Shown: in pieces, positions 1 through 64,000 of the stretch
How the letters are laid out: each line of letters opens with the position of its first letter
Numbering within the stretch: the stretch's first letter is position 1
From: Arthrobacter sp. CJ23
GTDB lineage: Bacteria; Actinomycetota; Actinomycetes; Actinomycetales; Micrococcaceae
NCBI RefSeq assembly: GCF_024741795.1
Contig: NZ_CP102950.1
Coordinates: 2,356,001-2,420,000, forward strand
Direction: 5' to 3'
Length of the DNA: 64,000 nt
Notes under the pieces: generated by a model
What the model saw: the letters and a program-made list of their open reading frames with translations, nothing else
Told to the model about the DNA's origin: nothing
Databases searched by the model: none
Position numbers and translations under genes: made by a program

Positions 1-51
1 CATGGGTACCGCGGCCCTGCTGCGGTATTCGCGCCTCTGAGGCTGCCGGAC

Positions 52-675
52 TCAGTCCTCGGCTTCGCCCAGGCCTCGGGCGGCCAGCGCGTCACCGGTC
101 TGGCGGGCGTAGGCCACCGTGGTGATGAACACCGGCAAGACCAGTGCGCGCGGATTGCGTTCCAGGCCGCGGGCCCGTGCGGAATCCCTGACGTCGGAGA
201 AGGCGCCGGCAATGAACGGGATGCTGCGCAGCATCACTGCGATGGTGAGGGCAAAGCGTTCGGGGTCGGCGCCGAAGCGCTTGAGGGGCTTGGCCAAGGA
301 CACCACACCGTCCAGCAGGTCCTGCACCGGGGTAGTGGCCGTCAGCACGGACGCCGCAACCACGCACACCAGCACGTTGAGCACGATCCTGGCCGCGGTG
401 GGGCCGCCCAGCTGCCACCACTGGAACAGGCCAATGACAATGAGGATCGGCGCCACCATCCAGACCGCCCGCCACAAACGGCCTGCCCCGGCTCCGGTGA
501 GCAGGAACAGGCCGCACATCACGGCCAGCACGGCTGCGGACACCAGCCAGTCGACGATCAGGAACGAGGCCGTCCCGCAGCCGGCCACCAGCAGGAACTT
601 CAGCCAAAGCGGCGTCCGGTGGACGACAGAGTTGCCACGGACGTAGTTGGCGATCAGGAAGCCGTGGCCCCTCAT
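52..675 (-). CDS. bioN: Biotin ECF transporter transmembrane protein (EcfT/BioN)
   Basis: Membrane coupling subunit of an energy-coupling-factor transporter, linking the ATPase to the biotin-binding S component. The 207-residue product has several hydrophobic helices and two EcfT-type Ala-Arg-Gly motifs near the C-terminus (ARGLE and ARGLG), which in this family contact the ATPase. An in-frame ATG at 720 exists, but the start at 675 is preferred because it overlaps the bioM stop as ATGA, typical of translational coupling. Last gene of bioY-bioM-bioN. The function follows from the family and the neighbours. A general-purpose EcfT is possible but less likely beside its own bioY and bioM. Confidence 0.9.
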   Translation of the reverse strand: MRGHGFLIANYVRGNSVVHRTPLWLKFLLVAGCGTASFLIVDWLVSAAVLAVMCGLFLLTGAGAGRLWRAVWMVAPILIVIGLFQWWQLGGPTAARIVLNVLVCVVAASVLTATTPVQDLLDGVVSLAKPLKRFGADPERFALTIAVMLRSIPFIAGAFSDVRDSARARGLERNPRALVLPVFITTVAYARQTGDALAARGLGEAED

Positions 676-1409
676 GGCCTGTGCACGCCTTCCGGAACTG
701 CTTCGAGCCCGGCGGCGCACAGCGCGCGGTACCGGGCCACGGCCTCGGCCGCTCCGCCGTCGAACACTATCCGGCCGTCGTCAACCACCAGGACGCGTTC
801 CATGTCCAGCGCGAGCTCGAGGTCGTGGGTGGACATGATGATCTGCTGCTCCAGTCCGGCGAGCGTGCGGCGCAGGAGTTCGCGGTTGCGCAGGTCCAGC
901 AGCGTGGACGGCTCGTCGAGCACCAGAACCTTGGGATCCACTGCCAGGACGGCGCACAGTGCCAGGAGCTGGCGTTCGCCGCCGGAGAGCTCGTAGATGC
1001 TCTGGTCCGCCAGGCGCAGCAGCCCGAAACGGTCCAGCACGGCCTCGGCGCGGGCGGCGCGTTCCCGGCCATTCTTGATCGAGCGGCGCAGGGAAAGCTC
1101 CACATCTTCACGGCCGGTGGGCATGACCAGTTGCGACAGGGGATCGGTGAACACGAATCCCACCTGGCCGCGGACGTGCCGCACTTCGGACGCAGTGTCG
1201 GATCCGTTGACGGTCACCGTGCCCTCGCTCGGCTCCACGAGTCCGTTCAGGAGCCGCAGCAGGGTGGACTTCCCGGAGCCGTTGGCCCCGATGACGCCGA
1301 TTCTGCGTTCCGTGAGTTCAAGTGAGACGTCCTGCAGCAGGGTCTTGGCCGTGTGGCTGCCGTCGACCGCCACACGCACCGCGACCCCGTTGAAAATGAT
1401 GGTGTTCAT
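672..1409 (-). CDS. bioM: Biotin ECF transporter ATPase (BioM)
   Basis: ATP-binding subunit that powers biotin uptake with BioN and BioY. The 245-residue protein has every ABC ATPase motif in order: Walker A GANGSGKST near residue 40, signature LSGGERQ, Walker B VLVLDEPS and the switch histidine in STHD. It starts 48 bp after bioY and overlaps bioN by 4 nt, so the three genes form one operon. It has a single nucleotide-binding domain, as expected for BioM, and would work as a dimer. Confidence 0.92.
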   Translation of the reverse strand: MNTIIFNGVAVRVAVDGSHTAKTLLQDVSLELTERRIGVIGANGSGKSTLLRLLNGLVEPSEGTVTVNGSDTASEVRHVRGQVGFVFTDPLSQLVMPTGREDVELSLRRSIKNGRERAARAEAVLDRFGLLRLADQSIYELSGGERQLLALCAVLAVDPKVLVLDEPSTLLDLRNRELLRRTLAGLEQQIIMSTHDLELALDMERVLVVDDGRIVFDGGAAEAVARYRALCAAGLEAVPEGVHRP

Positions 1410-1457
1410 GTACCGATTGTTCCTGCCCCGGAGCCTGCCGCTGAAACCGACCCCGCG

Positions 1458-2081
1458 CTAGCGCAGCTGCCGGACGCGGCGGACCAGGACGTCCGGGAAC
1501 GCCTTGTGGAGCGATACGGCAATGACGGACGCCAGGAAGCACTTCAGGATGTCCCCCGGGTAGTAGGGGAGGTCCGCCAGGAAGGCCTTGGTGAAGTCCA
1601 GCTTGCCGTTGACCATCATGCCCAGCACGCCCAGGCCGTGGACCAGGACAACGGTGCCCACCAGGGCGGCAAGGAACAGGAAGACCGTGCGGTACTTGGC
1701 GGTCCTGCGGATCACGACGCCGGCCAGCCAACCCGCCGCGGCGGCGGCCAGCGGGAACCCGATGATGTAGCCGGCCGAGGGGGTGGCCAGGATGCCCGGT
1801 CCGCTGCGGCCGCCGCTGAAGATCGGGAGCCCGGCCAGGCCCAGGAGGAGATAGAGCCCGACGGCGGCGAAACCGCGCCCGCCGCCCAGCACCAGTCCGG
1901 TCAGTACGACGGCGAGCAGCTGCAGGGTGATCGGCACGCCCAGGGCGCCGACGGGGATTCCCGGGATGAGCGCGGAAGCGGCCACGAGGGCGGCGAAGAC
2001 GGCGATCAATCCAAGGTCGGTGGCGCCCCAGCGGGTGCGGGAGGCCGCGCGCGGTGCGGCTGCGGTGTCAGGCTGGCTCAT
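1458..2081 (-). CDS. bioY: Biotin transporter substrate-binding component BioY
   Basis: Membrane S component that binds biotin. The 207-residue sequence has six likely hydrophobic segments and the small Gly/Ala-rich helices typical of BioY, including a GFAAVGLYLLLGLAGLPIF-type segment. The ATG at 2081 has an AGGA-type ribosome binding site about 7 nt upstream. First gene of bioYMN. No biotin operator such as a BirA or BioQ box could be recognised upstream, so regulation is unknown. Confidence 0.9.
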   Translation of the reverse strand: MSQPDTAAAPRAASRTRWGATDLGLIAVFAALVAASALIPGIPVGALGVPITLQLLAVVLTGLVLGGGRGFAAVGLYLLLGLAGLPIFSGGRSGPGILATPSAGYIIGFPLAAAAAGWLAGVVIRRTAKYRTVFLFLAALVGTVVLVHGLGVLGMMVNGKLDFTKAFLADLPYYPGDILKCFLASVIAVSLHKAFPDVLVRRVRQLR

Positions 2082-2386
2082 GACAGGTCCTATCGGGAAG
2101 TGCTGTGAAGGGTGTGGAATTGCGGAACTGCTTTCCCCTGACTCCGAGAATACGGAGGAACAACAGGGGACATTTTGGAGGGTCCCTACAGTTCTGCTGC
2201 CGGGTCTTCTCAGGCCGGAGACAAAAGCGGCTTCCGGAAGGGCCGTTCGGGACTCGGGGCACGCCGATGCTGGTCAGGTGCCGGGCAGCCGGTAGACTTG
2301 ACTAGGCCGTTCTCATGGCCGAATCCGCCGCACATACCGGGCCAACCGGTTCAGCAGGCGTTCCCCATTGAAAGGCATCACCCGAA
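2082..2386. other. Divergent intergenic region bioY / ABC-F gene
   Basis: 305 bases without a supported gene. It separates bioY (leftward) from the ABC-F gene (rightward) and must hold both promoters. TAGACT at 2292 is a possible -10 element for the rightward gene. A short hairpin, ctccg-agaata-cggag, lies near 2143-2158. No known riboswitch or biotin operator was recognised. Confidence 0.5.
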
Positions 2387-3985
2387 TTGATTACCGTCCA
2401 GGACCTTGAACTCCGCGCCGGCGCACGCCTGCTCATGGACCAAGTCAACTTCAGGGTGGACAAAGGGGACAAGATCGGGCTCGTCGGCCGAAACGGTGCC
2501 GGCAAGACCACTCTCACCCGGGTTCTCGCAGGCGAAGGCCTTCCGGCCGGCGGCAAGGTAACCCGCAGCGGCGAGATCGGCTACCTGCCTCAGGATCCCC
2601 GCACCCCGGACATGGAGCAGCTCGCGCGCGACCGCATCCTCTCCGCCCGCGGCCTGGACGTCGTCGTCGGCAAGCTCAAGAAGGCCCATGAGGAAATGGC
2701 CAGCGGCGACGCCGCTGTGCAGCGCAAGGCCATGAACCGCTATGACCGGCTCGAAGCCGAGTTCCTGGCCGGTGGCGGCTACGCCGCCGAGGCCGAAGCC
2801 GCCGCGATCTCCTCCAACCTCGCCCTGCCGGACCGGCTGCTGAACCAGCCGTTGAAGACTCTTTCCGGCGGCCAGCGCCGCCGTGTGGAATTGGCGCGCA
2901 TCCTGTACTCGGACGCCGAGACCCTGCTCCTCGACGAACCCACCAACCACCTCGACGCCGACTCCATCACCTGGCTGCGGGAGTTCCTGAAGAACCACCA
3001 GGGCGGGCTGATCGTGATCAGCCACGACACCGAACTGCTCGAGGCCACGGTTAATAAGGTGTACCTGCTGGATGCCAACCGCGCCCAGATCGACTACTAC
3101 AACATGGACTGGAAGCGCTACGTGCTCCAGCGTGAAACGGACGAGCGCGCCCGCAAGCGCGAACGCGCCAACGCCGAGAAGAAGGCCCAGGTCCTGATCG
3201 ACCAGGCCAACAAGATGCGTGCCAAGGCCACCAAGGCCGTTGCCGCCCAGAACATGGCCAAGCGCGCCGAGCGGCTCCTCAGCGGGCTGGAGGCCGTGCG
3301 CGAAAACGACCGCGTGGCAGCCCTGCGCTTCCCGGATCCCTCGCCCTGCGGCAAGACCCCGCTGACCGCCGAAGGCCTCAGCAAGTCCTACGGCTCGCTC
3401 GAGATCTTCACGGACGTGGACCTGGCCATCGACCGCGGCTCCAAGGTGGTCATCCTGGGCCTCAACGGTGCCGGCAAGACCACCCTGCTGCGCATGCTGG
3501 CCGGCGTGGACAAGCCGGACACCGGCGAGATCATCCCAGGCCACGGCCTCAAGGTGGGCTACTACGCCCAGGAGCACGAGACGCTCGACGTCGAGCGCAC
3601 GGTCCTGGAGAACATGCGCTCTTCCGCCCCGGACATGAAGGACGCCGAAGTCCGCGGCATCCTCGGTTCGTTCCTGTTCTCCGGCGATGACGTGGACAAG
3701 CCCGCCGGTGTGCTCTCCGGGGGTGAAAAGACCCGCCTGGCCCTCGCCACGATTGTCGCCTCCAGCGCCAACGTGCTGCTGCTGGACGAACCCACCAACA
3801 ACCTTGACCCGGCCAGCCGCGCCGAGATCCTGGGCGCCCTGAAGAACTACAGCGGCGCCGTCGTCATGGTCAGCCACGACGAAGGAGCCGTCTCGGCACT
3901 GAACCCGGAACGCGTCGTGCTGCTGCCGGACGGCGTCGAGGACCACTGGAACGAAGACTACCTGGACCTGATTACGCTGGCGTAG
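2387..3985 (+). CDS. ABC-F family ATPase
   Basis: Soluble ATPase with two ABC domains and no membrane segment. ABC-F proteins act on ribosomes, either in translation control or in protection from antibiotics. Domain 1 has Walker A GRNGAGKTT near residues 34-42, LSGGQRRR and LLLDEPTNHLD. A charged, Lys/Arg/Ala-rich linker follows (about residues 240-300). Domain 2 has GLNGAGKTT near residue 358, LSGGEKTR and LLLDEPTNNLD. The 532-residue length fits the family. The start is a TTG at 2387, 11 nt after a GAAAGG sequence. A housekeeping translation factor seems likelier than a resistance gene in this core-genome context, but the subclass cannot be fixed from sequence alone. Confidence 0.9.
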   Translation: MITVQDLELRAGARLLMDQVNFRVDKGDKIGLVGRNGAGKTTLTRVLAGEGLPAGGKVTRSGEIGYLPQDPRTPDMEQLARDRILSARGLDVVVGKLKKAHEEMASGDAAVQRKAMNRYDRLEAEFLAGGGYAAEAEAAAISSNLALPDRLLNQPLKTLSGGQRRRVELARILYSDAETLLLDEPTNHLDADSITWLREFLKNHQGGLIVISHDTELLEATVNKVYLLDANRAQIDYYNMDWKRYVLQRETDERARKRERANAEKKAQVLIDQANKMRAKATKAVAAQNMAKRAERLLSGLEAVRENDRVAALRFPDPSPCGKTPLTAEGLSKSYGSLEIFTDVDLAIDRGSKVVILGLNGAGKTTLLRMLAGVDKPDTGEIIPGHGLKVGYYAQEHETLDVERTVLENMRSSAPDMKDAEVRGILGSFLFSGDDVDKPAGVLSGGEKTRLALATIVASSANVLLLDEPTNNLDPASRAEILGALKNYSGAVVMVSHDEGAVSALNPERVVLLPDGVEDHWNEDYLDLITLA

Positions 3986-4021
3986 GCCGCCCGGGCTCGC
4001 CTTCCGCTGCGCGCCGCGCCC

Positions 4022-4129
4022 GATTTGCCGCGTGCTCGCTCGTACTCCCCACCGTCTCCCTAGCCTCGCAAGCTCGGCCAGGGAACCCTGACGGCGTGGG
4101 CCCCCGCTTGGACGCACGCTACGCAAATC
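4022..4129. repeat. REP-like extragenic palindromic element
   Basis: The gap between the ABC-F gene and the converging YbaK gene holds an imperfect inverted repeat. GATTTGCCGCGTGC at 4022-4035 faces GCACGCTACGCAAATC at 4114-4129. A perfect 12-nt palindrome, cagggaaccctg, lies between them at 4079-4090. This layout resembles repeated extragenic palindromes, but no second copy was noticed in the window. It may also serve as a terminator for the converging genes. Confidence 0.35.
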
Positions 4130-4171
4130 AAACGCGTCCCTCCGCTGGCGGGCACGTCACCCTTGCGGGAA

Positions 4172-4639
4172 CTAGCGGACCTGGAGTTCTTCGGCGTTGG
4201 TGATTTTTCTGAGCTGCTCGTAGCTGATGCTGAACATTGAATTGTGGTCTCCGGCGCCTGCCCAGAGGATCTCGTGGTCCTTGAGGGACTCGTCCAGGAG
4301 GGTCCTGAGCTTCTCCGGGTGGCCTACAGGCGCCACTCCTCCTACTTCCTGGCCGGTGTGTTCCAGGACGAAGGTGGGGGAGGCCCGGCGGATCTTGCTT
4401 GCGCCCAGGAGCCCGGCCACGAGTGCGGTGTCCACTTTCGCTGCGCCGCTGGCAAGAATCAGCAACGGGCCGCCGTCGAGTTCGAACACCAAGCTGTTGG
4501 TGATTGCTGCGACGTCGCAGCCCAGCACCGAAGCCGCGGCTGCCGCCGTCGGGACCGCGTCCTCGAAGATCCGGACGGTGTCCGCGGCGCCGGCCCGGGT
4601 GAGCGCGGCCTTCACATTGAGAACGGGAGCGGGGATCAT
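4172..4639 (-). CDS. YbaK/EbsC family aminoacyl-tRNA deacylase
   Basis: Small single-domain protein (155 aa) of the YbaK/ProX editing family, which hydrolyses mischarged tRNAs such as Cys-tRNA(Pro). Family features are visible: the conserved ITNSLVFELDG strand, the invariant lysine region ASGAAKVD, and GGVAPVGHP. It starts at the base next to the SURF1 stop, so it is probably translated from the same message. The exact tRNA specificity is not readable from sequence. Confidence 0.85.
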   Translation of the reverse strand: MIPAPVLNVKAALTRAGAADTVRIFEDAVPTAAAAASVLGCDVAAITNSLVFELDGGPLLILASGAAKVDTALVAGLLGASKIRRASPTFVLEHTGQEVGGVAPVGHPEKLRTLLDESLKDHEILWAGAGDHNSMFSISYEQLRKITNAEELQVR

Positions 4640-5506
4640 TCAGTATCCTTGGGCATCCAGAATTGCGTCTTCCTCTTCCTCGGACGTGGGCCGCTTGCCC
4701 TTCCGTGCCGGCGGCGTCCGGCGGCGCGGTGGCGCGCCCGCCGCGGGGATATCCTCGCCGTCATCGTCCTCGGCGTCGATGGCCGCATTCCGGGCCTGCT
4801 GGCGCGCCGCGTAGCCGAAGCCGATGAACATCAGGACGCCGAACGCGAACCACTGCAGCGAATAGGACAGGTGCGTGCCCTCCTCCGTGGCAGGTTTGGG
4901 GAACGCCGCCGGCATGGGCTCCACGGCAGGCGTCTCGCTGGCGATCTGGCCGTAGGCGCCGGTCTGCAGCGGATAGTCCAGTTCGGCGGCGAAGCCGGGC
5001 AGGTCGATCGAGGCCAGCTGGCCGTCGACGGCGCCGCGGTCCAGCTTGGGTTCGGACGGCTTGAGGCGGGCCACCACGGTGACCTCGCCCGCGGGAGGTG
5101 CCGGCACGACGTCGGGGTGTCCCGGCGTGTTGTTGCCGATGGGCAGCCAGCCGCGGTCGATCACCACGGCCTCGCCGGTGGCCAGGCGGAAGGGAACCAC
5201 GACGTCGTAGCCCGGCTGCCCGTTGAGCGGCCGGTTCCGTACGACCCGCTGTCCGGCGACGTCATAGTGCCCGCGCAGCTCCACCTGGGTCCATTCACGT
5301 TCTGGATCCAGGCCGGCGAACTGCTCCTTGACGTCAGCAAAAGGAACGGGAGCGGCGGAGTAGTTGCTGACCACGCGGTTGATTTCGGCGAGCGTCTCGG
5401 CCCGGCGGTCCATCTGCCAGCGGCCCAGGAAAACGCAGGCCGTGGCGAAGATGAGCGCCAGCACAAAGTAGCCCAGCCATTTGCTGGAGAACAGAAAACG
5501 GTACAT
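4640..5506 (-). CDS. SURF1 family cytochrome oxidase biogenesis protein
   Basis: Integral membrane protein of the SURF1/Shy1 family, which helps assemble haem-copper cytochrome oxidase. The 288-residue protein has the expected layout: an N-terminal membrane helix (about residues 11-30) followed by GRWQMDRR, a large extracytoplasmic domain, and a C-terminal helix around YSLQWFAFGVLMFIGFG. The Lys/Arg-rich tail also contains an acidic patch. It abuts both neighbours with no gap, indicating an operon with the genes on either side. Actinobacterial SURF1 proteins are commonly found in such clusters, away from the oxidase genes. Confidence 0.88.
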   Translation of the reverse strand: MYRFLFSSKWLGYFVLALIFATACVFLGRWQMDRRAETLAEINRVVSNYSAAPVPFADVKEQFAGLDPEREWTQVELRGHYDVAGQRVVRNRPLNGQPGYDVVVPFRLATGEAVVIDRGWLPIGNNTPGHPDVVPAPPAGEVTVVARLKPSEPKLDRGAVDGQLASIDLPGFAAELDYPLQTGAYGQIASETPAVEPMPAAFPKPATEEGTHLSYSLQWFAFGVLMFIGFGYAARQQARNAAIDAEDDDGEDIPAAGAPPRRRTPPARKGKRPTSEEEEDAILDAQGY

Positions 5507-5806
5507 TCAGCCGGCTCCGCCCGTGCCGGCGGTGGCGTCTGCCCCGGCCGTGGCGTCGAAGGGGATGGTGTCCTTCCAGAGGTCCCGGGTCTGCAGGTAG
5601 TCCTCCAGCCATTCCCGGTGTTCCTGGCACGCGAGCCAGACCTTGCGGCGTTCGGGGGTGTGGATACGCGGGTTGTTCCACAGCAGCTGCCAGTCCGCGC
5701 CGGAGCGGCAGCCCTTGCGGGAGCAGAGGGCTTCGGAGGGGGTTCCGGGCGCACGCCCGTCCTCCTGGCTGCCCGGTCCCAGGCCGCCAAGGTTGAAGAT
5801 GTTCAT
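5507..5806 (-). CDS. Small conserved Cys/His-containing protein, function unknown
   Basis: A 99-residue protein that I do not recognise functionally. It has Cys28, Cys33, a later Cys and a His in a CSRKGCR...CQEHREW arrangement that could bind a metal, plus a WLEDYLQTRDLW segment. There is no signal peptide or membrane helix. Its ATG overlaps the stop of the upstream DUF3099 gene (ATGA) and its stop abuts the SURF1 start, so it is translated within this operon. A role near cytochrome oxidase assembly is inferred from position only. Small proteins of this type are sometimes labelled acetone carboxylase in databases, which this size and sequence do not support. Confidence 0.7.
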   Translation of the reverse strand: MNIFNLGGLGPGSQEDGRAPGTPSEALCSRKGCRSGADWQLLWNNPRIHTPERRKVWLACQEHREWLEDYLQTRDLWKDTIPFDATAGADATAGTGGAG

Positions 5807-6345
5807 GAAGCTGCCCGTTCCTCGCCGCTGTCTGTGTCCCGGTGTGTGCCGGATTGCTGTCTGCCGGACCGGTTTGTGGCCTGGTTTGTGCCCGTTCCGT
5901 CCGTGCCCGCGCCGCCGTCGGGATCGTCGTCGTCGACCAGTTCGCCCTCCAACACGGTCACCGGCGGGGTCTCAGGGGCCGGTGTCGCCGCCGTGGAACC
6001 TTCGATCTCGACCGCCGGAACGTAGTCCAGCAGGGCATCGCTGTGGACTTCTGCCTTGTCGCTGCCGTTGGCGATGACCACGGCGATCCACGGCAGGAAC
6101 ACGGCGCCCGCCACGGCGATGATCTTGAACCAGCCGTCCACCACGAAGATCAGGACGATGCACACCATGCGGATGCCCATGGCCACGGCGTACTTGATCA
6201 TGCGGTCCCGCATGTCGTCCGAGTGGGCAGCCGCGGCGTCGGTGATGCTGTGGACTTCGGGGTCGCTTGAAACCGCGTCCGGATCCCCGGGCACTTGCTG
6301 CAGGGGACTGTTCTCTCGTGTCACGGCTGAATCATCACGCTCCAA
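5803..6345 (-). CDS. DUF3099 family membrane protein
   Basis: About 180 residues with two adjacent hydrophobic helices (YAVAMGIRMVCIVLIFVV and a second reaching AVFLPWIAVVIAN), the DUF3099 pattern found in actinobacteria. A long acidic and Thr/Pro-rich tail follows. The frame is open far upstream to 7470, but that part is antisense to fabG and is rejected. I chose the TTG at 6345 because AGGGGAG lies 5 nt before it. A GTG at 6324 is the alternative. It is the first gene of a run with the Cys/His protein, SURF1 and YbaK. Function unknown. Confidence 0.72.
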   Translation of the reverse strand: MERDDSAVTRENSPLQQVPGDPDAVSSDPEVHSITDAAAAHSDDMRDRMIKYAVAMGIRMVCIVLIFVVDGWFKIIAVAGAVFLPWIAVVIANGSDKAEVHSDALLDYVPAVEIEGSTAATPAPETPPVTVLEGELVDDDDPDGGAGTDGTGTNQATNRSGRQQSGTHRDTDSGEERAAS

Positions 6346-6501
6346 TAAGGCTCCCCTCAATTCTCTCACCAACGGCAGGGCCGCCCAAACCACGCGGGAC
6401 GCGGCTACCGGCACGTTGCCATGGCTGGCGGCTAAGATCAAAGGCAGGAAAATCCCTCTTTCACCGCGGCACAGGCGTGCCGCAGAATCCGGAGCCACAG
6501 C

Positions 6502-7227
6502 ATGTCTGAAGCAGTATCCACCGGCCGCAGCGTCCTCATCACCGGCGGCAACCGCGGAATCGGCCTCGCTATCGCGGAGTCCTTCCTCGCCAACGGCGAC
6601 AAGGTGGCCGTGACGTACCGCAGCGAATCCGAGCTCCCGGCAGGCATCCTGGGAGTCCAGGCCGACGTCACGGACGAGGCCTCGCTGGACGCAGCCTTCA
6701 AGATCGTCGAAGAAGCACACGGCCCCGTGGAGGTCCTCGTGGCCAACGCGGGCATCACCAAGGACACCCTCCTGCTGCGCATGAGCGAGGACGATTTCGC
6801 CTCGGTCATCGACACCAACCTCACAGGTGCCTTCCGCGTCATCAAGCGCGCCTCCAAGGGCATGATCCGCCTGCGCAAGGGCCGCGTGGTCCTGATTTCC
6901 TCGGTCTCCGGCCTCTACGGCGCTCCGGGCCAGATCAACTACTCGGCGTCCAAGGCGGGCATGGTGGGCATCGCCCGCTCCCTGACCCGTGAACTGGGCA
7001 GCCGCGGCATCACGGCGAACGTGGTGGCACCGGGCTTTATCAACACGGACATGACAGCGGCCCTTCCGGAGGACACGCAGAAGGCCTACTTGGCCAGCGT
7101 CCCGGCGGCCCGCTTCGCCGAAGCCTCCGAGGTCGCGAACGTGGTCCGCTGGATCGCCAGCGACGAGGCCGCCTACATCTCCGGCGCGGTCATCCCGGTG
7201 GACGGCGGCCTGGGAATGGGCCACTAG
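6502..7227 (+). CDS. fabG: 3-oxoacyl-ACP reductase (FabG/MabA-like SDR)
   Basis: NADPH-dependent reductase of beta-ketoacyl-ACP in fatty acid synthesis. The 241-residue SDR shows the cofactor loop TGGNRGIG, the VANAGI motif, and the catalytic set Ser134, Tyr147 and Lys151 (QINYSASK). PGFINTDMT follows, as in FabG/MabA proteins. The start ATG is at 6502. It is separated by 136 bp from the next SDR gene, and the two may be co-transcribed. In mycobacteria the MabA gene precedes inhA, but the second gene here is not InhA. Confidence 0.88.
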   Translation: MSEAVSTGRSVLITGGNRGIGLAIAESFLANGDKVAVTYRSESELPAGILGVQADVTDEASLDAAFKIVEEAHGPVEVLVANAGITKDTLLLRMSEDDFASVIDTNLTGAFRVIKRASKGMIRLRKGRVVLISSVSGLYGAPGQINYSASKAGMVGIARSLTRELGSRGITANVVAPGFINTDMTAALPEDTQKAYLASVPAARFAEASEVANVVRWIASDEAAYISGAVIPVDGGLGMGH

Positions 7228-7363
7228 ATCTTTCCGGCACCGGCGGCCAACCAGGTCGCCAGGCGTTTTTTGTGGGTCACGGACAAAGGCAATGCCCTTG
7301 CCCGCTGGCATGATGGTTCCTGAACCCACAGTATTTTGGATGTTTTGAACAAAAGGAGCTCGA

Positions 7364-8116
7364 ATGGGACTGCTGGACAACAAGACCGCGATCGTCACCG
7401 GTTCTTCACGCGGAATCGGCGCAGAGGTAGCCAGGATCCTGGCAGGCGAGGGCGCTGCCGTCGTCGTCAACTACCGCCAGAAGGCGCCTCGCGCCAACAA
7501 GGTCGTGGCGGACATCCAGGCTGCCGGCGGCCGCGCCGCAGCAGTGGGCGCTGACCTCACCACCGCGGAGGGCGTGCACGCCCTGGCCAGCACCGCCATG
7601 GAGGAATTCGGTTCCCTCGACGTGCTGGTGCTCAACGCATCCGGCGGCATGGAGTCGGGCATGGAGGCGGACTACGCCCTCAAGCTGAACCGCGACGCCC
7701 AGATCAACATGCTCAACGCCGCCGTGCCGCTCATGCCGGAAGGTTCCCGCGTGGTCTTCGTCACCAGCCACCAGGCGCACTTCGTGGACACCGTGCCCAC
7801 CATGCCCGAATACGAACCGGTTGCCCGCAGCAAGCGCGCCGGCGAAGTGGCTCTGCGTGAGCTGCTCCCCAATCTGGCCGACAAGGGCATCTCCCTGGTG
7901 GTGGTGTCCGGCGACATGATCGAAGGCACCGTCACGGCTACGCTCCTGGACCGCTCCAACCCGGGCGCCATCGAGGCCCGCCGCACCGAGGCCGGCAAGC
8001 TCTACTCGGTGGAGGAGTTCGCCGCGGAGGTCGCCAAGATGGTGACTGCCGACGTCGAGTCCGGCCACACCGAGTACGTCGGCGGCGCCGACTACTTCGG
8101 CAAGACCGCCGAGTAA
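7364..8116 (+). CDS. SDR family protein lacking the catalytic tyrosine
   Basis: A 250-residue Rossmann-fold protein with an intact cofactor motif (TGSSRGIG) and the NASGG motif of classical SDRs. The active-site YxxxK is altered: Lys157 is present in PVARSKRAGE, but the tyrosine position is Val153. The nearest Tyr is 150, seven residues before the lysine. The protein may have lost reductase chemistry, use another acid, or act as a binding protein. The ATG at 7364 follows AAAGGAGCTCGA, a strong ribosome binding site. It ends just before a strong hairpin. Confidence 0.8.
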   Translation: MGLLDNKTAIVTGSSRGIGAEVARILAGEGAAVVVNYRQKAPRANKVVADIQAAGGRAAAVGADLTTAEGVHALASTAMEEFGSLDVLVLNASGGMESGMEADYALKLNRDAQINMLNAAVPLMPEGSRVVFVTSHQAHFVDTVPTMPEYEPVARSKRAGEVALRELLPNLADKGISLVVVSGDMIEGTVTATLLDRSNPGAIEARRTEAGKLYSVEEFAAEVAKMVTADVESGHTEYVGGADYFGKTAE

Positions 8117-8132
8117 CGTCCGCAGCAACATA

Positions 8133-8170
8133 AAGGAGCGGCCCGGGACATCAGTCCCGGGCCGCTCCTT
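8133..8170. terminator. Bidirectional terminator between SDR and serB
   Basis: A perfect 17-bp stem, aaggagcggcccgggac at 8133-8149 with its complement at 8154-8170, closes a 4-nt loop. It sits between the converging SDR and serB genes. The A-rich start and T-rich end allow it to work in both directions. Confidence 0.85.
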
Positions 8171-8198
8171 CGTGTCTGCTGCCTTGCGTGGGGCCGGA

Positions 8199-9092
8199 TC
8201 AGACTCCGGCGATGTGCCGGACGGCGTCCAGGTACGGCATGTTGATGGCGGCATCCGCCACGGCGCGGACGGCGGGCTTGGCGTTGAAGGCGATCCCGAT
8301 CCCTGCCGCTCCCAGCATGTCGAGGTCGTTGGCGCCGTCGCCCACGGCGATGCTGTGCTCCAGGCTGATGCCCTCGGCGGCAGCCCATTCGCGGAGGTAC
8401 TTTTCCTTCGCGGCCCGGTCGATCACGGCGCCCAGGACCTTGCCGGTCAGGACGCCGTCGACGATTTCCAGTTCGTTGGCGATCCAGTAGTCCAGGCCGA
8501 GCTGACCGGCGATCGGGCCGAGGATCTGGTTGAAGCCGCCCGATACGACAGCCACCACGTGGCCTGCGGCCTTGAACGCGGCCACCAGTTCGGCGGCGCC
8601 CAGGCTGAGGCGGACTTCCTCGCGCACGGAGTCGACGACGGCGGCGGGCAGCCCGGCCAGCACGGCCACGCGGGCGTGCAGGCTTTGGGCGAAGTCCAGT
8701 TCGCCGCGCATGGCGGCTTCGGTGACGGCCGCGACTTCCTCGCGTTTGCCGGCGTGGGCGGCGAGCAGTTCGATGACTTCCTGCTGGATGAGGGTGGAGT
8801 CGACATCCATGATGAGGAGCTTGCGCGGCGCCCCGCGCAGACCGGCAGGAACGATCGCGGTGTCCACGCCCTCGCCTGCGGCGTCGGCTACGCGACGGCG
8901 GATCTCCGCGAGGTCCGCAGCGGTGCCGCCGTCGACGGCCAGGCCGATCGTGTAGACCCCGAACCGCTCATCGCCCGAGCGGGCCTCGGACGTGAAGGAG
9001 GCCCCCACGTCGGAGAGCACCTTGCGCAGGTGTTCCAGCTCCACCGGGGACAAATTCACGCCATAGCTGACCGCAGCCAAGTTCGAAGTCAT
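8199..9092 (-). CDS. serB: Phosphoserine phosphatase SerB
   Basis: HAD-superfamily enzyme that makes serine from phosphoserine. The 297-residue protein has an N-terminal ACT-like part (about residues 1-90) and a HAD core with the nucleophile motif DVDSTLI, VSGGFN and the GDGANDLDM metal-binding motif. An upstream in-frame ATG at 9152 exists, but the ATG at 9092 is preferred because family proteins start there. TAGGAT lies 7 nt before it, consistent with a leaderless transcript, although GGGG near the start could also bind ribosomes. Confidence 0.92.
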   Translation of the reverse strand: MTSNLAAVSYGVNLSPVELEHLRKVLSDVGASFTSEARSGDERFGVYTIGLAVDGGTAADLAEIRRRVADAAGEGVDTAIVPAGLRGAPRKLLIMDVDSTLIQQEVIELLAAHAGKREEVAAVTEAAMRGELDFAQSLHARVAVLAGLPAAVVDSVREEVRLSLGAAELVAAFKAAGHVVAVVSGGFNQILGPIAGQLGLDYWIANELEIVDGVLTGKVLGAVIDRAAKEKYLREWAAAEGISLEHSIAVGDGANDLDMLGAAGIGIAFNAKPAVRAVADAAINMPYLDAVRHIAGV

Positions 9093-9203
9093 GTCCCCAA
9101 TCCTATCGAGCGCGGCACGCCGCCCCGAATTCGTTTCGCCGCCCCCGGGCACCGCCGGATCCGGTTATCAGTCACGCTGCTTTTTGTCCTAGTGTCTACT
9201 CCT

Positions 9204-9989
9204 ATGAGTGATGTTCTTGAATTGGCTTCCGTCAGCGTTGTCCGAGGTACCAAGACTCTGCTGGACAAGGTCGACTGGCAGGTCAATGAAGGCGAACGCT
9301 GGGTCATCCTCGGCCCCAATGGAGCCGGCAAGACCACTCTCCTCCAGATTGCGGCGGCCCGCCTGCACCCGAGTTCCGGCACCGCCGGCATCCTCGACGA
9401 GACGCTGGGCCGCGTTGACGTCTTTGAACTGCGCCCCCGCATCGGTCTGTCCTCTGCCGCACTGGCGACCCAGATCCCGGAACACGAAAATGTGCTCAAC
9501 GTGGTGGTGACCGCGGCGTACGGCGTCACCGGCCGCTGGCGCGAAGGCTACGAGCGCGACGACGAACGCCGCGCCTTCGGCCTGCTCAACGAGTGGGGCA
9601 TGGGCCCGCTCCTGAACCGCTCCTTCGCTTCCCTGTCCGAAGGCGAACGCAAGCGCGTCCAGATCGCCCGCGCCCTCATGACGGACCCCGAACTCCTCCT
9701 GCTAGACGAGCCGGCAGCCGGTCTGGACCTGGGCGGCCGCGAGGAACTCGTGCACCGGCTCAGCGAATTGGCCCACGACGAGGACGCACCCGCCATGGTC
9801 CTGGTCACCCACCACCTCGAGGAAGTCCCGCCGGGCTTCACCCACGCGATGCTGCTGCGCGACGGCGGCGTGGTGGCCGCAGGCCCCATAGGCGACGTCC
9901 TGACCGCCGACCACCTCAGCACCACCTTCGGGCTGCCCCTGGACGTGACGGAGAGCTCCGGCCGATACACGGCCACCGCCCGCCGCTAG
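9204..9989 (+). CDS. ABC transporter ATP-binding protein
   Basis: A 261-residue single ABC ATPase with Walker A GPNGAGKTT, signature SLSEGERKR, Walker B LLLLDEPAAGLD and a switch histidine in VTHHLEEV. The signature has Glu in place of the usual second Gly (SEGE), seen in some members of this group. No cognate permease is adjacent; the next gene is a TSUP permease that does not use ABC ATPases. A stand-alone ModF/YjjK-like role is possible. The frame is open from 8172, but the homologous part begins at the ATG at 9204, which is 8 nt after TAGTGT. A GTG at 9192 is an alternative. Confidence 0.82.
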   Translation: MSDVLELASVSVVRGTKTLLDKVDWQVNEGERWVILGPNGAGKTTLLQIAAARLHPSSGTAGILDETLGRVDVFELRPRIGLSSAALATQIPEHENVLNVVVTAAYGVTGRWREGYERDDERRAFGLLNEWGMGPLLNRSFASLSEGERKRVQIARALMTDPELLLLDEPAAGLDLGGREELVHRLSELAHDEDAPAMVLVTHHLEEVPPGFTHAMLLRDGGVVAAGPIGDVLTADHLSTTFGLPLDVTESSGRYTATARR

Positions 9990-10006
9990 CCGCCGCGCGT
10001 CTTATT

Positions 10007-10792
10007 GTGGAGATCCTCAACGGCGTCATCATCTTCTTTGCCGGCCTCTGGGCTGGAACCATCAACAGCGTGGTCGGTTCCGGCACCCTGGTGACCTTCC
10101 CCGTGCTGATCGCCCTGGGCTATGCGCCCGTGACGGCCTCGATCAGCAACGCCATGGGGCTGGTGGCCGGGAACGCCTCCGGGGCCTGGGGCTACCGCCA
10201 TGAACTCAAGGGCCGCGGCCGCCAGTTGCTGCGGCTGCTGCCTGCCTCGATTCTGGGCGGCATCACCGGGGCCTGGCTCCTCCTGCACCTGCCGGAGAAG
10301 GTGTTCCACTATGCCGCGCCCATCCTGATCGTGCTCGCACTGCTCATGGTGGTTTTCCAGCCGAAGCTGCAGCAATGGGTCCGCGACCGCGCCGAAAACC
10401 CGGAGCACGCCCTCCACGACAAAGGCCACGGCGCCATCCTGGTGCTCCTCGTCTTCCTGGCCGGCATCTATGGGGGCTACTTCGTGGCTGCCCAGGGCAT
10501 CCTGCTGGTCGGCATCCTGGGCGTCTTCATGACCGGGACCATCCAGAACGCCAACGCCATGAAGAACATCCTCGTGCTGGCCGTCAACATTGTGGCTGCA
10601 TGTTCCTATCTGCTGTTCGCCTTCGGCCGGATCGAATGGCCCGTGGTGGGCCTCATTGCCGTCAGTTCGCTCATCGGCGGCGTGGTCGGTTCCAAAGTGG
10701 GCCGGCGCCTCAAGCCCGTGGTGCTCAGAACGGTGATCTTCGCCCTGGGCCTGGTGGCCCTCGGCTTCATGATCGCCAATCTGCTGAAATAA
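10007..10792 (+). CDS. TSUP (TauE/SafE) family permease
   Basis: An approximately 261-residue membrane protein with about eight hydrophobic helices in two repeats, the TauE/SafE/YfcA layout. It begins GVIIFFAGLWAGTINSVVGSG, where the GxxNxxxGxG region matches this family. Members export sulfite, sulfoacetate or other small organosulfur anions; the substrate here is not known. The start is a GTG at 10007, 17 nt after the ABC ATPase stop. It ends 7 nt before the RNA methyltransferase gene, so the three genes are probably one unit. Confidence 0.82.
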   Translation: MEILNGVIIFFAGLWAGTINSVVGSGTLVTFPVLIALGYAPVTASISNAMGLVAGNASGAWGYRHELKGRGRQLLRLLPASILGGITGAWLLLHLPEKVFHYAAPILIVLALLMVVFQPKLQQWVRDRAENPEHALHDKGHGAILVLLVFLAGIYGGYFVAAQGILLVGILGVFMTGTIQNANAMKNILVLAVNIVAACSYLLFAFGRIEWPVVGLIAVSSLIGGVVGSKVGRRLKPVVLRTVIFALGLVALGFMIANLLK

Positions 10793-10799
10793 TCACCCG

Positions 10800-11609
10800 G
10801 TGACCTTCCACTACCTCGAAACCGCCGATGACCCGCGTGTGGCCGACTACACGCGGCTGACCGACGTGCACCTGCGCAAGCTCCGTGAGCCGGAGGAAGG
10901 CATGTACATCGCCGAATCCTCCCGGGTGCTCCGCCGGGCCCTGGCTGCCGGACACCAGCCCCGCTCCTTCTTCCTGGCCGAGAAATGGCTGGAGGACCTC
11001 GACGACGTCTTCCAGGACTTCCCGGACGTGCCCGTCTACATCGGCAAGGCCCAGCTCCTGGAAGAGATCACCGGATTCCACCTGCACCGCGGCGCCATGG
11101 CGGCGATGCACCGCCCGGCCCCCGTGCCGCTGGCGGAACTCCTGGCCGGCGCACAGCGCGTCGCCGTGCTCGAGGACATCGTGGACCACACCAACGTGGG
11201 CGCCATCTTCCGCTCCGCAGCGGCCCTCGGCGTGGACGCCGTGCTGGTCTCGCCGCGGTGCGGGGACCCCCTCTACCGGCGCAGTGTGCGCGTCAGCATG
11301 GGCACGGTCTTCCAGGTCCCGTGGGCGCGGCTGGACAGCTGGCCCGGCGCGCTGGAAGAACTCAGGGCGCAGGGCTTCACCGTGGCCGCCATGGAACTCA
11401 CGGACGACGCCGTGGACCTCGACGAGCTCGCCGCCCGGAGGATCCCGCGGCTTGCCCTGGTGCTCGGCACCGAAGGCGCCGGCATGAGCGCCGAGACGCT
11501 CGCCGCCGTCGACCTTGCCGTGAAGATCCCCATGCGCGCCGGCGTCGACTCCCTCAACGTGGCAGCCGCCTCGGCGGTGGCGTTCTGGGAACTGCGGCCG
11601 CAGGACTGA
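10800..11609 (+). CDS. SpoU/TrmH family RNA 2'-O-methyltransferase
   Basis: A 269-residue SPOUT methyltransferase. An N-terminal substrate-binding part (about 1-110) is followed by the SpoU domain with LEDIVDHTNVGAIFRSAAAL (motif 1), LVLGTEGAGMS (motif 2) and IPMRAGVDSLNVAAASAVAF (motif 3), which form the trefoil knot and the S-adenosylmethionine site. It methylates tRNA or rRNA ribose; the target base cannot be told from sequence. It starts at a GTG 7 nt after the permease stop. Confidence 0.88.
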   Translation: MTFHYLETADDPRVADYTRLTDVHLRKLREPEEGMYIAESSRVLRRALAAGHQPRSFFLAEKWLEDLDDVFQDFPDVPVYIGKAQLLEEITGFHLHRGAMAAMHRPAPVPLAELLAGAQRVAVLEDIVDHTNVGAIFRSAAALGVDAVLVSPRCGDPLYRRSVRVSMGTVFQVPWARLDSWPGALEELRAQGFTVAAMELTDDAVDLDELAARRIPRLALVLGTEGAGMSAETLAAVDLAVKIPMRAGVDSLNVAAASAVAFWELRPQD

Positions 11610-11783
11610 GCACCCGTTTCCCGGACCCGCCGAACAGCAGGCGTGTTCGTGGGGCGCTGCCGCTTCGGCTATGATTGATTGTTGGCCCGGCACCTGGCAA
11701 TCGTTCTGAACGGCAGGCGCAGGACCACTCCCATTCATACCTGGCAGCTGGCAAAATCCAGTTGCGTGAACAAAGGTCCCATT

Positions 11784-12038
11784 ATGAAGTCTGATATCCA
11801 CCCGAAGTACGAAGCTGTTGTTTTCAACGACCTGGCTTCCGGCGTTAAGTTCCTGACCAAGTCCACCGTGTCTTCCTCGAAGACCATCGAGTGGGAAGAC
11901 GGCAACACCTACCCGGTTATCGACGTCGAAATCTCTTCGGAGTCCCACCCGTTCTACACGGGCAAGCAGCGCATCATGGACTCCGCAGGCCGTGTCGAGC
12001 GCTTCAACGCTCGCTTCGCGGGCTTCGGCAAGAAGTAA
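11784..12038 (+). CDS. rpmE2: 50S ribosomal protein L31 type B
   Basis: An 84-residue ribosomal protein beginning [16 protein letters not shown], characteristic of L31 type B. It has no cysteine, so it is the zinc-free form. In many actinobacteria this form is induced when zinc is short. The ATG at 11784 follows a weak AAAGG site. TATGAT at 11670-11675 is a possible -10 element. I saw no Zur-box-like palindrome upstream. A strong terminator follows directly, so it is a single-gene unit. Confidence 0.95.
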
Positions 12039-12064
12039 TACACTTCACCCAAGCGTTTCGCGAG

Positions 12065-12107
12065 TGCCCGCATTGCCGGATTATCCGGCAATGCGGGCAT
12101 TTGTGTT
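12065..12107 (+). terminator. Intrinsic terminator after rpmE2
   Basis: A perfect 16-bp stem, tgcccgcattgccgga at 12065-12080 with its complement at 12084-12099, has a 3-nt loop and is followed by TTTGTGTTTTC. This is one of the few terminators in the window with a clear U-rich tail. Confidence 0.88.
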
Positions 12108-12126
12108 TTCCGGCAAGATGGAGCGC

Positions 12127-13218
12127 ATGACCTCCGATTCCAGCGCAGCGCCCGACCACGGCACCCGCCTCCACGGCGAATACAAGGTCCCCGGCGGGAA
12201 ACTGGTGGTGGTGGACCTCGACGTCGTTGACGGCCACCTGGCCGGGGTCTCGCTCAGCGGCGACTTCTTCCTCGAACCGGACGAGGCCCTGCTGGACATC
12301 AACCGCGCGCTCACCGGACTTCCCGAGTCCGCCCCCGCGGCCGACATCTCCGCCGCCGTCACCGCAGCCCTTCCCGCCGACACCGTGCTGTTCGGTTTCT
12401 CCGCCGATGCCGTCGCCGTCACCGTCCGCCGGGCCCTGTCCCGGGCGAGCGGCTGGGCGGACCACCAGTGGGAAATCATCCCGCCCTCGGTCCTGCCCAC
12501 GCACGTCAACGTGGCCCTGGACGAGGTCCTCACCGAGGAAGTCGGTGCCGGGCGGCGCAACCCCACCCTGCGCTTCTGGGACTGGGAGGAACCATCCGTG
12601 GTGATCGGCAGCTTCCAGTCCGTCCGCAACGAGGTGGACCCCGGCGGCGTGGCCCGGCACGGCATCACCGTGGTCCGCCGGATCAGCGGGGGCGGCGCCA
12701 TGTTCATGGAGGCCGGCAACTGCATCACGTACTCGTTGTACCTGCCGCAGACGCTGGTGGACGGCATCAGCTTTGCCGACTCCTACGCCTTCCTGGATGC
12801 ATGGGTCATGGCCGCACTGGAAAAGCTGGGCATCAGCGCGTTCTATGTTCCACTCAATGACATCGCCACGGAACAGGGCAAGATCGGCGGCGCAGCGCAG
12901 AAGCGCCTCGCCAACGGCGGCATGCTCCACCACGTGACCATGAGCTACGACATCGACGCCGACAAGATGGTGGAGGTCCTGCGCATCGGCAAGGAAAAGC
13001 TTTCGGACAAGGGCACGCGCAGCGCCAAGAAGCGCGTGGACCCGCTCCGCCGGCAGACGGGCCTGTCCCGCATGGAGATCATTGCCGCCATGCAGGACGT
13101 CTTCACCGAACGCTACGGCGCCGTTGAATCCAGCGTGTCCGAGGCCGAACTGGCCATCGCCAAGGAACGCGTCGCCGCCAAGTTCGGGACCACGGAATGG
13201 CTGAACAGGGTTCCCTGA
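12127..13218 (+). CDS. Lipoate-protein ligase A-like protein
   Basis: A 363-residue protein with the biotin/lipoate ligase fold. Motifs of LplA-type enzymes are visible: VVRRISGGGAMF (the R-R-x-S-G-G-G-A signature), NCITYSLYLP, and IGGAAQKR with the expected lysine. An N-terminal extension of about 110 residues resembles a lipoate-acceptor-associated accessory domain. It attaches lipoate or octanoate to carrier proteins, or acts in a related transfer. The ATG at 12127 follows GGAG; an ATG 9 nt earlier is possible. Confidence 0.85.
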   Translation: MTSDSSAAPDHGTRLHGEYKVPGGKLVVVDLDVVDGHLAGVSLSGDFFLEPDEALLDINRALTGLPESAPAADISAAVTAALPADTVLFGFSADAVAVTVRRALSRASGWADHQWEIIPPSVLPTHVNVALDEVLTEEVGAGRRNPTLRFWDWEEPSVVIGSFQSVRNEVDPGGVARHGITVVRRISGGGAMFMEAGNCITYSLYLPQTLVDGISFADSYAFLDAWVMAALEKLGISAFYVPLNDIATEQGKIGGAAQKRLANGGMLHHVTMSYDIDADKMVEVLRIGKEKLSDKGTRSAKKRVDPLRRQTGLSRMEIIAAMQDVFTERYGAVESSVSEAELAIAKERVAAKFGTTEWLNRVP

Positions 13219-13239
13219 CGTTTCGGCGAACGGCGGCCG

Positions 13240-15855
13240 TCAGCGGACGGGTACCCCTGCCGCCTGCGCCGTGAGGGCACGCAGCAGGTGGCTGCGCTGT
13301 TCGATGATGATGCGCCGCAAGGCCCGCGGCGCCTCGGTCCGGGCCGCCAGCCACTCGTCGCAGCGCTGCAGCACGGGGTGATCCAGCGGCGCCATGCCCT
13401 CGGCCAGGTCCTGGCCCGCCGGGAACAGTCCCCGCACGATCCTGCCGGCAATCTCGATGCTGCGCTCCGCCCAGATCCGCTCCAGCAATCCGAAGTACGG
13501 CTCCGCGTAGGGCTCCAGCAAGGGGGCCGGGCCGGTGGCGAAGCCCGCAATGGTGGCGCTGAGGATCTCGTTGGACAGCGAGGTGCCGTTGACCGCGGCG
13601 TCCCACGCCGCGGCCTTGACGGCGGCGTCCGGGCGGGCGGCCGAAGCCGTGGCATGCCCTTCGCGGCCCGCGGCCGTGTTGTCGGCGGCCAGCTCGGCGT
13701 CGATCTCGTCCTGTGTGGCGGCGCCGTTGGCGGCGAGGGCCTGCCAGAGGCTCCAGCGCAGTTCGGCGTCCACGGTCAGGCCGGGGATGACTGTGCTGCC
13801 GTCCAGGATTCCGCGTACGAGTCCCAGTTCGGCGGCGTCGTGCCGGGAAACGTCCGCAACGGTCCGCGCCCAGGCGAGCTGCTGGTCTGTTCCGGCGTCT
13901 GCCGTCCGCAGCTGCCGTGCCGCGACGCCAAGGAAGCCGTTGCGGACCGTGCCGCGGGCGGCAGCAGGAACATAGCGCTCGACGGCGGTGGCGGCGTTTC
14001 CGAGCACGTTCAGCAGTACGCCGATCCCGCTCTCTGCCGGGGCGAACTGCTCGACGGCGGATACGTACAGTTCCGCGGGGGTGACGCCGTCGCGCGCCGA
14101 GTCCCAGAGGGCCGTCCAGCACAGGGCGCGTGCCATCGGGTCGGCGATGCGGTCCAGGGAAGCGCGCACGGTGGCCTCGGACGTGGCGTCGAGCCGGACC
14201 TTGGCGTAGCTGAGGTCCTCGTCGTTGACGAGCAGGAGGGCCGGCCGGGGGAGCCCCGCCAGGCCGGCCACCAGCGTGGACGCGCCGGAAACGTCGGCAT
14301 CGATGCTCCCGGTCCGGAGGAGCTCTCGTGCGGCGTTGAAGTCGTACAGCCCGATCCGCAGCCGGTGCGGCCGATGCTCCTGCCTGCCCGTGAGGGGGTC
14401 CACGGAGTCCTGTTCGAGGATCACGGCGCCCATTGTGCCGTCGTCGTCGGTGACGTTCGCCGTGACGGTGGAGATCCCGGAGGTCTGCAGCCATTGCCCG
14501 GCCCATTCGCCCAGGTCCCGGCCCGAGGCGGCGCTGAGGGCGGACAGGAGGTCCTGCAGCGAGGTGTTGCCGAACTCGTGGTCGCGGAAGTACTGCCGGG
14601 ACCCTTCGATGAACGGTTCGAAGCCCACGTAGGCCACGAGCTGCTTGAGCACCGAGGCGCCCTTGGCGTAGGTGATGCCGTCAAAGTTCTGCTTGGCGGC
14701 CTCGAGGTCCGGAATGTCCGCCACGATCGGGTGGGTGGTGGGCAGCTGGTCCTGGAGGTACGCCCAGGCCTTGCGCTTGTTGGCGAAGTTCACCCAGGCG
14801 CTGTCCCAGTCGGTGGCCTCGTCCACGCCCAGGGTTCCCATGTAATCGGCGAAGGACTCCTTGAGCCACAGATCATCCCACCAGCGCATGGTGACGAGGT
14901 CGCCGAACCACATGTGCGCCATCTCGTGCATCAGCGTGTTGGCACGGGCCTGGTACTGCGCATCCGTGGCGCGGGAGGCGAAGACGTACTTTTCGGTGAA
15001 AGTGACCAGGCCGGGGTTTTCCATGGCGCCGAGGTTGTACTCGGGCACGAAGGCCTGGTCGTATTTGCCCCAGGGGTACGGGTAGTCAAAGAGCTCGTTG
15101 AAGAAGTCCAGGCCGTTCCTGGTCAGCCGGAAGAGCTCATCGGCGTCGAAAGAGTCCTGCATCGAGGCCCGGCAGTAAAGGGCCAGCGGCACGTCCAGGG
15201 TGCTGCCGTCCTCGAGCGCTTTGCTCCAGTGGGACTCGGCCTTGAAGTAGGGGCCGGCCAGCACCGTGGTGATGTAGGTGGACATCCGCTTGGTGGTGGC
15301 AAAATCCCAGCGGCTCGCCGCCGGGTCCTCTGCCAGGACCGTGCGTGCTGCCTCGGCGCCGTTGGACGCCACGTGCCAGCCGGTGGGGGCGGTGACGTGG
15401 AAAGTGAACTCGGCCTTGAGGTCCGGCTGTTCGAAGTTGGCGAAGACGCGCCGGGCATCGGCGGGTTCGTACTGCGTGTAGAGGTAGCACTGGCCGTCGG
15501 CCGGGTCCACGAAACGGTGCATGCCCTCGCCGGAGCGGCTGTAGAGTGCGGTGCCCGTGACGGTCACCTCGTTCTCGGCCTGCAGATCCGCCAGGAGGAT
15601 CCGGTCGCGGTCCACCACCCGGGCGCTGTCCAGTTCGGTGCCGTTGAGGACCACGCGGTGCACCCCGCCGCAGATGAAGTCCAGGAAAGTGGACGATCCG
15701 GGCGCCGCGGCGAAGGCGATGGTGCTGGTGCTGGTGTAGCCGGCGACGGCGGGATCTGCCGCCTGCCGCACGTCCAGGGAGACGTCGTAGCGGTGTGTGC
15801 TGATCAGGGCTGAACGGGTGGCGGCTTCATCGCGCGAGAGATTGTGATTCGACAC
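13240..15855 (-). CDS. pepN: Aminopeptidase N (M1 family)
   Basis: An 871-residue cytosolic zinc aminopeptidase that removes N-terminal residues from peptides. Diagnostic motifs: GAMEN exopeptidase motif at residues 276-280; zinc site HExxH with His310, Glu311 and His314; third ligand Glu333 in LKESFADY. Length matches actinobacterial PepN. It has no signal peptide. It begins with GTG at 15855, only 4 nt after the stop of the upstream YeiH gene, so the two are likely co-transcribed although functionally unrelated. Confidence 0.95.
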   Translation of the reverse strand: MSNHNLSRDEAATRSALISTHRYDVSLDVRQAADPAVAGYTSTSTIAFAAAPGSSTFLDFICGGVHRVVLNGTELDSARVVDRDRILLADLQAENEVTVTGTALYSRSGEGMHRFVDPADGQCYLYTQYEPADARRVFANFEQPDLKAEFTFHVTAPTGWHVASNGAEAARTVLAEDPAASRWDFATTKRMSTYITTVLAGPYFKAESHWSKALEDGSTLDVPLALYCRASMQDSFDADELFRLTRNGLDFFNELFDYPYPWGKYDQAFVPEYNLGAMENPGLVTFTEKYVFASRATDAQYQARANTLMHEMAHMWFGDLVTMRWWDDLWLKESFADYMGTLGVDEATDWDSAWVNFANKRKAWAYLQDQLPTTHPIVADIPDLEAAKQNFDGITYAKGASVLKQLVAYVGFEPFIEGSRQYFRDHEFGNTSLQDLLSALSAASGRDLGEWAGQWLQTSGISTVTANVTDDDGTMGAVILEQDSVDPLTGRQEHRPHRLRIGLYDFNAARELLRTGSIDADVSGASTLVAGLAGLPRPALLLVNDEDLSYAKVRLDATSEATVRASLDRIADPMARALCWTALWDSARDGVTPAELYVSAVEQFAPAESGIGVLLNVLGNAATAVERYVPAAARGTVRNGFLGVAARQLRTADAGTDQQLAWARTVADVSRHDAAELGLVRGILDGSTVIPGLTVDAELRWSLWQALAANGAATQDEIDAELAADNTAAGREGHATASAARPDAAVKAAAWDAAVNGTSLSNEILSATIAGFATGPAPLLEPYAEPYFGLLERIWAERSIEIAGRIVRGLFPAGQDLAEGMAPLDHPVLQRCDEWLAARTEAPRALRRIIIEQRSHLLRALTAQAAGVPVR

Positions 15856-15859
15856 ACAG

Positions 15860-16912
15860 CTATCTAATCATGATCCAGACGGCGCCCAGGCCCAGCCCTG
15901 CGATGAGCAGCCAGGAACCCAAAGCGAGCAGCAGCGCCCGGCCCCCGGTGTGCAGCAGGGTGCGGATGCGCACGGCCGAACCGAGCCCGAACAGAGCTGC
16001 TGCCAGGAGCAGGTCCTGCACCGCACCGGCGGCCTCGAGAGCCACCGGGGATGCCCAGCCCAGCGAACGGATGCCCACCATGGCCATGAAGCCGAGCACG
16101 AACAGCGGGACCACTGGCGGGAAGGCGCCGCCGCCGCCGTCCGGCCCGCCCGCCGCGAGGATGCCGGCCCGCTCCCTGCGGTGCACGATCCGTTGCTGGA
16201 CACCGGCCGCCGCCGTGATGGGGGCCAGCAGGATCACCCTTGTCAGCTTGACGACGACGGCGATCCCCAGTGCCGCGGCACCGGCAGTCTGCGCTGTGGC
16301 CACCACCTGGCCGACGTCGTGGACCGAGGCCCCGGTCCACGCACCGAAACGCTCCGGGCTGAGTCCGAGGGGGTGCATGAGGAGCGGGAGCACTCCGATG
16401 GCAAGCGTCCCGCACAGGGTCACGAGGGCCACGGGCAGCACCGTGTCCTGGTGTTTGATGCGGCGGACGGCGGCCATGGCGCCGATGGCCGAGGCGCCGC
16501 AGATCGAGAACCCGGTGGCGATCAGGAGGGCCGTTTCGCGCGGGAGACGCAGCAGCCGGGCCAGGCCGTACGTTCCGGTGAAACTGGCCAGCACCACGCC
16601 GGTGATCAGCAGCAACGCGGTCCAGCCCAGGCCGAGCACATCCACCATGCTGACCTTCAGCCCCAGCAACACGATGCCGGCCCGCATGAGGTGCTTGCCG
16701 GCGAAGTCCAGGCCGGGGCGGGCGCGTCCTGCGGTCCACACGGCTGTGCCCGGTATATTTGCTGAGAGCAAACCTAAAGCAACAGCTGCCGTCATGGCCG
16801 GCACGGCGGGCAGCATGGCATGGACGATGAAGGCAAGCCCTGTTGCCGCAACGGCCAGGACCAGCCCGGGCCCCAAACGGGCCAGCGGCCTGAGGTACCT
16901 GTTGAACGGCAT
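15860..16912 (-). CDS. YeiH/UPF0324 family membrane protein, putative sulfate exporter
   Basis: A 350-residue protein with about ten hydrophobic helices and conserved UPF0324 segments, including AGIVLLGLKVS, TGFSICGASAI and ASVHDVGQVVA. The family is annotated as putative sulfate exporters or YeiH; the true substrate is uncertain. The start ATG at 16912 follows AGGG by 7 nt. An upstream ATG at 16978 in the same frame would add an unlikely Cys/Arg-rich segment. Confidence 0.85.
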   Translation of the reverse strand: MPFNRYLRPLARLGPGLVLAVAATGLAFIVHAMLPAVPAMTAAVALGLLSANIPGTAVWTAGRARPGLDFAGKHLMRAGIVLLGLKVSMVDVLGLGWTALLLITGVVLASFTGTYGLARLLRLPRETALLIATGFSICGASAIGAMAAVRRIKHQDTVLPVALVTLCGTLAIGVLPLLMHPLGLSPERFGAWTGASVHDVGQVVATAQTAGAAALGIAVVVKLTRVILLAPITAAAGVQQRIVHRRERAGILAAGGPDGGGGAFPPVVPLFVLGFMAMVGIRSLGWASPVALEAAGAVQDLLLAAALFGLGSAVRIRTLLHTGGRALLLALGSWLLIAGLGLGAVWIMIR

Positions 16913-17024
16913 GCTCCAACCCTGCCCGATGACGGCTGGAAAACGCGAACCGGTGAGGACCCGGACCGCGCAACACAACTAGTGCGTAATGCGTTCGAAT
17001 CAAAAAGGTGATTGTCTAATTCCC

Positions 17025-18581
17025 ATGTCTGAGCTATTCCAGGGTTACTCCGAGGCCGCGGCCCGCAGCGGTGCCTACGACGAGATGTTTGCTCCCGGCC
17101 AAGAGGCCCGAAAATCGTACGGCCAGGTGGCCGGTGCCCTGAGTGAGTTGTCGCTGGCGGATGTCACCGCCCGGGCTGACTCCATGGCGCGGACGTTCCT
17201 GGACCGTGGCGTGACCTTCGACTATGCGGGGGAGGAGCGGCCGTTCCCGCTGGACATCGTGCCGCGGGTGATCCCGGCCGATGAGTGGGATGTCCTGGAG
17301 CGCGGGGTGGCCCAGCGGGTGCGGGCGCTCGAGGCGTTCCTGAACGATGTGTACGGGCGGATGTCGGTGGTCTCGGACGGGGTGATTCCGCGGCAGCTGG
17401 TGACCACCAGCGCGCACTTCCACCGTGCCGTGCACGGTTTCGAGCCGGCGGGCGGGGTCCGGGTGCATGTGTCCGGCATCGACGTGGTCCGTGACGCGGC
17501 GGGCACGTTCCGGGTCCTGGAGGACAACGTCCGGGTCCCTTCCGGGGTCAGCTACGTGCTGGAGAACCGCCAGGCGATGGCCAAGGGCCTGCCGGAGGCC
17601 TTCGGCCAGCAGCACATCCGGCCCGTGGAGGAGTATCCGCGCCGGCTGCTGTCCGCGCTGCGCAAGACCGCGCCGTCCGGGGTCGATGACCCCACGGTGG
17701 TGGTCCTGACCCCGGGGGTGTTCAACAGCGCGTATTTCGAGCACACCCTGCTGGCCGGGCTCATGGGCGTGGAGCTGGTGGAGGGCCGGGACCTGATCTG
17801 CCGCGGGAACCGCGTCTACATGCGCACCACGGCGGGGGAGCAGCGCGTGGATGTGATCTACAAGCGCATCGACGACGATTTCCTGGATCCGCTGCAGTTC
17901 CGTTCCGATTCGATGCTGGGCTGCCCGGGGCTGGTCAACGCCGCCCGGGCCGGCGGGGTCACCATCGCCAACGCGGTGGGCAACGGGGTGGCCGATGACA
18001 AGCTCGTCTATTCCTATGTGCCGGACCTGATCCGGTACTACCTGCACGAGGAGCCGGTGATCGCCAATGTGGACACCTTCCGGCTCGAGGAAAAGGACGC
18101 CCGGGAGCATGTGCTGGACCGCCTGGACGAGCTCGTGGTCAAGCCCGTGGACGGTTCCGGCGGCAAGGGCCTGGTGATCGGCCCGGACGCGTCCAGGGAG
18201 GAGCTCGAGGCCCTGCGCAAGCGGGTGCTCGCCGATCCGCGCGGCTGGATCGCGCAGCCGGTGCTGCAGCTGTCCACGGTGCCCACGCTGTCCGGGGACC
18301 GGTTCGGCCCGCGGCACGTGGACCTGCGGCCGTTCGCGGTCAACGACGGCGAGGACGTCTGGGTGCTGCCCGGCGGACTCACCCGGGTGGCCCTGAAGGA
18401 GGGCTCGCTGATCGTGAACTCCTCCCAGGGCGGCGGCTCCAAGGACACCTGGGTCCTCGCGGACACCCCGCAGCTTCCCGACGAGGCGCTGCCGCGCCAG
18501 ACGGTCACCGTGCGCGAGCAGGTCTCCGTGTGGCCCGTGGAAAGCAATTGGCGTGACCGCCAGACGGACCAGCAGCAGTGA
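17025..18581 (+). CDS. Circularly permuted ATP-grasp protein (DUF404/DUF407)
   Basis: A 518-residue ATP-grasp ligase-type protein of the circularly permuted class. Visible family features are RVLEDNVRVPSGVSYVLENR, the metal/nucleotide segment VVKPVDGSGGKGLVIGP, and the conserved R..DLRPF region. Such enzymes join a carboxylate to an amine through an acyl phosphate. It is followed by an alpha-E gene and a transglutaminase-like gene, an association found in many bacteria and predicted by comparative genomics to make or edit a peptide-like modification. The ATG at 17025 matches the family start; an in-frame ATG at 16989 is less likely. Confidence 0.88.
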   Translation: MSELFQGYSEAAARSGAYDEMFAPGQEARKSYGQVAGALSELSLADVTARADSMARTFLDRGVTFDYAGEERPFPLDIVPRVIPADEWDVLERGVAQRVRALEAFLNDVYGRMSVVSDGVIPRQLVTTSAHFHRAVHGFEPAGGVRVHVSGIDVVRDAAGTFRVLEDNVRVPSGVSYVLENRQAMAKGLPEAFGQQHIRPVEEYPRRLLSALRKTAPSGVDDPTVVVLTPGVFNSAYFEHTLLAGLMGVELVEGRDLICRGNRVYMRTTAGEQRVDVIYKRIDDDFLDPLQFRSDSMLGCPGLVNAARAGGVTIANAVGNGVADDKLVYSYVPDLIRYYLHEEPVIANVDTFRLEEKDAREHVLDRLDELVVKPVDGSGGKGLVIGPDASREELEALRKRVLADPRGWIAQPVLQLSTVPTLSGDRFGPRHVDLRPFAVNDGEDVWVLPGGLTRVALKEGSLIVNSSQGGGSKDTWVLADTPQLPDEALPRQTVTVREQVSVWPVESNWRDRQTDQQQ

Positions 18582-18648
18582 GCCGCGGGATGGCCGCATC
18601 GAAACTTATTGAACGTCGACCTGCAGGACGCGAAGGAGGCACAGTCCC

Positions 18649-19575
18649 ATGCTGAGCCGTATTGCTGAATCACTTTTCTGGATCGGACGCTACGTTGAGC
18701 GTGCCGACGGCACCGCCCGGATCCTGGACGTCCACCTGGAACGGCTTAACCACCTGCCCCTGGAAGAACAGCGCAGCGTGGCACGCGAACTCCTTGCCGT
18801 GATGGGGGCCCGGCCGCAGAGCGAGGACTTCGGCTTGCCGGAACTCCTGCACTCGCTCGCCTACGACAAACAGAGCGCCTCGTCCATCGCGGGTGCCCTC
18901 AGCGCTGCGCGCGAAAACGCCCGCCGTGCCCGCGAGACGGTGTCATCATCGATGTGGGAAGGGCTGAACACCACGTACTACGGGCTGAACCAGCACCGCA
19001 AGGACGTGGTGGGCACGTACCGCTTCTGCAACTGGGTCCTGGAACGGACCGCCATGGTGCGCGGCCTCGCCGACTCCACCGTGAGCCACGACGAAAGCTG
19101 GCTCTTCCTGGTTCTGGGCCGTTCCCTGGAGCGGGCCGACATGACTGCCCGGATGCTCTCCACCCGGGACGTCCAGTCCGCCGGCATGTCCTGGGTGAAC
19201 ATGCTGCGCTGCGCGGGTGCCTACGAGTCCTTCCTCAGGACACGCCGGGCCGCCTTCGGTGACCAGCACGCTGCCGAATTCCTGCTGCTGGACCGGCTGT
19301 TCCCGCGCTCCATCGTGTTCGCCCTGCGCGACGCCGATGAATGCCTGGCCAAGCTGGACCCCTCCGCCCAGCGCGTCGGCTTCATCAACGACGCCCGGCG
19401 CATCGTGGGCCAGGCCCGGACCTTCCTCGAGTTCCACCGCACGGACGACCTCATGTCAGAGCTCCCTGAACACATGGAACGTGTGCAGAAAGCCGTCACG
19501 CAGGCGTCCGATGCGATTTCCCGTAAGTACTTCAATCAGGCGGATGAGCATGCCTGGGTGGGAGAAGTTTCATGA
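18649..19575 (+). CDS. Alpha-E domain-containing protein (DUF403)
   Basis: A 308-residue, almost wholly helical protein that starts MLSRIAESLFWIGRYVERAD, the hallmark of the alpha-E (DUF403) family. The repeated glutamates and arginines on its helices are conserved in the family, but no reaction is assigned. It lies 67 bp after the ATP-grasp gene and overlaps the transglutaminase-like gene by ATGA, so all three are one operon. It may hold the substrate or carrier for the ATP-grasp partner; this is inference. Confidence 0.88.
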   Translation: MLSRIAESLFWIGRYVERADGTARILDVHLERLNHLPLEEQRSVARELLAVMGARPQSEDFGLPELLHSLAYDKQSASSIAGALSAARENARRARETVSSSMWEGLNTTYYGLNQHRKDVVGTYRFCNWVLERTAMVRGLADSTVSHDESWLFLVLGRSLERADMTARMLSTRDVQSAGMSWVNMLRCAGAYESFLRTRRAAFGDQHAAEFLLLDRLFPRSIVFALRDADECLAKLDPSAQRVGFINDARRIVGQARTFLEFHRTDDLMSELPEHMERVQKAVTQASDAISRKYFNQADEHAWVGEVS

Positions 19576-20423
19576 CCCGTCTGAGCATCGTGCACAAGAC
19601 AGCCTACAAATACAACCGCCGGGTGACTCTGTCCTACAACGAGGCACGCATGACCCCTTTGACGGATCCGCAGCAGGTGGTGCTGGAATCCTCCCTGAAG
19701 GTCTCGCCGTCGCACGCGTCCGTCAGCACCTACCGGGACTACTGGGGCACTCGTGTGACGGCCTTTGACATGCAGGTTCCGCACGAACGCCTCGAGGTTG
19801 TGGCAACCGCCACGGTGGAGGTCCACCGCACCGAGCGGGTGGCCACCGAGGACGACATCGTCGGCTGGGACGTCATGGCCTCCGAGGAGACCCGCGACCA
19901 ATTCAGCGACTGGCTGCCGCAGTCGCGGCTCAGCGGCCCCGGCGAGGAAGTCCTGGCGATCGTTCCCGGCGTGGTGGCCGGCAAGAATCCGCACGAGGCC
20001 GCGCTGGCCGTCTTCGAATGGATGCGCGGTGAGATGACCTACATGAAGGGCACCACGGGCGTGACCACCAACGCCGAGGAGGCCTGGAACCAGCGCCAAG
20101 GCGTGTGCCAGGACCTCGCACACCTGGCCATCGGAGCCCTGCGCAGCTGCGGGATTCCCGCACGCTACGTGTCGGGCTACATCCACCCGCGCTCTTCGGC
20201 GGCCATCGGCGAAGCCGTGGCCGGGCAGTCGCACGCCTGGCTGGAGTGGTGGGACGGAGAATGGCGCAGTTGGGACCCCACCAACCACAAGCCGGCCGGA
20301 GACTTCCACGTGACCGTTGCCCGCGGACGCGACTACCGGGATGTGCCGCCGCTGAAGGGCGTGCTGTCCGGCGGCGGAGGATCAGCGCTCACGGTCACCG
20401 TGGAGATCACCCGCCTGGCATAG
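19572..20423 (+). CDS. Transglutaminase-like cysteine peptidase family protein
   Basis: A 283-residue protein with an N-terminal beta-rich bacterial transglutaminase domain and a core with the papain-like triad: Cys in GVCQDLAHL, His in SHAWLEWW and Asp in WDPTNH. There is no signal peptide, so it acts in the cytoplasm. In this operon type it is thought to hydrolyse or transfer the amide made by the ATP-grasp partner. It is translationally coupled to the alpha-E gene. Confidence 0.88.
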   Translation: MTRLSIVHKTAYKYNRRVTLSYNEARMTPLTDPQQVVLESSLKVSPSHASVSTYRDYWGTRVTAFDMQVPHERLEVVATATVEVHRTERVATEDDIVGWDVMASEETRDQFSDWLPQSRLSGPGEEVLAIVPGVVAGKNPHEAALAVFEWMRGEMTYMKGTTGVTTNAEEAWNQRQGVCQDLAHLAIGALRSCGIPARYVSGYIHPRSSAAIGEAVAGQSHAWLEWWDGEWRSWDPTNHKPAGDFHVTVARGRDYRDVPPLKGVLSGGGGSALTVTVEITRLA

Positions 20424-20432
20424 GCGGTTCAT

Positions 20433-20478
20433 GGAGAGATATGGCCCCTGGGAACGCTCCCAAGGGCCATATCTCTCT
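20433..20478. terminator. Bidirectional hairpin after the ATP-grasp operon
   Basis: A perfect 14-bp stem, gagagatatggccc at 20434-20447 with its complement at 20464-20477, has a further 5-bp inner stem (tggga/tccca). It separates two converging units. Confidence 0.82.
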
Positions 20479-20498
20479 CCATCTGGACTACGCAATAG

Positions 20499-21950
20499 CT
20501 ACCAGGGGGACGGCTTGTAGTCCTTGAGGAAGACGCCGTACTGGTCCTCGCCGTTTTCGCCCATGACGATGGGGTCGTACACGCGTGCCGCCCCATCCAC
20601 GAGGTCCAGCGGCGCATGGAAGCCTTCCTCCATGAGCCGGACTTTGGTGTAGTGCGGGCGCTCGTCGGTGATCCAGCCGGTATCGACGGCGGTCATGAGG
20701 ATGCCGTCGGCGTCCAGCATTTCCTGGGCACTCGTACGGGTCATCATGTTCAAGGCGGCCTTGGCCATGTTGGTGTGCGGGTGGCCCGGGCCTTTGTAGG
20801 CCCGGGAGAACTGCCCCTCCATGGCGGAAACGTTCACGATGTATTTGCGGTGCGCAGTCGAACGCTTCATGGCGCCGCGGAGGCGGCTGACCAGCAGGAA
20901 CGGGGCCGTGACGTTGCACAGCTGCACCTCAAGCATTTCGAGCGGATCCACCTCATCCACGACCTGCGTCCAACTGTTGATGGCCGCCAGGTCCGGCACC
21001 AGGCCGCCGGCGTCAATTGCCGTGCCGGCCGCGATGCGCTCCAGCGAGGCCGAGCCCGTCGACAACGCCAGCGAGGTGATGGCGTCACCGGCCAGGACCG
21101 GATGCTCGGTCACGCTGCTGGCAAGGGCCAGGGGGTGCTTGTCGTGGGCATGGCCGAACGTCACCAACTCCGGGCCGCCGTTGGCGGGCAGAAGCTCTGC
21201 GGGCAGGGGCTCGTCCTCGGCATCGACCAGGGGCTTGTAGGCGTTGCCGGAGCGGCGGACGGTCTGGGCCGCATTGTTGATGATGATGTCCAGCGGGCCG
21301 GCCTCGTTCAGGGAGTCTGTGAGTGCCATCACCTGGGACGGGTCGCGGAGGTCGATGCCCACGATCCGCAGCCGGTGCAGCCATTCCGCGCTGTCCTCCA
21401 TGGCCGCGAAGCGGCGTGCCGCATCCTTGGGGAACCTGGTGGTGATGGTGGTGTGGGCGCCGTCCCTGAGGAGCCGGAGCGCGATGTACATGCCGATCTT
21501 GGCCCGTCCGCCCGTCAGCAGTGCCCGGCGTCCGCTCAGGTCCGTGCGGGCGTCGCGCTTGGAGTGGCTGAACGCGGCACACTCGGGGCACAGCTGGTGG
21601 TAGAAGGCATCCACCTGTGTGTAGTGCTGCTTGCAGATGTAGCAGGGGCGGGAGCGGATCAGGTGGCCCGCGACCTCGCCCGTGGCCGAGGTGGCCAGCT
21701 TGTTGCCGCGGGTTTCGTCGTCGATCCGGTCCGGGGCGGCTGTGGCTGTCAGGGCGATGACGGCGCGGTCGGCCTCGGCGATCAGATCGCGCTTGGTGAC
21801 GCGCCGGTGCCGTTTGACGGCCTTGAACATCTTGCCGGTGGCGCGGCGGACCGCGACATAGTCCGGATGCTCCTCGTCATAGACGTGGATCGTGGTCAGA
21901 ACCTTGAGGCAGGCCTGGATCTCTTCAGGCGTCAGATCGGTGGAGCTCAT
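20499..21950 (-). CDS. SDR family protein with N-terminal zinc-ribbon region
   Basis: A 483-residue protein of unusual design. Residues 1-95 are helical and charged. Residues 103-124 hold Cys103-x2-Cys106-x14-Cys121-x2-Cys124, a likely zinc ribbon. From about 137 on there is an SDR fold with RALLTGGRAKIGMY as cofactor loop, INNAAQTVRR and a VNVSAMEGQF strand. The active-site lysine is Lys397, but the YxxxK tyrosine is replaced by Thr393; Tyr385 is eight residues away. The SDR part also carries an insert of about 80 residues in its middle. The activity is unknown. TAAAAT lies 7 nt before the ATG, consistent with leaderless expression. Confidence 0.82.
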   Translation of the reverse strand: MSSTDLTPEEIQACLKVLTTIHVYDEEHPDYVAVRRATGKMFKAVKRHRRVTKRDLIAEADRAVIALTATAAPDRIDDETRGNKLATSATGEVAGHLIRSRPCYICKQHYTQVDAFYHQLCPECAAFSHSKRDARTDLSGRRALLTGGRAKIGMYIALRLLRDGAHTTITTRFPKDAARRFAAMEDSAEWLHRLRIVGIDLRDPSQVMALTDSLNEAGPLDIIINNAAQTVRRSGNAYKPLVDAEDEPLPAELLPANGGPELVTFGHAHDKHPLALASSVTEHPVLAGDAITSLALSTGSASLERIAAGTAIDAGGLVPDLAAINSWTQVVDEVDPLEMLEVQLCNVTAPFLLVSRLRGAMKRSTAHRKYIVNVSAMEGQFSRAYKGPGHPHTNMAKAALNMMTRTSAQEMLDADGILMTAVDTGWITDERPHYTKVRLMEEGFHAPLDLVDGAARVYDPIVMGENGEDQYGVFLKDYKPSPW

Positions 21951-22037
21951 TGACCTGATTTTACAGCCTTGGAGGCCGGTGGCCTGCCTCGAGGTTCCGC
22001 GTCGGTTTCCGGCGGTGCTGGTGGCCGGGCCTGGTGC

Positions 22038-23456
22038 CTAGACCTGTGCGGACACGCGCGGTCCGGCGGACGGGGCAACGATGGCGGCCGCCGCCTGGAT
22101 GCCGGCTATTTTCTCCGCCGAATCACGGATGTCCGGGTGGTTTTCCGTGGCCGCCCGGACGGCTTCCGGGAGGCTGTGCCGGTAGTCCGCGGACAGTGCG
22201 AGTTCGGCGGCGTCCGGCTCGGGGACGTGTTGTCCCTTGGCCAGGACCGTGATGCCCGATTCCGTGATCTTGAAGCCGCGCGCGCGGTCCAGCTCGGCGT
22301 CGAGCCCGATGGCGGCACCGGCCGGGATTTTCACGTTCTTGTCGATGATGGCACGCTTGATGACGGCTCCTTCGCCCACCCGGACCTTGTCCATGATCAC
22401 GGAGTCCTGGACGCGGCTACCGGTGCCGATGTAGACATCGTTGGACAGCACGGAACCCTCCACGATGCCGCCCGAGACCACTACGCCGCTGGCGACGATC
22501 GAGTCAAGGGCCGTTCCCACGGCGTTGCCTTCGCCACGGACGAACTTGGCCGGTGCCGAAATGCTCTGCCGCGTGTAGATGGGCCATTCCGTGTTGTAGA
22601 GGTTGAACACCGGCACGGGCGAGATGAGGTCCATGTGGGCGTCATAGAAGGAGTCGATGGTGCCGACGTCGCGCCAGTACGTCCTGTCGCGGTCCGTGGC
22701 ACCGGGAATGTCATTGAGCGTGAAGTCATAGACCCCCGCCTCGCCCTTGTCCACGAAGTAGGGGATGATGTCGCCGCCCATGTCGTGCTTGGTGTCGAGG
22801 CGTTCGGCGTCGATGCGGAGCGCGTCCACCAGGGCATCGGCATTGAAGACGTAGTTGCCCATGGAGGCCAGGAACTGGGTGGGATCCGCTTCCAGGCCCG
22901 GCGTGCTGGCAGGCTTCTCAACGAAAGCGGCAATCTTCTGGGGATCGTTCGGATCGACTTCGATCACGCCGAACTGGTTTGCCATGGACAGGGGCTGGCG
23001 TACCGCGGCAACCGTTGCCTTGGCGCCGCTTGCCACGTGCTGCTCCACCATCTGCTCGAAGTCCATGCGGTAGACGTGGTCCGCGCCAACCACCACGACG
23101 ATGTCGGGGTCGGCGTCGTGGATCAGGTTGAGCGACTGGTAGATGGCGTTGGCACTGCCGAGGAACCAGCTCTTGCCCACACGCTGCTGCGCGGGGACGG
23201 AAGCCACGTACTTGCCCAGCTGCGTGGACATGCGCCAGGTCTCCGAGATGTGCCGGTCAAGGCTGTGCGACTTGTACTGCGTCAGCACCACGATCTGCAG
23301 ATAGCGGGAATTGACCAGATTCGATAATGCAAAGTCAATGAGCCGATAGCCCCCGGCAAACGGGACGGCGGGCTTGGCCCGGTCCGCGGTAAGGGGCATG
23401 AGGCGGTTGCCTTCGCCGCCTGCCAGTACGATTGCCAATACTTTCTTTAACGCCAT
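22038..23456 (-). CDS. glgC: Glucose-1-phosphate adenylyltransferase
   Basis: Makes ADP-glucose for alpha-glucan synthesis. The 472-residue protein has the nucleotidyltransferase N-terminus [19 protein letters not shown], the [18 protein letters not shown] substrate segment, and a C-terminal left-handed beta-helix with regulatory sites. An in-frame ATG lies upstream at 23528, but the ATG at 23456 has GGGGAG 7 nt before it and matches the family start. It diverges from the glycosyltransferase gene at 23555, as in mycobacteria (Rv1213/Rv1212c), which indicates one pathway. Confidence 0.95.
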
Positions 23457-23554
23457 GGTGGTCGCTCCCCGTACGTCTTTGTGCCCCCAAAGGTCCGATT
23501 TTCCGGACCCTTTCACACTAGAACACATACGCGGGAACGACTACGTTGGGTACC

Positions 23555-24769
23555 GTGCGAATAGACATTGTGACTAAAGAATTCCCTCCCGAAATCTATG
23601 GCGGTGCCGGCGTCCACGTAGCCGAGCTCAGCCGCGTGCTCGCCCAGCACGTCGATCTGCACGTCCGGGCCTTCGGTGCGCCCCGCGATCCCGGCTTCCA
23701 CGGGGCCTCGGTGACGTCGTATGCGACGCCGGATGACCTGGGCGAGGCCAACGCCGCCGTGCAGACGCTGGGCGTCGATCTTCGGATAGTCCCGGACATT
23801 GCGGGTGCGGACCTCGTCCACTCGCACACCTGGTACGCGAACATGGCCGGGCACCTGGCCTCGCTGCTGCATGGGATCCCGCATGTGCTCAGTGCCCACA
23901 GCCTGGAGCCCCTGCGCCCGTGGAAGGCCGAGCAGCTCGGTGGCGGCTATGCCCTGTCCTCATGGGTGGAGAAGACCGCGTATGAAGCCGCGGCGGCCAT
24001 CATCGCTGTCTCGGACGGCATGCGCAAGGACATCCTGCGGAGCTACCCCAACGTGGATCCCGCCAAGGTGCGCGTGGTCCACAACGGCATCGACGTTGGG
24101 CTGTGGCAGCGTGACGAGGAAGACGACGCCATCCGGGCCCTGGGCATCGACCCGGCCAGGCCCAGCGTGGTCTTCGTCGGCCGGAACACCCGGCAGAAGG
24201 GCGTTCCTTACCTCCTCAGGGCAGCCGCCAGCCTCCCGGCGGACGTGCAGCTTGTCCTGTGCCTCGGCGCGGCCGACACGCCCGAGCTCGCCGCAGAAAC
24301 GGCTCGGCTCATCGGGGAACTGCAGAGCCAGCGCGACGGCGTGGTGCTCATCGAACGCATGCTGCCCCGCCACGAACTCATCCAGGTGCTCAGCCATGCC
24401 ACGGCCTTTGCCTGCCCGTCCATCTACGAGCCGCTCGGCATCGTGAACCTCGAGGCCATGGCCTGCGGTGCGGCGGTGGTCGCCAGCGCAACGGGCGGCA
24501 TCCCGGAGGTCGTCCAGCACGGCGAAACCGGCCTCCTCGTGGAGCTGGAGCAGGTCACGGACGGTACCGGCACCCCGTTGGACCCGGAAAAGTTCGTCAG
24601 CGAATTTGCCGCCGCCCTCACGGAGGTTGTGTCGGATCCGGCCCGGGCCCGCGCCATGGGAGCGGCCGGCCGCAAACGCGCGGAGGAGCACTTCTCCTGG
24701 GAATCCATCACGGAAACCACCCTTGAGGTCTACCGCTCGGTGCTCGCCGCCGCTCCGGCCGTTCCCTAG
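23555..24769 (+). CDS. glgM: Alpha-maltose-1-phosphate synthase / glycogen synthase (GT4)
   Basis: A 404-residue GT4 glycosyltransferase beginning MRIDIVTKEFPPEIYGGAGVH. The ADP-glucose-binding part shows VGRNTRQKG and the E-x7-E motif region IYEPLGIVNLEAMACG. In actinobacteria this GT4 type, paired divergently with glgC, makes maltose-1-phosphate from ADP-glucose for the GlgE route (known from mycobacteria). It was earlier called GlgA, and linear glucan elongation is the alternative role. Start GTG at 23555 has TACGTT 7 nt before it. The 98-bp gap to glgC holds both promoters. Confidence 0.88.
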   Translation: MRIDIVTKEFPPEIYGGAGVHVAELSRVLAQHVDLHVRAFGAPRDPGFHGASVTSYATPDDLGEANAAVQTLGVDLRIVPDIAGADLVHSHTWYANMAGHLASLLHGIPHVLSAHSLEPLRPWKAEQLGGGYALSSWVEKTAYEAAAAIIAVSDGMRKDILRSYPNVDPAKVRVVHNGIDVGLWQRDEEDDAIRALGIDPARPSVVFVGRNTRQKGVPYLLRAAASLPADVQLVLCLGAADTPELAAETARLIGELQSQRDGVVLIERMLPRHELIQVLSHATAFACPSIYEPLGIVNLEAMACGAAVVASATGGIPEVVQHGETGLLVELEQVTDGTGTPLDPEKFVSEFAAALTEVVSDPARARAMGAAGRKRAEEHFSWESITETTLEVYRSVLAAAPAVP

Positions 24770-24848
24770 GGCCGGCGGGCCGCTAGACCGGAAAACCGCC
24801 GGGACAGCAACCGGGGCAGCAACCCGGAACATCAACGCAGGACAGCAA

Positions 24849-24896
24849 ACGACGACGGCGCCGTTCCCCTCAGGAGGGGAGCGGCGCCGTCGTCGT
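24849..24896. terminator. Long bidirectional hairpin after glgM
   Basis: A 15-bp outer stem (24849-24863 with 24882-24896, core gacgacggcgccg) continues through one G-T pair into a 6-bp inner stem, with a cagg loop. There is no U-tract. It lies between converging genes. Confidence 0.78.
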
Positions 24897-24942
24897 CCAT
24901 CAAGGATTCCGCAAGAGTTCACCAACGGGACATCGCTGCGTG

Positions 24943-27039
24943 TTAGCGGCTCTTGGAGCCCTTCAGGGCGAGCAGCGCCTTCTCCTCGGCCGGGGCGCTT
25001 CCGCTGGCGCGGAGGGCCTGGAAGTAGCTGCGCGCCTCGTCCTGGCGCGTGGCTTCCGCGCCGGAGGCGATTGCCGCTCGCAGGTGCTCGGGGCCGTAGC
25101 CGAAGGCGTCCACGAGGTCCAGCGCATGCGGCCGGATCTTGGTGAGCAGCCGGTTGACGTAGCTGCCCACGGTGCGGCCCCGCTGCATGGAGAGGCGCCC
25201 GTTCATAAGGTACCAGGACAGGTGCTGCTCGATCAGGGAGAGCCCGAAGAGGTCGCGCAGCCAGGTGAGGACCTGCTTGGTGCCGGGGTCGGTGACCTTG
25301 CCCAGGGCCTCGGTGAAGGCCTCCCATTGCAGGAGTTCGGCGTGGGCCTGGGCGGCGTCGATCAGGTCATCCTGGTGCTGGTTGAACAGTGCCGCGGCCT
25401 GGTGCTGCGGCAGCTTGTTTGCCCCCTTGAGCGCCGAGCCCACCTCGGCCACCATGGACTGCACCCGGTCGGTCAGGAGCGTGCGCTGCCCTTCCTCGTC
25501 GCGCAGCGCCAAGGCCGACTTCTGGACGGAACCGGTGTCGGCAACGAACTGGGCCACCTGCCGGAGCCCGGTGCGGTTCAGCGCGACGTCGGCCGCCTGC
25601 TCCACCACGTAGCGGGCCAGCACGCCGAAGTCCGCGTTGCGGAATTCCTTGGCGTAGTCGGCCAGCAGGCGCTTGGCCACGAGCTGGAGGAGGACGGTGT
25701 TGTCGCCTTCGAAGGTGGCGTAGACATCCAGGTCCGCGCGCAGGGAGGCGAAGCGGTTCTCGATCAGGAAACCAGCGCCGCCGCAGGCCTCACGGCATTC
25801 CTGCAGCGTATCGAGCGCGTGCCAGGTGCTCAGCGGCTTGAGGGCTGCGGCGAGTGTTTCCAGGTCCTGGCGGTCGGCGTCGGTGTCGTGGGCGCCGGAG
25901 AAGACGTCGTCGAATTTCTGCAGCAGCTGGTCATGGGCGAAACCGGCCGCATACGTGGTGGCCAGCCGGGTGAACAGGCGGCGCTGGTGCCGCTGGTAGT
26001 CCAGCAGGACTTCCTCGTCAGTGGGGGAGGAAGCGTTGAATTGGCGGCGCTCCGTGGCGTACTGGATGGCTGTCTTGAGTGCCAGCTTGCTGGCGGCGAC
26101 CGCGGCGCCGTCCAGCGAGACGCGTCCTTGGACCAGCGTGCCGAGCATCGTGAAGAAGCGGCGGCCCGGGCTTTCGATGCTGGACGAGTATGTGCCGTCG
26201 GGGGCGACGTTGCCGTAGCGGTTGAGCAGGTGCGTGCGCGGGATCCGGAGGCCGGTGAAGTGGAGCCGGCCGTTGTCGATCCCGTTCAGGCCGCCCTTGA
26301 TGCCGTCGTCCTCCCCGCCGATGCCCGGGAGGAAGGCTTTCGTGTCCGGGTCGCGGAGTTCAACGTAGAAGGCGTGCACGCCGTGGTTGACGTTCTTGGT
26401 GATCAGCTGGGCGAACACCACGGCGGCCAGGCCGTCCTTGGCGGCATTGCCGATGTAGTCCTTCCATGCCGCACGGAAGGGGGTGTCGATGACGAACTCC
26501 TGGCTGTCCTCGTCAAAGGTGGCGGTGGTCGCGATGCTTGCCACGTCCGAGCCATGGCCGGTCTCGGTCATGGCAAAGCAGCCGGGGATGGCCAGGCTCA
26601 TGATGCCCGGGAGCCACTTGTCGTGGTGCTCCTGGGTGCCCAGGTGCATGACGGCGGAGCCGAAGAGGCCCCACTGCACACCGGCTTTGATCTGCAGGGA
26701 GGGATCGGCGGTAACCAGTTCCGCGAAGCCGGCTACGTTGCCGCCGTGGTTATCGGAGCCGCCCAGCCGCGTGGGGAAAGCGCGGTGGACGGCGTTGTTG
26801 TCCACGAGGTACTTCAGCTGGCTGAACACGCGCTCGCGGTGCTCCGTGTGCGTGAGCCCTTCGATCTTGTGGACCTCCGGGCGGCCTGCGAGCTCCCTGG
26901 CCGCGCGGCGGATGTCCGCCCAGTCGCCCAGCAGGAGCTCGCCCAGGGCCGCGACGTCGACGGCGGGCAGGACGGTTTCGGGCTCTTCCGGAGAAGTTGC
27001 CGGGGCGCCGGCAGTGGTGCGGTCAGCTACTTCAGTCAT
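24943..27039 (-). CDS. Acyl-CoA dehydrogenase/oxidase family protein (ACOX-like)
   Basis: A 698-residue flavoprotein that introduces the alpha-beta double bond into acyl-CoA. The core shows CFAMTETGHGSDVASI, the TETGHGS flavin-binding segment of this superfamily, an RRQF segment, and a C-terminal acyl-CoA-oxidase-like helical region. It is longer than classic acyl-CoA dehydrogenases (about 380-400 aa), consistent with the ACOX or long FadE group. Start ATG 27039 follows AAGGA by 6 nt; an in-frame ATG at 27126 overlaps the tetR gene. Divergent from thiolase and hydratase genes, it probably supplies the first step of the same pathway. Whether it uses oxygen or an electron carrier cannot be told from sequence. 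Confidence 0.87.
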   Translation of the reverse strand: MTEVADRTTAGAPATSPEEPETVLPAVDVAALGELLLGDWADIRRAARELAGRPEVHKIEGLTHTEHRERVFSQLKYLVDNNAVHRAFPTRLGGSDNHGGNVAGFAELVTADPSLQIKAGVQWGLFGSAVMHLGTQEHHDKWLPGIMSLAIPGCFAMTETGHGSDVASIATTATFDEDSQEFVIDTPFRAAWKDYIGNAAKDGLAAVVFAQLITKNVNHGVHAFYVELRDPDTKAFLPGIGGEDDGIKGGLNGIDNGRLHFTGLRIPRTHLLNRYGNVAPDGTYSSSIESPGRRFFTMLGTLVQGRVSLDGAAVAASKLALKTAIQYATERRQFNASSPTDEEVLLDYQRHQRRLFTRLATTYAAGFAHDQLLQKFDDVFSGAHDTDADRQDLETLAAALKPLSTWHALDTLQECREACGGAGFLIENRFASLRADLDVYATFEGDNTVLLQLVAKRLLADYAKEFRNADFGVLARYVVEQAADVALNRTGLRQVAQFVADTGSVQKSALALRDEEGQRTLLTDRVQSMVAEVGSALKGANKLPQHQAAALFNQHQDDLIDAAQAHAELLQWEAFTEALGKVTDPGTKQVLTWLRDLFGLSLIEQHLSWYLMNGRLSMQRGRTVGSYVNRLLTKIRPHALDLVDAFGYGPEHLRAAIASGAEATRQDEARSYFQALRASGSAPAEEKALLALKGSKSR

Positions 27040-27074
27040 GGTGATTCCTTCTTTGGTTCCGGACAACTGATGGG

Positions 27075-27788
27075 TCATTGCTGGTTCTGGGTGTTGGTCT
27101 TGAGTTCGGGTGCGATTCCCACGCACAGCCAGTCGGTGATGCGGGCGGCCATGGCGGCCTGATCCGGCTTTTCAGGTGAGGCGGGGGAGCCGAACCACAT
27201 TTCACCGGCGTTGCGCACCAGGCCGATGGCCGCCGTCGGCCAGTAGTCGATCAGTGGTTCCTTCCCGGCACCGATGTACTCGCGCATGGGCCGCGCGATC
27301 ATCGCCGTGATCTGTTCGAAGAAGTTGCCGAGCGCGCCTGAGGCAGCTATCGCATCCTGTGCCGACGCCTCCCCGGGGGTCAGGCGCGTCACGAACGCAT
27401 AGACGCTGGGGCTGGATTCGGCCATCTGCAGGTAGGCCGACACCATGGCGAACAGTCCCTCGCGCGGGGATTCGGCGGACTGGGCCGCCTCACGCATGCG
27501 CCGCTGCATCTGCCCCAGGACCACTTCGCCCATGGCCTGCTGAAGCCCGGCCTTGTCTCCGAAATAGCGGTAATACACGGACTTCGAGGTGCCGGCGGCG
27601 GTGGCAATGTCCTCCATGGAGGCATCGCTGCCCAGCGCGTGGACGGCCTTGCGGGCGGCCTTGATGAGTTCCCGGCGGCGCTCCTCGCGGTGGTTCTGCC
27701 AGCGCGAAGCGCGGCCGTCGACGGCCGGGGCGCCGGCGTCGATGATGGCGCCGGCGGGAGCTGAATTTTCCGGGTGGGACACGTTCAC
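27075..27788 (-). CDS. TetR family transcriptional regulator
   Basis: A 237-residue repressor-type protein. Residues 28-85 are a TetR helix-turn-helix domain (the recognition part is MEDIATAAGTSKSVYYRYF), followed by a helical ligand domain. It starts with GTG directly at the edge of a perfect palindrome and ends 35 bp before the acyl-CoA oxidase-like gene, so the two are co-transcribed. TACGCT lies 7 nt before the GTG, suggesting a leaderless message. It probably represses itself and the divergent thiolase operon, with an acyl-CoA as inducer (inference). Confidence 0.9.
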   Translation of the reverse strand: MNVSHPENSAPAGAIIDAGAPAVDGRASRWQNHREERRRELIKAARKAVHALGSDASMEDIATAAGTSKSVYYRYFGDKAGLQQAMGEVVLGQMQRRMREAAQSAESPREGLFAMVSAYLQMAESSPSVYAFVTRLTPGEASAQDAIAASGALGNFFEQITAMIARPMREYIGAGKEPLIDYWPTAAIGLVRNAGEMWFGSPASPEKPDQAAMAARITDWLCVGIAPELKTNTQNQQ

Positions 27789-27819
27789 GATACCCAGCGT
27801 ATCAGGTACGCTGGGTATC
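27789..27819. promoter_or_regulatory. TetR operator overlapping two divergent -10 elements
   Basis: A perfect 13-bp inverted repeat: gatacccagcgta at 27789-27801 and tacgctgggtatc at 27807-27819, with spacer tcagg. Each arm contains TACGCT on one strand. On the minus strand it is 7 nt before the tetR GTG. On the plus strand it is at 27807-27812, followed by a short leader with AAAGGAG before the thiolase ATG. Binding here would block both promoters. Confidence 0.85.
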
Positions 27820-27848
27820 AGTAACCGTTGTGATCAAAGGAGACAGCC

Positions 27849-29201
27849 ATGGCTGCAGCAGAAGAGGCCGCATTCCGGGCCCAGGAAACCCCCAGCGCAG
27901 CTCCCCGCCTGCGCAAGGCCGTGGTGGTGGGCGGCAACCGCATCCCGTTCGCCCGCACCAGCGGCGCCTACACCAAGTCCTCCAACCAGGACATGCTGAC
28001 CGCAGCACTTGACGGGCTGATTGCCCGCTTCGGGCTCCAGGAAGAGCGCATCGGCGAGGTCGCCGCAGGCGCCGTGCTGAAGCACTCCCGCGACTTCAAC
28101 CTCACCCGTGAAGCCGTGCTCGGCTCCGCACTCTCGGCCGAGACCCCCGCCTACGACCTCCAGCAGGCCTGTGCCACGGGCCTGGAAACCGTCCTGGGGC
28201 TGGCCAACAAGATCAAGCTGGGCCAGATCGACTCGGCGATCGCCGGCGGCGTCGACTCGGCATCGGACGCCCCCATCGCCGTCAGTGAGGGCCTCCGGGA
28301 AATCCTGCTGGACCTCAACCGCGCCAAGTCCACCACCCAGAAGCTGCGCACGCTGGCCCGGATCCGTCCGAAGGACCTTGCCCCGGACGCCCCCAACACC
28401 GGGGAGCCCCGCACCGGCCTGTCCATGGGGGAACACCAGGCACTCACCACGGCCCAGTGGAAGATCAGCCGTGAAGCCCAGGACGAACTCGCCTACAACA
28501 GCCACCACAACCTGGCGGCCGCCTATGAGGGCGGTTTCTTCGACGATCTCATCACGCCCTACCGGGGCCTGAGCCGCGATTCGAACCTCCGTGCCGATAC
28601 CACCCTGGAGAAGCTCGCCAGCCTTAAGCCTGTCTTCGGCAGGAACCTCGGCTCCGAAGCAACCATGACCGCCGGAAACTCCACGCCGCTCACCGACGGT
28701 GCCTCCACGGTCCTTCTGGCCAGTGAAGAGTGGGCGGATGCCCGCGGCCTGCCGAAGTTGGCCACCGTGCTGGACGGCGAGGCGGCCGCCGTCGATTTCG
28801 TCCACGGAAAGGACGGCCTGCTCATGGCCCCGGTCTTTGCCGTGCCCCGCCTCCTGGCCCGCAACGGGCTGGGCTTCGAGGACATCGACTTCTTCGAAAT
28901 CCACGAGGCCTTCGCCGGCACCGTGCTCAGCACCCTCGCCGCCTGGGAAGACGAGGATTTCGGCCGGGCCCGGCTCGGCCTGGACGGCGCCCTTGGCAAG
29001 ATCGACCGCGCCAAACTCAACGTCAACGGCTCCTCGCTGGCCGCGGGACACCCGTTCGCTGCCACCGGTGGCCGGATCGTTGCCTCGCTCGCCAAGATGC
29101 TGCACGACAAGGGGCAGGTGGACGGCCGTCCGGCACGCGGCCTCATCTCCATTTGCGCCGCCGGCGGACAGGGCGTCGTCGCCATCCTGGAAGCCCACTA
29201 G
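27849..29201 (+). CDS. Acetyl-CoA C-acyltransferase (thiolase, FadA-type)
   Basis: A 450-residue thiolase that splits 3-ketoacyl-CoA with CoA. The nucleophile Cys is in YDLQQACATGLE, the second active-site region is FFEIHEAFAGT, and the C-terminal catalytic Cys is in ISICAAGGQG. The NVNGSSLAAGHPFAATGGR segment is typical. It starts 30 nt after the operator with AAAGGAGACAGCC before the ATG. The next genes encode the reductase and hydratase of the same cycle, recalling the fadA2-fabG4-htdX order of Mycobacterium. Confidence 0.93.
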   Translation: MAAAEEAAFRAQETPSAAPRLRKAVVVGGNRIPFARTSGAYTKSSNQDMLTAALDGLIARFGLQEERIGEVAAGAVLKHSRDFNLTREAVLGSALSAETPAYDLQQACATGLETVLGLANKIKLGQIDSAIAGGVDSASDAPIAVSEGLREILLDLNRAKSTTQKLRTLARIRPKDLAPDAPNTGEPRTGLSMGEHQALTTAQWKISREAQDELAYNSHHNLAAAYEGGFFDDLITPYRGLSRDSNLRADTTLEKLASLKPVFGRNLGSEATMTAGNSTPLTDGASTVLLASEEWADARGLPKLATVLDGEAAAVDFVHGKDGLLMAPVFAVPRLLARNGLGFEDIDFFEIHEAFAGTVLSTLAAWEDEDFGRARLGLDGALGKIDRAKLNVNGSSLAAGHPFAATGGRIVASLAKMLHDKGQVDGRPARGLISICAAGGQGVVAILEAH

Positions 29202-29209
29202 GAGGAACC

Positions 29210-30550
29210 GTGACGGACAAATACACGCAATTCGTCAGCCGGGGTTTCGGCAAGGACCTCGCCAGGAAACTTGGCCTGCCCCAGCCCGTGGTGCTTCGCC
29301 GGCACAATCCGGGCGATCCGCTGCTCACCGGCCCTGTCCTGGTACAGGGCGAGGGCATCGGCGCGGACGGGCTGGCCACCGAACTTCTGGCCTGGGGCCT
29401 CGACGTCCGCCGCAACGCCCTTCCCAAGGAAAAACTGGGCGCCATCGTCCTGGTGCTCGACGCCGTCGAGCATCCTGATGACCTCGGCAAGCCCGTGCTG
29501 ACCGTGGGGGCGTCCCTGCGCGATCTGGCCCCGAACGCCCGCCTGGTCACCGTCTCCCGCGCAGCATCCTCGGCCGCGACGCCGGCGGTGGCGGCGGCCC
29601 GCCAGGGAGTCGATGGCCTCCTGCGCTCCGTTGCCAAGGAACTGCGGGCAGGCGCCACGGCCAACGGCATCATCCTTGCCGACGGCGTCGAGTCCACCAG
29701 CCCCTCGGCGCTTGGTGCTCTGCGATTCTTCCTCTCCGGACGCTCGGCCTTCGTGGACGGCCAGTTCCTGACCGTCACCTCCGCCGCGGGCGCATTGCCC
29801 GACGACGCCGGGAAGCCGCTTGCGGGCAAGGTCGCCGTCGTCACGGGCGCGGCCCGCGGGATCGGTGCGGCGATTGCCCGGACCCTGTACCGCGATGGTG
29901 CCAAGCTCGTGGTGGTGGACATCCCCGCCGCCGGTGACCATCTGGCGGAAGTCGCGAACGAAGTCCACGGCTCGGCGCTGCAGCTGGACATCAGCCGTAC
30001 CGACGCCGGGCAACGGATCATCGGGCACGCCATGGAACGGCACGGCCGCCTGGACATCGTCATCCACAACGCCGGCATCACGCGGGACCGTCTGCTGGCC
30101 AACATGGATGAAGGCCGCTGGAACTCGGTGATGGCCGTGAACATCGCTTCGCAGCTGCGGATCAACGAGGCCTTGATGGCATCCGGCCACTTCACGGATC
30201 ACCCCCGGATAGTTTCCGTCGCCTCCACCAGCGGCATCGCGGGCAACCGCGGGCAGAGCAACTACGCTGCTTCCAAGGGAGGTGTGATCGGAATGGTCCG
30301 TGCCACGGCACCGCTGCTTGCCGACGGCGGTGGTTCGATCAACGCCGTCGCGCCCGGTTTCATCGAAACCGAAATGACCGCACGGATCCCCTTCGCCACG
30401 CGCGAGATCGCCCGCCGGCTCAACTCCCTCCAGCAGGGCGGCCAGCCCGGCGACGTTGCAGAAGCCATCGCCTTCCTGGCCAGCGACGCTGCCGGGGGCA
30501 TCTCCGGCGAGGTGCTGAGGGTGTGCGGGCAGAATCTGGTGGGGGCATGA
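29210..30550 (+). CDS. High-molecular-weight 3-oxoacyl reductase (FabG4-like)
   Basis: A 446-residue protein. The N-terminal half (about 1-200) is a degenerate flavodoxin-like domain, and the C-terminal half is a complete SDR with VVTGAARGIG, IHNAGI and the catalytic SNYAASKGG. This two-domain form is FabG4 (Rv0242c type), which reduces 3-ketoacyl-CoA using NADH. The start is a GTG at 29210, 8 nt after the thiolase stop, with AGGAGG in between. An earlier in-frame ATG is antisense-type filler and is rejected. Confidence 0.9.
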   Translation: MTDKYTQFVSRGFGKDLARKLGLPQPVVLRRHNPGDPLLTGPVLVQGEGIGADGLATELLAWGLDVRRNALPKEKLGAIVLVLDAVEHPDDLGKPVLTVGASLRDLAPNARLVTVSRAASSAATPAVAAARQGVDGLLRSVAKELRAGATANGIILADGVESTSPSALGALRFFLSGRSAFVDGQFLTVTSAAGALPDDAGKPLAGKVAVVTGAARGIGAAIARTLYRDGAKLVVVDIPAAGDHLAEVANEVHGSALQLDISRTDAGQRIIGHAMERHGRLDIVIHNAGITRDRLLANMDEGRWNSVMAVNIASQLRINEALMASGHFTDHPRIVSVASTSGIAGNRGQSNYAASKGGVIGMVRATAPLLADGGGSINAVAPGFIETEMTARIPFATREIARRLNSLQQGGQPGDVAEAIAFLASDAAGGISGEVLRVCGQNLVGA

Positions 30551-31458
30551 GCGCGGCGCAGACCATCATCCTCGGCGAACTGCCGTCGCTGTCCAAGCTG
30601 TACGTCAACGCGGCAGCCATGGCCGCCCGCCGCCGCGTGCTGGGGTCCGCTGCCGGAACCGCGCTCCCGGCAGAGAGCCACGAGGTCCGGGGCGTGCTGG
30701 CCGACGTCGGGAACCTGACCAGCTACCAGCACCTCGTGGGGGAGACGGCCAGTGACCTGCTGCCGGCCGGCTTCATCCACGCCTTGGCGTTCCCCGTGGC
30801 CATGAGCGTCATGAACCGGGACAACTTTCCTCTGCCCCTCCTGGGCATGATCCACCTCCGCAACCACGTGGTGCAGCACGCGCCGGTGCCCTTCACCGAA
30901 TCCCTGGACATCCGTGCCTGGGCGGAAGATCTGCGCGGACACCGAGCCGGAACCCAGCTGGACGTCGTCGCCGAGGTGCGCAGCCACGGGAGCGGCGCAC
31001 TGCTGTGGCGGGGCGTTTCCACGTACCTGTCCAAGGGAGTGTTCCTGCCCGGCATCGACAAGCCGACGGCGCCGTCCGTGCCGTCGGACTTCAAGGCACC
31101 GGACCCCACTGCTGTGTGGCAGCTGGGGCTGGACGCCGGACGCAGCTATGCCGCCGTGTCGGGCGACTTCAACCCCATCCACCTGAGCGTGCTGTCCGCC
31201 AAGGCGTTGGGCCTGCGGCGTTCCATCGCGCACGGCATGTACCTGGCCTCGCGGGCGCTCGCCGACGTCGGGGCCGTGAAGAGTGAATCCTTTGTCTGGG
31301 AGGTCGCCTTCGAGGCGCCCGTGTTCCTTCCCGCACGGGTGGCTCTGGGCATCGGCACCACGCAGTCCAGCGCAGGGGCCTGGGAGCGCTCCGACTACGT
31401 CGCCTGGAATCCCCGCAGCGGCCGCCGGCATTTCAGCGGGAGCGTGGCCGCCCTGTAG
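30547..31458 (+). CDS. MaoC-type (R)-hydratase (HtdX-like)
   Basis: A 303-residue double hot-dog protein. The C-terminal hot-dog carries the hydratase signature YAAVSGDFNPIHLS with the catalytic Asp and His, followed by IAHGMYL. The N-terminal half is a second, degenerate hot-dog. It hydrates trans-2-enoyl-CoA or -ACP. Its ATG overlaps the reductase stop (ATGA). With the upstream thiolase and FabG4-like genes it forms the HtdX-FabG4-FadA module also seen in mycobacteria. Confidence 0.88.
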   Translation: MSAAQTIILGELPSLSKLYVNAAAMAARRRVLGSAAGTALPAESHEVRGVLADVGNLTSYQHLVGETASDLLPAGFIHALAFPVAMSVMNRDNFPLPLLGMIHLRNHVVQHAPVPFTESLDIRAWAEDLRGHRAGTQLDVVAEVRSHGSGALLWRGVSTYLSKGVFLPGIDKPTAPSVPSDFKAPDPTAVWQLGLDAGRSYAAVSGDFNPIHLSVLSAKALGLRRSIAHGMYLASRALADVGAVKSESFVWEVAFEAPVFLPARVALGIGTTQSSAGAWERSDYVAWNPRSGRRHFSGSVAAL

Positions 31459-31474
31459 GGCCATCATCCGGACG

Positions 31475-31520
31475 TGGGATCCCGGCTCTTTCGCACGCGC
31501 AAAGAGCCGGGATCCCATTT
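31475..31520 (+). terminator. Intrinsic terminator after the MaoC gene
   Basis: A perfect 17-bp stem, tgggatcccggctcttt at 31475-31491 with its complement at 31501-31517, has a 9-nt loop and a short TTT tail. It also lies downstream of the leftward tRNA gene and could stop both. Confidence 0.88.
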
Positions 31521-31591
31521 CTCGATTCCTGCCCAAGCAAACGCCAAAACAAACAAGGCCCGGAATCCGTGGATTCCAGGCCTTGTACTTG

Positions 31592-31674
31592 TGCGCGGAG
31601 GGGGACTTGAACCCCCACCCCCTTTCGAGGACTAGCACCTCAAGCTAGCGCGTCTGCCATTCCGCCACCCGCGC
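31592..31674 (-). tRNA. tRNA-Leu(GAG)
   Basis: 83-nt type II tRNA. The acceptor stem GCGCGGG pairs with TCCGCGC (one G-T pair), and A is the discriminator. The anticodon stem CTAGC/GCTAG holds the loop TTGAGGT, with anticodon GAG reading CUC/CUU leucine codons. A long variable arm (TCCTCGAAAGGGGG region) and a T-arm GGGGGTTCAAGTCCCCC follow. The 3' CCA is not encoded. Confidence 0.97.
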
Positions 31675-31938
31675 AGGTGGTATTCAAAGTCCGGTTCTGC
31701 GCCTTCCGGCGCTTCTCTTTCCTTCGAAGCAGCGAGAAAAACTCTAACACGGATTCCGGCCATGAAAAAATCGGTGCTGGTCAGGGCCCGGTTGCCCATA
31801 TTTCCGCGTCGTGAATCGCCGGAATCCACCACCTTGACCCGGCCGCCGGTGGGTAGGCTGAAGGGACGTGGGGCAGCCTGCGGGCGGGGAACCGTCCGGT
31901 GTCCCCGGACCAACAGCCCGCCAAGCAAGGAGAGTTCC

Positions 31939-33243
31939 ATGTCTGCCATCCGCCCCGAGGACGAAGTAGTCCGGATCTGCCAGGAACTCATCCGGATCGA
32001 TACCTCGAACTTCGGCGATGATTCGGGACCGGGTGAGCGTGCCGCCGCCGAATACACGGCCGCGCTGATCAGCGAGGTCGGTCTGGACGTCGAAATCTTC
32101 GAATCCGCCCCCGGCCGCGCCAACGTGGTGAGCCGGTTGGCCGGCGAGGATCCCTCCGCGGAGGCCTTGGTGGTACATGGCCACCTGGACGTCGTGCCGG
32201 CGCTGAAGGACCAGTGGAGCGTCGATCCCTTTTCCGGCGAGTTGAAGGACGGCCTTATCTGGGGCCGCGGTGCCGTGGACATGAAGGACATGGATGCCAT
32301 GATCCTTTCCGTCATGCGCGATTTCGCCCGGACAGGCCGCAAGCCCAAACGCGACATCGTCTTTGCCTTCTTCGCCGATGAGGAAGCCGGCGGTACGTAC
32401 GGCGCCCGCTACGCCATCGAACACCGCCGTGAGCTGTTCGATGGCGCCACCGAGGCCATCTCCGAGGTGGGCGGCTTCTCGGCAACCATCGGCGGCCAGC
32501 GCACCTACCTGCTCCAGACGGCAGAGAAGGGCATCTCCTGGCTGAGGCTGATGGCCCACGGCCGCGCAGGCCACGGTTCGCAGATCAATACGGACAACGC
32601 CATCACCCGCCTGGCCGGAGCTGTGACCCGGATCGGCGAATACCACTGGCCCATCGAACTGACGCCCACCACCCGCCAGTTCCTGGACGGCGTGACGGAA
32701 CTGACCGGCGTCGAGTTCGACGCCAGCAACCCTGACATCCTGCTCAAGGAACTCGGCACCGTGGCCCGCTTTGTCGGTGCCACCCTGCAGAACACTTCCA
32801 ACCCCACGCTGCTGCGCTCGGGCTACAAACACAACGTCATTCCGGAATCGGCCGAGGCCCTGGTGGACTGCCGCACCCTGCCGGGCCAGCAGGAACTCGT
32901 GTTCGAGACCATCAAGCAACTGGCCGGGGAGGGCGTGGATGTCAGCTACGTCAACAAGGACGTGTCCCTGGAGGTTCCCTTCGCAGGCAACCTGGTGGAC
33001 GCCATGATCGACGCACTCCACTCTGAGGATCCCGGCGCCAAGGTGCTGCCGTACACCTTGTCCGGCGGCACCGACAATAAATCGCTCAGCAAGATCGGCA
33101 TCACCGGCTACGGCTTCGCGCCCCTCATGCTCCCCGACGATCTCGACTTCACGGGCATGTTCCACGGCGTGGATGAACGGGTCCCGGCGGACTCCCTGAA
33201 GTTCGGCAGCCGCGTGCTGAACACGCTGCTCAGCAACTACTAG
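31939..33243 (+). CDS. M20 family metallopeptidase
   Basis: A 434-residue zinc peptidase or amidohydrolase of the M20/ArgE/DapE group. The zinc-ligand motifs are HGHLDVVP, RGAVDMKD and the catalytic glutamate in FADEEAGG, followed by a dimerisation domain (about 190-305) with HGRAGHGSQ. The substrate is unknown; dipeptidase and acyl-amino-acid hydrolase are both possible. The ATG at 31939 follows AAGGAGAG; the frame is open from 31762, but the earlier part is not conserved. The next gene begins 12 nt after its stop. Confidence 0.9.
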   Translation: MSAIRPEDEVVRICQELIRIDTSNFGDDSGPGERAAAEYTAALISEVGLDVEIFESAPGRANVVSRLAGEDPSAEALVVHGHLDVVPALKDQWSVDPFSGELKDGLIWGRGAVDMKDMDAMILSVMRDFARTGRKPKRDIVFAFFADEEAGGTYGARYAIEHRRELFDGATEAISEVGGFSATIGGQRTYLLQTAEKGISWLRLMAHGRAGHGSQINTDNAITRLAGAVTRIGEYHWPIELTPTTRQFLDGVTELTGVEFDASNPDILLKELGTVARFVGATLQNTSNPTLLRSGYKHNVIPESAEALVDCRTLPGQQELVFETIKQLAGEGVDVSYVNKDVSLEVPFAGNLVDAMIDALHSEDPGAKVLPYTLSGGTDNKSLSKIGITGYGFAPLMLPDDLDFTGMFHGVDERVPADSLKFGSRVLNTLLSNY

Positions 33244-33255
33244 GGGAGCGGTGCG

Positions 33256-34416
33256 TTGACTCCCGAGGAGATCCTGCCCGACGAGCTCCTGGAACGCATC
33301 CGCGGCCGCGCCGCGGGCTATGACCAGGACAATTCCTTCTTCCACGAGGATCTGGCGGAACTTGCCGCCGCCGGGTACCTCAAGGTCTTCGTCCCTGTCC
33401 CCGACGGAGGGCTGGGCCTTGGGCTGGAAGCGGCGGCTGCGCTGCAGCGCAGGCTGGCGACGGCGGCCCCGGCCACGGCGCTCGCCGTGAACATGCACCT
33501 GGTGTGGACCGGCGTCGCGCACGTCCTGGCGGCGCGCGGCGACGACTCGCTGGGTTTCGTGCTGAAGGAGGCAGGGCAGGGGGAAGTGTTCGCCTTTGGC
33601 ATTTCAGAAGCCGGCAACGATTCCATGCTCTTCGACTCCGGGACCACGGCCGCACCGCAGGACGATGGGGGCTACAGCTTCACCGGCCGGAAGATCTTCA
33701 CCAGCCTCTCCCCTGGCTGGAGCCGGCTGGGGATCTTCGGCAAGGACGCCGCCGCCCGCAACGGCGACGGCGAGCTGGTGTTCGGCTTCATCGAACGGGC
33801 GACCCCTGGCCATGAGACCCTCACGGACTGGAACACCCTGGGCATGCGTGCCAGCCAGTCGAACACCACGCTCCTGCAGGGTGCCATGGTTCCGGCGGAG
33901 CGGATCTTCCGGAAGCTGCCGGTGGGACCCAACCAGGATCCCCTGATTTTTGCCATTTTCGCCTGCTTCGAAACGCTCCTGGCCGCCGTCTACACGGGCA
34001 TCGGCGAACGTGCCTTCACCCTGGCCGTGGAAGCCGCGAAACGACGGAGCTCGGCCAAGTACGGTGGCCGCAGCTACGCGCAGGATCCCGACATCCGCTG
34101 GAAGATTGCCGGAGCGGCCATGGCGATGGACGGAATCCAGCCACAGCTCGCCTCCATCGCGCACGATGTGGATGCGCTGGTGGACCACGGACCGCAGTGG
34201 TTCCCCAAGCTGGTGGGCCTCAAGATCCGGGCCACGGAGAACGCCCGGGCCGTGGTGGACACGGCTATCCGGGTCTCCGGAGGCTCCAGCTACTTCCGTG
34301 GTTCCGAGCTTGAACGGCTGTACCGCGACGTGCTGGCAGGGATTTTCCACCCCTCGAACGAGGAATCGGCGCACAGCACGGTGGCCAACGCCTGGCTGGG
34401 ACCGCTCGAGCAGTGA
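33256..34416 (+). CDS. Acyl-CoA dehydrogenase family protein
   Basis: A 386-residue flavoprotein with the three-part acyl-CoA dehydrogenase layout: an N-terminal helical domain, a middle beta domain with FAFGISEAGND (degenerate flavin loop) and GRKIFTSLSPG, and a C-terminal helical domain ending in the usual RLYRDVLAGIFHP. The start is a TTG 6 nt after GGGGAGCGG. It probably forms an operon with the peptidase. The substrate is unknown; flavin-binding residues are less canonical than in fatty-acid enzymes, so a monooxygenase-like member is possible. Confidence 0.85.
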   Translation: MTPEEILPDELLERIRGRAAGYDQDNSFFHEDLAELAAAGYLKVFVPVPDGGLGLGLEAAAALQRRLATAAPATALAVNMHLVWTGVAHVLAARGDDSLGFVLKEAGQGEVFAFGISEAGNDSMLFDSGTTAAPQDDGGYSFTGRKIFTSLSPGWSRLGIFGKDAAARNGDGELVFGFIERATPGHETLTDWNTLGMRASQSNTTLLQGAMVPAERIFRKLPVGPNQDPLIFAIFACFETLLAAVYTGIGERAFTLAVEAAKRRSSAKYGGRSYAQDPDIRWKIAGAAMAMDGIQPQLASIAHDVDALVDHGPQWFPKLVGLKIRATENARAVVDTAIRVSGGSSYFRGSELERLYRDVLAGIFHPSNEESAHSTVANAWLGPLEQ

Positions 34417-34427
34417 AGGCAGGGGAG

Positions 34428-34465
34428 GGCGCTGCAGGGCGTCTGCAGCGCTGCGCTGCAGCGCC
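34428..34465. terminator. Hairpin between converging genes
   Basis: A 10-bp stem, ggcgctgcag at 34428-34437 with ctgcagcgcc at 34456-34465, closes an 18-nt loop that itself contains ctgcag repeats. It sits between the acyl-CoA dehydrogenase gene and the DUF5703 gene. There is no T-tract, so terminator function is likely but not certain. Confidence 0.55.
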
Positions 34466-34471
34466 AGGACC

Positions 34472-34705
34472 TTATACGGTCCGCTGCACCGTGGTCACCT
34501 TGCGGCGCAGCCAGAAGCGGCGTCCGCCGCCCACATAGAGGATGCTGCGCTCCAGTTCCCACTTGCCGTACTCGGCGTGTTCCACGATCCTGCGGCGGAC
34601 ATCCGGCAAGGAATCGTCAGGACTGACGGACACTACGAGGTACTCGTACTGCTTGGCATAGTCCCGCAGGCGCTCAACCGAGCTGCTCAGAAATTGTTCT
34701 CTCAT
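34472..34705 (-). CDS. DUF5703 family small protein
   Basis: A 77-residue protein starting MREQFLSSSVERLRDYAKQY and containing YEYLVVSVSPDDSL and a basic C-terminus (RRFWLRRKV). This matches the actinobacterial DUF5703 family of unknown function. The ATG at 34705 is preceded by GGAGAGGG. It is divergent from the acidic protein gene with 39 bp between them. No membrane helix or metal motif is visible. Confidence 0.75.
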   Translation of the reverse strand: MREQFLSSSVERLRDYAKQYEYLVVSVSPDDSLPDVRRRIVEHAEYGKWELERSILYVGGGRRFWLRRKVTTVQRTV

Positions 34706-34744
34706 CCCTCTCCATTTTCGTCTATTTCGGGCTAACGTGAAGTC

Positions 34745-35020
34745 ATGAGCATCGATCCGCGTGTCGCGCTTCAGTCCTTGACCGCCGCATTGGAAGAACA
34801 CTTGGTGGCCGCATCCGCCCGCAGAGGCGAGGGTGATCCAGCCGTGGAGGCAGCATTTTTCGCCGTCGCGGATGCCTTCGAAGTGTACGAGGACGCACTG
34901 TACGAGGCTTACTCGGAAGTGACACCGCTGCAGGTCTTCGACGAGGACGAAGACGAAGCCGACGACGACGATGATGAACTGATCGACGAGGACGACCTCG
35001 AAATCGTCGACCAGCAGTAG
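34745..35020 (+). CDS. Small acidic protein, function unknown
   Basis: A 91-residue protein with an ordinary helical N-terminal half (MSIDPRVALQSLTAALEEH) and an extremely acidic C-terminal tail, about half Asp/Glu from residue 66 on. It is probably disordered and may act as a charge-based binding or anti-association factor, but this is speculation. TAACGT lies 6 nt before the ATG and there is no ribosome binding site, so the transcript is probably leaderless. Related short acidic proteins are widespread in Micrococcaceae, without an assigned role that I can support. Confidence 0.75.
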   Translation: MSIDPRVALQSLTAALEEHLVAASARRGEGDPAVEAAFFAVADAFEVYEDALYEAYSEVTPLQVFDEDEDEADDDDDELIDEDDLEIVDQQ

Positions 35021-35061
35021 CGAGGACCAGTAAGTGGGCCGGTCAGGCCGCGGATGATGAG

Positions 35062-35994
35062 CTAGACGGCTGAAACATCCTCGAGGGCACGGGCGATCTC
35101 TGCCGGCAAGGGCGTCAGCTGTGAATCCAGGAGTTCCTTGAGCTGGACCGTATTGCGTGCCCCCACGATTGCCGTGGCAACGCCCGGACGGGACAGCAGC
35201 CAGCTCAGGGATACATCCAGAGGCGTGCGTCCCAGGCCGCGTGCCGCCATGGCCACGGCTTCCACCACGCGGGAGCCTCTGGCTTCCAGATACGGTTCCA
35301 CGTAGGCCGACAAACGGCCCTGCGCTGCCCGGGAATCTCCGGGGATCTGGCCGCGGTACTTGCCGCTCAGCACTCCGCGGCCAAGCGGCGCCCAGGCCAT
35401 GAGTCCCAGTCCGGCGTCCTCGATTGCCGGAACGAGTTCATCCTCAGGCTTGCGCTGGAGCAGCGAATACTCGGACTGGTTGGCCACCAAGGTGAGGCCT
35501 GCGACCGCGGCGGCCTTGGCCGTCTGCCAGCCGTTGTAGTTGGAGATGCCCACATAGCGGGCCCGGCCGCTGCGCTGCGCCAATTCAAGCGCGGAGAGCG
35601 TTTCGTCCAACGGCACGTTGTCGTCCCAAGCATGGGCGAACCAGATGTCCACGTAGTCGGTTCCCAGCCGTGCCAGACTCGCATCGAGCGAGGAGAGCAT
35701 CGCCCCGCGCGAGGCATCCACGCTGCGCCGCGCGTCCGACGTCGAGACCCCCGCCTTCGTGGAGATCACCACTTCCGAGCGCGCCACTACGTCGCCCAGC
35801 ATGGCGCCCAGCATGGCCTCGGCCTGGCCTTGGGCATACGAGGCCGCGGTGTCGATCAGGGTGCCCCCGGCGGCGATGAAAGTGTGGAGCAACTCGGCGG
35901 CATCCTGCTCATCCGTTTCCTGAGCCCAGGACATGGTCCCCAGGGACACCGAAGAGACTCGAAAACCGCTGTTGCCGACGTAACGCTGCTGCAT
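35062..35994 (-). CDS. Aldo/keto reductase
   Basis: A 310-residue NADPH-dependent oxidoreductase with a TIM-barrel fold. The catalytic Asp, Tyr and Lys are in [12 protein letters not shown] and ISTKAGV, the His region is WFAHAWD, and the C-terminal cofactor region is ATAIVGARN. Close to the YajO/tyrosine-type AKR group; the substrate is not known. TAAGCT sits 7 nt before the ATG, so expression may be leaderless. The gene is divergent from uppP. Confidence 0.9.
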
Positions 35995-36046
35995 GACTGC
36001 AAGCTTACGGGCAGTTCCCCGACTTCATGACGTAGGGTCTATTCAC

Positions 36047-36880
36047 GTGAACTGGATAGAAGCAGCCTTGCTTGGCCTGGTGCAGGGCCTTACCGAATTC
36101 CTCCCGATATCCTCCAGTGCGCATCTGCGCATTGTCGGCTCGTTCCTTCCGACAGCGGCCGATCCGGGGGCGGCCTTCACGGCCATCACGCAGCTGGGCA
36201 CGGAAACCGCCGTCATTGTGTTCTTCTGGCGGGACATTGTGCGGATTGTCTGCGCATGGTTTGGTTCGCTCCGCGGAACTGTTGCCCGCAACCACCCCGA
36301 CGCCCGCATGGGCTGGCTGGTGATCCTGGGAAGCCTGCCGATCATCGTCCTCGGCCTGCTGTTCCAGGACCAGATTGAATCCGTACTGCGCAGCATGTGG
36401 ATCGTGGCCACCATGCTCATTGTCTTTGGCATGATCCTCGCGGTGGCCGATGCCGTCGGCAGGCAAGAGCGCGAGCTCAGCGAGTTGAGCTACAAGCACG
36501 GCATCCTGTTCGGCCTTGCCCAGGCCATGGCGCTGATCCCCGGGGTATCCCGCTCCGGCGGGACCATCACGGCGGGCCTGCTCATGGGCTACACCCGTGA
36601 GGCAGCCGCCCGGTACTCCTTCCTGCTGGCCATTCCAGCGGTCTTCGGCAGCGGGTTGTACCAGCTGTACAAAACCGTATCCAACGAAGGCATCACCGGG
36701 CCCTATGGCCTCCCGGAAACAGCCATGGCCACCGTCATCGCCTTCGTCGTGGGATATGTCATCATCGGCTGGTTCCTGAAGTTCGTTTCCACCCGCAGCT
36801 ACCGGCTGTTTGTCTGGTACCGGATCGTGCTCGGCCTCGCCCTGTATGTGTTGCTCGGTTTCAATGTCATCAGCGCCTAG
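36047..36880 (+). CDS. uppP: Undecaprenyl-diphosphatase UppP (BacA)
   Basis: Membrane enzyme that dephosphorylates undecaprenyl diphosphate, recycling the lipid carrier of peptidoglycan synthesis. A bacitracin-resistance effect is known for the family. The 277-residue protein has about eight helices, the [15 protein letters not shown] active-site loop and PGVSRSGGT motif 2. The start GTG at 36047 is 8 nt after TAGGGT, a leaderless pattern. mshC follows 15 bp later but has its own -10-like element. Confidence 0.95.
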
Positions 36881-36895
36881 CACTAAGGTTGAGCT

Positions 36896-38173
36896 GTGAA
36901 ATCGTGGACCTCCCGCCCTGTGCCTGAACTGCCCGGCAGCATGCCGCAACTCCGACTCTTTGACACGGCCCTTGGCAGGATCACGGACGTCGAACCGCAG
37001 GGCGAGCAGTCCATGTATGTCTGCGGCATCACCCCGTATGACGCCACCCACATGGGCCATGCGGCCAGCTACGTCGCCTTCGACCTTCTCAACCGGGCTT
37101 GGCGGGACGGCGGCCAGCGCGTTTCGTACGTCCAGAACGTCACCGACGTCGACGATCCCCTGCTGGAGCGGGCCGCGGCCACCGGCGTGGACTGGCGCGA
37201 GCTCGCCGCGAGCCAGATCGAGCTCTTCCACACGGACATGGACGCCCTGAACGTCCTGGCACCCAACCACTACATCGGCGCCGTGGAAGCGATCCCCGGG
37301 ATTGTTCCCGCCATTGAGAAACTCATCGAGGACGGGCTTGCGTACCGCGTGGCGGGCACCGGGGGAGAGCCCGACGGCGATATCTACTACGACGTCGAGG
37401 CCGCCGGCAAGCAGTCCGATGCCCCTGACGCCTGGACGCTGGGTGACGTTTCCCGCCTCGGGGAGGCGGAAATGCTGGAGCTTTTCGCCGAACGCGGCGG
37501 CGACCCCGGCCGTGCCGGGAAGCGCCAGGCCCTTGATCCGCTGCTGTGGCGGGTGGCCCGCGACGGCGAACCCAGCTGGCCCGGCAGCTCGCTGGGCGAC
37601 GGACGTCCTGGCTGGCACATCGAATGCACGGTCATCGCCCAGAAGTACCTTCCCGCACCGTTCACGGTGCAGGGCGGCGGCTCGGACCTGATTTTCCCGC
37701 ACCACGAAATGGGTGCAGGGCACGCCTACTCCCTGGCGGGTGTGCCACTGGCACGCCACTATGCGCACGCCGGGATGGTGGGCCTGGACGGCGAAAAGAT
37801 GAGCAAGTCCAAGGGAAACCTGGTCCTCGTCTCCAAGCTGCGCGCGGCCGGCGAGGAACCGGCGGCAATCCGCCTGGCCATTCTGGCCAACCATTACCGC
37901 TCGGACTGGTCCTGGACGAGCGAAGGTTTTGACGCTGCGAAGGAGCGGCTCAGCACGTGGCGGGCCGCCCGTGAGAACGCACCGGAGGGTTCGGCCGCGG
38001 AGCTGCTGGCCCTCATGCGCCGCGAACTCGCCAACGACCTCAACGCGCCGGGGGCAATTGCCGCCGTCGACGCCTGGGCTGCCGGGGCCGTGCGCAGCGA
38101 AACCCCGAACTCGCCCATCGACAGCGCCCTGGTGAGTGACGCCGTCAACGCCCTGCTCGGCGTCGAGCTCTGA
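36896..38173 (+). CDS. mshC: Mycothiol ligase MshC (cysteine:GlcN-Ins ligase)
   Basis: ATP-dependent ligase that joins cysteine to GlcN-inositol, the penultimate step of mycothiol synthesis. The 425-residue protein is related to cysteinyl-tRNA synthetase, with the HIGH-type motif THMGHA, zinc-site residues in [12 protein letters not shown] and [11 protein letters not shown], and the KMSKS loop. It lacks the tRNA-binding domain. Start GTG 36896 has TAAGGT 6 nt upstream, inside the uppP stop region. Presence of MshC shows that the organism makes mycothiol. Confidence 0.95.
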
Positions 38174-38175
38174 CA

Positions 38176-38220
38176 GCTCCTGAGCACTGAGCTCCGGAGT
38201 ACTGAGCTCCTGAGTACTGG
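38176..38220. repeat. Three tandem 15-nt repeats
   Basis: gctcctgagcactga (38176-38190), gctccggagtactga (38191-38205) and gctcctgagtactgg (38206-38220) lie head to tail starting 2 nt after the mshC stop. They differ at two or three positions. The array runs straight into the terminator hairpin. Confidence 0.85.
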
Positions 38221-38247
38221 GGCCCGGCGTTTGCGGCGCCGGGCCCC
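38219..38247. terminator. Hairpin between mshC and the PAC2 gene
   Basis: An 11-bp stem, ggggcccggcg at 38219-38229 with its complement at 38237-38247, has a 7-nt loop. Converging genes lie on both sides. Confidence 0.75.
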
Positions 38248-38252
38248 GGCCG

Positions 38253-39158
38253 TCAGGGGCGTTCCTTGCCCCTGCGCTTGAGGTAGCGCTCGAACTCGCG
38301 TGCGATCGATTCGCCGGTGGCCTCGGGGAGATCGGCGGTGTCCTTCGCCTCCTCTAGCTGCCGCACGTACGCCGCAATCTCGGGGTCTTCCGTGGCGAGC
38401 TCGTCCACGCCGCGCTCCCAGGCCTCCGATTCCTCGGCAAGGCTGTGCGTGTCCAGCGGCACCTGCAGGAGGTCCTCGACCTTGTGCAGGATGGCCAGCT
38501 GGGCCTTCGGCGACGGCGGCTGCGCCACGTAATGCGGCACGGCTGCCCACAGGGACACTGTGGGCAGGCCGGCAAGCAGCGCGAATTCCGCCAGGACGCC
38601 CACAATCCCCACGGGGCCCTCATACTGCGAAGACTCCAGGTTCATGCGCTCCCGCAGGCCACTGTCCTCGGTGGTGGTGCTCACCGGGATGGGGCGGCTG
38701 TGCGGCACATCGGCCAGCAGCGCCCCGATGAGCACCACGGCGTCCACGCCGAGGGCCTCGGCATGGACCAGCAGTTCCGTCGTGTAGGCGCGCCACCGGT
38801 AGGACGGTTCGCTGCCGAGGACAAAGACAACGTCCACATTGCTGTCCGGGACGGACGCCCGGTAGATCCGGGTGGATGGCCATTTAACTTTGCGCGCGCC
38901 GGTGGATGTACGGCGGACCGTTGGCCGGGTGAACTGGAAATCGTAGTAGTCTTCAGCATCCACCGTGGCGACCTTCTTGCCGTCCCAGAGCTTGTTCAAA
39001 TAGTGCAGGGCATCACTGGCCGCCTCTCCCGCGTCGTTCCAGCCCTCAAAGGCCGCCAGCATCACGGTGACGCGGCCGCCTTCCGGTCCGGCCTGGAGAA
39101 ATCGCTCGGGCTCCGGTGCGCTGTCCTGTCCCTCGGGGGTCCCGTCCACACTGTTCAT
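38253..39158 (-). CDS. PAC2 family protein
   Basis: A 301-residue protein of the PAC2 superfamily, named for the eukaryotic proteasome assembly chaperone. Family segments are AAFEGWNDAGEAASDAL, VVLIGALLADVPHSRP and YVAQPPSPKAQLA. Its bacterial role is unproven. It lies in the proteasome neighbourhood, as in Mycobacterium (Rv2125), which makes a link plausible but not shown. TAGGGT 6 nt before the ATG suggests leaderless expression. Confidence 0.88.
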   Translation of the reverse strand: MNSVDGTPEGQDSAPEPERFLQAGPEGGRVTVMLAAFEGWNDAGEAASDALHYLNKLWDGKKVATVDAEDYYDFQFTRPTVRRTSTGARKVKWPSTRIYRASVPDSNVDVVFVLGSEPSYRWRAYTTELLVHAEALGVDAVVLIGALLADVPHSRPIPVSTTTEDSGLRERMNLESSQYEGPVGIVGVLAEFALLAGLPTVSLWAAVPHYVAQPPSPKAQLAILHKVEDLLQVPLDTHSLAEESEAWERGVDELATEDPEIAAYVRQLEEAKDTADLPEATGESIAREFERYLKRRGKERP

Positions 39159-39278
39159 CCACTCACCCTACGTCCAAGACGCGGTCGGATGCATGGCATT
39201 CCGGCTTGCGGCATGCCGGTGAGGGTCCGCACGGCAAGGCGGCCAGCCGGCCCCGGGCTTCCACGTAGACTTGAAGCC

Positions 39279-40013
39279 ATGCAATCCTCAGCCACCCAGC
39301 CCTTCCTCAAAGCAGCTCTCTGGGATATGGATGGCACTCTCGTGGACACGGAGCCGTACTGGATCGCTGCGGAGTATGCGCTCGTGGAAGCCCACGGAGG
39401 GCGTTGGTCGCACGAACAGGCCATGCAACTGGTGGGCCAGTCGCTGCTGCACTCCGCGGGCATCCTGCAGCAGGCGGGCGTCCGCATGGAGGCCCGCGAC
39501 ATCATCGACCTCCTCAGCGCCGAAGTCATCCGGCAGGTCCGCACGGAAGTGCCGTGGCGGCCGGGTGCCCGCGAACTGCTCGATGACCTTCACGGCGCCG
39601 GCGTCCGCTGCGCCCTGGTCACCATGTCCGAGGGTCCGCTCGCCCAGGTCGTTGTGGACAGCCTGCCTAAGCCGTACTTCGAATTCCTGGTCACGGGCGA
39701 CACCGTGACCCAGGGCAAGCCCCACCCCGAGGCCTATCTCACCGCCGTCGAGCGCCTGCGCGCCAGCGACTCGGCCGTGACCGTGGACCACTGCGTGGCA
39801 TTGGAAGACTCTGTCCCCGGCGTGGCAGCAGCCATTGCCTCGGGCGTGGTCACCGTAGGCATCCCGCACCAGATGCCGTTACCGGACGATGCACGCCGCG
39901 CCACGTGGGACTCGCTGCGGGGCCGGGGCGTCGCCGACCTTGAAGAACTGGTGGCCGCGAGGGCCGCTCTGCGGGATGCCGATGCCGGCCTGCTCGTTGA
40001 AGGAGTCAACTAA
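39279..40013 (+). CDS. HAD family hydrolase (phosphatase-like)
   Basis: A 244-residue HAD phosphatase of the phosphoglucomutase-like subgroup. The nucleophile motif is WDMDGTLVDTEPYW, followed by LVTMSEG, KPHPEAYL and the acidic motif VALEDSVPG. A cap domain separates motifs 1 and 2. The substrate is unknown. The frame is open from 38445, but conservation begins at the ATG at 39279, 7 nt after TAGACT (leaderless-type). The next gene starts immediately after the stop. Confidence 0.88.
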   Translation: MQSSATQPFLKAALWDMDGTLVDTEPYWIAAEYALVEAHGGRWSHEQAMQLVGQSLLHSAGILQQAGVRMEARDIIDLLSAEVIRQVRTEVPWRPGARELLDDLHGAGVRCALVTMSEGPLAQVVVDSLPKPYFEFLVTGDTVTQGKPHPEAYLTAVERLRASDSAVTVDHCVALEDSVPGVAAAIASGVVTVGIPHQMPLPDDARRATWDSLRGRGVADLEELVAARAALRDADAGLLVEGVN

Positions 40014-41183
40014 GTGAGCAGCCCTGGTACAGCGCAGCACGGCGCCCACAGCAGGAAAAGAGAGGGCATACCGCTGGGCCGCATCGCCGGTATTCCCGTG
40101 TTCCTGGCCTATTCGTGGTTTGTCATCGCGGGTTTCACCGTGATCGTCTATGGTCCGGCACTGCTCCTGCGGATGCCCGGGCTGGGGTTCGGCGCCTACC
40201 TCGTGGCCTTCGCTTATGCGTTGCTGCTGGCTTTTTCCGTGCTGGTCCACGAGCTCGCCCATGCGCTCAGCGCGAAGGCCTTCAAGTGGCCCACAGAGAA
40301 GATCGTCCTGAACCTGTGGGGCGGGCATACCCAGTTTGAGAGCTTCACCGCTTCTCCCGGCCGTTCCGTGCTGGTGGCCCTCGCCGGTCCGGCTGCGAAC
40401 TTCGTTCTCGCCGGCCTGACGTGGGCCTTGCTTCTCTCCGGTGCTGTCTCGGGCGTCGTGGAGATCCTGGCCAACATCCTCATGTGGGCCAACCTCCTGA
40501 TCGGGATCTTCAACGTCCTGCCCGGCCTGCCCCTGGACGGCGGCCGCCTGGTCGAATCCGCCGTGTGGAAAGCCACGGGAAGCCAGGAAAAGGGCACGGT
40601 GGCGGCCGGTTGGGCCGGCCGTGTGATCGTCGCGGGCCTGGTCATCTGGTTCATCGGCCTGCCGCTGCTCAGCGGAACGCTGCCCGAGGTCAGCATCCTG
40701 CTTATCACGGTCCTCGTCTGCGGGTTCCTGTGGGTGGGGGCCTCGGGAGCCATCCAAAGCGGACGCTTCCGCAGCCGCCTGCACCTGGTGAGCGCCGTCG
40801 CGCTGGCCGAACCCGCCGTCGGGATCCCTAATTCCGCCACCGTGGAAGACGTGCTGAGGATCGCGCCCGCCGGAACGCCCGCCGTCGTGATCTGTGGCCC
40901 GGACGGCAAGCCGCAGGGCCTTGTCGACGGTGCGGCAACCGCGGCGGTCCCTCCCGGCGCAGCGGCGGCCACACCCGTCACCGCCGTAGCCCACGCGCTT
41001 GCCGCGGGCGCCTATGTGCCTGAATGGTCCAAGGGGCAGGAACTGATCCAGTACCTTTCACGGCTCGACGGCGGCGAGTACGCCGTAGTGGACCACAACG
41101 GAACGGTGACGGGCCTGCTGCGGCAACAGGCGGTAGTGACAGCGATTACAGGTAAAGAACCCCGCCGAAACGGGCGTCCCTGA
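40014..41183 (+). CDS. Site-2 protease family (M50) metalloprotease with CBS-like tail
   Basis: A 389-residue membrane zinc protease. The zinc motif is HELAH (with LVHELAHALS), and the second motif is LPGLPLDGGRL, as in SpoIVFB/Rip proteins. About six membrane helices span residues 25-245. The C-terminal 140 residues resemble a CBS-type sensor region. It probably cleaves a membrane regulator; the substrate is not known. It starts with GTG next to the HAD stop. The same neighbour order (HAD, M50, TrmI) is seen in other actinobacteria. Confidence 0.88.
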   Translation: MSSPGTAQHGAHSRKREGIPLGRIAGIPVFLAYSWFVIAGFTVIVYGPALLLRMPGLGFGAYLVAFAYALLLAFSVLVHELAHALSAKAFKWPTEKIVLNLWGGHTQFESFTASPGRSVLVALAGPAANFVLAGLTWALLLSGAVSGVVEILANILMWANLLIGIFNVLPGLPLDGGRLVESAVWKATGSQEKGTVAAGWAGRVIVAGLVIWFIGLPLLSGTLPEVSILLITVLVCGFLWVGASGAIQSGRFRSRLHLVSAVALAEPAVGIPNSATVEDVLRIAPAGTPAVVICGPDGKPQGLVDGAATAAVPPGAAAATPVTAVAHALAAGAYVPEWSKGQELIQYLSRLDGGEYAVVDHNGTVTGLLRQQAVVTAITGKEPRRNGRP

Positions 41184-41295
41184 CGCCCCAGCCGGTAGAG
41201 TTACGTGCCGGCCGTGAAATATCCCGGACAGCTTTGACGCGCCACGAGGCAGCAATAATTGACGGCAACCGCCGTACAGGAGCGAGGAAACACCA

Positions 41296-42363
41296 ATGAG
41301 CAGCGAAACCGCCGCCAACGACTTGGCCATCAACGACACGGCCATCGGCGCGGCCACCCCTGCCGTCCAGCCGACCGGCGCCGCACGGCGCCGTGGACCC
41401 TTCCGGGTGGGCGAGCGGGTCCAGCTCACGGACGAACGCGGCCGCATGAACACCGTCACCCTGGAAATCGGCGGAGCGTTCCACACGCACCGCGGCTTTC
41501 TGAACCACGACGAAATCATCGGCAAGGTGGACGGTTCCGTGGTCAGCAACAACGTGGGCCAGCAGTACCAGACCCTGCGCCCGCTGCTCTCCGACTTCGT
41601 GCTCTCCATGCCCCGCGGCGCGGCCGTGGTGTACCCGAAGGACGCCGGCCAGATCGTCACCATGGCGGACATCTTCCCCGGCGCCCGCGTGGTGGAGGCA
41701 GGTGTCGGCTCCGGCGCGCTGTCCATCTCGCTGCTGCGCGCCGTCGGCGACGGCGGCTACCTGCACTCCTTCGAACGCCGCGAGGAATTCGCCGACATCG
41801 CCCGCGGCAACGTGGAGACCATCTTCGGCGGCGCGCACCCGGCCTGGAAGATCTCCTTGGGCGACTTCCAGGAGGAAGTGGTCCGCGCGGAAGAGCCCGG
41901 TTCCGTCGACCGCGTGGTGCTGGACATGCTCGCTCCCTGGGAGTGCCTGGACGCCGTGGCCACGGTGCTGGCACCCGGCGGCGTATGGATCAACTACGTC
42001 GCCACCGTCACCCAGCTGTCCCGCACCGCCGAGGCCATCCGCGCCGACGGCCGCTTCACCGAGCCCGACGCCTGGGAATCCATGGTCCGCGGCTGGCACC
42101 TTGAAGGCCTGGCCGTGCGCCCGGACCACCGCATGGTGGCCCACACCGGCTTCCTGCTGGTGACCCGCCGCCTGGCGGACGGCGTCACGGGCATTTCCGT
42201 CAAGCGCCGCCCGTCCAAGACCGAATTCAGCGAAGAGGACCTCAACGCCTGGACCCCCGGTGCCGTGGGGGAGCGCGCCGTCTCCGACAAGAAGCTCCGC
42301 CGTGCCGCCCGCGATGCCATCGCCGGCACCAATGTCCAGGACGACCCCTCGGTCACAAGCTGA
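41296..42363 (+). CDS. trmI: tRNA (adenine-58-N1)-methyltransferase TrmI
   Basis: A 355-residue methyltransferase that makes m1A58 in tRNA. An N-terminal beta domain (about 35-100) is followed by a Rossmann domain with VVEAGVGSGALSISLL (S-adenosylmethionine site) and DRVVLDMLAPWECL. A longer N-terminus and a C-terminal tail are typical of actinobacterial proteins. It starts at an ATG after AGGAGCGAGGAAACACCA. TAGAGT at 41196-41201 is a likely -10. The next gene is the proteasome ATPase. Confidence 0.92.
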   Translation: MSSETAANDLAINDTAIGAATPAVQPTGAARRRGPFRVGERVQLTDERGRMNTVTLEIGGAFHTHRGFLNHDEIIGKVDGSVVSNNVGQQYQTLRPLLSDFVLSMPRGAAVVYPKDAGQIVTMADIFPGARVVEAGVGSGALSISLLRAVGDGGYLHSFERREEFADIARGNVETIFGGAHPAWKISLGDFQEEVVRAEEPGSVDRVVLDMLAPWECLDAVATVLAPGGVWINYVATVTQLSRTAEAIRADGRFTEPDAWESMVRGWHLEGLAVRPDHRMVAHTGFLLVTRRLADGVTGISVKRRPSKTEFSEEDLNAWTPGAVGERAVSDKKLRRAARDAIAGTNVQDDPSVTS

Positions 42364-42461
42364 GCAAAGGTCACAAAGTAGTCCGCATTCCGGATGTCAG
42401 CGTCCTCCCTGCGCTTTTCGGGTCTAAGGTCTTGTTAAGCGCAGGAAGGGGCTGATGAATC

Positions 42462-44270
42462 GTGGATACGTCGAACAACGACTTCGGACGGACAACTCCG
42501 GAGGAACCGACCGCAGCAGCGGAAGGGGTGACGGCCCGCGTACCGGCCGCCGTGCCGCCGTCGGACCCTGCCGGCGACATGACCGTGGCCGAGCGCCAGA
42601 TCAACATCCTGCGCGACAAACTGCGCCACATTGACCGGCAACTGGCCGCAGCCACCCAGAACAACACCAAGCTGGTGACGATGCTGGAGGCGGCCAAGGC
42701 CGAGATCCTCCGCCTGAAAGGCGCCCTGGAACAGGAAGGCCAGCCGCCCTACAGTTTCGGCACCGTGGTCCAGATCAACCCGCGCCGGCTGCCCACCGCG
42801 GGCAGTTCCGGCCAGGCCGCCACGGAGGAATCCGTGGACATCTTCAACGCGGGCCGGAAGATGCGCGTCGGCATCAGCCCGCTGGTCAACGTCAACCAGC
42901 TCGCCGTGGGCCAGGAAGTCCTGCTCAACGAGGCCCTCCTGATCGTCGCCGGACTCGGCTACGAACGCGCCGGCGAACTGGTCACGCTCAAGGAACTGCT
43001 GGGCAAGGACCGTGCCCTGGTGGTGGGCCGCGCCGACGAGGAACGCGTGGTGCGCCTCTCGGGCGCCCTGCAGGGCCAGCACCTGAAAATCGGTGACGCC
43101 TTGTCGCTGGATTCCCGAACGGGCTACGCCCTGGAAAAGGTGCCCCGCGCAGAAGTCGAGAACCTCGTCCTCGAGGAAGTCCCGGACATCACCTACGAGG
43201 ACATCGGCGGACTGGGCCCGCAGATCGAACAGATCCGCGACGCCGTCGAGCTTCCCTTCCTGCACCCGGACCTGTACCGCGAACACGGCCTCAAGGCCCC
43301 CAAAGGCATCCTGCTGTACGGCCCGCCGGGCTGCGGCAAGACCCTCATCGCCAAGGCCGTGGCCAACTCGCTGGCGGCACGTGCCGCCGAGCGTGCCGGC
43401 AACCTCGACCTCAAGAGCTACTTCCTGAACATCAAGGGCCCCGAGCTCCTCGACAAGTACGTTGGTGAAACCGAACGGCACATCCGCCAGATCTTCGCCC
43501 GCGCCCGGGAAAAGGCCTCGGACGGCAGCCCCGTGGTGGTGTTCTTCGACGAGATGGACTCCCTGTTCCGCACCCGCGGCACCGGCGTGTCCTCCGACGT
43601 CGAGACCACCATCGTGCCGCAGCTGCTGAGCGAGATCGACGGCGTGGAGCGGCTCGACAACGTGATCGTCATCGGTGCCTCCAACCGTGAGGACATGATC
43701 GACCCGGCCATCCTGCGTCCCGGCCGCCTGGACGTGAAGGTCAAGATCCAGCGCCCCGATGCCGAGGCCGCCGCCGATATCTTCAGCAAATACATCACCA
43801 CCGACCTCCCGTTCCATGCCACCGACCTGGCCGAGTACGGCGGAGACGTCCAGGCCACCGTGGACGCCATGGTCCAGCGGACGGTGGAAGCCATGTACTC
43901 CACCGAGAAGTCCAACGAGTACCTCGAAGTCACGTACGCCAACGGCGACACCGAGATGCTCTACTTCAAGGACTTCAACTCCGGCGCCGTGGTGCAGAAC
44001 GTGGTGGACCGTGCCAAGAAGTACGCCATCAAGGACCTGCTGACCACCAACCAGAAGGGCCTGCGCATCGACCACCTGCTCCGCGCCGTGGTGGATGAGT
44101 TCCGCGAGCACGAGGACATGCCCAACACCACCAACCCGGATGACTGGGCACGCATCTCCGGCAAGAAGGGCGAACGCATCACCTACATCCGCACCATCGT
44201 CCAGGGCAAGGCCGGCCAGGAGCCCGGGAAGTCGATCGAAACGACGCCCAACACCGGCCAGTACCTGTGA
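42462..44270 (+). CDS. arc: Proteasome-associated AAA ATPase ARC/Mpa
   Basis: Hexameric ATPase that recognises pupylated proteins, unfolds them and feeds the 20S core. The 602-residue protein has an N-terminal coiled coil that binds Pup (about residues 40-95), OB-type domains (about 100-240), and one AAA domain with Walker A GPPGCGKT at residues 287-294 and Walker [10 protein letters not shown]. The C-terminus is GQYL, a hydrophobic-Tyr-X tail that docks into the core particle. Start GTG is about 10 nt after AGGAAGGGG, with TAAGGT at 42425-42430 as a likely -10. Confidence 0.97.
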
Positions 44271-45940
44271 CGGGGCACCCCGAGGGCGCGCCGTCCGAGA
44301 AGCTTCCCGTCGGCGGCGCCATGCGCGTCATGGGTTCGGAGACCGAATACGGCATCCACGCGCCGTCGGCCCCGGGCGCGAACGCCACCATGATGTCCGC
44401 ACGGATCATCCAGGCCTACGCCGCCGTCACACGGCAGCGTGCCGCCGGCGGTGCCGAAACACGGTGGGACTACACGGACGAGGAACCGCTCCACGACGCG
44501 CGCGGCTGGACCCTTGAGCGGGCCTCCGCGGATCCGAGCCAGCTGACCGACCAGCCCCCCGTGCTCGACGCCGAGGCCGTCGCCTTGGCCTATGGCCGGC
44601 AGGAGCTGGAATCCGACGGCGCGGACGAATCCGGTTCGCTCCTCATGAACATGGTCCTGGGCAACGGGGCACGGCTGTACGTGGACCACGCCCACCCCGA
44701 ATACTCGAGCCCCGAAGTTACCAACCCCCGGGATGTTGTCACCTGGGATGCCGCCGGGGACCTCGTGGCACTCGCTACGGTGCGCAGGGTGGCCTCGGAT
44801 CCGGAGCTGCCGGCCATCAATCTCTACAAGAACAACACGGACAACAAGTCCGTCTCCTACGGCTCGCATGAGAACTACCTCATGCCCCGCTCCGTGCCGT
44901 TCGGTGACATCATCCGTGGCCTGACGCCGTTCTTCGTCTCGCGCCAGGTGGTGTGCGGCGCCGGCCGGGTCGGCCGGGGCCAGGACAGCTCCACGCCCGG
45001 CTACCAGATCAGCCAGCGCGCCGACTTCTTCGAGGCCGAGGTAGGCCTCGAGACCACCATCCGGCGGCCCATTATCAACACCCGCGATGAGCCCCATGCC
45101 ACGGCGGACAAGTACCGCCGGCTCCACGTGATCATCGGCGACGCGAACCTCAGCCAGGTCTCCAACTACCTGAAGTTCGGAACCACCGCCATGGTGCTCA
45201 GCCTCATCGAAGCCGGCCAGGCGCCGAAGATCGAAGTCCACGAACCGGTCCAGGCCCTGCAAACCGTCAGCCATGACACCTCCCTCACCGCCACGGTCCG
45301 GCTCCTGGACGGGCGAAGGGTCACCGCCTTGGACATCCAGTGGATCTACTACGAGGCCGCGGCCAAGCTCGCCCAGGAATCGGGCGTATCCGATGCCTTC
45401 ACCGGCGACGGCCACACCCACGAAGTCCTGGAGCGCTGGGAGGCCACCCTGACCGCCCTCGGCGGAGACCTGGCCGCCGCGGCATCTTCAGTGGAGTGGC
45501 TGGCCAAGATGTCCCTCCTCGACGGCTACCGCAACCGCGACGGCCTCGCCTGGAACGATGCCCGGCTGGGCCTCGTGGACCTGCAGTGGTCGGACATCCG
45601 TCCCGAAAAGGGCTTGTACCACCGCCTGCTGTCCCGGGACAGGATGCAGAGAATCGTCGACGACGGCGACATCAGCCGCGCGGTGCTGGAACCGCCGTCG
45701 GACACCCGCGCCTTCTTCCGCGGAAAATGCGTGTCCAACTTCGGCAACGACGTGGTCGGGGCCAGCTGGGATTCGGTCATTTTCGATGTCCCGGGAATGG
45801 GCAAACTGCAGCGTGTGCCCACGCGGGAGCCGCTGCGGGGAACCGAATTCCTGACAGGGCCGCTGTTCCGGCGCCACGCGGATGCGGCGTCGTTCCTGGC
45901 CGAACTGATGGGGCAGAACACCGCTCCGCCACGGGCTTAA
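44267..45940 (+). CDS. dop: Pup deamidase/depupylase Dop
   Basis: Converts the C-terminal Gln of Pup to Glu and removes Pup from substrates. The 557-residue protein shares the glutamine-synthetase-like fold with Paf[19 protein letters not shown] at the start, [11 protein letters not shown], the long [21 protein letters not shown] segment and [10 protein letters not shown]. An insertion of about 80 residues near residues 50-130 (the Dop loop region) separates it from PafA. Its GTG overlaps the arc stop (GTGA), so translation is coupled. There are 17 extra residues before the conserved [11 protein letters not shown]. Confidence 0.95.
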
Positions 45941-46000
45941 CCGAGGGCCCCGCAAAGCAGGGCGAAGCGGCTGCAGCCGTGGCAATATGGCATTAAGGAA

Positions 46001-46018
46001 GTCCCCACAGGCGGGGAC
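46001..46018 (+). promoter_or_regulatory. Hairpin just upstream of the pup ribosome binding site
   Basis: gtcccc-acaggc-ggggac forms a 6-bp stem 9 nt before GGGAGAAGG, the pup ribosome binding site. It could affect pup translation or mark the end of the dop transcript. Function not shown. Confidence 0.35.
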
Positions 46019-46037
46019 GGACAGTAGGGAGAAGGAA

Positions 46038-46241
46038 ATGGCAGCGCAGGAGCAACAACAACCACAGTCACGCGAGACTGAATCCGAGGTGGACGTCCCC
46101 GAGGCCCCGCCGGCAGCTCCGGAGGCCCAGGCCTCGGCAGCCACCCAGGGAGTGGATGATCTTCTGGACGAAATCGACGGCGTGCTGGAATCCAACGCCG
46201 AGGAATTCGTCCGGGCCTTCGTCCAAAAAGGCGGCCAGTAG
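46038..46241 (+). CDS. pup: Prokaryotic ubiquitin-like protein Pup
   Basis: A 67-residue, mostly disordered, Gln/Glu-rich protein ending GGQ. Conserved features: the [20 protein letters not shown] helix that binds ARC, and the final [11 protein letters not shown]. The C-terminal Gln must be deamidated by Dop before ligation. The start ATG at 46038 follows GGGAGAAGGAA; an ATG 51 nt upstream is less likely. 80 nt separate it from prcB, and a hairpin lies in that gap. Confidence 0.97.
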
Positions 46242-46264
46242 CCGCGGCGGAACAAGGTTGTACG

Positions 46265-46290
46265 GCCCGGCCGGTGTGAGGCCGCCGGGC
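46265..46290 (+). promoter_or_regulatory. Hairpin between pup and prcB
   Basis: A 7-bp stem, gcccggc at 46265-46271 with gccgggc at 46284-46290, lies 30 nt before the prcB start. It may lower read-through and so make Pup more abundant than the core subunits, or protect mRNA ends. No U-tract follows. Confidence 0.35.
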
Positions 46291-46320
46291 ATCGGATGTG
46301 AGAGTCGAAGGAGCGCAGCA

Positions 46321-47130
46321 ATGCAGGACCTACCCGCCCGCCACCTGGCCACCCAGGCAACGTCCTCGTTTACCGAGCATCTGCAACGCTCCAGGCCGGA
46401 GCTGCTTCCCTTCGGCCAGGCTCTTCCGGCGGGGAGCGTCCCGCCCACGCCGCACGCCACCACCATCGTCGCGATCTCCTATGCGGGAGGTGTGCTGATG
46501 GCGGGGGACAGGCGCGCCACCATGGGCAACGTCATCGCCAGCCGCCACATTGAAAAGGTCTTCCCGGCCGACCAGTTCTCGGTCCTTGGCATCGCGGGCA
46601 CGGCCGGCCTGGCCATCGACATCACGCGGCTGTTCCAGGTTGAGCTGGAGCACTACGAAAAAATCGAAGGAACCCTCCTCAGCCTGGATGGCAAGGCCAA
46701 CCGGCTCGGTGCCATGATCCGGGGAAACCTGCCCATGGCCATGCAGGGCCTCGCCGTGGTCCCGCTTTTCGCCGGCTTCGACACCGTCATGGGCGTCGGC
46801 CGGCTGTTCTCCTACGACGTGACCGGCGGCCGCTATGAGGAGCAGGAGCACCACTCGGTGGGCTCCGGTTCCGTCTTCGCGCGGGGCGCCCTCAAGAAAC
46901 TGTGGCGGCCGAACCTCACGGAGGAAGAGGCCGTCGCGGTCGCCGTCGAGGCACTATACGACGCCGCCGACGACGACTCGGCCACCGGCGGCCCCGACGC
47001 CGTTCGGCAGCTCTGGCCGGTGGTCTACACGGTGAACCGGGCCGGAAACCGCCGCATCCCCGAACGGGATCTGGCGGCCATCGCCGAAGGAATAGTCGAA
47101 TCGCGCACCGTCGCACGGAGGGAGGCCTGA
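46321..47130 (+). CDS. prcB: 20S proteasome beta subunit PrcB
   Basis: Catalytic subunit of the 20S core. The 269-residue precursor has a propeptide of 46 residues that is removed to expose the nucleophile Thr47 (PPTPHA then TTIVAIS). Supporting residues Asp/Arg in [12 protein letters not shown] and Lys in HIEKVF are present. It ends with a helical C-terminal part. The ATG at 46321 follows GAAGGAG. prcA begins one base after the stop. Confidence 0.97.
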
Positions 47131-47131
47131 G

Positions 47132-47839
47132 ATGACCCAGCAGTTCTACGTATCGCCCGAACAGCTGATGAAGGACCGTGCGGACTTCGCACGGAAGGGC
47201 ATCGCACGGGGACGCTCCGTGGTGGTGGTCAGTTGCGCCGACGGAATTGCCTTCGTGGCCGAGAACCCCTCGCCGTCCCTGCACAAAATCGGCGAGATCT
47301 ACGACAAGATCGGTTTCGCCGCGGTCGGCAAGTACAACGAATTCGAAAGCCTCCGGCAGGCCGGCGTCCGGTACGCCGATGTGCGCGGCTATTCCTATGA
47401 CCGGGAGGACGTCACAGCACGCGGGCTGGCCAGCGTCTACGCGCAGAGCCTCGGTGCTGTGTTCACAGCCGAGCAGAAGCCTTTTGAGGTTGAGCTGGCA
47501 GTGGCCGAAGTCGGGCTGAACCAGGCCGACGACCACCTTTACCGGCTCACCTTTGACGGGTCCATCGCCGACGAGAACGGCTTTGTGGTGATGGGGGGCC
47601 TCGCGGAACAGGTGGCAGACGTGGTCAGGGCCGGGTGGAAATCCGAACTGGACCTGGCCGCCGCGATGCGCCTGGCCGTCAAGGCCCTGGCAACGGACAA
47701 AGAGGTGGACGCCCTGCCGGCCACCGCCGTCGAGATCGCCGTACTGGACCGCGGTTCGGAAAGCAGCAGGGGATCGCGCAGGGCCTTCCGCCGACTGGGA
47801 GCGGAAGACATCACACAGCTGCTGGCTGAGGAGGCCTGA
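47132..47839 (+). CDS. prcA: 20S proteasome alpha subunit PrcA
   Basis: Non-catalytic 235-residue subunit forming the outer rings. It begins [27 protein letters not shown], the N-terminal gate region of actinobacterial alpha subunits. There is no N-terminal Thr. It has the [17 protein letters not shown] segment of the family. It lies directly after prcB and before pafA, so the core subunits and the ligase share a transcript. Confidence 0.97.
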
Positions 47840-47840
47840 G

Positions 47841-49205
47841 ATGGATAAGAGGATTTTCGGCATCGAGACCGAGTTCGGCATCTCGTATTCGAGTCCGGAC
47901 TCACGTCCACTGGCCCCGGAGGAGGTCGCCAGGTACTTGTTCCGCAAAGTGGTCAGCTGGGGACGTTCTTCCAATGTGTTCCTGACCAACGGTTCGCGGC
48001 TTTACCTTGACGTCGGCTCGCATCCCGAATACGCGACGGCTGAATGCGACGACCTCGCCCAGCTCATCGCGCATGACCGCGCGGGCGAGCTCATCCTTGA
48101 CGACCTGGTGGACGAAGCACAGATGCGCTTGTCCGCCGAGGGATTCAACGGCACCGTGTACCTGTTCAAGAACAACACGGACTCCGCAGGGAACTCCTAC
48201 GGAAGCCACGAAAACTACCTCATCCCGCGCAGGGGCGAATTCTCCCGGCTGGCCGAAATCCTCATCCCGTTCCTCGTCACCCGCCAGCTGATTGCCGGCG
48301 CCGGCAAGGTGCTGAAGACCCCGCACGGGGCCACGTTCGCGTTCTCGCAGCGGGCCGACCACATCTGGGAGGGCGTCTCCTCCGCCACCACCAGGTCCAG
48401 GCCCATCATCAACACCCGCGATGAGCCGCACGCCGATGCGGAGTTCTTCCGGCGCCTGCACGTGATCGTCGGCGACTCCAACATGTCGGAAACCTCGGCC
48501 CTGCTCAAGGTGGGGACAGTGGACCTCATCCTGCGCATGATCGAGGCCGGAGTCATCATGCGGGACATGCGCATGGAGAACCCCATCCGCAGCATCCGGG
48601 AGATCTCGCACGACCTCACCGGCCGGGCCCTGGTGCGGCTGGCGAACGGCCGGCAGCTATCGGCACTTGAGATCCAGCGCGAATACTTCGCCAAGGTCAC
48701 CGAGTTCGTCGCCGCCAACGGCGCCCACAACGCCCACGTGCCGCTCATCCTCGACCTGTGGGGACGGACCCTGGACGCGATCGAAAGCGGCGACACCAGC
48801 GGCATCGATACCGAGGTGGACTGGGCCATCAAGAAGAAGCTCATGGACAGCTACATGCAGCGGCATGGCATCGGCCTTGATTCGGCCCGGATCGCCCAGC
48901 TGGACCTGACGTACCACGACATCTCCCGCCAGCGCGGTCTGTACTACCTGCTGCAGTCCCGCGGCGCCGTCAAGAGGGTCGTCACCGAGACCGAGGTCAA
49001 GGACGCCGTGGACGCTCCGCCCCAGACGACGCGCGCCAAGCTCCGTGGAGACTTCGTCCGTAGGGCCCAGGAACTTGGCCGGGACTACACCGTTGACTGG
49101 GTCCACCTGAAGCTGAACGACCGCGCCCACCAGACCATTCTGTGCAAGGATCCCTTCCGCAGTGTCGATGAGCGGGTCGACGCACTCCTTGATTCAATGA
49201 GCTGA
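47841..49205 (+). CDS. pafA: Pup-protein ligase PafA
   Basis: Joins the deamidated Pup C-terminus to lysines of target proteins. The 454-residue protein has the glutamine-synthetase-like motif [13 protein letters not shown] at the start, [35 protein letters not shown] and [14 protein letters not shown]. It lacks the long insertion found in Dop, which separates the two paralogues. The ATG follows the prcA stop by one base. Confidence 0.97.
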
Positions 49206-49232
49206 CTCCCAGCTTGGCGGGTTATTCTGGAT

Positions 49233-49283
49233 GGTGGCCTCTACGAGGCCGCCCAGTGCTTGGCCGCGCCCAGTGCGCGGCCA
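49233..49283 (+). promoter_or_regulatory. Two tandem hairpins after pafA
   Basis: A 9-bp stem (49233-49253, core ggcctc-tac-gaggcc) and a perfect 9-bp stem (tggccgcgc/gcgcggcca, 49261-49283, loop ccagt) stand side by side. TATTCT at 49223-49228 could be a -10 for the lipoprotein gene, which would put both hairpins in its leader. Otherwise they terminate the proteasome operon. Confidence 0.5.
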
Positions 49284-49316
49284 GGCTCTCCTTGTGCCCC
49301 GACGAAAGTTCATTCT

Positions 49317-50240
49317 GTGCGCCGACTCCTAGCAATTCTCATTCCGGGCCTCCTGCTGCTCACCGCATGCGGAGGCAGCCCAAGCCCGGAGCCCACCAGC
49401 CAGTCAGCAGGCGAAACCGCCAAGCTTGACTCCGTCAAGGTCACGGACAACGGCGACAAGAAGGCTCCCGGCGTTGACTTCGCCAAGCCTTTGGAAGTTG
49501 CCGAGGCCACCGTGAAGGTGGTAGCCGAAGGCGGCGGCGACCGTGTCAAGGCCGGCCAGACGATCTCGGTCTCCTTCATCGCCCTGGACGGCAAGGACGG
49601 CAAGGCACTTGGTGACTCGTACGACACCGAGCCCGAAGCCATTGAGTTGAATGACGAATTCAAGGCCCAGGACGCCGTCCTGTACAACGCCTTCGTCGGT
49701 ACCAAGGTCGGCTCCCAGCTGGGCTATGCCGTCCCGTCGCAGGCCCAGACCGGCGAGGCCTCGAAGGAGACCCGCCTGTTCATTCTCAAGGTGACGTCCG
49801 TGAAGGACTCGGCCAAGGTCCTGGACAAGCCCGAAGGCGAAACCGTGACCCCGCCGGCCGGTCTGCCCACCGTCAAGGTCAACGACAAGGGCATCCCCGA
49901 GATCTCCGTGGAAGGCGTCAGCGCCCCCACACAGCTCATCGCCCAGGACCTCATCAAGGGCTCGGGCCCGGCGGTCACGGCCAGCAACACACTGACCGTC
50001 AACTACGTGGGCGTCAACCTCGTGGGCGGCGTGAAGTTCGATTCCAGCTTCGACCGCGGCCAGCCCGCCAGCTTCCCGCTGACCGGCGTCATCAAGGGCT
50101 GGACCCAGGGACTTGCCGGCAAGACCGTCGGCTCGCGCGTCCTCCTGGTCATCCCGAAGGACCTCGCCTACGGTGAGGCAGGACAGGGCGAAGCCAAGGG
50201 TGACCTCGTGTTCGTCGTCGACATCCTCGGCGCCAAGTAG
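49317..50240 (+). CDS. FKBP-type peptidyl-prolyl isomerase lipoprotein
   Basis: A 307-residue secreted lipoprotein. A hydrophobic signal peptide leads to the lipobox LLLTAC, and the Cys would be lipidated. The C-terminal third is an FKBP domain (VNYVGVNLVGG, FDSSF, GWTQGLAG, VIPKDLAYGE). An earlier segment (about 50-170) resembles a degenerate FKBP half. It accelerates proline isomerisation in exported proteins. I use the GTG at 49317 because it gives a clean signal peptide; an in-frame ATG at 49260 would add 19 residues. Confidence 0.88.
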   Translation: MRRLLAILIPGLLLLTACGGSPSPEPTSQSAGETAKLDSVKVTDNGDKKAPGVDFAKPLEVAEATVKVVAEGGGDRVKAGQTISVSFIALDGKDGKALGDSYDTEPEAIELNDEFKAQDAVLYNAFVGTKVGSQLGYAVPSQAQTGEASKETRLFILKVTSVKDSAKVLDKPEGETVTPPAGLPTVKVNDKGIPEISVEGVSAPTQLIAQDLIKGSGPAVTASNTLTVNYVGVNLVGGVKFDSSFDRGQPASFPLTGVIKGWTQGLAGKTVGSRVLLVIPKDLAYGEAGQGEAKGDLVFVVDILGAK

Positions 50241-50301
50241 CCCCCAGCTGTTTCCACATATTTGTCCGTAACCCAACTCCGTATCCAAGCAAGGAGCAAC
50301 C

Positions 50302-50697
50302 ATGTCATTTGGTCAGCGTGATCTCGACCGCACGAAGCCGGAAATCGACTTCCCCGAAGGCGACGTTCCCACGGAACTCGTCATCACCGACATCATCGAA
50401 GGCAGCGGCGCTGAGGCCAAGGCCGGCGACACCGTTTCCACCCACTACGTGGGCGTCGCCTGGTCCACGGGCGAAGAATTCGACGCTTCCTGGGGCCGGG
50501 GCGCACCGCTGGACTTCCGCGTCGGCGTCGGCCAGGTCATCCAGGGCTGGGACCAGGGCCTGCTGGGCATGAAGGTCGGCGGCCGCCGCCGCCTGGAGAT
50601 CCCTTCCGAGCTTGCCTACGGCTCCCGCGGTGCCGGCGGAGCGATCAAGCCCAATGAAGCACTGATCTTCGTTGTGGACCTCGTCGCCGTCCGCTAA
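50302..50697 (+). CDS. FKBP-type peptidyl-prolyl isomerase (cytosolic)
   Basis: A 131-residue FKBP with no signal peptide. FKBP core motifs: THYVGVAWSTGEEFDASWGRG, VGVGQVIQGWDQGLLG, IPSELAYGSRGAG. It is 61 nt after the lipoprotein gene, with AAGGAGC before the ATG, so the two likely form an operon. A strong hairpin follows. It may work with the upstream FKBP on the two sides of the membrane, but no partner is shown. Confidence 0.92.
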   Translation: MSFGQRDLDRTKPEIDFPEGDVPTELVITDIIEGSGAEAKAGDTVSTHYVGVAWSTGEEFDASWGRGAPLDFRVGVGQVIQGWDQGLLGMKVGGRRRLEIPSELAYGSRGAGGAIKPNEALIFVVDLVAVR

Positions 50698-50736
50698 CCC
50701 AGGACGCCACGCAACACCCGCTTCGGATCGAAGCAC

Positions 50737-50790
50737 GAAGGCGCGTCATCTCCCGGAATCCATCCGGCAGGTGACGCGCCTTCACGCTTT
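50737..50790 (+). terminator. Hairpin after the FKBP gene
   Basis: A 12-bp stem (gaaggcgcgtca at 50737-50748 with its complement at 50772-50783) encloses a shorter inner stem, followed by ACGCTTT. It separates the FKBP operon from pafBC. Confidence 0.75.
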
Positions 50791-50817
50791 GCACGGGGAC
50801 TTTAGTAACGTGGCAGG

Positions 50818-52803
50818 GTGTCCGCATCACGTACTGAACGACTCCTCAATCTGCTCCTGGCCCTGTTGAACACGGAACTGGGGCTTTCCCGTGCCGTCCT
50901 GCGCGAGAAGGTTTACCACGACGACGCCGGGAATGACGTTGCCTTCGGACGCATGTTTGAGCGGGACAAGGTTGATCTGCGCCAGTTCGGCTTCGAGATC
51001 GAAACGATCACGGACCGGGGTTTCGGCGAGGACGACCCCGCATCCACGCGCTACCGCATCGGCAAGGAAGCCAACCGTCTGCCGGACGTGAGTCTGACTC
51101 CTGCCGAGTGCACCGTGCTGATGCTGGCCGCGCAGCTATGGGAGCGGGCCGCGCTGGGTTCCGCGGCGGTCAGCGCCATGCGGAAGCTGCAGGCGGGCGG
51201 CGGGCTCGCCGACGTCGAACTTCCCTCGGGCCTGCAGCCCCGCATCAAACCCGCCGGGCAGGCGTTCGACGACGTCGTGGCGGCCATGCACGGCCAGCAT
51301 CCCGTCAGCTTCGGCTACTTGGCCGGCAGCACCGGACGGGAGGAGTACCGGGTGGTGGAGCCTTGGGGGCTCGGCAGCCGTTTCGGGCAGTGGTACCTGG
51401 TGGGGCTGGACCGCGCACGCTCGGCCAAGCGTTTTTTCCGCCTGTCCCGGATGACGACCGCGGTCACCGTTGACACCAGCGGGACGTTCGAGCCGCCGGA
51501 GGCGTTCGACGCCCGCGCTGAGCTTGACACCCTTAGCGAGCTGCCCCTCCAGCGGGCGGTCCTTGACGTAGTGACGGGCCGGCTCCTCGGTCTCCGCAAG
51601 CGTGCCGAGGAAGATCCCGTCGACGGCGCGGGGCGCGAAGGCCGTGACCGGCTCAGCCTCACGTTCCGGGATCCGGAACAGCTCGCCGAAGAACTCGCGT
51701 CCTATGGGCCCAACGTCCACGTTGCTGCCCCGGCGGAATTGCGGGCAGCGGTGCTGCGCCGCCTGGAGGCTGCAGCGGCTTTCGCCGCGGCCCCCTCCAT
51801 CCCCGTGGATTTCCCGGACGCCGGACCGGTCCCGCGCGCCCGGAAGCGGACATCCGAGGAGCAGCTCACCCGCATGCTCCAGCTGGTTCCATTCCTGGTC
51901 CACCACCAGGGCCTGCACATCCAGGACGTCGCCGAGCGGTTCGGTGTCACACGCAAGGAACTGATCGAGGACCTGAAGATCCTCATCTGCTCCGGGCTGC
52001 CCGAGGGCTATCCGGACGAACTGCTGGACATCCAGTGGGAGAACGACCACGTCTACATCAGCGAGCACCTGGACTTGAACCGGCCCGTGCGCTTCAGCGA
52101 AGACGAAGCCGGCGCCCTCCTCACGGGCCTGGCCATGCTCGGGGACCTGCCGGCGCTGGCGGGCATGTCCGGGGACGTACTCGAATCGGTGACGCTCAAA
52201 CTGACCGGCGCAGCAGGCGGCGCCGGGCGCCTCGCCAGCTCGCTGGCAGGCCAATCCGTGGCACCGGAAGACTCACGGGCGTTCGAAACCATCACGCAGG
52301 CAATCCGCGACGGCCAGCAGCTGCGCCTGCGCTACTTCTCCCTCCAACGGGACTCCGTCTCCGAACGGGACGTCGACCCCCTGCGTCTGTATTCCCTGGA
52401 CAGGACCTGGTACTTCGAGGCCTACTGCCACAGCAAGCAGGGACTGCGGAACTTCCGGCTTGACCGCGTGGAGGAGCTCGAAGCCAACGGCCGGCCGGCG
52501 TCCGGCCTTGCCGTGGCCGCGGAAGGTTTCCCCGCGAAGCTCTTCACCACCAGCGATGACGACACCTTGGTGGTTCTGCAGCTGAGCCGGCAGGGAGCCG
52601 GCCTCGCCGATGACTATTACGCCGAACGGACTGCACCGCTGCCCGACGGCGGGATGCTGGCCGAGGTCCGGTTCGGCAGCACCGACTGGCTGCCCATGTT
52701 CGTGGCGCAGCACGGTGGAGCGGTCCGGGTTCTGGAGCCGCGCCCGGTGGGGCAGGCCATCGCGGACTGGCTCTCCGCCGCACTGGCGCAGTACGCAGAC
52801 TGA
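50818..52803 (+). CDS. pafBC: Fused PafB-PafC WYL-domain transcription regulator
   Basis: A 661-residue protein that joins the PafB and PafC halves, which are separate genes in Mycobacterium and fused in Arthrobacter-type bacteria. The N-terminal HTH (about 1-60) and WYL domain (about 130-230) are followed by a second HTH (VPFLVHHQGLHIQDVAERF) and WYL domain (to about 560) with a C-terminal WCX-type region. In mycobacteria PafBC activates LexA-independent DNA repair genes. TAACGT 6 nt before the GTG suggests a leaderless message of its own. Confidence 0.92.
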   Translation: MSASRTERLLNLLLALLNTELGLSRAVLREKVYHDDAGNDVAFGRMFERDKVDLRQFGFEIETITDRGFGEDDPASTRYRIGKEANRLPDVSLTPAECTVLMLAAQLWERAALGSAAVSAMRKLQAGGGLADVELPSGLQPRIKPAGQAFDDVVAAMHGQHPVSFGYLAGSTGREEYRVVEPWGLGSRFGQWYLVGLDRARSAKRFFRLSRMTTAVTVDTSGTFEPPEAFDARAELDTLSELPLQRAVLDVVTGRLLGLRKRAEEDPVDGAGREGRDRLSLTFRDPEQLAEELASYGPNVHVAAPAELRAAVLRRLEAAAAFAAAPSIPVDFPDAGPVPRARKRTSEEQLTRMLQLVPFLVHHQGLHIQDVAERFGVTRKELIEDLKILICSGLPEGYPDELLDIQWENDHVYISEHLDLNRPVRFSEDEAGALLTGLAMLGDLPALAGMSGDVLESVTLKLTGAAGGAGRLASSLAGQSVAPEDSRAFETITQAIRDGQQLRLRYFSLQRDSVSERDVDPLRLYSLDRTWYFEAYCHSKQGLRNFRLDRVEELEANGRPASGLAVAAEGFPAKLFTTSDDDTLVVLQLSRQGAGLADDYYAERTAPLPDGGMLAEVRFGSTDWLPMFVAQHGGAVRVLEPRPVGQAIADWLSAALAQYAD

Positions 52804-52828
52804 CATGCCGGCTCGCTAGACTACTCAG

Positions 52829-53179
52829 ATGCCTTGGTGGTCATGGATCCTGCTGTGGATCGCGCTCGTAGCACTGTCGCTGCTCTTCTACGTCCTGCTG
52901 GGCATCCGTTTGTTCCGCCAGTTCATGGCAACAGTTCATGAATTGTCTGCCGGGGGGAAACGTTTCAGCCATCTCGACCCTTTCGGAGAAACCTCCGACG
53001 TAGAACCCTCTGAAGCTGCGAAGCCGGCCGGTTCGGCCGTTTTTGCCTCGCCGGAACAGATGCGGCATGATTACGTGACGGCCAAAGCCTCCCGCCGGGA
53101 AGTCCGCCGCAAAAGGCGCGTATTGCGCAAGGCAGAACGGGGCCAGCCCCAGTCCCTGCACGACATAGAATTCAGTTAG
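52829..53179 (+). CDS. Small membrane protein, function unknown
   Basis: A 116-residue protein with one N-terminal membrane helix (about residues 3-30), a Ser/Glu-rich middle, and a basic C-terminal segment (SRREVRRKRRVLRKAERG). It is probably a cytoplasm-facing, membrane-anchored protein. It lies directly before tatA, suggesting a link to export, but this is positional inference. TAGACT is 6 nt before the ATG. I do not recognise a named family. Confidence 0.7.
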   Translation: MPWWSWILLWIALVALSLLFYVLLGIRLFRQFMATVHELSAGGKRFSHLDPFGETSDVEPSEAAKPAGSAVFASPEQMRHDYVTAKASRREVRRKRRVLRKAERGQPQSLHDIEFS

Positions 53180-53215
53180 ACGTAGGATGTATCCAAAAGG
53201 AAAGGACCTCCCCAC

Positions 53216-53476
53216 ATGAGGCTCGAAGGCTGGCATCTCATCATCATCATCGTTCTCGCCCTGGTGCTCTTTGCAGCACCGAAGCTGCCGTCCATGGCGC
53301 GCAGCATCGGGCAGTCGATGCGCATTTTCAAGTCCGAAGTCCGCGAAATGAAGAAGGACGGCTCCACGGAGGCCAAAGAAGGCTCCGACGCCGTCGAAGG
53401 CAAAGTAGTGGAGCACCCGGACACCAAGACCAAGAGCGGCGACGACACCGACGTTCCGCCGTCCAACCGCGTCTAA
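53216..53476 (+). CDS. tatA: Sec-independent translocase protein TatA
   Basis: Channel-forming component of twin-arginine export. The 86-residue protein has an N-terminal membrane helix (LIIIIVLALVLFAAPKLPSM), with the FAAPKLP hinge typical of TatA, an amphipathic helix (RSIGQSMRIFKSEVREMKK) and a charged tail. The ATG follows AAAGGAAAGGACC; TAGGAT near 53183 is a possible -10. tatC begins 6 nt after the stop. No tatB is next to it; single-TatA systems are common in actinobacteria. Confidence 0.93.
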   Translation: MRLEGWHLIIIIVLALVLFAAPKLPSMARSIGQSMRIFKSEVREMKKDGSTEAKEGSDAVEGKVVEHPDTKTKSGDDTDVPPSNRV

Positions 53477-53482
53477 GCGGAA

Positions 53483-54319
53483 GTGGTACAGACAAAGGGG
53501 CGCAAAGCCAATCCTGAAGCCCGGATGGCATTGCTGGACCACCTCAAGGAGCTGAAGAACCGGCTGTTCAAGGCCGCCATCGCAGTCATCCTTGGCACCG
53601 TGATCGGTTTCATCGCCTATCAGCCCCTGCTTGAAGCGCTGATCAAACCGATCAAGGACCTGAATGAAAAAGAGGGCCGGCTGGCCACGCTGAACTTTGA
53701 CGGCGTGGCAAGCTCGTTCGACCTCATGGTCCAGGTCTCGGTGTTTCTCGGTCTGATCGTGGCCAGCCCGGTCTGGATCTACCAGCTCTGGGCGTTCATC
53801 GTCCCCGGCCTGCACAAGAAGGAACGGCGCCTGGCGCTTTCCTTTGTGGCCGCGGCGGTTCCCCTGTTCGTGGGCGGCGTGCTGCTGGCCTGGTTGGTCC
53901 TGCCGAACGCTGTCCGTGTTCTCACGGACTTCACCCCGGTGGGTGGCTCCAACTTCATCAGTGCCGAGATCTACCTGGCATTCGTGCTCCGGCTCCTTCT
54001 GGCGTTCGGCATCGCGTTCCTGGTTCCCGTGGTGCTTGTGGGACTGAACCTGGCCGGAATCATCAAGGGCAAGCAGTTGGTGAAGAGCTGGCGCATCACG
54101 ATCTTCCTTGTGTGCCTGTTTGCGGCCATGGCAGCTCCCGGCGCGGACGCCATGAGCATGTTCTACCTGGCGGCTCCGATGCTTCTGCTCTTCTTCGCCG
54201 CGATCGGCGTGTGCCTGCTCAACGACCGCCGCCGCGAGCGTCGTGCTGCCAAGCGGGCCGCTGAGACAGAAGCCACTGCCGACACCGGTACCTCGGCCGC
54301 CGATCTGGAGAATCTCTAG
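53483..54319 (+). CDS. tatC: Sec-independent translocase protein TatC
   Basis: Receptor component of the Tat pathway for folded proteins carrying a twin-arginine signal. The 278-residue protein has six membrane helices and the conserved N-terminal MALLDHLKELKNRLFK, the first-periplasmic-loop region ending FDLMVQVSVF, and the VWIYQLWAFI helix. The start is a GTG at 53483 with only a weak ribosome binding site. The C-terminal tail is Ala/Thr/Glu-rich. It forms an operon with tatA. Confidence 0.94.
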   Translation: MVQTKGRKANPEARMALLDHLKELKNRLFKAAIAVILGTVIGFIAYQPLLEALIKPIKDLNEKEGRLATLNFDGVASSFDLMVQVSVFLGLIVASPVWIYQLWAFIVPGLHKKERRLALSFVAAAVPLFVGGVLLAWLVLPNAVRVLTDFTPVGGSNFISAEIYLAFVLRLLLAFGIAFLVPVVLVGLNLAGIIKGKQLVKSWRITIFLVCLFAAMAAPGADAMSMFYLAAPMLLLFFAAIGVCLLNDRRRERRAAKRAAETEATADTGTSAADLENL

Positions 54320-54343
54320 ACACACGGCCACTAGGCTTGAAGC

Positions 54344-57295
54344 ATGTCCTCCATTTCCGGGTCTCCCTCACCATCAGACAGCTTCCAGGCGGCCGCGCAG
54401 CGGACCGCCGAGGCAAAGAGTCATCTTGGCGCTTTTGCCCGGACCCTGGAGTTCGAGCTGGACGACTTTCAGCGCGAGGCGTGCCGGTCCCTCCAAGAGG
54501 GCCGCGGCGTGCTGGTCGCGGCCCCGACAGGGGCCGGCAAGACCATCGTCGGCGAATTCGCCATCTACCTGGCCCTGGAACGGGGGCTTAAGGCCTTCTA
54601 CACGACGCCCATCAAGGCGCTCAGCAACCAGAAGTTCTTCGAGCTGTCGGCAAAGTACGGCTCCGGTAACGTAGGCCTTCTGACGGGCGACACCACCATC
54701 AACGGCGAGGCCCCCGTCGTCGTGATGACCACGGAAGTCCTTCGGAACATGCTGTACGCCGATTCGGCAACCCTGGGTGACTTGGGCTACGTCGTCATGG
54801 ACGAAGTCCACTACCTCGCGGACCGCTTCCGCGGGGCCGTGTGGGAGGAAGTCATCATCCACTTGCCGAGCGAGGTGCAGGTGGCATCGCTCAGTGCCAC
54901 CGTCTCCAATGCCGAGGAATTCGGTGCCTGGCTGGATACCGTCCGCGGCCACACCGACGTGATCGTCTCCGAGCACCGCCCGGTACCCCTGTGGCAGCAC
55001 GTTATGGTGGGCAAGGAAATTGTCGACCTCTTCGCCGGCGACACCAGTTTCGACGAGATCGCCCCCGAGGCCGCCGAGCCGGACGGGTCCGACCGCGCGG
55101 CTGTCATGGCGGCTGTCGCCCCTGCGGACAGCCGCGTCGGCAAGGCAAGCACCGCGCGGACGGGACAGACGCCGTCAGCCGGCCCGGAATTCGAAGTGAA
55201 CCCCGAACTCCTCTCCATGGCCCGCGCCGAAAGCCGGATGAACTTCAACGGGCGGTTCGGCCACGGCGGACGCAGCCAGCGCCGCCAGCACCGCCAGCGC
55301 GAGGAACGCAGTTCCAGCGAGCAGCGCAGCCCCGTCCGGAAGGCCAGCAGGCCCCAGGTCATCGCCAGCCTCGACCGCCAGGACCTGCTGCCCGCCATCA
55401 CCTTCATTTTTTCCCGGGCCGGCTGCGACGCCGCCGTGGCGCAATGTGCCGCTGCCGGGCTGTGGCTCACCACCGAACGCGAACAGCAGATCATCGCGCT
55501 CCGTGTAGATGAAGCCAGCCGCGAGATCCCGGCGGACGACCTCGACGTCCTCGGATTCTGGAGCTGGCGTGACGGCCTCCTGCGCGGGCTGGCAGCCCAC
55601 CACGCAGGAATGCTGCCCACGTTCAAGGAAGTCGTGGAGAAGCTCTTCGCCGACGGGCTCGTCAAGGCCGTCTTCGCCACCGAAACCCTCGCGCTCGGCG
55701 TCAACATGCCCGCCCGTTCAGTGGTGCTGGAAAAGCTGGACAAGTTCAACGGCGAAGCGCACGTCAACATCACTGCGGGGGAGTACACGCAGCTCACCGG
55801 ACGTGCTGGAAGACGCGGCATCGACGTCGAAGGCCACGCGGTGGTTCTTTGGCAGCCCGGCACGGATCCGGCTGCAGTGGCCGGTCTGGCATCCCGCCGG
55901 ACCTACCCGCTCAACTCAAGTTTCCGGCCCACTTACAACATGAGCATCAACCTGATAGCCCAGTTCGGCAGGGAGCGTGCCCGCGAAATCCTCGAATCCT
56001 CCTTCGCGCAGTTCCAGGCCGACCGTTCCGTGGTGGGACTTGCCCGCCAGGTGCGCAGCAGGGAAGAGTCCCTGGCCGGCTACGCTGAATCCATGAAGTG
56101 CCACCTTGGTGACTTCACCACGTACGCCAAGCTGCGGCGCGAACTCAGCGACGCCGAGAACCACGCGGCGCGGAACAAACAGCGGGCGCTCAAGTCCCAT
56201 GTAGGGGCTTCGCTGACGCGGCTGATCCCCGGTGATGTCATCAACCTGTCAGGGGGGCGGACCCCGGGCTACGCCGTGGTGCTGAACTCGGACGACAACG
56301 CCCGTGAGCCGCGGCCGGCGGTGCTGACGGCGGACAACCAGTTGCGCCGGATCGGCGTGCACGACGTCGACGGCCCGGTCACGCCAGTGACCCGGATCCG
56401 AATTCCGAAATCTTTCAATGCCAAGCTGCCCAAGCCCCGGCGCGACCTCGCCGCATCCCTGCGCAACGCGGTGCGCGAGGACGTGCCCAGGGTCGGACGC
56501 AGCAGCAGGAACGAGGACTTCGGGCTTGGCTCGCGGATGCCGGACCAGGAAAAGAAGATCGCCGAGCTGCGCCGGGCCCTGCGCGCCCACCCTTGCCATG
56601 GCTGCAGCGAACGCGAGGACCATGCCCGGTGGTCGGAGCGCTGGTGGAAGCTTCGCCAGGATACGGACGGGCTGGTCCGGCAGATCCAGGGCCGCACCAA
56701 CACCATCGCGAAGACTTTCGACCGAGTGTGCGACGTCTTGTCGAGCTACGGGTACCTGCAAGCAGCCGGCGGCGGCCAGCCGGCCATCAGTGCCGACGGC
56801 CAGCGCCTGCGCCGGATCTACGGCGAGAAGGACCTGCTCATCTCCCAGTCCCTCCGGCAGGGAGCCATCAACGATCTCGACGCCGCCGAGATGGCGGCGC
56901 TGGCGAGCACGCTGGTTTACCAAGCCAAACGTGAGGACCGGGGACTGCGGCCCAAGATGCCGTCCGTATCGCTGGAGACCGCCGTCGACATCGTGGTCCG
57001 TGAATGGTCCCTGCTGGAGGACACCGAAGAGCAGAACAAGCTTCCGCTGACCGGGGAGCCGGAGCTCGGCCTCATGTGGCCGATCTTCAAATGGGCCAAG
57101 GGGCGGCATCTCCAGGACGTACTCAACGGAACCGACATGGCGGCCGGTGACTTTGTCCGCTGGGCCAAGCAGGTGGTGGACCTGCTCGACCAGCTTGCCA
57201 AGGTTCCCGCGCTCGATCCGCGCGTCACCAGAATCTGCCGCGAATCGATCGACCTCATCCGCCGTGGCGTGGTGGCCTACTCCACCGTTGCCTGA
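54344..57295 (+). CDS. helY: DEAD/DEAH-box RNA helicase HelY (Ski2/Mtr4-like)
   Basis: A 983-residue superfamily II helicase. Motifs in order: Walker A APTGAGKT, the TTPIKALSNQ segment, DEVH, SLSATVSN (motif III), ALGVNMPAR (motif V) and QLTGRAGRRG (motif VI). A low-complexity, Arg/Gln/Ser-rich insert (about residues 285-345) interrupts the core between the two RecA domains. The C-terminal half is a Mtr4/Ski2-type helical domain. The role in RNA turnover is inferred from homology to Mycobacterium HelY. TAGGCT is 6 nt before the ATG, leaderless-type. Confidence 0.92.
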   Translation: MSSISGSPSPSDSFQAAAQRTAEAKSHLGAFARTLEFELDDFQREACRSLQEGRGVLVAAPTGAGKTIVGEFAIYLALERGLKAFYTTPIKALSNQKFFELSAKYGSGNVGLLTGDTTINGEAPVVVMTTEVLRNMLYADSATLGDLGYVVMDEVHYLADRFRGAVWEEVIIHLPSEVQVASLSATVSNAEEFGAWLDTVRGHTDVIVSEHRPVPLWQHVMVGKEIVDLFAGDTSFDEIAPEAAEPDGSDRAAVMAAVAPADSRVGKASTARTGQTPSAGPEFEVNPELLSMARAESRMNFNGRFGHGGRSQRRQHRQREERSSSEQRSPVRKASRPQVIASLDRQDLLPAITFIFSRAGCDAAVAQCAAAGLWLTTEREQQIIALRVDEASREIPADDLDVLGFWSWRDGLLRGLAAHHAGMLPTFKEVVEKLFADGLVKAVFATETLALGVNMPARSVVLEKLDKFNGEAHVNITAGEYTQLTGRAGRRGIDVEGHAVVLWQPGTDPAAVAGLASRRTYPLNSSFRPTYNMSINLIAQFGRERAREILESSFAQFQADRSVVGLARQVRSREESLAGYAESMKCHLGDFTTYAKLRRELSDAENHAARNKQRALKSHVGASLTRLIPGDVINLSGGRTPGYAVVLNSDDNAREPRPAVLTADNQLRRIGVHDVDGPVTPVTRIRIPKSFNAKLPKPRRDLAASLRNAVREDVPRVGRSSRNEDFGLGSRMPDQEKKIAELRRALRAHPCHGCSEREDHARWSERWWKLRQDTDGLVRQIQGRTNTIAKTFDRVCDVLSSYGYLQAAGGGQPAISADGQRLRRIYGEKDLLISQSLRQGAINDLDAAEMAALASTLVYQAKREDRGLRPKMPSVSLETAVDIVVREWSLLEDTEEQNKLPLTGEPELGLMWPIFKWAKGRHLQDVLNGTDMAAGDFVRWAKQVVDLLDQLAKVPALDPRVTRICRESIDLIRRGVVAYSTVA

Positions 57296-57332
57296 CCATT
57301 CCACTTTCCAGATTTCCCAAGGAGCAGCACGC

Positions 57333-58982
57333 ATGAACCAGCCCGGCACGCCCGGCGGCAGCACCCAGCCGCGCAAGGTGACGATGTACCGCAACGGCTC
57401 GGTCTACACCGCCGCAGACCCCTTCGCCACCGCCATGTTGGTTGACGGCGACACCGTCGCCTGGGTTGGTTCCGAGCAGGCAGCAACCTCGATCGCCGAT
57501 GCGTCCATGGATATCATCGACCTTCGTGGGGCCCTGTTGGCACCCGGCTTCGTGGACTCGCATGTCCACCTCACCGAAACCGGCATGGCCCTGGCGGGGC
57601 TGCAGCTGAGCAGTGCCCGCTCCGCCCGCGAACTGCTCGACGCCGTCGCCACTGCGCCCACTGACGGAACCGTTCTGGGCCACGGCTGGGACGAGACCAT
57701 GTGGCAGGACAGGACACTGCCGACTCCTGAAGAGCTCGGGCGCGCTGCCCGTGGCAGGCCTGTCTACCTGTCCAGGATCGACGTCCACTCCGCACTGGTG
57801 TCGCAGTCGCTTGTGGCCGCGGCCGGGCTGGACGGCATGGATGGCTTCGACGGCGGAACGCAGGTGGTGCGTGCGGCACACACGGCTGCCCGGCTGGCTG
57901 CGCGGCAACTGCCCGAGGCAGACCGCCGCGGCTACCAAGGCGCGGCCCTCCGCGAAGCCGCTGCAAACGGATATGTTGCGGTCGCTGAAATGTCGGCGCC
58001 GCATATTTGCAGCACCGACGACCTGCGCATGGCTGCATCCTGGAACGACGGCGGCGCCATGCCCGAGGTCCTGCCCTATTGGGGCGAGCTGGCCACCTCT
58101 TCCGGGCACGCACAGAGCATTCTGGATGGCCTGGGCACGCCCGTCCTCGGACTCGCCGGAGACCTCAACATCGATGGTTCCATCGGCTCGAGGACTGCAG
58201 CACTCCGGGAAGACTACAGCGATGCCGCGGGCCATCGGGGCAGCCTGTACCTTTCCGTGGATGACGCTGCCAAACACCTGGCAGCCTGTTCCGTGCTGGG
58301 GATTCAGGCCGGCTTCCACGTCATCGGCGACGCCGGCCTCGAAGCTGCGCTGGATGCGCTCGATCTGGCCGCCGCCGAGGCGGGCGAGCAGCGGGTCCGA
58401 GCTGCCGGCCACCGCTTCGAACACGTCGAGATGGCCAGCTCCGCGGCGCTGGAGCGTCTGGCGACGTACTCCGTCACGGTCAGTGCCCAGCCGGCCTTCG
58501 ACGCCGTGTGGGGGACCCCCGGCGGGCTGTATGAGCAGCGGCTGGGGGAGCGCAGCAGGGAGATGAACCCCTTCGCCGCCTTCTACTCGAAGGGTGTCCC
58601 GGTGGCCTTCGGCAGCGACAGCCCCGTCACGCCGCTGCGTCCCTGGTCCAGTGTCCGCGCGTGCCTGGAACACAACAACCCGGAGCAGCGCATTTCCGCA
58701 CGGGCGGCGTTCCTGGGACACACACGGGCGGGCTGGCGCGCCAGCAAGTACCGGAATCCGCTCATGGGCCAGCTGGTGCCCGGGGCACCGGCCAGCTTTG
58801 CCGTGTGGGAAGTGGAAGAGCTCATGGTCCAGGTGGCAGACAACCGCGTGCAGTCCTGGAGCACCGATCCGCGGGCGCGTACGCCCCTGCTGCCGGCTCT
58901 CGATACCGGCAACGACCCCGCCTGCCTGCAGACGGTCCGCGAAGGCCAGGAGCTCTTCGCCAGCCCCGCACTGCGAGGCTGA
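57333..58982 (+). CDS. Amidohydrolase family protein (YtcJ-like)
   Basis: A 549-residue metal-dependent hydrolase of the amidohydrolase superfamily. Metal-ligand motifs: PGFVDSHVHLTETG near the N-terminus, HVIGDAG, a later His region (HRFEHVEM) and the Asp in AFGSDSPV. The carboxy part matches YtcJ-type proteins. The substrate is unknown. The ATG at 57333 follows AAGGAGCAGCACGC. It is 37 nt after helY. A weak hairpin (gagctggg/cccagctc, 59052-59081) lies downstream. Confidence 0.87.
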   Translation: MNQPGTPGGSTQPRKVTMYRNGSVYTAADPFATAMLVDGDTVAWVGSEQAATSIADASMDIIDLRGALLAPGFVDSHVHLTETGMALAGLQLSSARSARELLDAVATAPTDGTVLGHGWDETMWQDRTLPTPEELGRAARGRPVYLSRIDVHSALVSQSLVAAAGLDGMDGFDGGTQVVRAAHTAARLAARQLPEADRRGYQGAALREAAANGYVAVAEMSAPHICSTDDLRMAASWNDGGAMPEVLPYWGELATSSGHAQSILDGLGTPVLGLAGDLNIDGSIGSRTAALREDYSDAAGHRGSLYLSVDDAAKHLAACSVLGIQAGFHVIGDAGLEAALDALDLAAAEAGEQRVRAAGHRFEHVEMASSAALERLATYSVTVSAQPAFDAVWGTPGGLYEQRLGERSREMNPFAAFYSKGVPVAFGSDSPVTPLRPWSSVRACLEHNNPEQRISARAAFLGHTRAGWRASKYRNPLMGQLVPGAPASFAVWEVEELMVQVADNRVQSWSTDPRARTPLLPALDTGNDPACLQTVREGQELFASPALRG

Positions 58983-59090
58983 ACCCGCCAGTGCAGTCCC
59001 CGCCATGAGCGTTCCATCCAAGGGCAATTTCCGCCCGGACAAGCAGCCTCTGAGCTGGGACGATACACGTTGCCCCAGCTCACGGGCTGG

Positions 59091-59118
59091 TTGACAGTTC
59101 CCGTCAAGTCCGTAGCAT
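59091..59118 (+). promoter_or_regulatory. Strong promoter (TTGACA-N16-TAGCAT)
   Basis: TTGACA at 59091-59096 is an exact -35 consensus. TAGCAT at 59113-59118 fits the actinobacterial -10 pattern TAnnnT with a 16-nt spacer. It points toward the structured region and would start transcripts near 59125. Confidence 0.7.
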
Positions 59119-59226
59119 TGAGGCTCTACGGATGGTCCCGGGGTGAATATCCGGGCATCCGGCCGCCGTCGGATCCTCCCGCCACCTGTGCCGGTGGATC
59201 CTCGATTCCATGGTCGCGGCATGCAG

Positions 59227-59318
59227 TGTGGGCAGGTCCATAAGGTTCTAGAAAACAGTTCGTCCGGCACGCAGCACGTCCGGATCCAACTGGTCCTGGA
59301 CTTGTGGACCTGCCCGCA
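59227..59318 (+). ncRNA. Candidate structured non-coding RNA
   Basis: A 92-nt hairpin whose basal stem has 18 base pairs (59227-59244 with 59301-59318; two G-T pairs, rest Watson-Crick). Above it lie an internal loop of 11 and 8 nt, a 5-bp stem (cagtt/aactg), a small loop, and a tccgg/ccgga stem. The arrangement of paired stem, internal loop and terminal stem loosely recalls 6S/Ms1-type RNAs, but no family could be assigned. It lies about 100 nt downstream of the promoter above. Could instead be part of a long 5' leader or terminator of unknown type. Confidence 0.55.
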
Positions 59319-59348
59319 ACATGCCGGTGCTGCGTAGCTTCGGCATGT
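59319..59348 (+). terminator. Short hairpin following the structured RNA
   Basis: acatgccg at 59319-59326 pairs with cggcatgt at 59341-59348, giving an 8-bp stem with a 14-nt loop. It follows the 92-nt structure directly and could end its transcript; the U-tract is absent. Confidence 0.4.
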
Positions 59349-59389
59349 GGCAGGCACCACAGCTAGCGGGAGGCCGCCTTCCTTCGTCC

Positions 59390-59395
59390 TATAAT
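59390..59395 (+). promoter_or_regulatory. -10 element of the mannosyltransferase gene
   Basis: TATAAT in the context cgtcctataatggaga is a perfect -10 consensus. No good -35 was seen at the proper distance. It would give a leader of about 68 nt before the TTG start at 59470. Confidence 0.6.
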
Positions 59396-59469
59396 GGAGA
59401 GTTGCGCCAGAATGCCAGCCCCATGGCTGCTCCGGCACACTGACCGCTCCATCAAGGAAAGGCCTCTTC

Positions 59470-60213
59470 TTGCGTGTCCTGACGATCATTCCCACCTACA
59501 ACGAGCTGGAATCCCTGCCGATAACCCTCGGAAGGCTGCGAGCCGCGGTGCCCGCCTCCGACGTCCTGGTGGTTGATGACAACAGCCCCGACGGTACTGG
59601 GCGGCTCGCGGACAGCATTGCCGCCGAGGACAGCCAGGTCCATGTACTGCACCGAAAGGGCAAGGAAGGCCTGGGTGCCGCGTACATCGCAGGATTCAGG
59701 TGGGGCCTTGCCGCCGGCTACGACGTCTTGGTCGAAATGGACGCCGACGGTTCGCACCAGCCGGAACAGCTGCCACTGCTCCTGGACGCCATCAACGACG
59801 GCGCCGACCTCGCCATGGGCTCCCGCTGGGTGCCAGGCGGCAGCGTGGTCAACTGGCCGCTGTACCGCCAAGCAATCTCCCGGATCGGCAGCACCTATTC
59901 ACGGATCATGCTCGGCATGAAAATCAAGGACGTTACGGGCGGATACCGTGCCTTCCGGCGCAGCACACTTGAAGCACTCAAGCTGGACGAGGTTGAGTCG
60001 GTTGGCTACGGCTTTCAGGTGGACCTCGCCTGGCGTGTGGCGAAGCTCGGCCTGAAGATCGAAGAGCGTCCCATCACCTTCGTGGAGCGTGAACTGGGCG
60101 CATCCAAGATGAGCGGAAACATTGTTGTCGAGGCCATGATCAACGTCACGAGGTGGGGTCTCGCCGCACGCTGGGCAAAGCTGACCGGCCGCAAGACCCC
60201 GGTGGCCAAGTAG
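59470..60213 (+). CDS. Polyprenol monophosphomannose synthase (Ppm-like GT2)
   Basis: A 247-residue GT2 enzyme that transfers mannose from GDP-mannose to polyprenyl phosphate, giving the donor for lipoglycan and protein mannosylation. Motifs: IIPTYNELESL, the metal-binding VDDNSPDGT, VEMDADGSHQPEQ and DVTGGYRAFR. There is no membrane domain, so it resembles the catalytic domain of Mycobacterium Ppm1 without the N-acyltransferase part. The start is a TTG, because a GTG nearby runs into a stop; GGAAAGG lies about 7 nt upstream. Confidence 0.9.
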   Translation: MRVLTIIPTYNELESLPITLGRLRAAVPASDVLVVDDNSPDGTGRLADSIAAEDSQVHVLHRKGKEGLGAAYIAGFRWGLAAGYDVLVEMDADGSHQPEQLPLLLDAINDGADLAMGSRWVPGGSVVNWPLYRQAISRIGSTYSRIMLGMKIKDVTGGYRAFRRSTLEALKLDEVESVGYGFQVDLAWRVAKLGLKIEERPITFVERELGASKMSGNIVVEAMINVTRWGLAARWAKLTGRKTPVAK

Positions 60214-60244
60214 CCCGGAGTCCCGGCCAAACCACGCCAGACCA

Positions 60245-60295
60245 AAAGGCCGGGCCGGTCACTGTGAAACTTACACAGTGACCGGCCCGGCCTTT
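60245..60295. terminator. Long perfect bidirectional terminator
   Basis: A perfect 22-bp stem (60245-60266 with 60274-60295) has a 7-nt loop, AAACTTA. The stem starts with AAA and ends in TTT, then GTTGT, so it can stop transcription from both converging genes. Confidence 0.93.
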
Positions 60296-60331
60296 GTTGT
60301 CCAGATGCCCGTCTACAGGGCGGCCACAGCC

Positions 60332-60679
60332 TTAGGCCGAGCGGCGTTCCCCACGGCGTTCGCGGAGGATGTTCAGGCGGTCCTCGAGGATGGTCTCCAG
60401 CTCCGGAAGGCTGCGGCGTTCCAGCAGCATGTCCCAGTGGGTGCGGACAGCCTTCTCGTTGGCGTCAACCGGGCGTTCGCCGTCCACCAGGAGGGCTTCC
60501 TTGCCGGTCTTGGAAACCCAGACAGGAGGGATTTCGGCTTCGGCGGAGAAAGTGACGAAGACCTGCTCGCCGTCCTCGCAGCGGTATTCGACCCGCTGGC
60601 GCGGTGCCGGCTCCACACCGGATTCGGTTTCCATGCTCTGGGCGCCAAGGCGCATACCCCGCAGGCTGCGATCGCTCAT
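60332..60679 (-). CDS. rbpA: RNA polymerase-binding protein RbpA
   Basis: A 115-residue actinobacterial transcription factor that binds the sigma factor and beta-prime subunit and stabilises the initiation complex. The sequence starts MSDRSLRGMRLGAQSMETE and shows the YRCEDGEQVFVTFSAEAEIP core, PVWVSKTGKEA and an Arg-rich C-terminal segment (RTHWDMLLERRS). The ATG at 60679 follows GAGGAG. Its promoter (60838-60867) implies a leader of about 150 nt, long for this window. Confidence 0.96.
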   Translation of the reverse strand: MSDRSLRGMRLGAQSMETESGVEPAPRQRVEYRCEDGEQVFVTFSAEAEIPPVWVSKTGKEALLVDGERPVDANEKAVRTHWDMLLERRSLPELETILEDRLNILRERRGERRSA

Positions 60680-60837
60680 GATTACTCCTCTGTCTGTTCG
60701 CGGAGCCGTACCCCGCGCTAGCCGGATGCCGATTGCGCGTCTTCCGGACTACTGTCTGCACTCGTTGCATCACTAGATGAAACGCCTGACCAAGCTTTAT
60801 TGTTCCGTTCGGAATGATCCGGCCGGACAAATATCCC

Positions 60838-60867
60838 ATTATACGCGGTTTCCGCCCGGCAGGACAA
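60838..60867 (-). promoter_or_regulatory. Promoter of rbpA
   Basis: Reading the minus strand, TTGTCC (60867-60862) and TATAAT (60843-60838) are separated by 18 nt. The -10 is a perfect match and the -35 matches 4 of 6 positions. A leader of about 150 nt separates it from the rbpA ATG; nothing recognisable is in that leader. Confidence 0.65.
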
Positions 60868-60905
60868 AGCAGCGGGCTGAACCGCGCGGGAACCGGAGAA
60901 CAGCA

Positions 60906-60932
60906 ATGGCCGGCCAGAACCTGGCCGGCCAT
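60906..60932 (-). terminator. Terminator of the SPFH operon
   Basis: A perfect 12-bp stem (60906-60917 with 60921-60932, core ggccggcc), loop AAC, lies downstream of the SPFH gene on the minus strand. TTGCTGTTCTCC follows on that strand. Confidence 0.75.
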
Positions 60933-60961
60933 GTGCCGTTGAACATCAGTTCCCCCGGCGG

Positions 60962-61924
60962 CTATTCAGCGGAACTCTTGGCCTCGCTGTTTTCGCTGCC
61001 GCTCGCGTTCGTGAACAGCCCGGCGGCCGGGGACTCCGCGTTGGTTCCGCCCAGCGCACGGCCGATGCCCTTCAAGGCCTCGCCGATTTCGCTGGGGACG
61101 ATCCAGAGCTTGTTCGAGGATCCTTCCGCGATCTTGGGAAGGGTCTGAAGGTACTGGTAGGCCAGCAGCTTCTGGTCCGGGTTGCCCTTGTGGATTGCGT
61201 CGAAGACCTTCTGGATGGCCTGGGCTTCACCGTCGGCGCGCAGGATGGCTGCCTTGGCGTCACCTTCGGCCGCGAGGATGGCAGCCTGTCGCTGGCCCTC
61301 GGCAGTCAGGATCTGCGACTGTTTGGTGCCTTCGGCGGTCAGGATGGCTGCACGACGGTCACGCTCGGCGCGCATCTGCTTTTCCATCGAGTCCTGGATG
61401 GAGTGGGGCGGGTCGATGGCCTTGAGCTCAACTCGGGAAACTCGGATGCCCCAGCGCCCGGTGGCTTCGTCCAGCACGCCACGCAGCTGGCCGTTGATCT
61501 GGTCGCGCGAGGTCAGGGCTTCTTCAAGGTTGAGCCCGCCCACCACGTTGCGGAGCGTGGTGGTCGTCAGCTGTTCCACTGCCTGGATGTAGTTGGCGAT
61601 CTCATACGTGGCGGCCCGGGGGTCCGTCACCTGGAAGTACACCACGGTGTCGATGGAGACAACCAGGTTGTCCTCGGTGATCACCGGCTGCGGCGGGAAC
61701 GACACCACCTGTTCGCGGAGGTCGAGAAGCGGCAGGAGCCGGTCGACAAACGGGATCAGGATGGTAAGCCCCGGGTTGAGCGTGCGCTGGTACTTGCCGA
61801 GACGTTCAACGACGCCGGCACGTGCCTGCGGGATGATCCGGACCGAGCGGACCAACACGATGATTACAAATATGACGAGAACAATCAGCACTATCGCGGC
61901 TGCTGTTCCTCCCAAGCCATCCAT
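60962..61924 (-). CDS. SPFH/Band 7 domain protein (stomatin-like)
   Basis: A 320-residue membrane-associated protein. A single N-terminal helix (AAAIVLIVLVIFVIIVLVRS) is followed by the SPFH domain (about 30-210) and an Ala/Glu-rich coiled coil with repeats such as AILTAEG and AILAAEGDAKAAIL. These proteins form membrane scaffolds and often work with NfeD. The gene is 98 bp downstream of the NfeD-like gene, the standard pairing. Function in this organism is not known. Confidence 0.9.
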   Translation of the reverse strand: MDGLGGTAAAIVLIVLVIFVIIVLVRSVRIIPQARAGVVERLGKYQRTLNPGLTILIPFVDRLLPLLDLREQVVSFPPQPVITEDNLVVSIDTVVYFQVTDPRAATYEIANYIQAVEQLTTTTLRNVVGGLNLEEALTSRDQINGQLRGVLDEATGRWGIRVSRVELKAIDPPHSIQDSMEKQMRAERDRRAAILTAEGTKQSQILTAEGQRQAAILAAEGDAKAAILRADGEAQAIQKVFDAIHKGNPDQKLLAYQYLQTLPKIAEGSSNKLWIVPSEIGEALKGIGRALGGTNAESPAAGLFTNASGSENSEAKSSAE

Positions 61925-62022
61925 ACATCTCCTTCATTCCCCAGTTGCGTGGTTTGATGCGGTGTACACCGCGGCAGTGGCATGGAACGCTGTCCGCCGC
62001 GGACGTTTTCTGCTGGCTGCGT

Positions 62023-62484
62023 TTAGTGCGGGCTGTTGTCGGAAGTCGAAGCGACCACCGCCGTCGCGCCGTCGATCTTGGTCACTTCCACCGTTTCCCC
62101 GGCCTCAATCAGGCCGCCGGTGCTCCGCGCACTCCAGACGTCGCCGCCGATTTTGACGAGGCCGCCGGTGCCGCTCACTGCTTCCATGACGAGGGCGGAC
62201 TGTCCGATGAGCCGGTCAACATTGGTGCGCTGCTCCGCCGGTCCCTTGCGCAGGTGTTTGAGCGCGACAGGACGGACGAATGCGATCATCAGGAGGGAGA
62301 CGACGGAGAAGACCACGATCTGCAGCCAGAAATCGGCGCCGGCGAAGTCTGCGATCAGCCCCGCCAGGGCCCCGCCGCCGAGCATGATGAAGAAGAGATC
62401 CAGAGTCAGCATCTCCACCACGGCAAACGCCAGGAAGACTGTGAGCCACAGGGCCCACCAGTTCTCGCCAAGCCATTCGAACAT
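62023..62484 (-). CDS. NfeD-like C-terminal domain protein
   Basis: A 153-residue membrane protein with two or three helices and a C-terminal OB-like NfeD domain (about 80-150, with GGLVKIGGDVWSARS). It lacks the ClpP-like protease domain of long NfeD proteins. It is the usual partner of the SPFH protein encoded downstream. The ATG at 62484 follows AAGGGGGAACG; an in-frame ATG at 62511 is less likely. Confidence 0.88.
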   Translation of the reverse strand: MFEWLGENWWALWLTVFLAFAVVEMLTLDLFFIMLGGGALAGLIADFAGADFWLQIVVFSVVSLLMIAFVRPVALKHLRKGPAEQRTNVDRLIGQSALVMEAVSGTGGLVKIGGDVWSARSTGGLIEAGETVEVTKIDGATAVVASTSDNSPH

Positions 62485-62564
62485 CGTTCCCCCTTGTTCC
62501 CGGACCCGCATTGGCGGAATCGCAGTAGCTGTCTTTCCATCCTAGCCCGGCGGTTGCGTTCCCG

Positions 62565-63419
62565 TCAGGACGCCTGCTTGGCGGTGTTGAATACGGTGAT
62601 GGCAAACTTGGCGTTGGCCGTGACGGCGCCGTCGTCCTGCACCGACCGTGCCAGTTCCGCACGGTCCAGGTGATGCCCGGCCGGGCCCATGTAGGCGAGG
62701 TCTGCGAGCTCGGCCCCGCTCAATTCCAGCCTGATATCCAGTTCCGTAGTGGTGCCGTGCGCGAAGTGCTCCTGCATCCTTTCGGAAAGGCGTTCGGCCT
62801 TGCCGTCCTCGATGCCGAGCATTCCGCTGCGCTCGGCAATCTCCGCCAGGTGGCCAGGGCGGGGCGTCACCACGATGAGACTCCCACCCGGCCGGAGGAC
62901 GCGTGCAAATTCGGCTGGGTTGCGCGGAGCAAACACCACCAGCACGACGTCGACGGCGGCGTCGGCGATCGGCAACGGGCGCCAGATGTCCCACACGAGG
63001 TTGACGGCGTCCGGATTCAGCCGGGCCGCCCGGCGGAGCGCGAACTTGGAGATGTCCAGGCCGATGGCGGCGGCGGGCGAACGGTCCAGGACTGCCCGCA
63101 GGTAGTGGCCTGTGCCCGTGCCGGCGTCGAGCACCACGGCGTCGGGAGGGGCAAGCGCCGGCGCGGCCAGCTCCGCAACTGCGGCCGCCATGGCCGTGTA
63201 GTGGCCCGCCGCCAGGAAAGCATGGCGGGCTGCCACCATGTCGGCCGAGTCGGCTTCGAAGGGCGTCCCCTTGCCGGTCAGGAGGTTGAAATAGCCCTGC
63301 TTGGCGGCGTCGAAGCTGTGTCCGTTGCCGCAGACGAGGGCAGCCCGGGGACTGGTGGTCCGGCGCAGCGGGTCCTGGCAAACGGGACAGCGCAAGGAGG
63401 CAACGGCGTCGGGAAGCAT
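62565..63419 (-). CDS. 23S rRNA (guanine) methyltransferase RlmA-like
   Basis: A 284-residue methyltransferase. The N-terminal zinc finger (CPVCQDPL ... CGNGHSFD, four ligands Cys-x2-Cys and Cys/His) is typical of RlmA proteins that methylate G745 or G748 in 23S rRNA. The S-adenosylmethionine motif is VLDAGTGTGHYL, followed by LVVFAPRNPAEFARVLRPGG. TlrB-type tylosin resistance belongs to the same family, so an effect on macrolide susceptibility is possible; sequence alone does not decide. Confidence 0.87.
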   Translation of the reverse strand: MLPDAVASLRCPVCQDPLRRTTSPRAALVCGNGHSFDAAKQGYFNLLTGKGTPFEADSADMVAARHAFLAAGHYTAMAAAVAELAAPALAPPDAVVLDAGTGTGHYLRAVLDRSPAAAIGLDISKFALRRAARLNPDAVNLVWDIWRPLPIADAAVDVVLVVFAPRNPAEFARVLRPGGSLIVVTPRPGHLAEIAERSGMLGIEDGKAERLSERMQEHFAHGTTTELDIRLELSGAELADLAYMGPAGHHLDRAELARSVQDDGAVTANAKFAITVFNTAKQAS

Positions 63420-63463
63420 GGTCTCAATCCTACGGGGCCGGGAGCCGCCGTTGCCGCTGACTG

Positions 63464-64000
63464 TCAGTCGTTGAGGAAGCCCAAGGCCCGGCGGGCCGCA
63501 TCGATTCCGTGCCCTGCCCAGTTGGCCGAGTACTCGGAGTTGTTGGACAGGGACCTCAGTTCGGCGCGGTCGAGGTAGAGCGCTCCGTGCAGGTGGTCCG
63601 TTTCGTGCTGCACGATCCGGGCCTGCCAGCCGGTGAAGTCCGCGGCCGCGCCCGCACCGTCCGGACGCAGATACTCGAGGCGCACGTCCCGGTGCCTGGT
63701 GACCACCGCCTGCAGGCCGTTGACCGACAAACAGCCTTCGAAGAACGAGGCAGATTCGGCGCCCAACGGCTCATAGCGTGGATTGAGCATGGCGAAGAAC
63801 TCCAACGGTCCGCGTCCGCGCAGTGCCGCCGCGGCCGGATCGATGTCGAACTGGTCCTCCAGGACTGCGAGCTGCAGCGGAATGCCCAGCTGCGGCGCCG
63901 CAAGCCCGACGCCGGGTGCGGCGTGCATGACCGCGCGCATCCGGCCGATGAGCAGCCCGAGTTCGGCGTCGTCAAGCTGGCCGTCGTACGGAGCCGCGTG
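63464..64000 (-). CDS. def: Peptide deformylase, N-terminus cut by the window edge
   Basis: Removes the formyl group from nascent proteins. Residues visible: motif 1 GVGLAAPQLG, motif 2 EGCLSVNG with the metal-ligand Cys, motif 3 QHETDHLHG with two His ligands and the catalytic Glu. The reading frame continues without a stop to base 64000 (last residues toward the edge HAAPYDGQLDD), so the true start lies outside. An ATG at 63940 would cut into the conserved fold and is rejected. The C-terminal tail is longer than in minimal enzymes. Confidence 0.93.
   Translation of the reverse strand, partial: HAAPYDGQLDDAELGLLIGRMRAVMHAAPGVGLAAPQLGIPLQLAVLEDQFDIDPAAAALRGRGPLEFFAMLNPRYEPLGAESASFFEGCLSVNGLQAVVTRHRDVRLEYLRPDGAGAAADFTGWQARIVQHETDHLHGALYLDRAELRSLSNNSEYSANWAGHGIDAARRALGFLND

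What the first reader, a model, noticed from the sequence alone, without database searches (positions are those of the whole stretch)
59091..59348. Undescribed structured RNA downstream of a strong promoter
The largest gene-free interval holds TTGACA-N16-TAGCAT, then a 92-nt hairpin with an 18-bp basal stem (59227-59244 with 59301-59318), an asymmetric internal loop, upper stems, and a second 8-bp hairpin directly after it. A stem this long is unlikely by chance. There is no reading frame to explain it. The stem / bubble / stem outline loosely resembles 6S or Ms1 regulatory RNAs, but sequence features of those families were not recognised. Pairings were found by eye.
Basis: partly seen in the sequence, partly recalled or inferred. 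Interest (0 to 1): 0.72.

Follow-up and report, generated by a model that had tools for sequence, protein, structure and literature searches.

The report
Unlisted RNA gene widespread in Actinomycetota
The hairpin is the best-preserved part of a single-copy non-coding RNA gene, absent from the Rfam catalogue, that is found in many actinobacteria from Arthrobacter-like species to Streptomyces, usually just in front of the same cell-envelope genes; what it does is not known.

Summary
Observation confirmed. The promoter and 18-bp stem lie where stated; the hairpin folds far better than shuffles (z -7.55). It is the core of a conserved RNA family. Models grown from 14 congeners match 149 of 295 genomes of the family, 147 of 296 of the class and four genomes outside the class, nearly always once. 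Stems covary (20 of 22 pairs with two-sided changes); G-U 105 against A-C 6 makes the + strand the RNA. One internal loop is nearly fixed: YAGANAAC facing GGNCCGAAG (GGUCCUGG here). The gene has its own promoter (97 of 119 loci; shuffles 0.05) and an upstream palindrome. lnt or ppm1 follows in 57 of 58 loci, but the RNA is inverted in three others, so it is not simply a leader. Rfam 15 has no match. 6S and Y-RNA readings failed their tests; Ms1 has a different published context and was not tested by sequence. Best reading: an independent, trans-acting, protein-docking RNA, partner unknown; no transcript was seen. The second hairpin is not conserved.

The parts
59051..59082 (.). upstream inverted repeat TGAGCTGG...CCAGCTCA (relatives: TGACCTGC-N12-22-GCAGGTCA), likely regulator-binding site
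   Evidence: in the window; seen before the -35 in relatives, with mismatched arms in some; both arms within 2 mismatches in 60 of 97 loci that have the promoter, against 7 of 97 in one round of shuffling; 53 perfect sites in 1.65 Mb of fetched, partly overlapping loci, each beside a -35-like TTGA[CG]
59091..59118 (+). sigma-A type promoter TTGACA-N16-TAGCAT
   Evidence: 16-nt spacer in 14 of 14 congeners that have the hairpin; 97 of 119 loci from named contigs have TTGACN-N16-19-TANNNT upstream, against 0.05 in shuffles
59125..59226 (+). 5' domain of the RNA (start at about 59125 is inferred), folds locally, variable; nearly absent in one congener (L023)
59227..59318 (+). conserved 3' hairpin, core of the family (basal stem 59227-59244 with 59301-59318)
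59249..59256 (+). 5' side of the near-fixed internal loop, UAGAAAAC (family: YAGANAAC)
   Evidence: conserved columns
59292..59299 (+). 3' side of the internal loop, GGUCCUGG here (GGNCCGAAG in most other genera)
59390..59395 (+). TATAAT -10 box of the downstream ppm1-like gene, present also in 15 of 15 congeners with a short interval lacking the RNA
59470..60213 (+). ppm1-like glycosyltransferase family 2 gene; ppm1 or lnt is the usual downstream neighbour
57147..58982 (+). amidohydrolase ORF upstream (start codon not certain), frequent but not constant neighbour
60332..60679 (-). rbpA, convergent, frequent neighbour

Best explanation
It is an independent non-coding RNA gene, transcribed on the + strand from its own sigma-A type promoter at 59091-59118 (start near 59125) to about the end of the long hairpin near 59318, so roughly 200 nt here and about 260 nt in Streptomyces. 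Shown by computation: conserved promoter, conserved structure with covariation, near-fixed internal loop, normally one copy per genome, spread through about half of the sampled class and into other classes. Inferred: that it is transcribed; that the upstream palindrome is the site of a regulator of this gene; that the 17-18 bp stem ends and protects the transcript; and that the internal loop YAGANAAC / GGNCCGAAG is the working site and docks a conserved protein, so that the RNA acts in trans as a decoy or scaffold of a ribonucleoprotein. The protein is unknown. Its place before lnt/ppm1 is read as an old gene order, not as the way it works.
For: Covariation in the family (20 of 22 pairs with two-sided changes, 95.4% of cells paired, score 0.419 against 0.218 shuffled and at most 0.093 slid) and in a class-wide set (25 of 30 pairs, 0.404 against 0.219 and at most 0.202). 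G-U 105 to A-C 6. Own promoter. Independence from the downstream gene: in three f36 genomes the RNA lies on the strand opposite to lnt and the amidohydrolase (L275, L276, L280; strands), in L280 with a TTGACA...TACGGT promoter on its own strand; in three f31 genomes lnt begins 1.3-2.4 kb away (L270, L271, L282). ppm1 keeps its TATAAT box in 15 of 15 congeners whose interval is short and lacks the RNA. In L023 the 5' domain is almost gone and the hairpin starts 10 nt after the -10 box, so the hairpin is the core. One copy in this genome. The fixed bases sit inside an internal loop on both strands while the stems drift, the pattern of a protein or ligand site rather than of an antisense seed (inference).
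Against: No transcript was seen: no RNA data could be searched here. No partner is identified. The usual place before lnt/ppm1 (57 of 58 loci; 100 of 104 loci with enough sequence), while the upstream neighbour changes (amidohydrolase found in 26 of 58), is what a cis-acting element would show. Promoters were not recognised for two of the three inverted copies (L275, L276), nor for 22 of 119 loci. Half of the sampled class (149 of 296) gave no match, by loss or by divergence; 15 congeners lack it at this place and one of these, G001, has no match anywhere, so it is not essential.
Confidence: 0.55

Rival explanations
1. A 6S/Ms1-like RNA that binds RNA polymerase: a stem, bubble and stem that mimics an open promoter, the RNAP-binding RNA of Micrococcaceae, where none has been shown.
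For: Stem / internal loop / stem outline; about 200-260 nt; single copy. PMC11077062 (abstract, passages and section 26 read) expects an unidentified abundant RNAP-binding RNA in Micrococcus luteus.
Against: No 6S match in the genome at E up to 10. The loop is short (9 and 7 nt) and almost fixed in sequence. RIP-seq in S. coelicolor is reported to show scr3559 (Ms1) and scr0792 as its RNAP-associated RNAs, although 47 of 80 listed loci with this RNA are Streptomyces; whether S. coelicolor itself has it was not checked by name.
Confidence: 0.15
2. A cis-acting leader or attenuator of lnt/ppm1: the long hairpin ends transcription unless a factor binds the loop, and read-through feeds the envelope genes.
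For: Same-strand position before lnt or ppm1 (57 of 58; 100 of 104), steadier than the upstream neighbour (26 of 58); in some genera the stem is followed by a U-rich stretch (L047) or itself ends in CCUUUUCC (L099).
Against: Inverted relative to lnt in three genomes and 1.3-2.4 kb away in three; a promoter for the downstream gene lies after the hairpin (TATAAT; elsewhere -10-like boxes near a possible leaderless start, read by eye); distance to the gene varies from 36 to 447 nt; the hairpin is kept in L023 without the 5' domain that an antiterminator would need.
Confidence: 0.15
3. A base-pairing sRNA that regulates mRNAs in trans, with the 5' domain as seed and the hairpin as stabiliser.
For: Own promoter, stable 3' hairpin, variable 5' domain.
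Against: The most conserved bases are on both strands of an internal loop closed by a 17-bp stem, not in an open seed; the 5' domain is nearly deleted in L023. No target search was done.
Confidence: 0.1
4. Only a terminator, repeat or DNA element (palindrome) with no RNA function.
For: Long GC-rich inverted repeat between two genes; both strands fold well.
Against: One copy in the genome; G-U 105 to A-C 6, a strand-specific signal; near-fixed loop; promoter conserved with it.
Confidence: 0.03

Closest known systems
Ms1 RNA (MTS2823, scr3559), actinobacterial core-RNAP-binding RNA (PMC9130861: abstract, passages, sections 16, 18, 19, 22)
   Same: Actinobacterial, intergenic, structured, 200-300 nt, kept in a fixed gene order over great distances.
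   Different: Published neighbours are a HAD hydrolase with an oxidoreductase or others, not lnt/ppm1/amidohydrolase. The one HAD-IB hydrolase above cut-off in this genome is at another locus; two weaker ones exist, one of them in this window at about 8283-8813. No Ms1 sequence or model was at hand, so kinship by sequence was not tested.
6S RNA (RF00013)
   Same: Long stem with an internal bubble.
   Different: No match in this genome at E 10, while 8 of 14 control genomes ring; loop short and nearly fixed in sequence.
CoRP RNA of Corynebacterium (PMC11077062, passages)
   Same: Actinobacterial structured RNA that earlier 6S/Ms1 searches had missed.
   Different: 516 nt, lies among tRNA genes, close homologues reported only in Corynebacterium; here about 200 nt, before lnt/ppm1.
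Rfam 'Lnt' motif (RF01711)
   Same: Named for lnt.
   Different: Listed from Chlorobi as probably cis-regulatory (PMC2864571, passages); it does not appear among the matches.
Y RNA / Ro (TROVE) ribonucleoprotein
   Same: GGUCCGA on one strand of a stem (likeness recalled, from no call).
   Different: TROVE proteins found in 0 of 39 genomes, this one included.

Membership tests
6S RNA (RF00013) | match to the covariance model | tested here: not met
   no match in the whole genome at E <= 10; none in the window or the interval
6S RNA (RF00013) | binds sigma-A holoenzyme and templates product RNA | not testable with these tools
   needs RIP-seq or in vitro binding; indirect: scr3559 and scr0792 are the RNAP-associated RNAs reported in S. 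coelicolor
Ms1 | gene order beside HAD-IB hydrolase | tested here: not met
   neighbours are amidohydrolase, ppm1-like, rbpA; the HAD-IB hydrolase above cut-off is at G000:C1:3682021
Ms1 | sequence/structure homology to Ms1 | not tested
   no Ms1 sequence or model was fetched
Any Rfam 15 family | score at or above gathering | tested here: not met
   window: only a tRNA at 31592-31674; 18 loci, 0 matches
Any Rfam 15 family | weak match up to E 5-10 that might show remote kinship | tested here: not met
   (the interval, 9 family loci, one Streptomyces-like and one other class locus): 25 matches in all, each far below its gathering score, many to microRNA models
Y RNA / Ro | TROVE-domain partner in the genome | tested here: not met
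   0 of 39 genomes; one of 14 control genomes rings
cis-regulatory leader of lnt/ppm1 | same strand, directly upstream of the gene | tested here: inconclusive
   met in 57 of 58 and 100 of 104; among 20 loci chosen as odd or weak, inverted in 3, 1.3-2.4 kb away in 3, no lnt/ppm1 seen in 4
structured RNA in general | paired changes in the stems beyond controls | tested here: met
protein-coding gene | conserved reading frame | tested here: not met
   hairpin lengths 81, 84, 86, 87 nt in 14 congeners and 67-132 nt for the best hit of each locus, not in steps of three

The most novel reading that the evidence does not exclude
An ancient Actinomycetota ribonucleoprotein RNA: present before the class split from its sisters, kept as one copy under a dedicated regulator site, with a new loop motif (YAGANAAC / GGNCC[GC]AA) that binds an undiscovered, widely conserved protein, in the rank of 6S, raiA or OLE RNA but of another kind.
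Probability: 0.4. Interest if true: 0.9.

Novelty: categorically new. Interest (0 to 1): 0.8.

Why it matters
Actinomycetota hold the antibiotic producers and important pathogens, and 6S RNA has not been found in them (PMC9130861, abstract). A structured RNA gene kept with its promoter, palindrome and loop over this range, and absent from Rfam 15, points to a shared function that, as far as I could search, nobody has described. The alignment, the loop motif and single-copy loci in tractable Streptomyces make it directly testable. If it proved to bind RNA polymerase it would fill the gap that PMC11077062 predicts for relatives of Micrococcus; if not, it opens another RNA-protein complex.

Tried and rejected
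6S: model search of the genome, nothing. Y RNA: suggested by a recalled GGUCCGA likeness; TROVE in 0 of 39 genomes. Ms1 at its usual neighbour: the interval after the HAD-IB hydrolase (L065) is conserved (39 of 39 relatives) and folds with z -3.0, but the part shared with other families (L065 about 2378-2475) looks by eye like a small basic protein gene on the other strand; no Ms1 was shown or excluded there. Leader/riboswitch: seriously considered because of the downstream neighbour; lowered by inverted and distant copies. Bulged-G (loop E, AGUA/GAA) reading of the loop: fits many copies but not those with CUAG, UUAG or GCAG; dropped as a general description. Second hairpin: not conserved (by eye). 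R1 over the order gave 9 of 248, all in the home family, a limit of that model, as R2 and R3 then showed. Antisense: 9 of 49 matches were weak matches (23-31 bits) to the opposite strand of the same hairpins and one lay elsewhere in L037, as an inverted repeat will give. Weak hit L092 (25 bits) lacks the loop and lnt/ppm1: counted as the one miss in 58. Of 20 further loci, L266, L267, L273 and L277 show no lnt/ppm1 in the piece fetched; L273 resembles L272 in the hairpin, L266, L267 and L273 have a promoter-like site, and that of L277 is only 3 nt before the hairpin and doubtful. Literature: searches for SCO1423/scr1423, Rv2051c with sRNA, scr1422/scr1424/SCO1424, and ppm1 with lnt and small RNA gave no sRNA here; supplementary tables (such as Table S3 of Moody 2013, PMC3765725, of which I read passages and part 1 of section 7) could not be read, so the transcript may be listed there.

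Limits and rows left out: models were calibrated on short random sequence, so E-values are rough; scans over 40 genomes used stricter filters. The structure counted was taken from the fold of one member (L042), that from the consensus fold of the same alignment; both lean towards the data. A8 holds 45 of 50 class loci (L086, L089, L092, L098, L124 left out) plus 6 family loci. L094 was left out of the 58 as a second cut of the genome of L077. A7 holds 94 matches from 97 sources. R3 was trained on part of the class hits, which match by construction; R2, trained on the home family only, had found 76 of the same 296 at E 0.1. My shuffles are first-order resamplings, 20 rounds for the promoter and one for the palindrome. 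The 119 contig loci were found by an exact loop pattern and are not an even sample; 80 are named in the answer.

Full report
What is in the window. The interval 58983-59469 lies between an amidohydrolase ORF (Amidohydro_3) and a family-2 glycosyltransferase of ppm1 type, followed by a convergent rbpA. It holds TTGACA-N16-TAGCAT (59091-59118), the only promoter-like site in 58950-59600 (0.1 expected), preceded by an inverted repeat. The hairpin 59227-59318 folds at -56.8 kcal/mol with z -7.55 (fold of 59224-59321). Rfam 15 finds nothing in the interval at gathering score and only two matches far below it at E up to 10.

Relatives in the genus. A DNA search of 59 relatives matched 32, in most of them only the start of ppm1. 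Of the 30 loci fetched, 14 have a long interval and all 14 carry, in order, the inverted repeat (arms imperfect in some), TTGACA-N16-TAGCAT, a variable stretch and the hairpin with AGAAAAC on one side and ACUGGNCC on the other. Fifteen have a short interval (92-150 nt) without the RNA but with the same TATAAT box before ppm1; in the last, L013, no amidohydrolase was found. In L023 the hairpin follows the -10 box by only 10 nt: the hairpin is the core.

The family. Model R1 from the 14 hairpins hit 99 of 295 genomes of the family, once each, in 12 of 32 genera. All 19 loci examined from other genera (L042-L060) have ppm1 nearby, 18 of 19 the amidohydrolase, and 18 of 19 a promoter of the pattern used. 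In a MAFFT alignment of 42 hairpins, 20 of 22 pairs have changes on both sides, 95.4% of cells pair, and covariation is 0.419 against 0.218 in shuffles (0 of 500 as high) and at most 0.093 when slid. G-U cells number 105 and A-C cells 6, so the + strand is the RNA. R2 from these found 149 of 295 genomes, 18 of 32 genera, with three genomes showing two matches.

The class and beyond. R2, trained on the home family alone, gave 76 of 296 genomes of the class at E 0.1. I examined 58 loci, 50 from the class sample and 8 (L128-L135) from the home family, and read the hairpins. The internal loop is the constant part: YAGANAAC (mostly UAGACAAC outside the home family) against GGNCCGAAG, with exceptions such as GGUACGAAG and the home genus itself. 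The pairs that close it and one G-C pair possible within it never vary in 51 sequences, apart from one U-A for C-G. That class-wide alignment gives 25 of 30 pairs with two-sided changes, 82.1% of cells paired, covariation 0.404 against 0.219 shuffled (0 of 500 as high) and at most 0.202 slid; the number of pairs with two-sided changes alone was reached by 12 of 500 shuffles. R3 (94 sequences) found 147 of 296 genomes and 65 of 114 genera, three of them with two matches. In a phylum sample 14 of 178 matched; ten belong to the class and four do not. Two of these four (L268, L269, weak scores) keep amidohydrolase, RNA and lnt in order; the other two (L266, L267) have a TTGACA promoter but no lnt/ppm1 in the fetched piece; these four read CCCAA where the class has CCGAA on the 3' side (by eye).

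Its own gene. Among the 119 loci, 97 have TTGACN-N16-19-TANNNT within 420 nt upstream, against 0.05 on average in shuffles; 3 of the 119 had less than 300 nt upstream. Both arms of the palindrome lie within two mismatches in 60 of these 97 against 7 in a shuffle. Perfect TGACCTGC-N12-22-GCAGGTCA sites occur 53 times in 1.65 Mb of fetched, partly overlapping loci and each has TTGA[CG] close by. In Streptomyces-type loci the predicted RNA is about 260 nt from start to hairpin end, and 40 of 67 sequences fold to a consensus of -197.5 kcal/mol (not tested for covariation outside the hairpin).

Gene order. In 57 of 58 loci an lnt or ppm1 match begins 36-447 nt downstream on the same strand; the miss is a 25-bit hit that I take as false. 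The amidohydrolase was seen upstream in 26 of 58 (six loci had only 1.5 kb of flank). Among the 119 contig loci, 100 of 104 with at least 700 nt downstream have lnt (54) or ppm1 (46) within 900 nt; two are farther, two show none, and 15 had too little sequence. One lnt was confirmed by NCBIfam above cut-off. The ppm1 label rests on the GT2 family and on kinship by place; S. coelicolor Ppm1 is SCO1423 (PMC5882110, passages). Among 20 further loci, chosen as weak or odd, 16 show lnt or ppm1. In three of family f36 (L275, L276, L280) the RNA is on the opposite strand, in L280 with a promoter 172 nt before the hairpin; another f36 locus, L117, has the usual order. In three of f31 lnt begins 1.3-2.4 kb away (L270, L271, L282). 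A leader cannot be inverted and stay a leader, so I take the RNA as an independent gene whose neighbourhood is old.

What it may do. The evidence gives a likely gene and a site, not a function. The fixed bases sit on both strands of one internal loop, which suggests a docking site. RNAP is a natural suspect, because the authors of the RIP-seq study expect unknown RNAP-binding RNAs, naming Micrococcus luteus (PMC11077062). Against it, their S. coelicolor section names only scr3559 and scr0792, and 6S does not match. Ro protein is absent from the 39 genomes searched. I commit to a trans-acting, protein-docking RNA with unknown partner at 0.55.

Novelty. No Rfam family matches the window interval or the relatives searched. 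The Rfam 'Lnt' motif is a Chlorobi element. Text searches for an sRNA at this place found none, in a library without most subscription papers and with no supplementary tables. A transcript-mapping study of S. avermitilis (PMC8780764, passages) reports 139 sRNA units of which two matched Rfam, so this RNA may sit unnamed in such a list. The family, its reach and its loop are undescribed in what I could search; I therefore rate it as a new kind of RNA rather than a member of 6S, Ms1 or CoRP.

Noticed in passing
59051-59082; L271, L077, L042 upstream of the -35: A palindrome CTGACCTGC-N-GCAGGTCAG precedes the promoter in many families of the class, as if one dedicated regulator controls this RNA.
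   Followed up: partly
L003-L005, L010, L011, L018-L022, L025, L026, L028-L030: Fifteen congeners have the same gene order without the RNA and with a short interval: loss within the genus, useful for comparing gene content.
   Followed up: no
L275, L276, L280: RNA gene inverted between amidohydrolase and lnt in part of one family (f36); in L280 a small membrane protein ORF, by eye like a small multidrug resistance protein, lies between RNA and lnt.
   Followed up: partly
59347-59360; L002-L007: A short GTGGC...GCCAC repeat before ppm1 recurs in several congeners, with and without the RNA (by eye).
   Followed up: no
L132 2998-3129: A copy with a long A/U-rich insertion in the apical part of the hairpin while the internal loop is kept.
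   Followed up: no
L065 about 2378-2475 (own genome, after the HAD-IB hydrolase): About 98 nt conserved in relatives from other families, by eye probably a tiny basic protein gene on the minus strand.
   Followed up: partly
window 31592-31674, minus strand: A tRNA gene, the only Rfam match of the window at gathering score.
   Followed up: no
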